A stretch of DNA of 46,617 bases from Parcubacteria group bacterium Gr01-1014_30 (GTDB taxonomy: Bacteria; Patescibacteriota; Minisyncoccia; Minisyncoccales; 2-12-FULL-40-12), in assembly GCA_007376185.1 (NCBI GenBank), contig VMFS01000005.1, positions 1 to 46,617 on the forward strand, given 5' to 3'. The position numbers and the translations under genes are program-made. Below, piece by piece: positions 1 through 46,617 of this stretch. How positions within the stretch are numbered: position 1 is the stretch's first letter; every line of letters begins with the position of its first letter. The notes under the pieces are model-generated. The model saw only the letters and a program-made list of their open reading frames with translations, had not been told where the DNA came from and did no database searches.

Positions 1-99
1 AGACGCATTCCCCGCAATGTTCTAGGTCAGAGGGTGTACTTTGTTTCTCCCGAAGATCTTATTTTAAGCAAACTGCTGTGGTATAAAGAAAGCGAGTCA
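1..99 (+). repeat. Direct repeat copy 1 (identical to 2524..2622)
   Basis: 99 bp read as identical; left boundary unknown because it starts at the window edge. Confidence 0.9.
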
Positions 100-228
100 G
101 AGCTTCAGTTGCGAGATATTGAGTCTGTTTTGAAATTTCAGAAAAAACTTGACTGGGAGTATCTTAAAAAATGGGCTAAAATACACTCTACATTTAAAAC
201 CTTGGAGAAGTTAAAACGAAATGTTTAG
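1..228 (+). CDS. Nucleotidyltransferase-like protein, C-terminal part (truncated by window start)
   Basis: Frame open from nt 1; [33 protein letters not shown] is identical to part of the nucleotidyltransferase ORF at 2194; stop overlaps the next ATG (221). Confidence 0.6.
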
Positions 229-880
229 TCAAAATCACACCAAGCCGCCTATAAAATCCGTACTTATCGCTATTTTTAGCACAGCCGTTTTGCTTGGCGG
301 CTACTTGGCTCTGGCCGCATGGCAGAGCTGGTGGCCTTTTGAATTACAAAAACAGCAGGCCTGCACGCAGGAAGCTAAAATATGCCCTGATGGTACTGCC
401 GTAGGACGAACCGGCCCAAACTGCGAGTTTGCAGAGTGCCCGCCCGACCCAACCGCTGGCCTTGTCCCGAGCGAAGTCCAAGGGTGGCAAACCTATCGCA
501 ACGAGGAGTATGGGTTTGAGGTGAAGTACCCTGGAAATTGGCTCGTTAGTTTAGGTGATCCTCCGAGTCAATCTTCTCCAGCTTTTGGGCCAGCCGAAAA
601 TTATAGACCTCTAATTTTTATTAGAGCTGGTGCAAGATCATTGGACATGCTTGAGCGATCCTTAGATTCTACTATTTTAGAGAGAAATGAAGTAGTGATT
701 GGTGGCATGAAAGCTGAGGTTGTATTATACCAGCCACACGCACAAAGTTTACCGGAAAAAGACGTATTTTTTAGTAAAGATGGAATTGATTATCTTATTA
801 TAGGCAAAGAAGGCACAGAGGATGAAAAATCTTTAGAAATTTTCGACCAAATCCTCTCCACGTTCAGGTTTTTGGACTAA
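221..880 (+). CDS. Membrane-anchored protein with [27 protein letters not shown] Cys motif and PsbP-like C-terminal region
   Basis: N-terminal TM ([21 protein letters not shown]), Cys motif, [19 protein letters not shown]. Confidence 0.7.
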
Positions 881-927
881 ATTATTTAGTTCCTTGCATT
901 TATGTGTAATTTAGCTATGATGTAATT

Positions 928-1158
928 ATGACGGTAGCCACTATACCAAAAGAGCTTACTCGAAAAGGCGAGTTGGTAGTAATTCCTCGCAGAGAATACG
1001 AGGATTACTTGCGTTTCAAAATAACTGAAGTGAGGCGTTCAAAAGCTAAAATTGATGCAGGGCTTAGAAAATCGCTGCAAGAACTTCGGCAAGGAAAAGC
1101 AGTGGGTCCCTTCGGCAGCGCAAAAGATCTGATGAAATCTTTGAAATTCGTCCGTTAG
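928..1158 (+). CDS. Putative antitoxin of a type II TA pair
   Basis: Small ORF directly upstream of a RelE/YafQ-like ORF; MTVATIPKELTRKGELVVIPRREYEDYLRFK. Confidence 0.55.
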   Translation: MTVATIPKELTRKGELVVIPRREYEDYLRFKITEVRRSKAKIDAGLRKSLQELRQGKAVGPFGSAKDLMKSLKFVR

Positions 1159-1161
1159 CTC

Positions 1162-1407
1162 ATGCAAGTTGAATATACTCCTCATTTTAAGAGAAAATTT
1201 GCAAAGTTGTCCGACGTAGTTCAGAGTAAATTTGAAAAGAAAATAACATTACTCTTGCGCAATATCCGCCACCCGTCGTTACACGCTAAAAAATTTGACG
1301 AAGCAGGAGATATTTGGCAGGCGCGCGTGGACGACAACGCGCGTTTTTATTTTAAAATTACAAGAAACACATATTCTCTTCTTGATATTAAGAAACATAA
1401 GGACTAA
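1162..1407 (+). CDS. RelE/YafQ-like toxin
   Basis: MQVEYTPHFKRKFAKLSDVVQ...HAKKFDEAGDIWQARVDDNARFYFKI pattern of the RelE/ParE superfamily. Confidence 0.65.
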   Translation: MQVEYTPHFKRKFAKLSDVVQSKFEKKITLLLRNIRHPSLHAKKFDEAGDIWQARVDDNARFYFKITRNTYSLLDIKKHKD

Positions 1408-1410
1408 AAA

Positions 1411-2034
1411 GTGGGTGATTCTCCTCAAAACAAAAGCAATACCTATGTAGTTGTTGGACTCATCATTGCTGCCGTCCTACTCGGCGGATATTTTGCTTTG
1501 GCCGCATGGCAACTCTGGTGGCCGTTTGCAGTACAGCAACAGCAGGCTTGCACTCAGGAAGCTAAACTTTGTCCCGATGGTTCATATGTAGGCCGCACCG
1601 GCCCCAACTGCGAATTCGCCGCCTGTGCAGGAGAAGTTGATGTCTCCAATTGGCAAACCTATCGCAACGAGGAGTATGGAATAGAATTTAAATATCCCAA
1701 AAGCTGGGATGTTAAAGAGTATTTAGGAGAAGGGCAGATAGAGATTTTGGAATATATTCCAGATACACATAATGTAATTTATGTTACTGAAAGCGCTCGC
1801 TCTCTAGAAGAGTGGTTAATAGCTGACGATGAGTGGTCTCTTTATTATGACCCTGAAATGATGACAGACGCAGAGCCATTTCTTATTGGGGGAGAGGAAG
1901 CGCTTTCTGTACAAATTAGCGAACTTGTTCTTCCCATGACTATTATTGGTATCAGAAAAAGCGGACGTCTTTATATTATTGAGAGTAATTCTGGATTAAT
2001 AGATATCCTTTCCACCTTCAGGTTTATTGAATAA
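1411..2034 (+). CDS. Membrane-anchored Cys-motif protein (paralog of 221..880), GTG start
   Basis: Shares [40 protein letters not shown] and [19 protein letters not shown]. Confidence 0.7.
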   Translation: MGDSPQNKSNTYVVVGLIIAAVLLGGYFALAAWQLWWPFAVQQQQACTQEAKLCPDGSYVGRTGPNCEFAACAGEVDVSNWQTYRNEEYGIEFKYPKSWDVKEYLGEGQIEILEYIPDTHNVIYVTESARSLEEWLIADDEWSLYYDPEMMTDAEPFLIGGEEALSVQISELVLPMTIIGIRKSGRLYIIESNSGLIDILSTFRFIE

Positions 2035-2039
2035 TTTTT

Positions 2040-2237
2040 ATGCAGAGAGTTTCAAAAGCAAAAGTTAGGGCAAAGTTTCTGGAAAGGAAATCCGCACAGG
2101 ATATTCAGGACGAAATTTTTAGGAGCATGTCGGCCGGCAAGAAAATTAAACTTACATCCGATTTTTCAATGTTTTTATTAAAACAAAATCAAAATGGATT
2201 TCGAAGACTTAATCACAAAAATAGCCGCAATACTTGA
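2040..2237 (+). CDS. Small hypothetical protein overlapping the nucleotidyltransferase start
   Basis: 65 aa ORF, 3' end overlaps ATG at 2194; two-gene module organisation. Confidence 0.45.
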   Translation: MQRVSKAKVRAKFLERKSAQDIQDEIFRSMSAGKKIKLTSDFSMFLLKQNQNGFRRLNHKNSRNT

Positions 2238-3252
2238 CAAATTGTCGATTCCGTACGCCATTACCGGTGGCTACGCAGTTTCTGTATGGGGACGCCTTAG
2301 GGCAACTTTTGATATAGATGTTATCGTTGAACTCTCAGTAGTCAAAGGAGGTGAGTTAACACAGGCGCTCAAAGCGCTCTCTAAATCTGGCTATATTGAT
2401 GAGCTGATGGTGACGGACGCTGTTGAAAGTAAGGGAGAATTCAATTTTATCCATACCGAGTCCGGCATAAAAGTGGACTTTTGGGTGATGGAGCAAGATG
2501 GTTACGGCAGAGAAAAGTTAGCAAGACGCATTCCCCGCAATGTTCTAGGTCAGAGGGTGTACTTTGTTTCTCCCGAAGATCTTATTTTAAGCAAACTGCT
2601 GTGGTATAAAGAAAGCGAGTCAAATCTTTTTCAAAACCAACCTCGCGAGGAACCACCGACTAAGCCAGATTTCGTAGATGATTCCAGGCGGTCACTAAAG
2701 CTGCCACTCGCTATTATTTTAATCGTCGCCGCTTTGCTGACTAGCTACTTTGCTTTGGCCGCATGGCAAATCTGGTGGCCGTTTGAAGCACAAAAACAGC
2801 AGGCATGCACTCAAGAAGCAAAACTCTGTCCCGACGGTTCATATGTCGGCCGCACCGGGCCAAATTGTGAATTCGCCGAGTGCCCGGACTTTGTGGAAGA
2901 TATAATTTTTGGCCTCGAAGCAGAGGAGTTTTGCGGCCCTGAACCGCCGGCAGAATGTGGGCTTGGAACGCGGCTCGGTTGCAGAGTTGCTGACAAAAAA
3001 TGGGATTGCTACGATAATATACCAACTAGTCAGCCCATAGTAACTTTTGAACAATGCGTCGCAGCTGGAAATCCAGTGATGGAAAGTTTTCCGGAACAAT
3101 GTCGGGATAAAAGCGGAGCACTGTTTGTGAATTGGCAAGGAGCCGGCCAGTTTTGTATACAGATTATAGCCCCTGCTAGAAATCCGGCAACAGGCGAAGT
3201 CAGAGAATTTCCTACGCCCTGCGACGTGCCCGAGGGCTGGAAACAAATTTAG
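2194..3252 (+). CDS. Chimeric protein: nucleotidyltransferase domain fused to TM plus Cys-motif domain
   Basis: ITGGYAVSVWGRLRATFDIDVIVEL nucleotidyltransferase motif, then LPLAIILIVAALL TM and [28 protein letters not shown]. Confidence 0.7.
   Translation: MDFEDLITKIAAILDKLSIPYAITGGYAVSVWGRLRATFDIDVIVELSVVKGGELTQALKALSKSGYIDELMVTDAVESKGEFNFIHTESGIKVDFWVMEQDGYGREKLARRIPRNVLGQRVYFVSPEDLILSKLLWYKESESNLFQNQPREEPPTKPDFVDDSRRSLKLPLAIILIVAALLTSYFALAAWQIWWPFEAQKQQACTQEAKLCPDGSYVGRTGPNCEFAECPDFVEDIIFGLEAEEFCGPEPPAECGLGTRLGCRVADKKWDCYDNIPTSQPIVTFEQCVAAGNPVMESFPEQCRDKSGALFVNWQGAGQFCIQIIAPARNPATGEVREFPTPCDVPEGWKQI
2524..2622 (+). repeat. Direct repeat copy 2 (identical to 1..99)
   Basis: 99 bp identity ending at ...AAAGCGAGTCA. 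Confidence 0.9.
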
Positions 3253-4424
3253 TGAATAGTTTTGCGGTGAAGTTTGCGGTAATAGCCGATGGCAAAGCGG
3301 TGGGCTTCTGCGTCAACTCGGAGTAAAAGATTGCGCAGTTCGGGCACTAACTCTGAGAGCTTAATTGGCTCTTTTTTATTGCTTTCGTATATTTTTACTC
3401 CTTTGTGACGGCTGTCTTTGGTCAGCGCGATGACATTAGTTTTTAGTTTGTAGTTTTTAGTTGTTAGTAAGGCGGCGTTGAGTTGCGCTTTACCTCCGTC
3501 AACAACTATCAAGCCGGGCAGAGGCCATTCTTTGTGGCGGAAGCGGCGCGTCAATACCTCTTTTAACATAGCTATGTCGTTGGGTTTTTTGTGCCAGCGA
3601 ATTTTAAACTTTCTGTATTCTTGTTTGTCGGAGCGGCCCTCTGTGAAAACAACCATGGCGCCTGTCGCAAACTTTCCTTGAATGTTAGAGACGTCGTAAC
3701 CTTCTATTCTGCGCCACTTCCTCGGCGGCGTAGCCGCTGCCGCTGCAGCTTGGTCTAACACTTTCGCGTTAGACATTACTTTTTCAAGAGAAACAATTCG
3801 GTCTCTTAACAGAGCCGCTTTTTCAAAGTCATGTTTTTTGCCGGCTTTTAACATCTCTTTTTCTAAGCGCAGGAGAACAGTTCTCCTTTGCCCTTTTAAT
3901 ACTTTGATTAGGTTTTTTATGTTTGCCTGATAACTTTTGGGGTCGGGGTTTGGCCCAGGGCAAAGGTTCAGATGGCACCAGGGGCATTTTGTCGCGGGGT
4001 GCTTTCGGGCCATATAGTACGGAAAAACTTTTCTTAGATATTTCAAAGTTTGCTTCAAAGCCCTTCCGTCCACAAACGGCCCAACGTAATTAGTTTTTAG
4101 TTTGTAGTTGGTAGTTTTTAGTTTCGTTTGGTGCGTTATAAGCATGCGGGGCAATTTTTCTTTGGTAACGGCTACGTAAAAGTAGTTCTTGTCGTCGCGC
4201 CATAAAATGTTGTATTTGGGCTTGTGCTTTTTTATTAACTTTGCTTCAAGAAGCAGGGCCTCAATTTCAGAGCCGGTCTCAAGATAGCTAACCTTCTTGG
4301 TTTGTTTAAGACGCTCTCGGTGCTGTTTGACTCTTTCACGCAGGTTGGCCGCTTTGCCGATGTATAAAACCTCTTTGCCCTTTTTGAAGATGTAAACCCC
4401 GGGGCCCTTTGGCAGCCTGCTCAC
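3249..4424 (-). CDS. uvrC: Excinuclease ABC subunit C, lacking the C-terminal HhH domain
   Basis: GIY-YIG (GPGVYIFKKGKEVLYIGKAANL), UVR motif (DFEKAALLRDRI), RNase H-like domain (GYDVSNIQGKFATGAMVVF). ORF is open to 4556; GTG at 4424 is the likelier start. Confidence 0.88.
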   Translation of the reverse strand: MSRLPKGPGVYIFKKGKEVLYIGKAANLRERVKQHRERLKQTKKVSYLETGSEIEALLLEAKLIKKHKPKYNILWRDDKNYFYVAVTKEKLPRMLITHQTKLKTTNYKLKTNYVGPFVDGRALKQTLKYLRKVFPYYMARKHPATKCPWCHLNLCPGPNPDPKSYQANIKNLIKVLKGQRRTVLLRLEKEMLKAGKKHDFEKAALLRDRIVSLEKVMSNAKVLDQAAAAAATPPRKWRRIEGYDVSNIQGKFATGAMVVFTEGRSDKQEYRKFKIRWHKKPNDIAMLKEVLTRRFRHKEWPLPGLIVVDGGKAQLNAALLTTKNYKLKTNVIALTKDSRHKGVKIYESNKKEPIKLSELVPELRNLLLRVDAEAHRFAIGYYRKLHRKTIH

Positions 4425-4427
4425 TTG

Positions 4428-4506
4428 ACCCCGTAATACAACTTCCGGCGCGTTCTTTTCAAGAACGCGAAGTCGCCGTAGGCGACCGGAAGATGATATA
4501 CGGGGT
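4428..4506. repeat. Nested palindrome: two hairpins enclosed by CTTCCGG/CCGGAAG and ACCCCGTA/TACGGGGT
   Basis: CGTTCTTttcAAGAACG and GTCGCCgtaGGCGAC inside the outer arms. Confidence 0.8.
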
Positions 4507-4520
4507 TGAGATATTTTCAA
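4493..4520 (-). promoter_or_regulatory. uvrC promoter (divergent): TTGAAA -16- TATCAT
   Basis: Minus strand -35 at 4520-4515, -10 at 4498-4493; overlaps the uvrA -35. Confidence 0.5.
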
Positions 4521-4534
4521 CTTTTGTGTATAAT
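4506..4534 (+). promoter_or_regulatory. uvrA promoter: TTGAGA -17- TATAAT, 8 nt before ATG
   Basis: -35 4506-4511, -10 4529-4534, ATG 4543. Confidence 0.65.
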
Positions 4535-4542
4535 TAGCGACC

Positions 4543-7479
4543 ATGACGATAGGCAATTATATCAAAATTCGTGGAGCCAGGACACACAATTTAAAAAACG
4601 TGAACGTTGACATACCAAAGAATAAACTGGTGGTGATTACCGGCATTTCGGGTTCGGGAAAATCATCTCTTGCCTTTGACACGCTTTACGCCGAAGGCCA
4701 AAGAAGATATGTGGAGTCCTTGTCCGCTTACGCAAGGCAATTCTTGGGCGTGATGGAAAAACCCGACGCCGACTCAATTGAAGGCATAAGCCCTGCCATT
4801 TCAATTGACCAAAGAAAGGCCTCGCACAACCCCCGCTCTACCGTCGGCACTATCACCGAAATCTACGATTATTTGCGACTTCTTTTTGCCAGAGCTGGCG
4901 TTCCTCACTGCCCCAAGTGTAAAAAAAAGGTTTGGCGGCAAACAATTGACCAAATTGTGGAGCAGGTTTTGAAACTTCCCAGAAAAACTGAGATTTTAAT
5001 TTTGGGCCCGGTGGTTTCGGGCAAAAAAGGCGAACACCAAGGCGTGGTGGAAGAAATCAAGAGAGCCGGCTTTGCCAGGGTTAGAGTAAACGGAATAACT
5101 TACCGTACAGAAGAAGCCCTTGGCACAAAGTTGGACCGTAATAAAAAGCACAACATTGAAGTGGTGGTGGACAGATTAGTCCTTGATAAAGATTTGGATA
5201 GGACGAGGTTAGTGGACTCTTTGGAAACGGCTTTGAAGCTGGGCAAAGGAACGGTTAGCGTTAATCGTTTAGCGCAGCCCGTATCGTCTAACGTTAGACG
5301 TAAGACGGCAAACGAAACGGGTAGCGATAAACGACAAACGACCAACGATTTACTGTTTTCAGAACATTTTGCTTGCGAGGAGTGTGAAATTTCTTTGCCG
5401 GAGTTGGAACCGCGCCTTTTTTCTTTTAACAGCCCTTTTGGCGCTTGTTCTCCCTGCCAGGGCCTTGGCGAGAAACTTGAGGTTGACCCAAAATTGGTTT
5501 TGCCAAACCCTAACCTGTCAATTGCCGAGGGCGCCATTTTCCCTTGGGCAAGGGCTTCGCACAAAGTTGGGCGCCAGGGGTTTTTTTGGTGGCAGCTGCA
5601 AGAGCTGTCGGAAAAGGAAAAAATTGATTTGAACTCACCGGTTAAAAACTTGCCCGAAGACAAAGTTGATTTAATTCTGGAACTTGTCGTTTCTTCTTTG
5701 GAAAGGCGATACCGCGAAACGGACTCAGAATATACAAGAGAGGAAATTGAGCAGTATATGGTGGAGAAAAAATGCGACAAGTGCAAAGGTAGAAGATTGA
5801 AGCCAGAGGCCTTGGCCGTAACCGTGGCCGGTAAATCAATAGACGAAATCGTTGAAACGCAAGTTGATAGAGCTAAAGAATTCTTTGAAAACCTACTAAA
5901 CCCTAAACCCAGCCCTTTCTGGAAAGAGCGGGGTAAACCCTATACCCTAAACCCTCAAGTGCGCAAGATTGTTCAGCCCATCGTTAAAGAAATCGTTAAT
6001 CGCTTGCAATTTTTGGTTGACGTCGGCCTTGAATATTTAACTATGGACAGGAAAGCTCAAACTTTGGCAGGCGGAGAGGAGCAAAGAATAAGGTTAGCCA
6101 CTCAGCTTGGTTCAAAACTGACCGGTGTTTTGTATATTCTTGATGAACCATCGGTTGGCCTTCACGCCAGAGACCAAGGGCGACTTATCGCGACCTTAAA
6201 GGAGCTGAGGGATTTGGGTAACACCGTTGTGGCTGTTGAACACGATTCCCAAACCGTGCACGCTTCTGACTGGGTGGTGGATATTGGGCCCGGAGCTGGG
6301 AAACACGGCGGCAAAGTAGTTTTTGAGGGAACGCCCAGGGCGCTGTTAAAGGCCAATACGTTGACCGGGAAGTACTTATCAGGGAGGTTAGCGGTTAGCG
6401 TTAATCGTTTAGCGCAGCCCGTATCGTCTAACGTTAGACGTAAGACGGCAAACGAAACGGGCATCGCTACCGATAAACGAAAGACGAATTACTTAATTAT
6501 AAAAGGTGCTAAAGAGCACAACCTTAAAAACATTGACGTTAAGATACCACTGGGGAAGTTCGTGTGTATCACCGGCGTTTCGGGCTCGGGTAAAAGTTCT
6601 TTGATGCAAGACATTTTGGCCAAGGCCTTAATGAAAAAGTTTTACAGGGCAAAAGAAGAGCCGGGGCTACACGAGAAAATTTTGGGAACAGAACATTTGG
6701 ATAAAGCTGTCGTGGTTACCCAAGAACCTATTGGCAGAACCCCAAGAAGCAACCCAGCCACTTACACCGGCGCCTTTACATATATAAGGGATATTTTTTC
6801 CTCGACGAGAGAAGCCCGCGTGCGCGGATACAGACCAGGCCGTTTTTCTTTCAACGTTAAGGGCGGCAGGTGCGAGGCGTGCGAGGGCCAAGGCGTAAAA
6901 AAAATTGAGATGTACTTTTTGCCAGACGTCTATGTTGAGTGTCAGGAATGCAAAGGAAAAAGATTTAACAAAGAAACTTTGGCGGTGGAGTATAAAGGGA
7001 AAAACATAGCCGACGTTTTATCAATGACCGTGGAAGAGGCCTTGGAGTTTTTCAAAAACATACCGGCTCTCCATGCAAAGTTGAAAACGCTCAACGACGT
7101 TGGTTTGGGTTACATTGAAGTGGGCCAGCCGGCGCCCTCTTTGTCGGGAGGGGAGGCGCAAAGAGTAAAACTGGCAACGGAACTGGCAAGAAAGGCGACT
7201 GGCAGGAGTTTGTATATTCTGGATGAACCCACAACTGGGCTTCACTTGGACGACATTAAAAAATTGATTTTCGTTTTACGCGGCCTTGTTGATAAAGGCA
7301 ACACGGTGCTTTCGACCGAACACCAGATAGATTTTATTCGCGCTTCTGACTGGGTAATAGATTTGGGTCCGGAAGGCGGGGACAAGGGCGGCAGAATCGT
7401 GACCGAAGGCCCGCCTTCAGAAATCGCCAAAAACAAAAAAAGCTATACCAGTAGATATCTAAGATCGGGAAGGGCTTGA
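4543..7479 (+). CDS. uvrA: Excinuclease ABC subunit A
   Basis: Two ABC ATPase halves ([28 protein letters not shown]), zinc-finger CxxC motifs, [10 protein letters not shown] and [10 protein letters not shown]. Confidence 0.97.
5252..5334 (+). repeat. In-frame palindromic element, copy A, inside uvrA
   Basis: 5252-5321 identical to 6392-6461; core palindrome CGTCTAACGTTAGACG; arms TCGTTTAGCGCAGCCCGT/ACGGGTAGCGATAAACGA (15/18). Confidence 0.9.
5893..5957 (+). repeat. In-frame CTAAACCC direct repeats flanking a hairpin inside uvrA
   Basis: CTACTAAACCCTAAACCCAGCCCTTTCTGGAAAGAGCGGGGTAAACCCTATACCCTAAACCC; encodes [21 protein letters not shown], absent from typical UvrA. Confidence 0.6.
6392..6480 (+). 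repeat. In-frame palindromic element, copy B, inside uvrA
   Basis: 70-bp identity with copy A at an offset of exactly 1140 bp; same reading frame. Confidence 0.9.
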
Positions 7480-7503
7480 CAATGTTTTTTGGTTGTAATA
7501 ATA
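7474..7503 (+). promoter_or_regulatory. groES promoter-like TTGACA with -10-like TAATAT
   Basis: gggcTTGACAatgttttttggttgtaaTAATATcc. Confidence 0.55.
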
Positions 7504-7517
7504 TCCAAAGGTAGTAA

Positions 7518-7544
7518 TTAGCACTCAACCCGTTCGATTGCTAC
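7518..7544 (+). promoter_or_regulatory. CIRCE-like (HrcA) operator
   Basis: TTAGCACTC-N9-GATTGCTAC; left half perfect, right half 7/9 to GAGTGCTAA; located upstream of groES. Confidence 0.75.
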
Positions 7545-7619
7545 TCAGGGCTTCGGCCGTGAGCGGCTCAGCCGAACGGTTGTCCTGAGCAAGCCGAAGG
7601 ACAAAGGTCTTAATTGCTA
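7537..7619. repeat. Palindromic insertion-like element flanked by direct repeat ATTGCTA
   Basis: Inverted repeats CTCAGG/CCTGAG, TTCGGC/GCCGAA, TTGTCCT/AGGACAA; flanking ATTGCTA at 7537-7543 and 7613-7619. Confidence 0.6.
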
Positions 7620-7631
7620 ATACATAAAACT

Positions 7632-9574
<1,943 letters not shown>

Positions 9575-9583
9575 AAATAGGCC

Positions 9584-9639
9584 TTAGCCCTATAGACTTT
9601 GGTTATCCCTGCCCTTGGGCATAGGGGGCGGGTTTTTTT
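9584..9639 (+). terminator. Possible intrinsic terminator after groEL
   Basis: GCCCTAT...ATAGGGGGC imperfect stem followed by a T-run. Confidence 0.45.
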
Positions 9640-9665
9640 GTTATTTGTGAAATCTTGGGTATAAT
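9638..9665 (+). promoter_or_regulatory. Promoter TTGTTA -16- TATAAT, 8 nt before ATG 9674
   Basis: Direct reading of boxes. Confidence 0.55.
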
Positions 9666-9673
9666 ATATATTA

Positions 9674-10390
9674 ATGTTAGCCAAGGATAAGGAAAAGCCA
9701 AAGTTGGCCGAAGTTGTTTCCATTACCGCTCATTATTTGAGAAACCCCCTAACCATTATTAGGACTTATCTTGAGGCGTTGATTTTCGAGGATTTGGGTA
9801 AAATCAATCAAAAACAAAAAGAATATCTTTTGGATGCTTTGGAGAATGTTAAGAGGATGAAAGAAACAGTTAATCAGTTTTTGGACATCTTTCTGGTTGA
9901 GGAAAAAAGATATAAAATGATATTAGAGCCCGCTGTCTTGGGAGATTTAACTGACGAAGTAATCGGGGATTTTTCACTTTTGACCAAAGCCTCTAATTGT
10001 GAAGTTTTTTTTAGAAAACCAAAAAATCTGCCCAAAGTCTTAACTAATCAACTGAAAATTCGTCAAGTGATTGAGAATTTGATCTCCAACGCCTTAAAGT
10101 ATAAAAGGATAGGCCGTGGTAAAATAGAAATAGCTTTGGTTAAATCAGGCAAAAACATTGTATTTTCTTGTAAAGACGACGGCATAGGAATTCCCCACAA
10201 GGATTTTAAGAAAGTATTTACTAAATTTTATAGATCAGAACAGGCCATAGAGTCAGATCCTTCGGGTGCCGGCTTAGGTCTTTATATCAACAAGGCTATT
10301 ATTGAGTTAAGCGGCGGTAAAATTTGGTTTAAAAAAAATAAAGATTTTGGCATGACTTTTTACTTCAGATTACCTATCGCTCAAGTATGA
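9674..10390 (+). CDS. Soluble sensor histidine kinase
   Basis: HisKA H-box ITAHYLRNPLT, HATPase motifs NLISNALKY, DDGIGIP, GAGLGLYI; no TM segment. Confidence 0.85.
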   Translation: MLAKDKEKPKLAEVVSITAHYLRNPLTIIRTYLEALIFEDLGKINQKQKEYLLDALENVKRMKETVNQFLDIFLVEEKRYKMILEPAVLGDLTDEVIGDFSLLTKASNCEVFFRKPKNLPKVLTNQLKIRQVIENLISNALKYKRIGRGKIEIALVKSGKNIVFSCKDDGIGIPHKDFKKVFTKFYRSEQAIESDPSGAGLGLYINKAIIELSGGKIWFKKNKDFGMTFYFRLPIAQV

Positions 10391-10776
10391 ACAAACTGAA
10401 TATGAAACAGAAAATCTTGATGATAGAAGACGACCATTTTTTACGGAAAGTTTATCGAGACAAGTTAATTAGGGAAGGTTTTGATTTTATTGAAGCAACC
10501 AATGGCATTGAGGGGACAAATAAAATTATTTCTGAGAAACCAGACCTGGTTTTATTAGATTTAATTTTGCCCAAAAAAAATGGCTTTGACGTATTAATTG
10601 ATGTGAAGAGGAATAAAGAGACCGCTAACATTCCGGTTATTATCCTTTCCAACCTGGGTCAGGAGTCAGATGTAAAGAGAGGACTCTCTTTGGGGGCAAA
10701 GGATTATTTAATTAAGCCGGAAGTTGGTCTCTCTCAAGTGATAGCAAAAGTGAAAGAATGGTTAGTTAGAAAGTGA
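10387..10776 (+). CDS. CheY-like response regulator
   Basis: ILMIEDDHFLRKVY, DLVLLDLILPKKNG, K at IKP. Confidence 0.9.
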   Translation: MNKLNMKQKILMIEDDHFLRKVYRDKLIREGFDFIEATNGIEGTNKIISEKPDLVLLDLILPKKNGFDVLIDVKRNKETANIPVIILSNLGQESDVKRGLSLGAKDYLIKPEVGLSQVIAKVKEWLVRK

Positions 10777-10782
10777 TTTTCA

Positions 10783-12468
10783 ATGAAAGTAGATATTGAA
10801 GGTCTTAAAAAAATTTTGGTGGATTCAAATTTAATTTCTGAAAGGGATTTTAATTTGGCGACAAAGGAAGCCAAAGAGCAGAAGAAATCCCTGCAAGATT
10901 TAGTTGTTGAAAAAGATTTAATTTCTGACGAAGAACTCGGTCAGTTAATTGCTGACCAAATTGGCTTTCCTTATATCAACCTTAGCAAGGCCAAGGTACC
11001 AAAAGAAATTTTAGAAATTGTTCCCGAGCTGGTTGCTAGAGAACAAAAAATTATCGCCTTTGACAGGACCCAAGAGGGTTTAAAATTGGCAATGGCCAAC
11101 CCCGAGAATTTAGAGATAAGAGAATTTATTGAAAGAAAAAGCGGCGAAAGAGTCATACCTTATTTTGCCACCTCAAAAGATATTGAAGATGTTTTAAAGT
11201 TTTATAAGAAGGGAATCAGAGTAGAACTGGAAAAATTGGTAGGCAGAACTTTAAAAGAAGTTGAGCAAAAAACAAAAACGTCCGAAGAGCTCCAGCTGCC
11301 AGTTATTAAAATTACGGAACTAATTTTAAATTATGGTTATGAAAACCGAGCTTCGGATATTCATTTGGAACCCTACAAAAATAAAACAATCTTGCGGTAT
11401 CGAATCGACGGAGTGCTGCACGATGTTTTGACCTTGCCAAAATTTTGCCACGATCTTTTGGTCTCGCGAATTAAAATTCTCGCCAAACTGAGAACCGATA
11501 TCCACGAGATAGCTCAAGATGGCCATTTTTCTTTTGAGGTTCCTGCCGAAAAAGTTGATGTTAGGGTTTCAGTGGTGCCGATTGAAGAAGGCGAGAAAGT
11601 GGTTTTGAGATTACTTTCTGAGCGTGTCCGTAAATACGATCTTGAAGATTTGGGACTGCTGGAGGAACACGCCAAAATTATTAGAAGGAATATTAAAAAA
11701 CCCTGGGGAATGACTTTAATTTCGGGTCCGGCGGGCTCTGGGAAAACTACCACCTTATACGCGGTCTTGAAAATTTTAAATACCAGAAACGTTAACATTA
11801 TGACGATTGAAGACCCGATAGAATATGACATAGAAGGGGTTAATCAAATTCAGGTCAACCCAAAGACCAATTTAACTTTTGCCGAAGGTTTAAAAGCAAT
11901 TGTTAGACAAAATCCGGATATTATTATGGTTGGCGAAGTCAGAGACATAGAAACAGCCAAATTAACGGTCAATGCCGCTATGACCGGCCACCTGGTTTTA
12001 TCAACTTTTCATGCCATAGATTCTTCCACCACTTTGCCGCGCCTATCCGACATGGGGACAGAGCCTTTTCTAATTACCTCAACAGTAAACCTGATCATCT
12101 CTCAAAGATTGGTTCGCAAAATTTGTCCCAAATGCATTGAGAGTCATAAAGAATCTTTCTCAGAAATAGCCAAGCTTTTGGGAAGAGATTTAACTCTCAA
12201 ACCAAAAACAAAGGATGAAACTTGGCTTTTTAAAGGTCGGGGTTGCCCTCTTTGTCAAAAGACCGGCTATTTTGGCAGGACAGGTATTTTTGAAACCCTG
12301 GAAATGCAAGAGCCAATAAAAAAATTGGTTATGACCAAAGCCAATGCCGATCAAATTAGAAAGGCAGCCCGAAGCCTCGGAATGAGAACAATGATTGAAG
12401 ACGGTTTTGAAAAAGTTGAAAGAGGCATCACCACCTTGGAGGAAGTTTTAAGAGCCATTAAAGAATAA
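10783..12468 (+). CDS. pilB: Type IV pilus assembly ATPase PilB/GspE
   Basis: Walker A GPAGSGKTTTLYA, Walker B IIMVGEVRD, tetracysteine motif CPKC/CPLC. Confidence 0.93.
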   Translation: MKVDIEGLKKILVDSNLISERDFNLATKEAKEQKKSLQDLVVEKDLISDEELGQLIADQIGFPYINLSKAKVPKEILEIVPELVAREQKIIAFDRTQEGLKLAMANPENLEIREFIERKSGERVIPYFATSKDIEDVLKFYKKGIRVELEKLVGRTLKEVEQKTKTSEELQLPVIKITELILNYGYENRASDIHLEPYKNKTILRYRIDGVLHDVLTLPKFCHDLLVSRIKILAKLRTDIHEIAQDGHFSFEVPAEKVDVRVSVVPIEEGEKVVLRLLSERVRKYDLEDLGLLEEHAKIIRRNIKKPWGMTLISGPAGSGKTTTLYAVLKILNTRNVNIMTIEDPIEYDIEGVNQIQVNPKTNLTFAEGLKAIVRQNPDIIMVGEVRDIETAKLTVNAAMTGHLVLSTFHAIDSSTTLPRLSDMGTEPFLITSTVNLIISQRLVRKICPKCIESHKESFSEIAKLLGRDLTLKPKTKDETWLFKGRGCPLCQKTGYFGRTGIFETLEMQEPIKKLVMTKANADQIRKAARSLGMRTMIEDGFEKVERGITTLEEVLRAIKE

Positions 12469-12473
12469 TATGA

Positions 12474-12654
12474 ACCCCGTTCGCTGCAGCTCCGCTGCAT
12501 CTCACGCCTCGGATTTCGTCCTCGGCGTTAGAAGTCCTTGGCAGAAAAAATTGCGAAGAAAATTTTTTCTGCGCAGGACAGACGGGGTATAATCAATAAA
12601 CAATGTCTGTCTGAAATTAGTTTTCACTATATAAGGGCAGACTTCTAACGGGGT
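12474..12654. repeat. Complex nested palindrome between pilB and pilC
   Basis: ACCCCGTT/AACGGGGT, GTTAGAAGTC/GACTTCTAAC, GCAGAAAAAATT/AATTTTTTCTGC, GACAGAC/GTCTGTC. Confidence 0.75.
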
Positions 12655-13693
12655 GAAAGAGGAAGTAATATTTTTTACTGAACACTTATCTTTGATGCTT
12701 AAAGGAGGCGTCCCCATTGTTGAAGTTTTGGAAACGTTAAAGAGCGGAATCAAATCGGAATCTTTCAGAAGAGTTCTTGACGATATTTCGAAAAGTATTT
12801 TAGAAGGGAAGAGTTTGTATTGGGCCCTGGGCCGCCATAGCAAAATTTTTGATCAATTTTATATCAGCATAATCAGGATTAGTGAAGAATCGGGAAGTTT
12901 AGAAGAAAACTTAAAGTATCTATCACAGAAACTTCGCCGTGACAACGAGATGAAGAAAAAAGTTAAGGGAGCTTTGATCTATCCAGCAATAATTGTTTTT
13001 CTAGCTCTGGTTATTACTTTTACCACCACTCTTTTTATTTTGCCGAAAATTACCAATCTTTTTCAGTTTTTAGAAATTGATTTGCCGTTGGCAACTAAAA
13101 TTTTAATTTCAGCTACCGTTTTTTTTCAAAAATACTGGCTTTTCATTTTAGTCGGGATAATCGCGAGTTTTGTAATTTTAGGATTTCTGCGAAGGTTAAA
13201 GCTGTTTAAACTTTATTTTGACAAGATAAGTTTATTTTTACCCTTGTTTGGTCCAATCATGAAAAATTTTAATTTACTCTTTCTTTCAAGAACCCTTTTT
13301 ACGCTTTTGAAAAGCGGAGTGCCGTTAATTCAAGCCCTAAGAATATGTGCTGAAACCGTTCCCAACGAGACCTATAAAAGAAATTTGCTTTCGGTGAAAT
13401 TGACAGTGGAGAGAGGAGAGAAAATTAGCAGCGGGTTAGAAAAATTTTCCAAAATTTTCCCGCCCGTTTTTTTCCAAATGGTTTTAGTTGGGGAAAGGTC
13501 GGGAACACTGGAAGAAAGTTTGCTTTATTTGGCTGAATATTATGAAGAAGAGACCGACGCAACCTTAAAAAATCTTTCCAATATTTTAGAACCAGCTCTG
13601 TTAATTTTGGTTGGCATTTTTGTTGCTTTTGTAGCCATAGCCGTTATTGTTCCAATCTATAAATTTACCGGTCAACTACGGTTTCGTCAGTAA
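12653..13693 (+). CDS. pilC: Type IV pilus inner-membrane protein PilC/GspF (GTG start)
   Basis: Duplicated GspF-type domain and TM segments. Confidence 0.88.
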   Translation: MKEEVIFFTEHLSLMLKGGVPIVEVLETLKSGIKSESFRRVLDDISKSILEGKSLYWALGRHSKIFDQFYISIIRISEESGSLEENLKYLSQKLRRDNEMKKKVKGALIYPAIIVFLALVITFTTTLFILPKITNLFQFLEIDLPLATKILISATVFFQKYWLFILVGIIASFVILGFLRRLKLFKLYFDKISLFLPLFGPIMKNFNLLFLSRTLFTLLKSGVPLIQALRICAETVPNETYKRNLLSVKLTVERGEKISSGLEKFSKIFPPVFFQMVLVGERSGTLEESLLYLAEYYEEETDATLKNLSNILEPALLILVGIFVAFVAIAVIVPIYKFTGQLRFRQ

Positions 13694-13696
13694 TCA

Positions 13697-14137
13697 ATGC
13701 CCAATAATCAACCTGGTTTTACTTTGTTTGAAATTTTATTGGCAGTGGCAATTCTAGCTATTTTAATTTCTATAACCATCCCGCTTGGTTTAGATTTTTA
13801 TAAAAGTCAACAGTTAGAAGCTAATACTCAGGGAATTTTACAGACCTTAAGAAGAGCTCAATCAAAGGCCATGTCAGCTGAGTTAGACTTTCCTTGGGGT
13901 GTATATTTAACCAACGATAATTATATTCTATTCAGGGGCAGCTCTTATGCGTCTCGCGACTCCCAATATGATGAAGTTTTTGATTTGCCCTTAACCATTA
14001 GCTTATCAGGCATTTCAGAGATCGTCTTTTCCAAACTGGAAGGAAGACCAAATGTTACCGGAGATATTATTTTGAGTAGCAGTTTGGATGTTATGACAAT
14101 AAACATAAACGAGGCGGGAAGAGTAAACCTTCAGTGA
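13697..14137 (+). CDS. Type IV pilin-like / GspH-like protein
   Basis: Prepilin N-terminus PGFTLFEILLAVAILAILISI. Confidence 0.8.
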   Translation: MPNNQPGFTLFEILLAVAILAILISITIPLGLDFYKSQQLEANTQGILQTLRRAQSKAMSAELDFPWGVYLTNDNYILFRGSSYASRDSQYDEVFDLPLTISLSGISEIVFSKLEGRPNVTGDIILSSSLDVMTININEAGRVNLQ

Positions 14138-15009
14138 CGATGCTGGAAAAAGGACAATCACTTTTAGAATTAATATTGGCAATGGGGATTTTTGTGACCG
14201 TTATTGCCGGCTTGAGTTTTTTTGTCTTAGACAGCTATATTACAGGCCGTCTATCTTATGAAATTAGTAAGGCGGATTTTTTAGCTCAAGAAGGCTTGGA
14301 GGCGGCAAGATCAATAAGGGATAATAATTTTAATGATTTGGTTGCGGGTAGCCACGGACTAACAATTACCCTTGGGCGCTGGACTTTCCAGGGAACCCAA
14401 GAAGATGTTTCCAGCCAGCTGACGCAGGGGATAAGACAAATTCAAATTGAAAATATTGATTCTGATACAAGAAGAGTTACCTCAAGCGTAGCTTGGCTAT
14501 TTAGCGAAGGAAGAAATCAAGAAGTTGAGCTGGTTAGCTATTTGACAAACTGGCAGAAAACTTCTGGCGTTGAAATAAGAAAACCAACTGTTCATAACGA
14601 CCCGTCGCCCAGAAGAACCACCAATGCCGGTAACGCTTATGACTACCCGGACGGAACCACCTTTGCTACAACTAACTATGGCGTTAACAAGAACCCCTCA
14701 ATTACCTTTTACAATTGGCAACTACCAACCCAAGCCTACAACTCTTTAGTCCTAAATTATAGATATCATGCCGGTCAAGCTGCCAACGACCGATATGCTA
14801 TTGCTTATTCAACCACTGGTTGCGCCGGAACTTTCACCAACTTGATTTCTCCGACTTCCTCGGGAGCTCCAGATACTACGGTTTCAGTTATTTTGGACGC
14901 CAGCCAGAATTTGTCTTTGCTTTGTTTGAAAATCTATTCAACGAGAACCGGGTCGTCTGATAACGCGAATCTTTACACCAGAGACATTTGGACTGAAGGA
15001 AGTTTTTAA
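14134..15009 (+). CDS. Pilin-like protein with large C-terminal beta-rich domain
   Basis: GQSLLELILAMGIFVTVIAGLSFFV hydrophobic N-terminus; about 150 aa extra C-terminal region. Confidence 0.65.
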   Translation: MTMLEKGQSLLELILAMGIFVTVIAGLSFFVLDSYITGRLSYEISKADFLAQEGLEAARSIRDNNFNDLVAGSHGLTITLGRWTFQGTQEDVSSQLTQGIRQIQIENIDSDTRRVTSSVAWLFSEGRNQEVELVSYLTNWQKTSGVEIRKPTVHNDPSPRRTTNAGNAYDYPDGTTFATTNYGVNKNPSITFYNWQLPTQAYNSLVLNYRYHAGQAANDRYAIAYSTTGCAGTFTNLISPTSSGAPDTTVSVILDASQNLSLLCLKIYSTRTGSSDNANLYTRDIWTEGSF

Positions 15010-15010
15010 A

Positions 15011-15628
15011 ATGGAAACCCCGCCCTTTCTCCACTCAAGACTTCAGGTTAGTCAACCGCGTAAGGCGAAGCCGCCTATCGGCTTTGGCTATATATTACCT
15101 CAAGCTATCAGTGGAGAAAGGGCGGGGTTTACCTTAGTTGAACTTTTGATTTATACTGGAATTGTTGGCTCAATTTTAGTTGTGACTACCGGATTTTTAT
15201 GGAATATCGTTTTTGGCAGTATCAAAGAAACCGCTTATCAAGAGGTTCAGCAAAATGGAAGATTTGTTCTATTGAAAATGACTCAAGAGATTAAAAAGGC
15301 CTCGGCAATAAACAGCCCCATACCAGGTTCTTCTTTGAGCACCCTTTCTTTGGCCATGGCTAGCAGTTCTTTAAACCCTACAGCGTTTGACGTAATTGGC
15401 GGACGTTTGAGAATTACTCAAGGCAGCAGCAGCCCTTATTACTTAACCAGCGATTTGGTAACTGTAAGCAACATTCAATTCAGCAATCTTTCGTATCCTG
15501 CCACCCCAGGCGCAGTTAGAGTTGAAATGACCATTGAATATATCAATCCCGAAGCAAGAAGCGAGTATCAAGCGGTGATTGATTTAGTTTCTACGGTTTC
15601 TTTGGTTCCTGGGGGAGCCCAACCTTAG
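15011..15628 (+). CDS. Prepilin-type protein with unusually long leader
   Basis: GFTLVELLIYTGIVGSILVV preceded by about 40 aa encoded by a palindrome. Confidence 0.7.
   Translation: METPPFLHSRLQVSQPRKAKPPIGFGYILPQAISGERAGFTLVELLIYTGIVGSILVVTTGFLWNIVFGSIKETAYQEVQQNGRFVLLKMTQEIKKASAINSPIPGSSLSTLSLAMASSSLNPTAFDVIGGRLRITQGSSSPYYLTSDLVTVSNIQFSNLSYPATPGAVRVEMTIEYINPEARSEYQAVIDLVSTVSLVPGGAQP
15015..15130. repeat. Nested palindrome with perfect 21-bp outer arms
   Basis: AAACCCCGCCCTTTCTCCACT (15015-15035) / AGTGGAGAAAGGGCGGGGTTT (15110-15130), inner GGTTagtcAACC and AAGCCGcctatCGGCTT. Confidence 0.93.
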
Positions 15629-15641
15629 TTTCAAAGTTTTT

Positions 15642-16022
15642 ATGCAAAATCGCGGTTTCATAGCTTTAATAACGATTTTAATGGTTTCTGCCGTTGCCTT
15701 GCTAATTGGTTCAGGCCTAAGTTTTCTTAGTATTGGCGAAGCTAAAATGAGTTTACAGAAAAATAAATCTTCCCAAGCCCATTATTTAGTTACAGCTTGC
15801 GTTGAAGAAGCATTAATGAGGTTAAAAAACAACATCAATTATCCGGGAAATGAAATTATCAGCTTGGCTGAAGGTTCTTGCCAGGTTCTGCCCATTGTGG
15901 GCAATTGGACTCTAAGGGTTTCAGCCGATTACGCAAATCAAGTCAAGAAAGTGAGAGTTATAATCAACCAAGTTAATCCCAGTATGGAGATTTCTTCCTG
16001 GCAGGAGGTTGCTGATTTTTGA
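15642..16022 (+). CDS. PilX-like minor pilin/pilus protein
   Basis: MQNRGFIALITILMVSAVALLIGSGLSFLSIGEA. Confidence 0.6.
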   Translation: MQNRGFIALITILMVSAVALLIGSGLSFLSIGEAKMSLQKNKSSQAHYLVTACVEEALMRLKNNINYPGNEIISLAEGSCQVLPIVGNWTLRVSADYANQVKKVRVIINQVNPSMEISSWQEVADF

Positions 16023-16033
16023 GCAAGGCGAAA

Positions 16034-16134
16034 ACCCCACCCTCTATGCTGTTTGTTTTTTTCTAAAAAGGAATTAAAATACGTGTGGCGCTAACAAGTC
16101 CTCGCGGTAAAAATTACTGCTTAGAGGGCGGGGT
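16034..16134. repeat. Palindrome with 16-nt outer arms
   Basis: ACCCCACCCTCTATGC / GCTTAGAGGGCGGGGT (14/16), inner GTAAaaaTTAC. Confidence 0.75.
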
Positions 16135-16149
16135 GCTCACTGTGGTCGC

Positions 16150-17250
16150 ATGTTTAATTTTTTTGGTCGCAAACCTTTTGGGCTGGATATATCTGACTAT
16201 TCAATTGAGATGATTTCTTTGTCTGGCTCGCCAGAAAGTCCACGGCTGCTATCTATGGGCAGAGTAACCTTGGCAGCAGGCATAGTTGAAGATGGAGTTG
16301 TCCTCAATAAGGAAAAATTAAAAGAGCGCTTATTAATTTTGGTTGAAAAGCCGGAATTCGGTAAATTAAAAACCAGACAAATTATTTTCTCTTTGCCTGA
16401 GTCAAAAAGCTTCATTCACATTTTGCCAACGCCTCAGGTTGTCTTGGGGAGAAAAGAAAGGCAGGAAGTTGAGTCACAAATTGAAAGAATTTTCCCCTAC
16501 CCCTTGTCAGATCTTTACTTTGATTATAAAATAAGGCAAGGCGCCGCTTTTGCAGAAATTTTAGCTGTAGCCGCGCCCAAAAAAGTTGTTGATGATTACT
16601 TAGAGGTTTTCAGAAGCTGTCGGCTTTTACCAATTGCTTTAGAAATTGAATCGGAAAGCTTGACGCGCTCTTTGGTAAACGAAGCAGATAAACCATTTTT
16701 AATCGCCGATATTGGAGCCAGAACTACCAATTTTAGCGTTTTTGATGAAAATGGTTTAAGATTGAGTATTTCTCTGCCCGTTGCCGGCAATAGATTAACC
16801 CACATTTTGGCTGAAAAACTAAAGGTTTCTTGGCTCCAAGCAGAAAATCTTAAAAGAGAGGTTGGCCTTAATCCGGATTTAGAAAAAGGAAAAATCTTTT
16901 TAATTTTGCAAAAAGAAATCCAAAAAATAATTTCAGAGATTAAAAAAATTGATGACTACTTTCAAGAAAAAACCAAAAAAGAAATCAAGAAAATAGTTTT
17001 GGCCGGCGGTTCGGCTAACTTGCCCCGTTTAGCTGATTACTTAAGTGAAAATTTGGAGAAGCCAGCAATTGTTATTGACCCGTGGATTAACATAAATATT
17101 GACATTTTGCGCGGAAAAGAATATCTGAAAAAAGCCCTGTTGGTTGACCCCGTTCTTTACTCTAGCGCCATTGGTTCAGCTTTAAGAGGGTTGTTCGATC
17201 AACCTGAAGCAGCTGGCTTGAATTTACTTCCCAAAAGCCGAGAAAAATAA
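16150..17250 (+). CDS. pilM: Type IV pilus assembly protein PilM
   Basis: FGLDISDYSIEMISL, ADIGARTTNFSVF, VLAGGSANLPRLADYL actin-like motifs. Confidence 0.88.
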   Translation: MFNFFGRKPFGLDISDYSIEMISLSGSPESPRLLSMGRVTLAAGIVEDGVVLNKEKLKERLLILVEKPEFGKLKTRQIIFSLPESKSFIHILPTPQVVLGRKERQEVESQIERIFPYPLSDLYFDYKIRQGAAFAEILAVAAPKKVVDDYLEVFRSCRLLPIALEIESESLTRSLVNEADKPFLIADIGARTTNFSVFDENGLRLSISLPVAGNRLTHILAEKLKVSWLQAENLKREVGLNPDLEKGKIFLILQKEIQKIISEIKKIDDYFQEKTKKEIKKIVLAGGSANLPRLADYLSENLEKPAIVIDPWININIDILRGKEYLKKALLVDPVLYSSAIGSALRGLFDQPEAAGLNLLPKSREK

Positions 17251-17252
17251 AA

Positions 17253-17317
17253 CTCCGCACCTTTTCTGCACAGATTGCATTTCATCGCGCAAGGCGCGGC
17301 GCAGAAAAGGTGCGGAG
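17253..17317. repeat. Palindrome with perfect 17-bp arms
   Basis: CTCCGCACCTTTTCTGC / GCAGAAAAGGTGCGGAG, inner GCGCaagGCGC. Confidence 0.9.
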
Positions 17318-17358
17318 AAAGGTCGAAAACAATAAACTGTTAAGATATTTTTTAAATT

Positions 17359-17808
17359 ATGGCTCAGTTCTCAAAGGGGTTTACCTTAATTGAGCTTCTG
17401 ATTGTCATTGGAATTCTAGTAGTTTTGGTGGCTGCCAGCCTTATAGCCATTAATCCTTTTCGGCAGTTTGCCCAGGCTAATGACGCCAACCGTCAGGCCG
17501 GAATAACCAGTCTGATAAACGCAGTTTATCAAAACGTTATTGACAATCGGGGCGCCTTTGCTTGTGCGACAGCTATTCCTACGGTGGCGACCGTAATGGG
17601 TTCTGCCACAACATCAGGGCAATATAATATATGTTCTTGTATTGTCCCAAATTATATGGGAGCGCTGCCTTTTGACCCCCAAACCGGAAGCTACACCAGT
17701 TGCACGACTTACAATACCGCCTACACTATTCTCAGAGACGCTACTACTGGCAGAATTACCATTGCGGCACCTGCAGCTCAACTAAGCACAATTAGCATAA
17801 CCCGATAG
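17359..17808 (+). CDS. Type IV pilin / GspG-like prepilin (major pilin candidate)
   Basis: KGFTLIELLIVIGILVVLVAASLIAINPFRQF. Confidence 0.82.
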   Translation: MAQFSKGFTLIELLIVIGILVVLVAASLIAINPFRQFAQANDANRQAGITSLINAVYQNVIDNRGAFACATAIPTVATVMGSATTSGQYNICSCIVPNYMGALPFDPQTGSYTSCTTYNTAYTILRDATTGRITIAAPAAQLSTISITR

Positions 17809-17971
17809 GCGATTACTTGAAGAGTTGCCACAATAATAAAAGCATGCTCAAATATTCCTGTTACCAGCTAGGAAATTTTTTGTCTTTTCCTGCTACACAA
17901 GTAGGTTTGACAATGCAGTAAAAGTTTGTAAAGATTTACAGAAGGAATAAGACCCTGTGGATAAGTTGTTA

Positions 17972-17999
17972 TTGCAATCTTTTAATATGGGTTTATAAT
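17972..17999 (+). promoter_or_regulatory. Promoter TTGCAA -16- TATAAT upstream of the cohesin cluster
   Basis: Direct reading of boxes. Confidence 0.5.
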
Positions 18000-18039
18000 T
18001 AACCAATGGTCGAATATTAATATAAAAACATTAATAAAT

Positions 18040-18705
18040 ATGGAAGAAACAAACAAAAAATACGCGGTGAGCAACAATTCCAGCAATCGCAGTTGGTATA
18101 ACAGTTGGCATGGTAGCGCTCAACATGCTTTGATCCATTGGGGTATTTTTCTGATTATTGCCGCGCTAGCTTGGTCCATAGTTCAGGGTAGAGTATGGAA
18201 TTGGGTGTTTAGTTTAAGCGCGCCAGAGCCAATAGTGCGCTTGGTTAAATCCAGCGCCCAACTCTTGCTGGATCCCCAAACCACGGCCGTTACCGAAGGA
18301 GAAACATTCTCAGTAGACATAACGCTGGATAGCGGCCAAGGTGGCGTAGACGGCGTGGATATTTATTCCTTGAATTACGACCCAAGCTTGCTGCAAGTTG
18401 TGGACAGCGATCCGGAAAAACCAGGAGTCCAGATAGTGCCCGGCGACGTCTTGCCGGTTAATGTCTACAACTCTGTTGACACAAAAGCTGGTAATATTAA
18501 ATTTTCGCAGTTGACGAACCCCGGCACTACTTTTACCGGTCGCGGTGTTTTGGCCACAATTCCTTTTAAAGCGCTGTCTGCCGGTATTGCGTATCTTACT
18601 TTTGACTTTGTCAAAGGCAGCACAGTTGATAGCAATGTGGCTTACGCCGGAAAAGACCGCTTGGATCGCGTAACTGAAGGCGTTTACACGATTATTCCAA
18701 AATAA
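18040..18705 (+). CDS. Membrane-anchored cohesin-like domain protein
   Basis: N-terminal TM; VTEGETFSVDITLDSGQGGVDGVDIYSLNYDPSLLQVVD...FDFVKGSTVDSNVA. Confidence 0.75.
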   Translation: MEETNKKYAVSNNSSNRSWYNSWHGSAQHALIHWGIFLIIAALAWSIVQGRVWNWVFSLSAPEPIVRLVKSSAQLLLDPQTTAVTEGETFSVDITLDSGQGGVDGVDIYSLNYDPSLLQVVDSDPEKPGVQIVPGDVLPVNVYNSVDTKAGNIKFSQLTNPGTTFTGRGVLATIPFKALSAGIAYLTFDFVKGSTVDSNVAYAGKDRLDRVTEGVYTIIPK

Positions 18706-18707
18706 AC

Positions 18708-20099
18708 ATGATAAATAGCTGTAGGCCGCTATCTTTGGTGTCTTTGATTTTGGCCTCCGTTTTGGTTTTTTCAGGCCTATTTTTTTTTCAAGTAAAAGCG
18801 CAAACTACTGCAACCTTGGCGCTTTCTCCCACTTCAGGTTCCGTTGCCGTCAACCAAACCTTTACTGTAAATATCGCGCTTAATACCGCCGGCGCGCCAG
18901 CTGACGGCGTGGATATTTATATGTTGCGCTTCAATCCAAGTGTTTTGCAAGTGGTTGACGCTGACAGCGCTGTCACCGGAGTCCAAATTGGAGCCGGCAC
19001 TTTGATGCCGAATACCGTGTACAATGCGGCAAACAATACAGCTGGCACCATTCAGTTTGCGCAGTCCGCCTCCGGAGGAAGCAGCTTTACCGGCTCAGGA
19101 ACCCTAGCCACAATCACTTTTCGCGGGATTGCGGTGGGTAGCTCAAACGTAACTTTTGACTTTACTTTAGGAAGCACAACTGACACCAATGTTTCTTACC
19201 AGGGAGTGGACAGGTTGAGCCAGGTTACCAACGGCTCTTACACTGTAACTGCAGCAGGCGACACCACTCCGCCGATTCTTTCCAACGGTCAGCCAACCGG
19301 CACTTTGCCTTCAGGAACAACTCAGACAACAATTAGTTTGAATACAAACGAAAGCGCAACTTGCCGTTATTCAACTACTCCTGGAACTTCTTATGCCGCA
19401 ATGACTAATACTTTCTCAACTACCGGCGGTACTTCCCATTCAACTTTAGTTACTGGCCTGGCTGATGCTACTGCCTACAACTATTATGTTCGCTGTCAAG
19501 ACACGGCTGGTAATGCCACGACTAACGACTTTACAATATCTTTTAGCATAGCTTCACCGTCACCTCCGCCTCCTCCACCACCCCCAGCACCACCACCACC
19601 GCCACCAGCGGGAGGAGGAGGAGGAGGAGGCGGCGGCGGAGGCACTACTGACACTACTCCGCCAGTTATTTCTAATATTAGGATTAGTACGAGCACCTTT
19701 TCTTCAGTTACTATTACTTGGCAGACCGATGAGCCAGCCACTTCCCAAGTGGAATATGGAAAAACTATAAATTATGGTTTATACAGTCCATTGAGCAGCG
19801 CTTTAGCCACCAGTCATGTGGTTATCATCACTGGCCTTGAGCAAGAAATAACTTTTTATTTCCGAGCAATCAGCAGAGATGCCGCTGGCAATCAAACGTT
19901 TGGTTCTCAGAGTATTTTTATCACTACAAACCGGCCAAGGTTGTTAGGCGACTTCAACGGCGATGGAAAAGTTAATATTTTCGACCTTAGTATTTTACTT
20001 TCCAACTGGAAAAAGAATAGACCTGAATATGATTTGAATGGCAATGGATCAGTTGACATTTTCGACTTGAGCATCTTACTTTCCAACTGGACAAAATAA
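18708..20099 (+). CDS. Secreted protein: cohesin-like, FN3-like, poly-Pro/poly-Gly linker, FN3-like, C-terminal dockerin
   Basis: VNQTFTVNIALNTAGAPADGVDIYMLRFNPSVLQVVD; two dockerin repeats DFNGDGKVNIFDLSILLSNW and DLNGNGSVDIFDLSILLSNW. Confidence 0.85.
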   Translation: MINSCRPLSLVSLILASVLVFSGLFFFQVKAQTTATLALSPTSGSVAVNQTFTVNIALNTAGAPADGVDIYMLRFNPSVLQVVDADSAVTGVQIGAGTLMPNTVYNAANNTAGTIQFAQSASGGSSFTGSGTLATITFRGIAVGSSNVTFDFTLGSTTDTNVSYQGVDRLSQVTNGSYTVTAAGDTTPPILSNGQPTGTLPSGTTQTTISLNTNESATCRYSTTPGTSYAAMTNTFSTTGGTSHSTLVTGLADATAYNYYVRCQDTAGNATTNDFTISFSIASPSPPPPPPPPAPPPPPPAGGGGGGGGGGGTTDTTPPVISNIRISTSTFSSVTITWQTDEPATSQVEYGKTINYGLYSPLSSALATSHVVIITGLEQEITFYFRAISRDAAGNQTFGSQSIFITTNRPRLLGDFNGDGKVNIFDLSILLSNWKKNRPEYDLNGNGSVDIFDLSILLSNWTK

Positions 20100-20134
20100 A
20101 TTGTTAATAAAATAATAAAATAAGACCTAAGTTT

Positions 20135-21331
20135 ATGAGAAAAAAATACTTCTTGGTTTTCATCTCCATAATTTTAACCTTGGTTTTTTTCCCGCAAATT
20201 ATTTGGGCACAAAGCGCCCTACTTTACTTTTCTCCTTCTAGCGGAACATTTACAGAAGGACAAAACTTTTGGCTTACTATAATGGTTGACACCAAGGGCG
20301 TTGCGGTAAACGCTGTGGCAGCTTACTTTTCTTATCCTGAAGACAAACTTACGCCTCTTGGGGTGGATACATCTGGTTCAGTGATGACAATTTGGGCAGA
20401 AAAAAGCGCCAGCAACGGAAAAGTGGAAATTGCCGGCGGCTTGGTCACGCCGGGTTTTTCCGGAATTAAAAAGATTGCTTCAGTAGGTTTTAGGCCCAAA
20501 GTTTCTTCAGGCAGCGTTAATTTTAAATTTAACCAGGATTCAGCGGTTTTAGCAGACGCTGATAACAAAAATATTCTTAACTTAAATCAATCCGGGCAAG
20601 GAAATTATAGCTTAGCCCCCAGGCCCACAGCGCCAGCGCCAGCGCCTACACCTCAACCCGCACCTGCGCCTGAACCTGAGCCCCGCTTTCCGCTGATTTC
20701 TGAAGTTGAGCTTGGAGAAATTACCAGGAATGAGGCAACTATTTCCTGGAAAACTGACTTAGAGACCGATTCGTTAATTGAATACGGGTTAACTGCCGAT
20801 ACTATGTTGATAACTGTTGCTGATGAATCGTTAACAAAAGAGCACTCTTTGAAACTTTCTGAACTTGATCCGGGGAGGCTTTATTATTTTAGAATTAGAA
20901 CTAAAACCCAAGAGGGCGTTCAAGGCGCAACACAAGCTTTTACTTTTACCACATTGGGCTATGTCGCTGAAATTAAAGTTTTTGACGCTGATACCAATCA
21001 ACCATTACCCGAAGCAGAGGTTAAGGTGGCTTTACCTGAAGAAATAACAAAAATTACCGACCAGGAGGGAAAGGTATTTTTTGACCAGTTACCCTTGGGC
21101 GAACAATGGATTTCGGTGAAATATCAAGATGTCTTAGCGAGTTATCAAATTACTGTTACCGACCAGGAGCCTCAGAGTTTTGATATAGGGGTTAAATTGC
21201 CGAAAATCAAAAAAGGGGTTAGCATTTTCTGGGTTGCCATTCTCCTTATCTTGACTGGTTTAGTAATTATAGTTATCGTGACGCTAGTTAGGAATTGGAT
21301 TTTAAAAGAAAGAGAAAAAAACATACTTTAA
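20135..21331 (+). CDS. Cohesin-like + FN3 + carboxypeptidase-regulatory-like domain protein with C-terminal TM
   Basis: SGTFTEGQNFWLTIMVDTKGVAVNAVAAYFSYPEDKLTPL; FN3 WKTDLETDSLIEYG; C-terminal ILLILTGLVIIVIVTLV. Confidence 0.75.
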   Translation: MRKKYFLVFISIILTLVFFPQIIWAQSALLYFSPSSGTFTEGQNFWLTIMVDTKGVAVNAVAAYFSYPEDKLTPLGVDTSGSVMTIWAEKSASNGKVEIAGGLVTPGFSGIKKIASVGFRPKVSSGSVNFKFNQDSAVLADADNKNILNLNQSGQGNYSLAPRPTAPAPAPTPQPAPAPEPEPRFPLISEVELGEITRNEATISWKTDLETDSLIEYGLTADTMLITVADESLTKEHSLKLSELDPGRLYYFRIRTKTQEGVQGATQAFTFTTLGYVAEIKVFDADTNQPLPEAEVKVALPEEITKITDQEGKVFFDQLPLGEQWISVKYQDVLASYQITVTDQEPQSFDIGVKLPKIKKGVSIFWVAILLILTGLVIIVIVTLVRNWILKEREKNIL

Positions 21332-21350
21332 ATCATAAAAAATAACCTTG

Positions 21351-21392
21351 CAACCATAAAAAGCCCCTTGGGGCTTTTTATGGTTGCTGTTT
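21351..21392 (+). terminator. Strong, possibly bidirectional intrinsic terminator
   Basis: GCAACCATAAAAAGCCCCttggGGCTTTTTATGGTTGC stem followed by TGTTTTT. Confidence 0.9.
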
Positions 21393-21471
21393 TTATGTTT
21401 TTGGGCTATAATGGAATAGTGACAAATGGTCGGCTTTTATTAAACTGTCAACTAAAAACTATAAACTAATT

Positions 21472-22035
21472 ATGAACATTTGGTTAATTGTTTTAATAAT
21501 TTTGGGAGCTGTTGTTTTGTGGCTTGTTTTCACTTACAACCGCTTCGTCACGCTCATAAATAGAGCAAAAGAGGCTTGGGCAGACATTGACGTGCAGTTG
21601 AGAAGGAGGTACGACTTGATTCCAAATTTGGTTGAAACGGTCAAGGGCTACGCGGCTCACGAGAAAACGGTTTTTGAGAACGTTACTAAGGCGAGGGCTC
21701 AGGCAATGTCGGCTGAGCAGTCGGGCGACCCGAAAAAAGTGGCTAGTGCTGAAAACTTTCTGTCGTCAACTTTAAAAACCCTTTTTGCGGTGGCAGAAAA
21801 TTATCCTCAACTGCGCGCCTCTGAGAATTTCGTGGAACTTCAAAGAGAACTGCGCGACACAGAAGACAAAGTGCAGGCCGCCCGTCGCTTTTACAACACC
21901 AATGTTAAAGATCTGAACACTAAAGTTGAAAGCTTTCCGGCAAATGTAGTGGCGAATATGTTCAAATTCACCAAGATGGAGTTCTTTGAGATAGAGGAAG
22001 CCGCGGCCAAAGAGCCCGTGAAAGTACAATTCTAA
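21472..22035 (+). CDS. lemA: LemA family protein
   Basis: YNRFVTLINRAKEAWADIDVQLRRRYDLIPNLVETVKGYAAHE. Confidence 0.95.
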   Translation: MNIWLIVLIILGAVVLWLVFTYNRFVTLINRAKEAWADIDVQLRRRYDLIPNLVETVKGYAAHEKTVFENVTKARAQAMSAEQSGDPKKVASAENFLSSTLKTLFAVAENYPQLRASENFVELQRELRDTEDKVQAARRFYNTNVKDLNTKVESFPANVVANMFKFTKMEFFEIEEAAAKEPVKVQF

Positions 22036-22045
22036 TGCTACATCC

Positions 22046-22172
22046 CAGCTCGGAGAGGGGTCGGGAGAACTCGCTAGTTCTCCCGTGGAGGAAAACAGGT
22101 CGCGAAGCGACCGTTAGAAACCGAGGGTTTCTAAAGAGCGAACACATCTTAATTAAAGATGTGTGAGCGACT
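22046..22172 (+). ncRNA. Candidate structured RNA/element, copy 1 (lemA-htpX junction)
   Basis: Shares AGCTCGGAGAGGGGTCGGGAGAACTCG, AGTTCTCCCGTG, AGGAAAACAG, GTTAGAAACCG and GGGTTTCTAAAGAGCG with 33959-34087; several hairpins. Confidence 0.65.
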
Positions 22173-22180
22173 AATTTTGT

Positions 22181-23083
22181 ATGACCCTATATACCCACAA
22201 AGAGTCCAACATAGCCAAGACCTGGGTTTATTTGACGGGATTTTTTATTCTTGTGACTGCCGTTGGGTGGCTCATCAGTTACGCCATGGGAAGCGCTGTG
22301 ATTCTTTGGTTTGCAGTAATTTTGAGTGTTTTGATGAGCTTTTTCAGCTATTGGTATTCAGATAAAATTGTTTTGGGAATTAGCCGCGCCAAGGAAATAA
22401 AAAAGCAAGACGCACCAGAGCTCTATCGCATTGTTGAGAATCTTAGCATCACCGCGGGCTTGCCAATGCCAAGAGTATATATTGTTGAAGAAGCTCAGCC
22501 CAATGCTTTTGCAACTGGCCGCAATCCGCAAAAAGGCGTGGTGGCGGTAACTAGAGGGTTGCTTGAGCGGTTGGATAGACCAGAGCTTGAAGGTGTCTTG
22601 GCGCACGAGTTAGGCCACATCGGAAATCGCGACATTCTTTTGTCAACAATAGTTGTTGTGCTGGTTGGAGTGGTGGTGATTCTTACTGATTTCTTCTTTA
22701 GAATTGCTTTTTGGGGAGGTATGGGAGGTCGCGGCAGAGAAGCCGGGCAGGTAAAAGCAGTTATGATGTTATTCGCTTTGGCTTTGGCAATTTTGGCTCC
22801 GATTTTCGCCACTCTTATGAAACTGGCCATTTCCAGAAAAAGAGAGTTGCTGGCTGACGCTTCGGGAGCGCTTTTAACTCGTTACCCTGAAGGGTTGGCC
22901 AGCGCGCTTGAAAAAATTTCGCAAGACCCAAACCCGATGAGAAAAGCTTCTGACGCCACGGCACACCTTTTCATTGCCAGCCCTTTTCGCGGCAGAGAAG
23001 AAACTTCCTGGCTGCACAAATTGTTTATGACGCACCCGCCAATGGAGGAAAGAGTAAGAGCGTTAAGGGGAATGCGGACTTAA
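22181..23083 (+). CDS. htpX: Zinc metalloprotease HtpX
   Basis: MTLYTHKESNIAKTW; HELGH motif; typical lemA-htpX pairing. Confidence 0.96.
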   Translation: MTLYTHKESNIAKTWVYLTGFFILVTAVGWLISYAMGSAVILWFAVILSVLMSFFSYWYSDKIVLGISRAKEIKKQDAPELYRIVENLSITAGLPMPRVYIVEEAQPNAFATGRNPQKGVVAVTRGLLERLDRPELEGVLAHELGHIGNRDILLSTIVVVLVGVVVILTDFFFRIAFWGGMGGRGREAGQVKAVMMLFALALAILAPIFATLMKLAISRKRELLADASGALLTRYPEGLASALEKISQDPNPMRKASDATAHLFIASPFRGREETSWLHKLFMTHPPMEERVRALRGMRT

Positions 23084-23098
23084 AAATCCGAAGCACGA

Positions 23099-23152
23099 CC
23101 ACAGCCCATTTCCAATGGGCTGGGTCGCCCAGCCCTTTAGTAAGGGCTGTGG
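23099..23152. repeat. Double-hairpin palindrome
   Basis: CCACAGCCC/GGGCTGTGG outer; alternative hairpins AGCCCATTtccAATGGGCT and AGCCCTTtagtAAGGGCT. Confidence 0.8.
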
Positions 23153-23277
23153 CGAAATTCGAAATTCGAAACAAATTCAAATGACTAAAATCCAAACTTC
23201 CAAAACCCGCGTTTTTAACATTTGAATTTAGAATTTAGATATTGTTTCGAATTTCGATATTCGGATTTCGAATTTAA
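23153..23277. repeat. AATTCG-rich imperfect inverted repeat
   Basis: CGAAATTCGAAATTCGAAACAAATTCAAATG ... CATTTGAATTTAGAATTTAGATATTGTTTCGAATTTCG. Confidence 0.75.
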
Positions 23278-23282
23278 AACTA

Positions 23283-23812
23283 TGACTTGTCCTCGCTGTA
23301 AAATCGATTTAGAGCAGACATTATTCTACAATACAGCAGTAGATTACTGCCCTCGATGTCTTGGAATGTTTTTTGACGAAGAAGAGTTGAGATGGGCGAA
23401 AGACGCCAAAGACAAAAACTTGGTCTGGCTGGACATCGATCTTTGGAAAGACGAAAGAAAGTTTCGCTTAAACTACGGCGTGCGGCTTTGCCCTTCCTGT
23501 CGTTTGCCTCTTTACGAAGTTTACTACGGAGCTTCGCAAATTATTGTTGACGTTTGCAACGTATGCCACGGCATATGGCTTGATAGGGGAGAATTCAAGA
23601 AAATAGTCAACTACCTCAAAGAAGAGTCAGACCAGAAACTTCTAAATAAATACGGCAACTCCATGCTGGAAGAGTTTAAAGAGATTTTTTCCGGCCCTGA
23701 AACCTTGCGGGAGGAGCTCGCCGATTTCCTGGTACTTTTGAAACTGCTGAACTACAAATTCTTGGCCCAGCATCCAAAAATAGCAAAAGCGATTTTGCAA
23801 CTGCCAAAATAA
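23283..23812 (+). CDS. zf-TFIIB-type zinc-ribbon protein
   Basis: CPRC...CPRCLGMFFDEEEL and CPSC...CNVCHGIWLDRGEFKKI; the upstream ORF extension is translated repeat. Confidence 0.8.
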
Positions 23813-23816
23813 TCTT

Positions 23817-23904
23817 GGAGGAGTCGCATAGTGGCCTAGTGCAACGGTTTGGAGAACCGTGACCCTTCGGGGTTTCGTGGGTTCGACTCCCACCTCCTCC
23901 GCCA
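23817..23904 (+). tRNA. tRNA-Ser (anticodon GGA), CCA encoded
   Basis: GGAGGAG/CTCCTCC acceptor, ACGGT-TTGGAGA-ACCGT anticodon arm, variable arm GACCCttcGGGGT, T arm GTGGG-TTCGACT-CCCAC. Confidence 0.95.
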
Positions 23905-24027
23905 CTCAACTCATTTTGAACGAAGTTCAAAATTCGTTCGTGATCTTCGCTTCAAACTTTCGTTTGAAGCTTCGACCAAAGCTCGAAATGAGTTGAGTGT
24001 TTCGAGCGAGCGAAGCGAGTCGAGAAA
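23903..24027. repeat. Nested palindrome abutting the tRNA 3' end
   Basis: CACTCAACTCATTT (23903-23916)/AAATGAGTTGAGTG (23986-23999), inner TTGAACgaaGTTCAA and GCTTCAAActttcgTTTGAAGC, trailing hairpin TTTCgagCGAGCGAAGCGAGtcGAGAAA. Confidence 0.88.
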
Positions 24028-24029
24028 CA

Positions 24030-24293
24030 ATGCTCAAATATCATTTTTACATTGCTCGTTGTTTAGATAAAACTTTATACGTTGGCAGTACTGACAATAT
24101 TGATAAACGAATAATCAGACATAATACTGGTCAGGGATCTAAATGGATTAAACAACATGGAACCGCCGAGATTATTTACGCTGAAGATTATAATACGTTA
24201 CTTGAGGTAAGAAGGAGGGAAAGACAAGTCAAGAAATGGTCAAGAGTTAAGAAAGAAAATTTGATCTCCGGAAAATGGGGCAAGCTTAAGTAG
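24030..24293 (+). CDS. Small GIY-YIG nuclease domain protein
   Basis: MLKYHFYIARCLDKTLYVGSTDNIDKRIIRHNTGQGSKWIKQHG; ATG at 24030. Confidence 0.85.
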   Translation: MLKYHFYIARCLDKTLYVGSTDNIDKRIIRHNTGQGSKWIKQHGTAEIIYAEDYNTLLEVRRRERQVKKWSRVKKENLISGKWGKLK

Positions 24294-24320
24294 AAGGCAA
24301 AAGAAATTTTTTCATAATGT

Positions 24321-25034
24321 ATGAGTCGCAATAAAATAATTTTATTTCTAATAATCATTGCGGTTTTGATAGTTGCGGGATATTTTTTCATTAACCCAAA
24401 AGCTCCACAAACAATATCTCGTTCAACAGCAGTCAGTGTCTTAGCCTCATCGTTATTTAAAACAGAGGCGTGGCTTGGTTTAGACGGGTATCCGGGAGGC
24501 ATTTCGTTGCGCACTACATCAGACGCCGATCTTCTGTTAAAACATAACAATGCGGACATAGTTTATAGATATAGCACAAGAGATAATCAATTTTCGTTGG
24601 TAAATTTAGAAATCTGGTCTAATGCAACGGGCGAAACTGTCGACTGTAATACTCAAGTTGAAAAAGAACCTTGGCGAATCAAAATAGACAGAGAAACAAA
24701 CAAATTATTGGTGGACGATAAAGAAGTGAAAGGAATTAAAGGTCAAGTTCACTTGCGATATCAATTCACCTCAAGAGGCGATAAATTTGCCGTTCTTTCT
24801 GCTGGGGGTAAGAAAGCATCTTCGCTACTACCTTTTTTGGGAGAAGGTGGGGCTTCCGGCGCTCACTATAATCAAGTTTTTAGTTTTCCTGATCTCACTT
24901 CAATGTACTCTGTGACTGAATTACCATTCACAACTGAAAAAATAACATATAGAAGTTGTTGGTCTTTTGATGAAAGCTATATCGTTTATTCTGACGCGCT
25001 TGATTCTCGGTTGGCTATAATTGTAGTTGAATAA
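24321..25034 (+). CDS. Hypothetical membrane-anchored protein
   Basis: N-terminal TM IILFLIIIAVLIVAGYFFI; no family recognised. Confidence 0.6.
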   Translation: MSRNKIILFLIIIAVLIVAGYFFINPKAPQTISRSTAVSVLASSLFKTEAWLGLDGYPGGISLRTTSDADLLLKHNNADIVYRYSTRDNQFSLVNLEIWSNATGETVDCNTQVEKEPWRIKIDRETNKLLVDDKEVKGIKGQVHLRYQFTSRGDKFAVLSAGGKKASSLLPFLGEGGASGAHYNQVFSFPDLTSMYSVTELPFTTEKITYRSCWSFDESYIVYSDALDSRLAIIVVE

Positions 25035-25070
25035 CTTTTGGTTTCGGATTAAACTTGAATTTGCCGCCAA

Positions 25071-25105
25071 ACCCCAGTAGCAGAAACTTCGTTTCGCTAC
25101 GGGGT
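25071..25105. repeat. Hairpin ACCCCaGTAGCaGAAACttcGTTTCGCTACGGGGT
   Basis: Stems CCCC/GGGG, GTAGC/GCTAC, GAAAC/GTTTC with single-nt bulges. Confidence 0.8.
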
Positions 25106-25163
25106 AGGCTTGGAATTGCTGATGTGCTTGACAGCAGTGATACACTTTTGATACACTTAAAAT

Positions 25164-25240
25164 ATGCCAGGTAGTAGAAATTCGACTGCTGCCTCGGCAG
25201 CAAAAATAATATAATTAGTCGAATTTTCACTATCTGGTAT
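25164..25240. promoter_or_regulatory. Long inverted repeat covering the copG promoter and start codon
   Basis: ATGCCAGGTAGTAGAAATTCGACT / AGTCGAATTTTCACTATCTGGTAT (20/24), inner GCTGCCtcGGCAGC. Confidence 0.75.
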
Positions 25241-25460
25241 GCCTACCACCAAAACTCGTTTAAATATCACTCTTTCGCCGGAAATGGAAACGGCGATAAA
25301 GCGGCTAGCCGAGCGCGATAGAGTTCCGCAGGCAAGCAAGGCGGCTGAGCTTCTTCTTGGGGCGCTTGAGCTTGAAGAAGACCGCGTTTGGAATAAGTTG
25401 GCTCAAAAGAGAGACAGGAGAGGCGCAAAATTTCTTACTCACAACAAGACATGGAAGTGA
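25239..25460 (+). CDS. Ribbon-helix-helix (CopG-like) antitoxin
   Basis: TRLNITLSPEMETAIKRLAERDRVPQASKAAELL. Confidence 0.8.
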   Translation: MPTTKTRLNITLSPEMETAIKRLAERDRVPQASKAAELLLGALELEEDRVWNKLAQKRDRRGAKFLTHNKTWK

Positions 25461-25732
25461 GCTTTGATATATGTTATCACGAGCTAGTTGTTAAAGAAGA
25501 CATCCCGCGTTTATCTTTAGAGTGGAGAGAAAAAATTAAACGCGCTATAGAAAACCGTCTTACCACGCGGCCGGAGGCCTACGGCAAGCCGCTTCGCCAG
25601 TCGCTGAAGGGGTACAGAAAACTGCGCGTCGGGGACTGGCGCGTAATTTTTAGAATTGATGGCAAAACCATAAAGATATTCATTATTCAGCATCGTTCCG
25701 TAGTGTACAAAATGATACAGAAAAGAATCTGA
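25451..25732 (+). CDS. RelE-family toxin
   Basis: KPLRQSLKGYRKLRVGDWRVIFRIDGKTIKIFIIQHR; 10-bp overlap with antitoxin. Confidence 0.88.
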   Translation: MEVSFDICYHELVVKEDIPRLSLEWREKIKRAIENRLTTRPEAYGKPLRQSLKGYRKLRVGDWRVIFRIDGKTIKIFIIQHRSVVYKMIQKRI

Positions 25733-25747
25733 GATTTACGATATTTT

Positions 25748-25798
25748 CAATGGTTCGATAAACTCACCATTGACCCTGAGCCGAGTCGAATGGGTCAA
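25748..25798. repeat. Two adjacent hairpins (CAATGGT/ACCATTG; TTGACCC/GGGTCAA)
   Basis: Direct reading; loop contains TGAGCCGAGTCGAA. Confidence 0.8.
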
Positions 25799-25848
25799 AC
25801 AGACACCGCCAACAACATTTTTTATCGAGAGACCGCGATGCTTCAAAA

Positions 25849-26622
25849 ATGAGAACAAGAACTATTATACAAAAAGACTCAAGCAACATAATTAAAGGCT
25901 TTGTAGAGCGAGCTGAAAACCTAACTCTTAATCATCCAGGAACAGAAGGACAACTAAAGGAGCTTTTTCTAGGAAATGTTCTTAAATTATTTCTCTCTCA
26001 GCAGTTTGATATAGGATCCGGAATCATAACAAACCATAATGGTACGGAAAGCTCCCAAGCCGACATAATAATTTATGATAGGCGAATGATCCCTCCATTC
26101 ATCTATCAGGGTAATGTTGGAGCTTACCCTGTTGAAAGTGTATTGGCAGTAATAGAAGTTAAATCTACTCTAAGCCCTAACTCTAAGAATGGATTTAAGA
26201 AAATAGGAAAAGACGCTAGTAAGTTAGATGATATTTACAAAAAATGTACCTTTTTTGAAAGAAGTAAGTTCAATTCCGATAGCCCGCGACCACCTTTTTT
26301 TGCGGTTTTTAGTTTAAAAGAAAATATGCCTAAGCTTTTGCATAAAAATAATAAAAAAGCTTGTAACTGGCTTGATAAAAAGAGCAGATATATTTCATCA
26401 GTCTGTATTGTTGGCAAATATTCTTGGATTAGAATGGGGCCGCCTGCTTACCCTAAGGTGGGATGGAAATTTCAAAAAGGTATCAATAGAATATACGAAG
26501 AAACTAAGAGATTCATAGCAGTTTTGTTAGATAATGTTAGAACAACTGCTGAAAAGAGGTTAAAATTTTCAATCGAAGAACACAGAGACTGGTTGAGTCA
26601 ATATATTCGAGATCAAAGTTAA
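25849..26622 (+). CDS. DUF6602-like / PD-(D/E)XK-like nuclease domain protein
   Basis: IGSGIITNHNGTESSQADIIIYDRRMIPPF...YPVESVLAVIEVKSTL fits a D...ExK core. Confidence 0.6.
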   Translation: MRTRTIIQKDSSNIIKGFVERAENLTLNHPGTEGQLKELFLGNVLKLFLSQQFDIGSGIITNHNGTESSQADIIIYDRRMIPPFIYQGNVGAYPVESVLAVIEVKSTLSPNSKNGFKKIGKDASKLDDIYKKCTFFERSKFNSDSPRPPFFAVFSLKENMPKLLHKNNKKACNWLDKKSRYISSVCIVGKYSWIRMGPPAYPKVGWKFQKGINRIYEETKRFIAVLLDNVRTTAEKRLKFSIEEHRDWLSQYIRDQS

Positions 26623-26905
26623 TAGAAACAAACCTACATTGAAAAAATACTTTGTTGAAATTTAAATTTACATCAAACACGAATTTAAAGGTGTTTTTGG
26701 TTGCTTTAAAATATGGTAAGGTTAAGTAATTATGAATATTCAAACATTAGAAAAAGTTAATCTTTCTAGCAGAAGACTCTAATTTAATCCTAAAAATCTT
26801 AGTTCTAGTCTTAGTCACTTGCAGTTAGTCAATAGAGTTGGCAATCCGAACAGGAATCAGACTAAAGAATTTGCCAGCCAAATAAACTTAAGTTAATTCA
26901 AGCGT

Positions 26906-27337
26906 ATGAAACTAAATACTTACCTTAACTTTGCGGGCAACACGGAAGAAGCTTTTAACTTTTACAAATCAGTTTTCGGGGGCGACTTAACGCCAATTGT
27001 CCGTTTCAGGGATGTGCCCACAGAAGGCGTGAATATCCCAAAAGAGGACGAAAACAAAATTATGCACGTTGGTCTACCTATAGGTGGCCAGATGCTGATG
27101 GGAACAGATGCCCTTGAGTCACTTGGGCAAAAACTGGTTTTGGGAAACAATTCTTATATTTCCATACACCCTGACAGCAAAGAAGAAGCCGACAGGATAT
27201 TTTCGGCTCTTTCTGAAGGTGGCACTATAGAAATGCCAATTGCCGATCAGGTGTGGGGCGACTATTACGGCAGTTTCAAAGACAAGTTCGGCGTGCAGTG
27301 GATGGTAAATTATCACGAGGAAAAGCAAAGGCATTAA
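26906..27337 (+). CDS. VOC/PhnB-like superfamily protein
   Basis: MKLNTYLNFAGNTEEAFNFYKSVFGGDLTPIVRF...DKFGVQWMVNYH. Confidence 0.85.
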   Translation: MKLNTYLNFAGNTEEAFNFYKSVFGGDLTPIVRFRDVPTEGVNIPKEDENKIMHVGLPIGGQMLMGTDALESLGQKLVLGNNSYISIHPDSKEEADRIFSALSEGGTIEMPIADQVWGDYYGSFKDKFGVQWMVNYHEEKQRH

Positions 27338-27444
27338 TGAAGGGAGAGTAATTGTGTCAAGGTATTTGACTTGATTTTTGACTAATTTTCAATATAATAA
27401 TAAAATAAAGGTCTATCATTAAATGGATAAGGTATTAAACAACT

Positions 27445-27690
27445 ATGATTAGAGCAATATGGGGTTTAGCCTGGTTTAAGACGATTTTGGGGATTTTATG
27501 GCTCATTCTGTTTATATGGGCATTGGTAGATATTTTGGGCAGCAAGAAAGATGTAGCCACCAAGATTATTTGGATAGTCGTGTGCTTAATCCTACCCGTA
27601 CTGGGCGTTATTATCTATGTGATTTTTGGAAGCGGAAATAAAGATACTAATACCCCCACGCCACCGTCGGCCCCTCCTACTTCTCAATAA
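27445..27690 (+). CDS. PLDc_N-like small membrane protein
   Basis: WALVDILGSKKDVATKIIWIVVCLILPVLGVIIYVIFG. Confidence 0.7.
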   Translation: MIRAIWGLAWFKTILGILWLILFIWALVDILGSKKDVATKIIWIVVCLILPVLGVIIYVIFGSGNKDTNTPTPPSAPPTSQ

Positions 27691-27722
27691 TTGACAGATT
27701 GTTTTTTTAGTCTATTTTGGTT

Positions 27723-27755
27723 ATAATAAGGCGACTAAACGCCTTATTATTTTTA
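27723..27755 (+). terminator. Intrinsic terminator
   Basis: ATAATAAGGCGactaaaCGCCTTATTAT followed by TTTT. Confidence 0.85.
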
Positions 27756-27813
27756 AGTACACACCGTCAGTTGAAAACTTAGTTGAATGGAGTTATACTG
27801 ACTGAAGAATAGT

Positions 27814-29274
27814 ATGCCAAACGGAAAAAGCAAAATCATATTGATTATTGCGCTGGTATTGTTGTTGATTTTGATTGTTAGAGGAATTGAACGCAAAAAA
27901 GAACAGCAAGATAACGGATCTGTTCCACCAACCCCACAAAATGACGGATCTGTTCTACCAACCCCACCTTCTTCAACTTCAGGCGAGTTTCCTACCCCTA
28001 CCCCTACTCCAACACCCACTCCAACTCCGACTCCAACTCCAACTCCGACTCCGACTCCGACTCCGACTACTCCTCCAGTGTCAGGCGATTTTCCCACCCA
28101 AACCCTTGATTTCTTCGACGCAACTACTGTTCATCCTAACGCCCGCGGTTTCCAGTTAAACGACTATGACCCCATAAGCAAGAAGGTTGTCTTTTATCCT
28201 TGGGGCGGCGCGAATAGCGGTCCGAGCGGAGTAATTCTTTCTTACGATACTACCAAAAACTTCTTGGATAAAGGAAGCTATGAAGCGGCTGACCTTACGC
28301 AGTTGATTGGTCCTGAAGCAGAGGGTTTCGGTGGTGGTTGTGTAGACAACAACGGCTGGTTCTACCTACCCGCTCTTAGGAAAGACGTTGGCGCTGGTAC
28401 AGTAGCTAACAGCTTAATGATCCGCTATAAAGGCACCAAGGCGGTTAATGATCGTTCTGCCTACGAGACCTTTGACGTGGCCGGGCTGGGCATACCGAGA
28501 ATCGGCTGGGCGCCATGCATATATCAGAGCGGCTACGTCTATTATAGCCCGATTCTTGAGAACGGATCTAGAGTTCCACACGGAATCTTCCTGCGATATA
28601 ACACTGCTCTGGCATTCAATAATACTTCAGCTTGGAGCTGGTATGATATTAAAACTAATGTAAGTTCCAGAGCTGCCGGCTTCCAGTCAATGGCTACTAA
28701 GTATCCTTATGTTTATCTTATCCCATTCGGTGTTGGTGAAAGTCTGATCGTAAGATACGACGTCACCAAGTCATTCAACTCTCCTTCCTCCTATCAAACC
28801 TTTGACATTGCTACTCTTAACAATAACGTCAAGGGTCCAACCGGAGGAATACTGGTTGGGAATACTCTTGTGCTTGTTCCCTGGAGAGATCTTTCAAAGC
28901 CTGGCACCAAAGCGATTATGAGTGTTGCGGCGGCATTTGACACCACGCGGTCATTATCTGATGCAGCAGCCTGGAAATTCTTTGACACTAATACCAGCGA
29001 TCCAAAGGCGGAGGGGTATCAATTTGGCTGGGCAGATAAACAGGGCTTTGTCCACTTTGTCCCTCAAATCAATAGCTCTGTGACAGTTCCACCTTTTATC
29101 GTATGGGACAGCAGCAAACCCTTTGACCAAGTCTCCTCTTGGAAAACCTACAGCAGCGCAGGCGTGACTAATTCTACCGGCGCTGCCTACGATGGAGAAA
29201 GTACTGCCTGGCTTGCTCCTTATGGTAATGGTGGAAGCAGTGGTCTCATTACGCAGGTAAAAATGAATTACTGA
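27814..29274 (+). CDS. Membrane-anchored protein with Pro-Thr stalk and repeated propeller-like domain
   Basis: N-terminal TM, PTPTPT linker, about six repeats of (F/Y)xx(F/Y)D...GY/GF...YxxP(W/F). Confidence 0.65.
   Translation: MPNGKSKIILIIALVLLLILIVRGIERKKEQQDNGSVPPTPQNDGSVLPTPPSSTSGEFPTPTPTPTPTPTPTPTPTPTPTPTPTTPPVSGDFPTQTLDFFDATTVHPNARGFQLNDYDPISKKVVFYPWGGANSGPSGVILSYDTTKNFLDKGSYEAADLTQLIGPEAEGFGGGCVDNNGWFYLPALRKDVGAGTVANSLMIRYKGTKAVNDRSAYETFDVAGLGIPRIGWAPCIYQSGYVYYSPILENGSRVPHGIFLRYNTALAFNNTSAWSWYDIKTNVSSRAAGFQSMATKYPYVYLIPFGVGESLIVRYDVTKSFNSPSSYQTFDIATLNNNVKGPTGGILVGNTLVLVPWRDLSKPGTKAIMSVAAAFDTTRSLSDAAAWKFFDTNTSDPKAEGYQFGWADKQGFVHFVPQINSSVTVPPFIVWDSSKPFDQVSSWKTYSSAGVTNSTGAAYDGESTAWLAPYGNGGSSGLITQVKMNY
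27992..28074 (+). repeat. In-frame hexanucleotide-type repeat (ACTCCN)n encoding (PT)n
   Basis: Direct reading. Confidence 0.9.
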
Positions 29275-29384
29275 ATCAGTGAAAAACCTAAAATATTGAG
29301 TTAGTTCTTTGGCAAACGCCTGGACAAAAGGAAAGCCGTTGCCAGAATAAAAACTCGCTGACTTTTAAATTTGATATTAGCAAT

Positions 29385-30083
29385 ATGAATCAAAAAGGAT
29401 TTATTAATATCATTTTATTGATTATAGTCATCGTTGTAATTGTTGGCGCTGGAGCTTATTTTGCCGCAACCTGGCAAACAATACCCGCGCCAACTCCAAT
29501 CCCGACACCAAGTCTAACTCCTTTACCGACTCCCGAGCCAACACCCACACCTGTGCCAGTTGGAAGACCTAATTCAACATCTTACAAAGAGGACGGGACT
29601 TGCCCTCTTGGGTATGTAGATTATGGCGTGCCCCTCCAGTGTGTTACACCTGAATACATGGAATATTGCAAAACTCACCCTTGTCCGATATGTCTTGCCG
29701 GCGACACACTGATTGACACGCCTTCTGGCTTGATTGCAGTAAAGGATTTACAAGTTGGCATGCCGGTTTGGACAAAAAATAAAGCCGGTGAGCGCGTTTC
29801 TGGTTTTGTAACCAAAACGTCAAAAACAGCCGTTCCGGCAACTCACCACATGGTGCATTTAATTCTTAATGACGGCCGGGATTTATTTGTTTCTTCGGGT
29901 CATCCAACCACCGATGGACGCGCCATCGGCGATCTTGTATCTGGCCAAGCGTATGATAACGCAACCATAGTAAGCGCTATACGCGTTCCTTATGGCGAGA
30001 GCGCAACATACGACTTGTTGCCGTCTGGGGACACCGGATTCTATTGGGCCAACGGCATTCTCATTGGCAGTACTCTTCATTAG
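29385..30083 (+). CDS. Membrane-anchored Hint (Hedgehog/intein-type) domain protein
   Basis: TM, PT-rich linker, then CLAGDTLIDTPSGLIAVKDLQVGMPVWT...VHLILNDGRDLFVSSGHPTTDGR...GFYWANGILIGSTLH. Confidence 0.78.
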   Translation: MNQKGFINIILLIIVIVVIVGAGAYFAATWQTIPAPTPIPTPSLTPLPTPEPTPTPVPVGRPNSTSYKEDGTCPLGYVDYGVPLQCVTPEYMEYCKTHPCPICLAGDTLIDTPSGLIAVKDLQVGMPVWTKNKAGERVSGFVTKTSKTAVPATHHMVHLILNDGRDLFVSSGHPTTDGRAIGDLVSGQAYDNATIVSAIRVPYGESATYDLLPSGDTGFYWANGILIGSTLH

Positions 30084-31390
30084 TGGGCGGGGATTGTAAT
30101 CGGGTCTGATGGGGCATGGGTCCGCTTTGCGGCGATGAGTAAGGGCAGCGCGCCCACTTGAATTGCCGCGCTTATCACGAATGAAGCGGGGTAGCCGAAT
30201 ACATCAGCAGAGCGGCCCAGAAAGGGTTGGGTTACGGCGCCTCCCGCGCTGTCTAAGAGCGCGTCAAACGAAAGCACCGTGGCTCTATGATGAGACGCAA
30301 TGAGCCCGTTTAAGTATGCGTGCCGCACCGGCATAGCAACGGCAAAAATAAGCCCCCAGAGTATGAGCAGTAAAACCACCGCCCAAAAGTTCGCGACGAA
30401 TCCCATAAGCGCTATAACCGCTACTCCTATAGCCTCTGTCGTAATAAGCAGGCCTGTGCGGGTACGAAAAAGACGCCGCACGTAATCAACCGAGAGTCCG
30501 CCGACAATTTGGGCTGCCGCCACTATGGCGGCAGCAAGCCCTGCGACGCTGTACGCTTGCGGGTTGCCGTAGAGCTCCAGCAAATAGGGCTGCATGGCGT
30601 AGAACACGTAAATTCCAATGCCCGCAAAGGGGGCAGACAGCATCAAGAATTTTACCGAGCGGTTTCGCCAGCCGTTTTCCATGGCGGCAGTGAGCACGGA
30701 TTTTATGTGCTTTGCAAGCCCAAGGCCTTTCTGCGGCGTGAATCCAAGATCGCGCATCATGAATATGCTTATTAAGAGCGTTACGCCAAGAAAGCCCACG
30801 CGGAAAAGATACGGAGCGCCTAAATTGATAAGTTGCGCTATATATCCTCCTGCGACAGATCCCAAAAGCATAGCCGTTCCGCCGAGCGCCTGCCCGCGCG
30901 CGAGCACGGATTCCAGCTGGCCTTTGTAGTTTGTGGCGTTTAGGGCATCCACGAGCCACGCTTCCATTGCTCCAGAGAGAAACGTAAATCCAAGCCCCAA
31001 AATTACAGAAACAATGGCCCATGCCCACAGCGGCCCGTGGATCTGCCAGAGCCACCAGTATATGAGTGTTCCGATTAAAAGCGTGGCAGAGCCGAGCTCG
31101 TACGACTTGCCGCGCCCTTTTGTGTCCGCCACCAATCCTGTGGGTATTTCAAAAAGCACCATGCCTGCGGTAAAAAAAGCGTTAGCGGCAAACGCCGAGG
31201 TATTTGAAAGCCCCGCGTCTAAAAGAAAAAGCGTATTAATGCCCCAGATGAATGAAGCGGCAAGGGTGGAAAAAAGCGTTAAGAGATAGTAGGTAAGCTT
31301 AACTTTCTTTGGCGTAGACGCCATGAGTTGATGATATAAGAAAAAGGGAAATGCCGCAATGAAATTCGCGATAGCGCCGGACTTATCCAT
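30080..31390 (-). CDS. MFS transporter
   Basis: Many TM helices; MVLFEIPTGLVADTKGRGKSYELG MFS loop motif. Confidence 0.88.
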   Translation of the reverse strand: MDKSGAIANFIAAFPFFLYHQLMASTPKKVKLTYYLLTLFSTLAASFIWGINTLFLLDAGLSNTSAFAANAFFTAGMVLFEIPTGLVADTKGRGKSYELGSATLLIGTLIYWWLWQIHGPLWAWAIVSVILGLGFTFLSGAMEAWLVDALNATNYKGQLESVLARGQALGGTAMLLGSVAGGYIAQLINLGAPYLFRVGFLGVTLLISIFMMRDLGFTPQKGLGLAKHIKSVLTAAMENGWRNRSVKFLMLSAPFAGIGIYVFYAMQPYLLELYGNPQAYSVAGLAAAIVAAAQIVGGLSVDYVRRLFRTRTGLLITTEAIGVAVIALMGFVANFWAVVLLLILWGLIFAVAMPVRHAYLNGLIASHHRATVLSFDALLDSAGGAVTQPFLGRSADVFGYPASFVISAAIQVGALPLLIAAKRTHAPSDPITIPAH

Positions 31391-31562
31391 TATTGATTTG
31401 CAAGAAAAAAGCGGAATTTGTATAATAAATTATAAAGACTATCAAAGCAACTTTTCCAGAGCGCGGCAGCTTCTTAAGAGTTGCCAGTTAGGAGATGCCG
31501 CCAAAGGACATGAATTTCTTTAATAATAAAGGTCGAAGTTGTATTAAAGTAATATAAGAAAA

Positions 31563-31961
31563 ATGAATTATTTGGCAATTCTTATTGCGGCGGTTGCGGA
31601 TATGGCGGTTGGGTATTTGTGGTACGGACCGCTTTTTGGCAAAACTTGGACGGGAATGATGGGGTTTACGCCAGAGAGCGTTAAAGCCATGAAGATGACT
31701 CCCAAGCAGGCAATGGCAGGAGGTTTTATTACTGCGTTAATTTTCGCCTACGCACTTGCGATGTTCGCTAACCTCATTGAGGTTTCAGGTTTAACAGGAG
31801 CTTTTACACTTGGCTTTTGGATTTGGTTCGGATTTGTGGCGACAATTCAGGCCGGTTCTTTTCTCTGGGAAGGAAGGCCCTTTAAGTTATTCGCGTTTAA
31901 CGCCGTTGAATCTTTGATCGCTACTTTAGCGATGGCGCTTGTGGTGGTACTTTGGCAGTAG
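31563..31961 (+). CDS. DUF1761 family membrane protein
   Basis: VADMAVGYLWYGPLFGKTWTGMMGFTPESVKAM. Confidence 0.8.
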   Translation: MNYLAILIAAVADMAVGYLWYGPLFGKTWTGMMGFTPESVKAMKMTPKQAMAGGFITALIFAYALAMFANLIEVSGLTGAFTLGFWIWFGFVATIQAGSFLWEGRPFKLFAFNAVESLIATLAMALVVVLWQ

Positions 31962-32014
31962 AGCCAAAGCGCGGCGGATCAAGACTATCTGGAAAATAAG
32001 AGAACTTTCATTTA

Positions 32015-32632
32015 ATGAGCGAAAAGCGGAGTTTGGTCCTTAGACATTTTAGAAAAGTTGACAGCGTCATTTACGAAGCGTTAAAGGGTATAAATTTCAA
32101 GGAGCGCTCCTTGCTGAAAAAACGCGCAAGTTCTGATTACCTCGCGGCTTTATGCCGCGAGGTAATCAACCAGCAGCTTTCAGACAAAGTTGCTCGTGTG
32201 ATTGTTGCAAGATTTGATAAAACTTTTGGCCTAAAAGTTAAGCCGAGAGGGCTGCTTGGGACAAGCGACAAAAAGTTAAGGGCTTTGGGCATATCCAATG
32301 CCAAAGTGAGCTATATTAAAAACATAGGCCGCGCTTTTTTGCAAAAGCCTAAACATTTCAGCCGTTTGCACAAACTGCCAGATGAAGAAGTTGTCACTAA
32401 ACTGACGAGCATTAAAGGGGTGGGCCCGTGGACAGCCGAAATGTTTTTAATATTTACTTTGGGCAGAGAAGACGTTTTCTCTTACGGGGACTTGGGTTTG
32501 AGGAAAGCGTTCGCCAACTTGTACGGAGTAAAAAATCCCAAGGAGCGCGATCTTGAAAAAGTGGTTTCACGTTGGAGCCCCTTCAAGTCCTACGGCGCAA
32601 TGGCGCTTTGGAGAAGCGTTGATAACGCTTAG
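32015..32632 (+). CDS. DNA-3-methyladenine glycosylase II-like (HhH-GPD)
   Basis: LCREVINQQLSDKVA; HhH LTSIKGVGPWTAEMFLIFTLGREDVFSYGDLGLRKA. Confidence 0.9.
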   Translation: MSEKRSLVLRHFRKVDSVIYEALKGINFKERSLLKKRASSDYLAALCREVINQQLSDKVARVIVARFDKTFGLKVKPRGLLGTSDKKLRALGISNAKVSYIKNIGRAFLQKPKHFSRLHKLPDEEVVTKLTSIKGVGPWTAEMFLIFTLGREDVFSYGDLGLRKAFANLYGVKNPKERDLEKVVSRWSPFKSYGAMALWRSVDNA

Positions 32633-32647
32633 TACCTGAAGTTGTGG

Positions 32648-32653
32648 TATAAT
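32648..32653 (+). promoter_or_regulatory. Extended -10 TGGTATAAT, 8 nt before ATG 32662
   Basis: Direct reading. Confidence 0.5.
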
Positions 32654-32661
32654 ATAAATGT

Positions 32662-33132
32662 ATGATGGAGGATCTGCCGCGCACAGCTCCGCGGTGGGAT
32701 AAATACCGTTTGAGAAGACTGAGAAAATCAATAATTAATCCGCACTACTACGGCGACATTGTCAGACGTCTTTTCTTGACCGCGGGAATTGTTATCGCTT
32801 TTTCTACTCCTCTTTTTTTCCATTTAGCGCCCAAACTGTCAATCCCTGTTTTTTCATTAATCGTTGTCGTGACTTTGGTGTTTCTCGCGGGTTATACCAG
32901 CCCCGCCAAAAAACGCGTCGTTGAACTTGACATAATCTCCTCGGCGTTGGCCATAGTTCTGTTTGGCATAAGCGCTTTTCTGGCTTGGAGGTCTGATCAT
33001 CCCGACTGGCACAGGGTTTTCTTTTTCTTTTTGCTGTCAGGTCTTGGGTTGATATTCATATTCGCTCTTTACTACAGCGTAAAGTCCCTGCGCGGCATTA
33101 GTTCTTCAAAGGAATCCTACCCGGAAATTTAA
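32662..33132 (+). CDS. Hypothetical multi-TM protein upstream of the atp operon
   Basis: About four hydrophobic segments. Confidence 0.6.
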   Translation: MMEDLPRTAPRWDKYRLRRLRKSIINPHYYGDIVRRLFLTAGIVIAFSTPLFFHLAPKLSIPVFSLIVVVTLVFLAGYTSPAKKRVVELDIISSALAIVLFGISAFLAWRSDHPDWHRVFFFFLLSGLGLIFIFALYYSVKSLRGISSSKESYPEI

Positions 33133-33144
33133 AGATTGCGTTCA

Positions 33145-33174
33145 TTGACTTAAATTATTTCTCCGTGGTATCAT
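33145..33174 (+). promoter_or_regulatory. atp operon promoter TTGACT -18- TATCAT (extended TGG)
   Basis: Direct reading. Confidence 0.5.
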
Positions 33175-33187
33175 AAGCACTTGATAT

Positions 33188-33922
33188 ATGCCTGAAATTC
33201 ACATACGCGCTGAAGAAATTTTAACCATAGGGCCGTTTCCGGTTACCAATTCTCTTTTGGCATCTTTTTTGATTTCAGGTTTAATGGTGGCCGCCACTTT
33301 TTTTATGCGGAAAAAAATGGCTTTTATTCCCGGCAAAATTCAGAATTTTTTTGAAATGATAGTTGAAGACATATTAAAACTGATGGACTCCGTTTTGACC
33401 GACAGAAAGCTTTCGGAGAAGTATTTGCCGCTCGTGGCCACGATTTTTCTTTTTGTTTTGGCTTCAAACTGGCTGGGTTTAATTCCGGGAGTGGGCGCTG
33501 TAGGGTTTAAAGAGAACGGGGTTTTGAAGGCCTTTTTGCGGCCGCCTTCAAGCGACCTAAATTTTACCATAGCTTTGGCCGCTATAGCCGTTTTCGGCGT
33601 TAATTTTTTTGCGGTTTTGGCGTTGGGTTTTAAGAAGCACTTTTCCAAATTTTTCACTCTTCGCAATCCGATTTTTTCTTTTGTGGGGTTGATTGAATTT
33701 GCCTCAGAATTCATTAAAATCATTTCTTTTTCCTTCAGATTGTTCGGAAACATATTCGCTGGTAAGGTTTTGCTCTTAATAGTCGGTTTTCTGGTGCCTT
33801 ACTTTATACCTTTGCCTTTTCTGTTTCTTGAAATTTTTATAGGGTTTATACAGGCCTTTATTTTTGCTATACTTACGCTGGTATTCATCGCCATGGCCGT
33901 GCAGCCAGAATCGGCCCACTAA
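33188..33922 (+). CDS. atpB: ATP synthase F0 subunit a
   Basis: SFRLFGNIFAGKVLL, FIGFIQAFIFAILTLVFI. Confidence 0.95.
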   Translation: MPEIHIRAEEILTIGPFPVTNSLLASFLISGLMVAATFFMRKKMAFIPGKIQNFFEMIVEDILKLMDSVLTDRKLSEKYLPLVATIFLFVLASNWLGLIPGVGAVGFKENGVLKAFLRPPSSDLNFTIALAAIAVFGVNFFAVLALGFKKHFSKFFTLRNPIFSFVGLIEFASEFIKIISFSFRLFGNIFAGKVLLLIVGFLVPYFIPLPFLFLEIFIGFIQAFIFAILTLVFIAMAVQPESAH

Positions 33923-33958
33923 AAGGTCGTTTTAAAACATTAATACTATTACCAATTA

Positions 33959-34087
33959 AGTCGCCAGCTCGGAGAGGGGTCGGGAGAACTCGACCAGTTC
34001 TCCCGTGTAGGAAAACAGCGAGGCCGAAGGCCAAGCGTTAGAAACCGCGGGTTTCTAAAGAGCGGCGTAGTGCAACGAGCCGCGACT
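33959..34087 (+). ncRNA. Candidate structured RNA/element, copy 2 (atpB-atpE junction)
   Basis: Same conserved blocks as 22046-22172; outer AGTCGC/GCGACT. Confidence 0.65.
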
Positions 34088-34089
34088 GA

Positions 34090-34332
<243 letters not shown>

Positions 34333-34335
34333 CAA

Positions 34336-34866
34336 ATGTCAGAGCTTTTACATCAACTTGGCATTGATTGGAAACTGCTTTTGAGCCAAGCGGTTAACTT
34401 TTTGGTTCTTTTGGCCGTCCTAACGTTTTTTCTTTACCGGCCTCTCTTGAGGATAATGCGCGAGAGAAGGCAAAAGATAGAACTAGGCATGCGAGGGGCC
34501 GAGGAGGCAGAGCATATAATAGCCCAAGCGGAAGATACAAAGAAACAAAAGATAGCGGCGGCCGAAGGTCAAGCCTTATCCATAATTTCAAGCGCAGAAA
34601 AAGAGGCGTTAAAGCAGAAAGAGCAGTTGATTTTGGAAGCTCGCTCAAAATCGGACGCCTTGCTTGAAGAGGCCGCAGACGTTGCCGAGCGCCGCCTTAT
34701 AGAACAGCTTTCAAGTTTGCTGGCAGACGCGAAGCAGCTTATAAAAGACGCGATAGTGAAGACCGTGTCGCTAAGGCCGGACCAAGTTGACGAAAAACTA
34801 ATAGACCAAGCTGTACATCAGATTAAATCCCAAATCCCAAATTCTAAACACCTTTTTGACGTATGA
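34336..34866 (+). CDS. atpF: ATP synthase F0 subunit b
   Basis: One TM plus long coiled-coil; operon position. Confidence 0.92.
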   Translation: MSELLHQLGIDWKLLLSQAVNFLVLLAVLTFFLYRPLLRIMRERRQKIELGMRGAEEAEHIIAQAEDTKKQKIAAAEGQALSIISSAEKEALKQKEQLILEARSKSDALLEEAADVAERRLIEQLSSLLADAKQLIKDAIVKTVSLRPDQVDEKLIDQAVHQIKSQIPNSKHLFDV

Positions 34867-35240
34867 AGTATTCACCGGAGTTATACGCCAGAGCGTTTAT
34901 GGAAACGGTGGCTCAGGCCTCCCAAGTAAAACAAAAAGCTCTGCTTTCGCGTTTTCTTGAAATCATCGTAAAAAACGGCGACTACCTAGGGATTAAAAAG
35001 ATACTTAGCAAGATTGAAGAAGCGGTCGTCAGGGAAAAGGGCGGGAGAATGATTACTTTGGAGTTTGCGAGAGAGGTTGAAAAAGAGCTGGCGGAGCGTC
35101 TGAAAAGCAGTTTTAGCGATAATGACCATATTTTAACGTTGCTCAATCCGGAGCTGGTTGCGGGCGTAAGGGTGTTGGTTGACGGGGAGTCGGAACTTGA
35201 TATGTCTCTGCAGAGAAAACTTAAAAAACTTTTTACATAA
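34863..35240 (+). CDS. atpH: ATP synthase F1 subunit delta
   Basis: Position between atpF and atpA; C-terminal LLNPELVAGVRVLVDGESELDMSLQRKLKKL. Confidence 0.9.
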   Translation: MKYSPELYARAFMETVAQASQVKQKALLSRFLEIIVKNGDYLGIKKILSKIEEAVVREKGGRMITLEFAREVEKELAERLKSSFSDNDHILTLLNPELVAGVRVLVDGESELDMSLQRKLKKLFT

Positions 35241-35252
35241 TGTTACGCTTCA

Positions 35253-36782
35253 GTGTCATACGATATTCTTGAAAAACTTAAGAAGGAAATTGAAGGATTC
35301 AAAGAAAAGCCCGAATTTGCAAAAGTAGGCGTAGTCGTGGAAGCCGGCGACGGCATAGCCAAAATCTCGGGGCTGTCGGGAGCTTTGAGCCAGGAACTCT
35401 TGATCGTCCAAACAAAAGATTCTGAGGTGCCAGCTTTAGCTTTTAACTTGGAAGAAACACTTGTGGGCGCCGTGGTTTTAGGCCAAGCTCACTCCTGTCA
35501 AGTCGGCGACAGAGTTCACAAAACAGGAAAAGTTCTTTCAATAAAGGTGGGTCAAGAACTCATAGGCAGGGTCTTGAGTCCTGTTGGGGAGGCGCTGGAC
35601 GGAAAGGGCGTTTTGTTCAAAAAACCACAAGAGGCCGCTGATTATTTTTTGGAGAGACAGGCTCCTTCGGTTATTGACCGCGAGTCGGTAAATACGCCGC
35701 TTCACACCGGAGTCAAAGCCATTGACTCAATGATTCCCATAGGCAGGGGACAGAGAGAGTTGATAATCGGGGATCGCCAGACCGGTAAAACCGCCTTGGC
35801 GCTTGACGCCATTTTGAACCAGAAGCAGGACCGGGGTAGGCCACAGGTTATTTGCGTTTATGTGGCCATCGGGCAGAAAAACTCAAAAGTCGCGAAAATA
35901 ATAAAAAAACTGCAAGAAGCCGGAGCCATTGATTACACAATTGTGGTTTCTGCTCCCGCTTCCTCGCCCGTCGCTCTTCAGTATTTGGCTCCATATGCTG
36001 GCTGCGCCATCGGCGAGTACTTTATGGACAAGGGCAGGGATGCTTTGGTTATTTACGACGACCTTTCAAAGCATGCCGACGCATATAGACAGCTCTCGCT
36101 TTTGTTACGTAGGCCGCCAGGTAGGGAAGCGTATCCAGGCGACATTTTTTATCTGCACGCGCGACTTTTGGAAAGAGCGACCAAGCTCAATCCCGAAAAG
36201 GGCGGCGGGTCCTTGACCGCCTTGCCCATAATAGAAACAAAACTCGGAGACGTTTCAGCTTACATTCCTACGAACGTCATTTCAATAACCGACGGACAAA
36301 TCTATCTTGAATCTGGTCTTTTTTATCAGGGGATTCGGCCTGCCTTGAACGTCGGGCTTTCCGTGTCTAGAATAGGGTCCTCGGCCCAGACCAAAGCTAT
36401 GAAAAAAGTGGCGGGGCGTTTACGCTTAGAGCTTGCTCAGTTCAGAGAGCTTCAGGCCTTCGTGCAGTTTTCGTCGGACCTTGACGAAAACACAAGAAAA
36501 CAGATAAGCCGGGGCCGGCTGCTGACAGAGGTTTTGAAGCAAGCCGATTCTTCGCCTTTGCCCTTTGAGTGCCAAGTTGTTTTGCTTTTCGCCGCCTTGC
36601 AGGGATTTGCTGACGACGTGTCTCTTGAAAGAGTAGGGGTCTTTGAAGAGCGTTTTGAAGAGTATCTGGAAAAACTTCACCTAGAAGACATTTTGAAACC
36701 GATTCAGGAGACGGGCAATCTGGACGAAAAGACCGAAAGCGCATTAAAAAAAGCTCTAACCAATTTTAAGAACACTTTTTAG
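35253..36782 (+). CDS. atpA: ATP synthase F1 subunit alpha (GTG start)
   Basis: [14 protein letters not shown], full-length similarity. Confidence 0.97.
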
Positions 36783-36785
36783 AAC

Positions 36786-37678
36786 ATGGAGTCCTTGCAA
36801 AACATAAAATCGCGCCTTCGCGCAGTTCGCAACATCGGGCAGATTACCAAGGCAATGGAAGTTGTGGCCGCTACTAAAATGAGGAAAAGTCAGGAAATAG
36901 CTCTCAGGACTCGCCCTTATGCTTTCAAAGCGCTTGAACTTTTGAGCAAACTTAGCCGCTTCTCACCTCTGGAAACGGCTTTGACCAAAAAGCGGCAGGT
37001 TAAGACAACTTTACTCGTTGTCATTGCTTCTGACCGCGGTTTGGCTGGCGCTTTCAACACTCAAGTATTTCGATCAGCTGAAAAGCTATTCAAAGCCGAC
37101 AGTGTTTACGCGGCCGTGGGAAAGAAAGCAGGAAAGTTTATTTTGAAAAAAGGTTTATCTTTGGTTTCCGGTTTTCAGGGTTTTGGCGATTTTGTGAGAT
37201 TTGAAGACATAAAGCCCTTGGCCGACTTTGTCATAGACGGGTTTAAATCGGCCAGGTGGGACCGTGTAGTTACCGTGTCAATGCATTTTCGCACGGCTTT
37301 AAAACAAGAGATGGTAAACCAGCAGGTTCTTCCAGTTGACTTTGAAAAAATTGAGGAGACCGTAAAGGCAATAGTCCCGGAACACGGTAAGTACGCAGAA
37401 TCTCTACCAACTACCAACTACAAACTACAAACTGCAGGCATTGACTACCTGTTTGAGCCTTCTGCCAAAGAAACGCTTGAAATGCTCATACCTCATTTGG
37501 TTAAAATGCAGATTTATCATTTGGTGCTGGAGGCAAATGCGTCTGAACATTCCGCAAGAAGAGTGGCTATGAAGCAGGCCTCTGACAACTCAGACGAGCT
37601 TTTTTCCGCTTTTACCCTTCAGTACAACAAAGCTAGGCAGGAAGCAATCACCAAAGAAACGATTGAAATAACGTCAAC

Positions 37679-37691
<13 letters not shown>
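36786..37691 (+). CDS. atpG: ATP synthase F1 subunit gamma
   Basis: NIKSRLRAVRNIGQITKAMEVVAATKMRKSQ; SDNSDELFSAFTLQYNKARQEAITKE. Confidence 0.96.
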
Positions 37692-39368
<1,677 letters not shown>

Positions 39369-39372
<4 letters not shown>

Positions 39373-40538
39373 ATAAGAATTTCATTGTACGTTTTCTCGT
39401 ATTCAGACACCATTCTTTCAGCGGTAAACTTTTCTTCAACAAGGGCTCGGCAATTTTCTCTCAATTCAAGATAATCTTTTTTAGGCATACCGTATATTCT
39501 TTTTACTGCCTCAACCATACCGGCAATGCCGGTTTTTTTAATCAGCCAGTTTCCTCTGACGTCTTTTGGCGAAGAGTTGACGATAAATCCGGTTTGACCG
39601 TCTTTTACGATTTCTGGCACAGACCCTCTGGCAAAAGCGACAACTGGGGTTCCGCAAGCCATTGATTCTATCATTACTAGACCAAATGGTTCTTCCCATT
39701 GTATAGGAAAAACTGTTGCTTTTGATCTGCCGTAAAAAGAAGGGACCTCGCTTCTTTTCACAGTTCCGTGATATTTTATCTTTCCCTCGCTTCTTTTGAC
39801 CTTCTCCATTATGCGGTCTTGGACATAATTTCTGTCCAATTCTTCCATAGAAAAGGCTCCAATAATGTCCAGCTTTTTTTGGGCTTTTTCGACAACTTCA
39901 ACGGCCTCTCCAATGCCTTTTGTCTTTTTCAATCTTCCAGTAAAAAGTAGGTTGTTCCCACCTTTTGCCGAAAAGGGGAACCTTGCCAGTTCCAGGCCGT
40001 TGTAGATGGTTTTCGTAAACTTGAGACCAGGGTAAGATTTTCTTTGGTAGTTTGATATGGAAACAAAGTAGTTCTCCTTTTTTCTAAACAACTTTTTGAG
40101 CCGACTTTCTAATTCAGGATACAAACAAATGCCGTGCACAGTGAACACAAATGGAGTATCAACTTCCTTGGCAACAATGAGTTCTGCCAAAGGATTATTT
40201 GTATGCACATGCACCAAGTCAAACTTTTCTTTCCGGCAGGCCTCAATGAGCCGCAAGTAAATATCCATCTGCAAACTCATTATCATTGTTGTTCTCAAAC
40301 TGGGGTTGGCAATGCTGTAAAGCTCGTTTCCTGAGATAATGGACCGAAAGGGGTTGGTGGAAGTAAAAATTTTTTTTACTTTTATGGTAGAACTCTTGGG
40401 GCACAGAAAAAAAACGTCATGCCCCCTTTTTTTTAAAATTAAAGCCAATGGCACACTCACATTGGCATCTGCTCTTATTAAATCTTCTGGCGGAGGAATC
40501 GGCTGGATGTCGCTTATGTTGGTGAAAAGTATTTTCAT
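39369..40538 (-). CDS. GT4-family glycosyltransferase
   Basis: LLFTGRLKKTKGIGEAVEVV; PIQWEEPFGLVMIESMACGTPVVAFARGSVPEIV. Confidence 0.9.
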
Positions 40539-41839
40539 ACCTTGCCGCCGATTAGTTGGCTATATATGTTAGAAATCTGTTCAGCTATTTTTTTCCAGGA
40601 ATAATTTTCTACAACGTTTTTATAGCCGTTTTCCGTTAAAGTTTTTGCCAGCTCAGGGGACTTATGAATTTTAAGAACTTTTTCTTTCAAATCAACAGGG
40701 TTTCTTGGTTGAAACAGGAGGCCGTTTACGTTATCTTGGATTATTTTAGCCAGTCCGCCGACGTTAGAGGCGATGATAGTGGTTTTACAGGCCATGCTTT
40801 CTAGAGTCACCAGACCGAAGGGTTCGTAGTAAGATGGTACCACAAGCGCGTTGGCCGAGCAATAAAAAAGATGCAAGCGGTTATTGTCAACGCAGCCAAG
40901 AAAATTGATAGTATTTTCCATGCCAAGGTCTCCGACGATTTTTAAAAGCCGCTGATATTCTTTGAAGTCATCTGTGTTTTTCTGGCGACCGTAGATTTTG
41001 CCCCCTATTATTAGAACTTTTAAGTGTGCAACTTCGCTTTTTAATAGATTGGCAGCGTGTATAAGCGTTCCAATGCCTTTTCTCCACTCCAGACGTCCCA
41101 CAAACAAGATAATAAGCTCTTTTTCTGGCAGAGCGAGTTTTTTTCTGGCTTCCTGGCGGGAGACTGGAGAAAATATTTTTAAGTTAACGCCTCCTGGGAT
41201 AACCTCTATTTTTTCCTCGAAGGTCTTGTATTGTTGTTGTAAAAAAAGCTTTTCCGAGCTGGACAAGCTTATTATTGCGTCGGCATGTTTGCTTATTTCT
41301 TCTTCAAGGGACAACCTTTTATCAAAAATGTCTTTGCCGTTGTTCTTGTAAGAGTATTGCTCTTTTACCTGCAGACGAATTTTGCCAAGAGAGTGAAAAT
41401 TCTGCAAAAAAGGAACTGAAAACTGCTTGCTGGCTTTCGCGGCCAGCCAACCGCCGTCCCAGTAATGTCCGTGGAACAAGCTATAGGAGTTTTGACGGTT
41501 GATAAACTTAAGAAAGTTTTCGTATAACTCAGGCAGAAAGTCAAACAATAACTTTCTGCTGATGTACTTTATTGGCCCTCCTTGCAGTCGGATTAAACGG
41601 GAATTTCTGCCAATCAAAGATACTGATTTTTTGTGACGGCTGTCCAGCCGGGCAAAAGCATCAATAGACCAGCCATTTTTATCCAACTCCCGTAAAAGAG
41701 AATTAACATAAACAGCTTGGCCTCCGCTTTCTTGGGCTCCCAGTTGGGCTAGCGGGTCGTCATGGCAAAACATTGCCACTCTTTTGCGCAGAGGACTTTT
41801 ATCTGGCGCTGGCTCTGATTCTGAAGATGTTTTCTCCAT
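40535..41839 (-). CDS. GT4-family glycosyltransferase (sucrose-phosphate-synthase-like)
   Basis: GAQESGGQAVYVNSLLREL; LFVGRLEWRKGIGTLIHA; PSYYEPFGLVTLESMAC. Confidence 0.9.
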   Translation of the reverse strand: MEKTSSESEPAPDKSPLRKRVAMFCHDDPLAQLGAQESGGQAVYVNSLLRELDKNGWSIDAFARLDSRHKKSVSLIGRNSRLIRLQGGPIKYISRKLLFDFLPELYENFLKFINRQNSYSLFHGHYWDGGWLAAKASKQFSVPFLQNFHSLGKIRLQVKEQYSYKNNGKDIFDKRLSLEEEISKHADAIISLSSSEKLFLQQQYKTFEEKIEVIPGGVNLKIFSPVSRQEARKKLALPEKELIILFVGRLEWRKGIGTLIHAANLLKSEVAHLKVLIIGGKIYGRQKNTDDFKEYQRLLKIVGDLGMENTINFLGCVDNNRLHLFYCSANALVVPSYYEPFGLVTLESMACKTTIIASNVGGLAKIIQDNVNGLLFQPRNPVDLKEKVLKIHKSPELAKTLTENGYKNVVENYSWKKIAEQISNIYSQLIGGKV

Positions 41840-41927
41840 CTTAAAAACCCCCGTTTATGGGGAAATTATCATATTTTAACTTTTGCCACCAAATATGTCA
41901 ACTCTTTAAATTTTTTCGCATTTATGA

Positions 41928-41933
41928 TATAAT
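41928..41933 (+). promoter_or_regulatory. Extended -10 TGATATAAT, 8 nt before the dnaG ATG
   Basis: Direct reading. Confidence 0.5.
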
Positions 41934-41941
41934 ACATATGT

Positions 41942-43663
41942 ATGGCAAGCTCGCAGGTTGCCGAAATCAAAAACCGTCTTGACATCGTTGAACTAATCGG
42001 CTCTTACATAAAACTCCAGAAAGCTGGAGCCAATTTTCGGGCTCTCTGCCCTTTTCACTCGGAAAAAAGCCCGTCGTTTTTCGTTTCGCCCTCGCGCCAA
42101 ATCTGGCATTGTTTTGGAGGTTGCGGGCAGGGCGGCGACATTTTCAAATTTATAATGCTGATTGAAGGCGTGGAATTCGGCGATGCCCTGCGTCAGTTGG
42201 CTCAAAAAGCCGGAGTGGTTTTAAAAAGAGAAAGCCCGGAATTGCGCACTCAACGCCAGCGGCTTTACGAAATTTGCGAGCTGGCAACTTTGTTTTTTGA
42301 AAAGCAGTTGGAAGAACAAAGGAGCGGAAAGTTAGCCAAAGAGTATCTTCTGAGGAGGGGCATTAACGAAGAGTCAGTCAAAAAATGGCGCATAGGTTGG
42401 AGCCCAGAGGTTTGGCAAGGACTTTCCGATTTTTTGGTGAGCAAAGGGTTCAGCAGAGCAGAGATTGAAAAAGCAGGGCTTTCCGTTAAAAGCGACAAAG
42501 GATCTTTTTACGACAGATTTCGCGGCCGCATAGTTTTTCCGGTGTTTGATTTGAGTTCTCAAGTAGTCGGCTTTGGCGGCAGGGTTTTTGCTTCGTCCGC
42601 CGAAGCTTTAGCGAAGGCGGAGAAAGAGCAAGTTGCAAAATACGTTAATATTCCCAATACTTTGCTTTACGATAAAAGCCGGATTTTGTATGGTTTGGAC
42701 AAAGCCAAGCAAGACATCAGGCAAAAGCAAGAGTGCATACTCGTTGAGGGTTACACCGACGCCATTTTGGTTTCTCAAGCAGGCTTTCCCAATGTTGTGG
42801 CGGTTTCGGGCACAGCTTTAACTCCTTTTCATCTAAATATCCTTAAAAGATATTCAGAAAACCTCTTAACGGCTTTTGACATGGATTTTGCCGGAGATTC
42901 CGCCACCAAAAGAGGCGTTGATTTGGCTCAGGAGATGGGTTTTAACATAAAAGTTCTGCTGCTGTCGGAAGGTTCAGACCCAGCCGATATTGTCGCTCAA
43001 GACGCGGGACTCTTTTCAAAACTCTTGCAGGAGGCCCGTTCAATACTTGAGTTTTATTTTGAAACAACTTTTTCGCGTTTTAACCCGGCTTTGCCCGAAA
43101 ATAAAACAGCGATTTCCAAACTTTTGCTCCCAGTCATTAAAAGAATTCCCAACTCCATTGAGAGGTCTTTTTGGGTTAGAGAATTGGCGAGGCGCCTTGA
43201 AGTGAGAGAAGACGATGTGCTGGAAGAGTTAAAAAAAGTCGGGCCAAAAAAATACGACCGAGTTCCAGAAAATCAGGAGACCACTGTCGTACATCAAAAA
43301 TCGCGCCGAGAACTTTTGGAAGAACAACTTTTGGCGCTGGCGTTTAAGTTTCCCGAATGCCTAAAATCGCTTGACCAAGAGGCCCAAGTCGTTCTTGCCG
43401 ACTTAAAACACAGAGTCGAGGCGCAGCAAGAGTATTTTAACTATATTTATTTGAAAGCCGAAGTGGAAGAACTGCAAAAAAAAGATGCCCTGCCCGAAAT
43501 TCAGTTCTGCCTGAAAGAAATCAAGTGTTTGGACATTAAAAATGAACTGGGGCAAATTTCCAGAGAGATAAAAAAGGCGGAGCAAGAAAGAAACATTCAG
43601 AAAACGGCTGAGTTGACCAAGAAGTTTGACCGAATAAGCAAAACAATGATTCAGCTAACGTAA
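41942..43663 (+). CDS. dnaG: DNA primase
   Basis: CPFHSEKSPSFFVSPSRQIWHCFGGCGQGGDIF zinc finger; TOPRIM VEGYTDAILVSQAG. Confidence 0.97.
   Translation: MASSQVAEIKNRLDIVELIGSYIKLQKAGANFRALCPFHSEKSPSFFVSPSRQIWHCFGGCGQGGDIFKFIMLIEGVEFGDALRQLAQKAGVVLKRESPELRTQRQRLYEICELATLFFEKQLEEQRSGKLAKEYLLRRGINEESVKKWRIGWSPEVWQGLSDFLVSKGFSRAEIEKAGLSVKSDKGSFYDRFRGRIVFPVFDLSSQVVGFGGRVFASSAEALAKAEKEQVAKYVNIPNTLLYDKSRILYGLDKAKQDIRQKQECILVEGYTDAILVSQAGFPNVVAVSGTALTPFHLNILKRYSENLLTAFDMDFAGDSATKRGVDLAQEMGFNIKVLLLSEGSDPADIVAQDAGLFSKLLQEARSILEFYFETTFSRFNPALPENKTAISKLLLPVIKRIPNSIERSFWVRELARRLEVREDDVLEELKKVGPKKYDRVPENQETTVVHQKSRRELLEEQLLALAFKFPECLKSLDQEAQVVLADLKHRVEAQQEYFNYIYLKAEVEELQKKDALPEIQFCLKEIKCLDIKNELGQISREIKKAEQERNIQKTAELTKKFDRISKTMIQLT
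42596..42621. repeat. In-frame TCCGCC...GGCGGA hairpin in dnaG
   Basis: TCCGCCgaagctttagcgaaGGCGGA encoding SAEALAKAE in an expanded loop. Confidence 0.6.
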
Positions 43664-43726
43664 GTTAGGGATTGAACGTTGACAAAAAAATAGCGGAATT
43701 TGTTGAATGGTAAAGGAGATGAGGAA

Positions 43727-44818
43727 ATGAAGCGAGGAGAGACGTCGCGAATTGAAAGGTACTTGCGTGATTTCAGGGAAAGGTTTGAACCTTTCTTAAC
43801 TGGATGGTTGGAAAGAGAGGTTGTGCGTTTGACTGAAGTTGACAGGATTGGCAGGGTTATGGCCGAGGCCATCAGCGAGTTCACCCTAAGAGGCGGAAAG
43901 AGAATCAGAGCCGCATTGGTGAATATTGGTTATAGTTTGGCAGGAGGCCTTGACGCTTCCAGGATTTTTCTGGCATGCGTGGCTTACGAACTGCTCCACG
44001 CTTACTTTTTGATCCAAGACGACATTGCTGACAAAGATTACACGCGACGGGGCAGACCAACCGTTCACCGTAGATTCCAGGAAATCTACTCTGAGATACT
44101 GAGCCCTCTTTCGGAGGAGGAGAGGGAGCATTTTGCCAACTCGATAGCGATGTTTGACGGCAACATATGCCGTTCCATGGCTTTTAAGGCACTTTCAGAG
44201 CTTGACTTCAGCACCGAGCTAGTTCTCAAAGCCGTGAGGCATTTTGGCGCTCTTGATGAGAGCACGAATGTTGGACAAGTGGTGGACATCTTGGCGCCGC
44301 TTAAGGCAGGGTTTATGGAAAAAGGCGTTATGAAAATCGCCCAACTTAAGACGGCAAGATACACCATTGAAGGGCCGTTGCAGCTTGGAATGATTTTGGC
44401 GGGAGCTGGCGATGAACAGTTGCGCCAGATCAGCGATTACGCTATACCAGTTGGCGAAGCTTTCCAGATTAGGGATGACATTTTGGGGGTCTTTGGTTCA
44501 GAAGAGGAAATGGGGAAACCCGTTACTTCCGACCTTGAAGAGGCAAAAAAAACTTTGCTAACGGTTTTTGTTCAGCGAAGAGGAGGAAGGTTTTGGAAGA
44601 AACTGTCTCCTGTGCTTGGCAAGAAAGGATTGACTCTAATGGAGCTTAAGGAGGCGCGGGCGATTTTCAGAAGCTCCGGCGCCCTTAGGGAAGCAGAGGT
44701 GTTTGCGTGTAAGTTGGTTGAAGAAGGGAAGTCGGCCCTTGGACGTTTGAGTCTGCCTGAAGAATTTAAGGCATTGCTTTCGGAACTCGCCGATTATCTG
44801 GTCGCCAGGAGGACTTAA
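43727..44818 (+). CDS. Polyprenyl synthetase (trans-isoprenyl diphosphate synthase)
   Basis: LIQDDIADKDYTRRGRPTVH (DDxxD) and IRDDILGVFG; RBS AAAGGAG before ATG 43727. Confidence 0.93.
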   Translation: MKRGETSRIERYLRDFRERFEPFLTGWLEREVVRLTEVDRIGRVMAEAISEFTLRGGKRIRAALVNIGYSLAGGLDASRIFLACVAYELLHAYFLIQDDIADKDYTRRGRPTVHRRFQEIYSEILSPLSEEEREHFANSIAMFDGNICRSMAFKALSELDFSTELVLKAVRHFGALDESTNVGQVVDILAPLKAGFMEKGVMKIAQLKTARYTIEGPLQLGMILAGAGDEQLRQISDYAIPVGEAFQIRDDILGVFGSEEEMGKPVTSDLEEAKKTLLTVFVQRRGGRFWKKLSPVLGKKGLTLMELKEARAIFRSSGALREAEVFACKLVEEGKSALGRLSLPEEFKALLSELADYLVARRT

Positions 44819-44822
44819 GGAG

Positions 44823-45341
44823 GTGGTGATGACAAGCCGCCGAAAAAAAAGATTTGCAAGGACTGTTGTGAACTTCTTGGCACAGCTGTTCCCATTCTTT
44901 ACCAAAAAAAGGGGGGTTGCCTTGATTGTCAGGAACCAGATAGGGTTAATTCTTGTGCTTCGGGAGCTCGAAACAAAGCCTGAAATTGGCAAGCATGCCG
45001 GAATGTTTTCAATTCCAATGGAGACGGTTGAGCCGGGGGAGCATGACGTTCAGGCTATTAAGCGGCTTATTGAAGAGGAATTGCCCGGCTTAATCTCAAA
45101 AATCAAAGTTGTGCAGACGAGATTTGGTCTTTATAGAGTCGGCCACCGCACTTGGGCCACACTTTATACTGCCACTGCTTCCGATGACTCCTTGCCCGAC
45201 CCACAAGCCGTCGGCGTTGCCGGACACCAGTGGGTTTCCCCACCAGAAGCGTTGGCCTTGCATTTGCGCAGAGGGGCCAGAGAAATGATTGAAGATTACA
45301 TTAGTGGGCGTTCGTTCGTAGTACGTCGTAACTGCCGTTGA
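44823..45341 (+). CDS. Nudix-like hydrolase
   Basis: MFSIPMETVEPGEHDVQAIKRLIEEELPGL, a degenerate Nudix box. Confidence 0.7.
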   Translation: MVMTSRRKKRFARTVVNFLAQLFPFFTKKRGVALIVRNQIGLILVLRELETKPEIGKHAGMFSIPMETVEPGEHDVQAIKRLIEEELPGLISKIKVVQTRFGLYRVGHRTWATLYTATASDDSLPDPQAVGVAGHQWVSPPEALALHLRRGAREMIEDYISGRSFVVRRNCR

Positions 45342-45345
45342 ATAT

Positions 45346-46152
45346 TTAAAGCAACACAGTTGTTCCTTTCACCGTTTGACCGATTAACACTTTACTTATG
45401 AGATAAGGCCTTTGTCCGTTAAACACAAAGGCCTTCTTATTTTTTAGGAATGCTAGTTGCTTCAACTTACCTGGCATTTGTCCCGAAACGTCGTTTGCTC
45501 CCATTTTTTCAATAGCGCCGTGTTTTTTTATCAGCGAGTTAAGTTCTTTTCGGTCAAGAAGTTTCATAGGTCTTTCGCTTCTTGACGGCGGAAAATTTTT
45601 ATAAACACCCTCAACGTCCGTGGCGAAAAGAATTTGAGAGCTCTTGATTTTTTTGGCCAGGATTACGGCTATTTCGTCAGCTGAAAGAATATAAACTTTG
45701 TCGCTTCCGCCCAAAACCAAGTCGCCGCCCAGCAGAGGCGTACCTCCTCTTTTGACGATTGTTTCAAGGACGGAAAAGTTTCTCAAAATGGTTTTATCTC
45801 GCTGCCTTTCAAACAAAGAGCTTGTTTGCAGGGGGACCAAAGGCAGGCCTGTTTCTGCAAATATTTTGGCAATTTGGTTGCCGAGGTTTCTTAAAGTTGT
45901 AATAACTTCGGCTATGTTCCTCAAAGAGTAGGTTTCAATTTTGCGATTTTTTAACTTGTACTTATAAACAAGCGGATGGCCGAAAGATCCTGCTCCATTC
46001 AGCAGAATGAGCTTCAGCTTCGGTTTTTGCCTTAGAGCGCCGGCGATTTGTTTAGCGGTTTTTTTGACAAATGCAGTTTTCAAAACTGGTTTGCCGAGTT
46101 TTTTTTGGGTGATAATACTTCCGCCGAGCTTGAGAATTATGGTTTTTGGCAT
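45346..46152 (-). CDS. Isopentenyl phosphate kinase (amino acid kinase family)
   Basis: IILKLGGSIITQKK...LILLNGAGSFGHPLVYKY (GAGSFGH), GDLVLGG, ATDVEGVYKN. Confidence 0.82.
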   Translation of the reverse strand: MPKTIILKLGGSIITQKKLGKPVLKTAFVKKTAKQIAGALRQKPKLKLILLNGAGSFGHPLVYKYKLKNRKIETYSLRNIAEVITTLRNLGNQIAKIFAETGLPLVPLQTSSLFERQRDKTILRNFSVLETIVKRGGTPLLGGDLVLGGSDKVYILSADEIAVILAKKIKSSQILFATDVEGVYKNFPPSRSERPMKLLDRKELNSLIKKHGAIEKMGANDVSGQMPGKLKQLAFLKNKKAFVFNGQRPYLISKVLIGQTVKGTTVLL

Positions 46153-46159
46153 CAACTTA

Positions 46160-46165
46160 ATTATA
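46160..46165 (-). promoter_or_regulatory. Extended -10 TGATATAAT on minus strand, 7 nt before ATG 46152
   Basis: Direct reading. Confidence 0.5.
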
Positions 46166-46211
46166 TCATGATTTGATATTACGGCCGTAACCTGCTAATA
46201 TACAAAAGTTC

Positions 46212-46617
46212 ATGAAGAAATCTAAAAAGCCAAGAAAGATTGGCGCCAAAAAGTTAAAGAAAAGGATCTCAAAACGCAAACCTCGCAAGAAAGTTGTTTC
46301 AAAAAAAGCGGCGCGCAAGAGTAATCCAAAAAAAAGAAAAAGAGTGATCCGCCGGGGACCCCGAAGTAGAGCAGGCTCACTACGGGGCAGGGTTTTTTCG
46401 CCGGAAAAAGTTGCAGAGCTTGTTGACAAAGGAAAGGAAAGGGGCTTCGTTACAATGGCTGAAATCTTATATTTCTTTCCCGAAATGGAAAAAGACGTTC
46501 AAGGTCTGGAGAACTTGTACGAGGTTTTGGAGAAAGGCGGCGTTGAAGTAAAAGAAACAAAGGGATTTTTGCAAATCCAAGAAGAGTCGGGCAAGAAAGC
46601 CGCAAAAGTACTGGAAC
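46212..46617 (+). CDS. rpoD: RNA polymerase primary sigma factor, N-terminus (region 1.1), truncated by window end
   Basis: Translation MKKSKKPRKIGAKKLKK...VAELVDKGKERGFVTMAEILYFFPEMEKDVQGLENLYEVLEKGGVEV; follows the dnaG locus. Confidence 0.75.
   Translation, partial: MKKSKKPRKIGAKKLKKRISKRKPRKKVVSKKAARKSNPKKRKRVIRRGPRSRAGSLRGRVFSPEKVAELVDKGKERGFVTMAEILYFFPEMEKDVQGLENLYEVLEKGGVEVKETKGFLQIQEESGKKAAKVLE
46359..46387. repeat. In-frame hairpin CCCCGaaGTAG...CTACGGGG in the rpoD N-terminal tail
   Basis: Direct reading; resembles the hairpin at 25071-25105. Confidence 0.6.

Follow-up and report, generated by a model that had tools for sequence, protein, structure and literature searches.

Rickettsia palindromic elements (RPE) are palindromic sequences that entered protein genes without breaking the reading frame and were retained there. 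For pneumococcal repeats, the features of MITEs comprise a size below 200 nt, terminal inverted repeats, strong pairing, target-site duplication and many copies (PMC3049150), while REP elements are defined as 20-40-bp repeats tagged with GTAG/CGTC (PMC3733652). Small, gene-dense genomes leave scarce space for mobile DNA, and the genome studied here (769,151 bases in 11 contigs, all searched jointly and cited below by contig number) has a coding share of ~92% according to a simple ORF count. To judge by its size, its genes and its relatives, it probably belongs to the Patescibacteria (CPR). The window, i.e., the whole stretch of 46,617 nucleotides that was analysed, is the entire contig C4. Its pilus cluster contains four palindromes (elements 1 to 4), around which the gene order is pilB, pilC, three pseudopilin-like genes, another small gene, pilM and a pilin gene, with cohesin/dockerin proteins encoded downstream of this pilin.

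When compared to MITEs (pneumococcal RUP and BOX, cyanobacterial Nezha), these elements and their genomic relatives are similar in length (44-135 nt for most copies, with few longer ones such as element 1 with 179 nt), terminal inverted repeats, structure, duplication and copy number. In contrast to MITEs, they strongly favour start codons, which they regenerate, they combine related interiors with several arm types and their ends are C/G-rich, and a parent IS sharing these ends was not found in their own genome. Element 2 and the other prepilin-leader cases described below resemble RPE in behaviour, as they lie in frame within genes that stay open; however, the main site here is the start codon and not the gene body, and duplications flank the elements. 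REP/BIME sequences with RAYT are also small, multi-copy, extragenic palindromes, and a RAYT gene exists in this genome, but size, tag, terminal inverted repeats, 4-bp duplications and the repeats flanking the RAYT gene all separate the two cases.

Results

The four palindromes are present where an earlier note on this DNA had placed them. Their RNA folding z-scores were -5.7, -9.6, -4.3 and -6.6 for elements 1 to 4, respectively, and equal folding was reached in 0 of 200 shuffles for each. The genome-wide inverted-repeat scan suggested by that note revealed a strong excess, with 84 inverted repeats whose exact arms are 14 nt or longer, compared with about 2 in Markov shuffles. In addition, 53 elements with arms beginning with CCCC and ending with GGGG were identified in the 769-kb genome, against 0-2 in shuffled genomes. 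No Rfam match was obtained for the palindromes, the sole Rfam match in the window being a tRNA. That the arms differ and are not simple copies, as previously noted, is correct for the sequences themselves, but each arm type forms a genome-wide family, and elements 1 to 3 have near full-length copies elsewhere (87-92% identity).

Element 1 (12475-12653, + strand) belongs to the TTAGAA family, with CCCCG..CGGGG ends, and is matched by a covariance model (R1) at positions 12521-12653 (E-value 1.3e-16). It contains an AT-rich hairpin A (about 12540-12573), a second hairpin and the right arm CTTCTAACGGGG, and its outer 5′ arm carries a secondary insert of ~48 nt (about 12480-12527, + strand) that is also found in two other genomic copies. 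A full-length copy is located at C6:81376-81559 (87% over 187 nt) and a partial one at C2:23272-23037; the subfamily of element 1 contains an exact TATAAT. The context reads A-TGAA-[CCCC..GGGG]-TGAA-AGAGG, in which the left TGAA of the 4-bp duplication (12471-12474, + strand) and A12470 together hold the original, now severed pilC ATG, an arrangement that recurs in other copies. On the right side (12653-12657, + strand), the last G of element 1 and the TG of the second TGAA (12654-12657) form the GTG start (12653-12655) of pilC (12653-13693, + strand), which encodes a type II secretion F family protein (Pfam PF00482, E-value 1e-57). Because of an in-frame TAA within element 1, this GTG is the sole usable upstream start of pilC. 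Note that the severed ATG to the left of start-codon copies (e.g., 12470-12592 in the window) opens an upstream frame, MNPVRS..., of 7-45 codons; in L100, such a frame stops exactly at the GTGA junction, where translational coupling would be allowed.

The description of all four palindromes as gene-junction elements does not hold for element 2 (15018-15127, + strand, with paired arms reaching 15015-15130), which is located in frame within the prepilin leader of ORF 15011-15628 (+ strand). It lengthens the leader of this pseudopilin gene, referred to as n3 (METPPFLH...GERAG/FTLVELL), and has a copy at C6:4363-4472 (92% over 110 nt). Element 3 (16020-16152, + strand), from the CCCCGCCCTCTA family and with CCCC..GGGG at 16035-16133, occupies the gap between the TGA stop of the upstream gene and the ATG of pilM; it has a copy at C2:20012-20126 (87% over 115 nt), and its arm type CCCCGCCC[TC]CTA[AT]GC is found at about 20 loci of the genome. 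Element 4 (17253-17317, + strand) belongs to the CCCCGCACCTTTT family, whose arm also occurs in arm-matched relatives at C6:14858 and C6:143050; its tip is altered on both sides (CTCC/GGAG) with pairing kept, and its only flanking repeat is AAA(A). Directly 3′ of element 4 lies the AAAGGTCGA motif (17318-17326, + strand), which relatives likewise have ahead of their pil5 pilin gene as a conserved sequence. The motif is also present at C6:30646, C6:143050 and C9:94671 and in front of pilin genes from several genera, in many cases with a palindrome directly 5′ of it. No clear target duplication was seen at elements 2 and 3, which may be older or have a different mode of movement.

The core TAAGGCGAAGCCG was found in ~110-nt elements bearing CCCCGCCC, CCCCCACACC and CCCCGTTAGAA arms, and such different arm types on one interior indicate that the elements belong to one superfamily, though their arms differ. 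The structural family proposed by the earlier note is supported, as the CCCC tip is common, the differing arms are still complementary and interiors are common to different arm types; the dispersal of copies and the duplications at their flanks add to this support. Other genera also contain the arm families of elements 1, 3 and 4. An element of the element 3 type precedes the same gene in genome G024 and in the own genome, and therefore some copies may be old and retained; an arm of this type is also located upstream of the L16 gene in G053.

Exact 4-bp direct repeats were found right outside CCCC/GGGG in 11 of all 59 elements, while shuffled pairing gave a mean of 1.0 and a maximum of 5 (2000 trials), 11 being reached in 0 of 2000. 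The exact pattern CCCCGTTAGAA..TTCTAACGGGG of the TTAGAA family occurs in 26 of 286 genomes of the class (0 for the reversed-pattern control), and the covariance model found copies in 11 of 11 genomes tested, most of them with many. In an alignment of 18 copies, the pairing of the end repeats and of hairpin A persists despite changes on both sides, with a consensus of ~130 nt and ends CCCCG..CGGGG. For 51 copies from 10 genomes, picked by model score with flanks disregarded, an exact 4-bp duplication was observed in 31, against 9.4 expected by shuffling (maximum 19), an expectation this high because TGAA recurs; the flanks agree at three or more of the 4 positions in 42 copies. Copies located off start codons are duplicated as well (TTTA, TTGA, CAAG, TAAA), and therefore the repeats are not merely start-codon sequence.

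A start codon is regenerated at one end in 35 of these 51 copies (binomial P about 2e-38), and in 36 if ribosomal protein L36 (38 aa), which falls below the 40-aa cut, is counted; the null of 3.6% corresponds to uniform random insertion in the non-coding DNA of the own genome, so that selection against other sites is not separable from targeting. The typical insertion divides A/TGAA, the last G of the element and the duplicated TG making a new GTG. This G+TG regeneration concerns 26 copies, 23 in the orientation of the element and 3 in the opposite one, and this bias suggests some effect on expression; an intact ATG lies one base further in 9 of the 35 start-codon copies. Eight genes of the own genome start at such junctions, including those for SSB and ribosomal protein L36, further junction-start genes encoding a tetrapyrrole methylase family protein and a TraG-like ATPase. 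Several copies also contain an in-frame ATG that extends the downstream gene. In the TTAGAA family as a whole, TATAAT-like sequences were not enriched (6 exact matches against 3.1 expected from shuffles), and a family-wide promoter role was rejected on this basis.

Elements were also identified at Gly-Phe codons of four prepilin genes (n3 of the window, n3 of L047, C6:10391 and L139), with a TTTA duplication at C6:10391 and L139. In all four cases the frame stays open, and the terminal GGG of the element encodes the glycine that precedes FTL.E and the cleavage site.

The orthologous junctions were compared in eight relatives with syntenic pilus clusters, the nearest of the genomes compared being 48-61% identical in PilC; two weak Proteus matches were all that a contig scan for close relatives yielded. 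L046, L049 and L051 have a short pilB-pilC junction, and unrelated inserts occupy it in L045 and L047. The n3 leader is short and uninterrupted in six relatives, while L047 has a different in-frame palindrome at the same codon as element 2 (ATGGAAA[CCCC..GGGG]TTTACC). The junction between n4 and pilM is empty in L045, L046 and L050. Before pil5, L045 and L046 have an uninterrupted AATAAAGGTCGA or AATAAAAGGTCGA, and the window, L048 and L049 carry three different palindromes just 5′ of the AAAGGTCGA motif. These orthologous junctions are mostly without elements or with unrelated inserts, which indicates that the palindromes are insertions and not ancestral control structures.

Other repeats and nested structures were observed in this genome. 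Complete tRNA genes (Met, Thr, Pro, Gly, Glu) are boxed by CCCC..GGGG arms (C10:21613-21717, C10:43103-43207, C2:4406-4508, C7:69503-69602 and C1:12751-12857 of G000) and are located within the anticodon arm of a second, tRNA-like gene, the halves of which lie on either side of the boxing arms. The same nesting exists around a tRNA-Pro in another genus (L168:1475-1693), where the outer T-loop contains a second palindrome. The genome also has three group I introns (Rfam RF00028), at C2:50548-50773, C10:862-1077 and C10:20629-20828, two of them in interrupted tRNA genes reported with introns by ARAGORN; as a source of the tRNA gaps they were rejected, since they are separate from the palindromic nests. 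Finally, an AT-rich CGAAATTCGAAA palindrome at 23150-23260 of the window, with dozens of partial genomic copies, represents another dispersed repeat family.

Discussion

Our results make it highly probable that each of the four palindromes arose by insertion of a mobile, non-autonomous palindromic element of the MITE-like kind. Copies, duplications, empty sites, start-codon placement and orientation bias were all observed; transposition as their cause, an enzyme acting in trans and translation from the new starts are what we infer from these sequence features. The superfamily would be defined by its CCCC/GGGG tips, by arms that are complementary but come in several sequence types, and by an interior that is short and structured. 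Insertion of a TTAGAA element would duplicate about 4 bp of the target, mostly TGAA within an ATGAA start codon, and since G is the last base of the element, the junction would read G+TGAA, the gene would regain a GTG start and it would remain translatable. Where the duplication is TATG, the original ATG would survive intact. For element 2 and the three similar cases, in-frame insertion at Gly-Phe codons would let the terminal GGG provide the glycine. Transposition of non-autonomous palindromes by an enzyme in trans would be the simplest account. The preference for start codons may reflect either targeting or selection, i.e., best survival at these sites, and the interior hairpins common to copies could instead be functional RNA.

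With regard to an autonomous parent, no TTAGAA-type pair 0.4-4 kb apart and no autonomous insertion sequence with matching ends up to a 4-5 kb span were found in the own genome. The long CCCC..GGGG pair at C8:26669-28689 was rejected as a parent since it encloses no ORF over 90 aa, as were the other long pairs that were translated, which enclose ordinary ORFs. Very long CCCCG-type inverted repeats are located at C8:26669-28689, without large ORFs, and C8:28771-33366; both are probably rRNA processing stems.

The earlier note also proposed RNA processing or stability sites setting pilus stoichiometry. Conserved cis-regulatory RNA structures native to the junctions (attenuators, translational switches or processing hairpins), which would set the pilus subunit ratios, agree with the strong folds, with hairpins that adjoin start codons, with the 23 to 3 orientation bias at GTG junctions and with the arms of the element 3 type, which occur at the same junction before the same gene in G024 and before the L16 gene in G053. 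We nevertheless regard such an origin as unlikely, since the orthologous pilus junctions are for the most part either empty or occupied by other inserts, these elements also turn up at unrelated loci (those of ribosomal protein, SSB, methylase and tRNA genes) and duplications flank them; a putative regulatory by-product of the elements is possible. Intrinsic transcription terminators are hardly credible: GC-rich stems do lie between co-directional genes, but, in agreement with the absence of a convincing T-run noticed earlier, no + strand T-run terminator follows any of the four, element 2 is within a reading frame and element 1 includes a start codon.

Mobility itself may be explained differently. 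The genome has one Y1_Tnp gene (C6:22653), and the elements are palindromic, mostly extragenic and multi-copy, as would be expected of REP elements moved by its RAYT. However, this single RAYT-type Y1 transposase gene (C6:22653-22973, L001) lies inside GGGACTGTCCC inverted repeats and not CCCC-tipped ones, no GTAG or CGTC tag was found, and the present elements are longer, with terminal inverted repeats and 4-bp duplications; mobilisation by RAYT was rejected because the only Y1 transposase is flanked by different repeats, which makes this reading very improbable. A mobile translation-start cassette, which would spread by altering expression and carry its own leader, and sometimes a promoter or start codon, hence a single orientation, deserves more credit, although we still doubt it. 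The orientation bias, the exact TATAAT in the element 1 subfamily, the internal in-frame ATGs that extend downstream genes and the short MNPVRS... frame opened by the severed ATG all argue for it, whereas the family-wide TATAAT count does not exceed that of shuffles and the upstream frames vary in length.

Beyond the preferred reading of MITE-like insertions, we tentatively raise the idea, less probable than not, of a class-wide mobile family dedicated to start codons. Its machinery would select starts at the DNA, RNA or ssDNA level, its ends would have evolved to rebuild the codon and to act as a portable leader, and CCCC-tipped cousins would in like manner carry tRNA genes into tRNA anticodon arms. 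In the open literature searched, with bioRxiv outside the search, no report of such elements in Patescibacteria/CPR was found.

Conclusions

By supplying a replacement for the start codon on which it lands, an element would have a simple means of spreading that spares its host. In annotations of such genomes, these insertions would account for GTG starts and N-terminal extensions that look unusual, and for short frames of the MNPVRS type. They also provide a countable target rule and a search handle, i.e., CCCCGTTAGAA ends with a TGAA duplication, which may lead toward the missing transposase.
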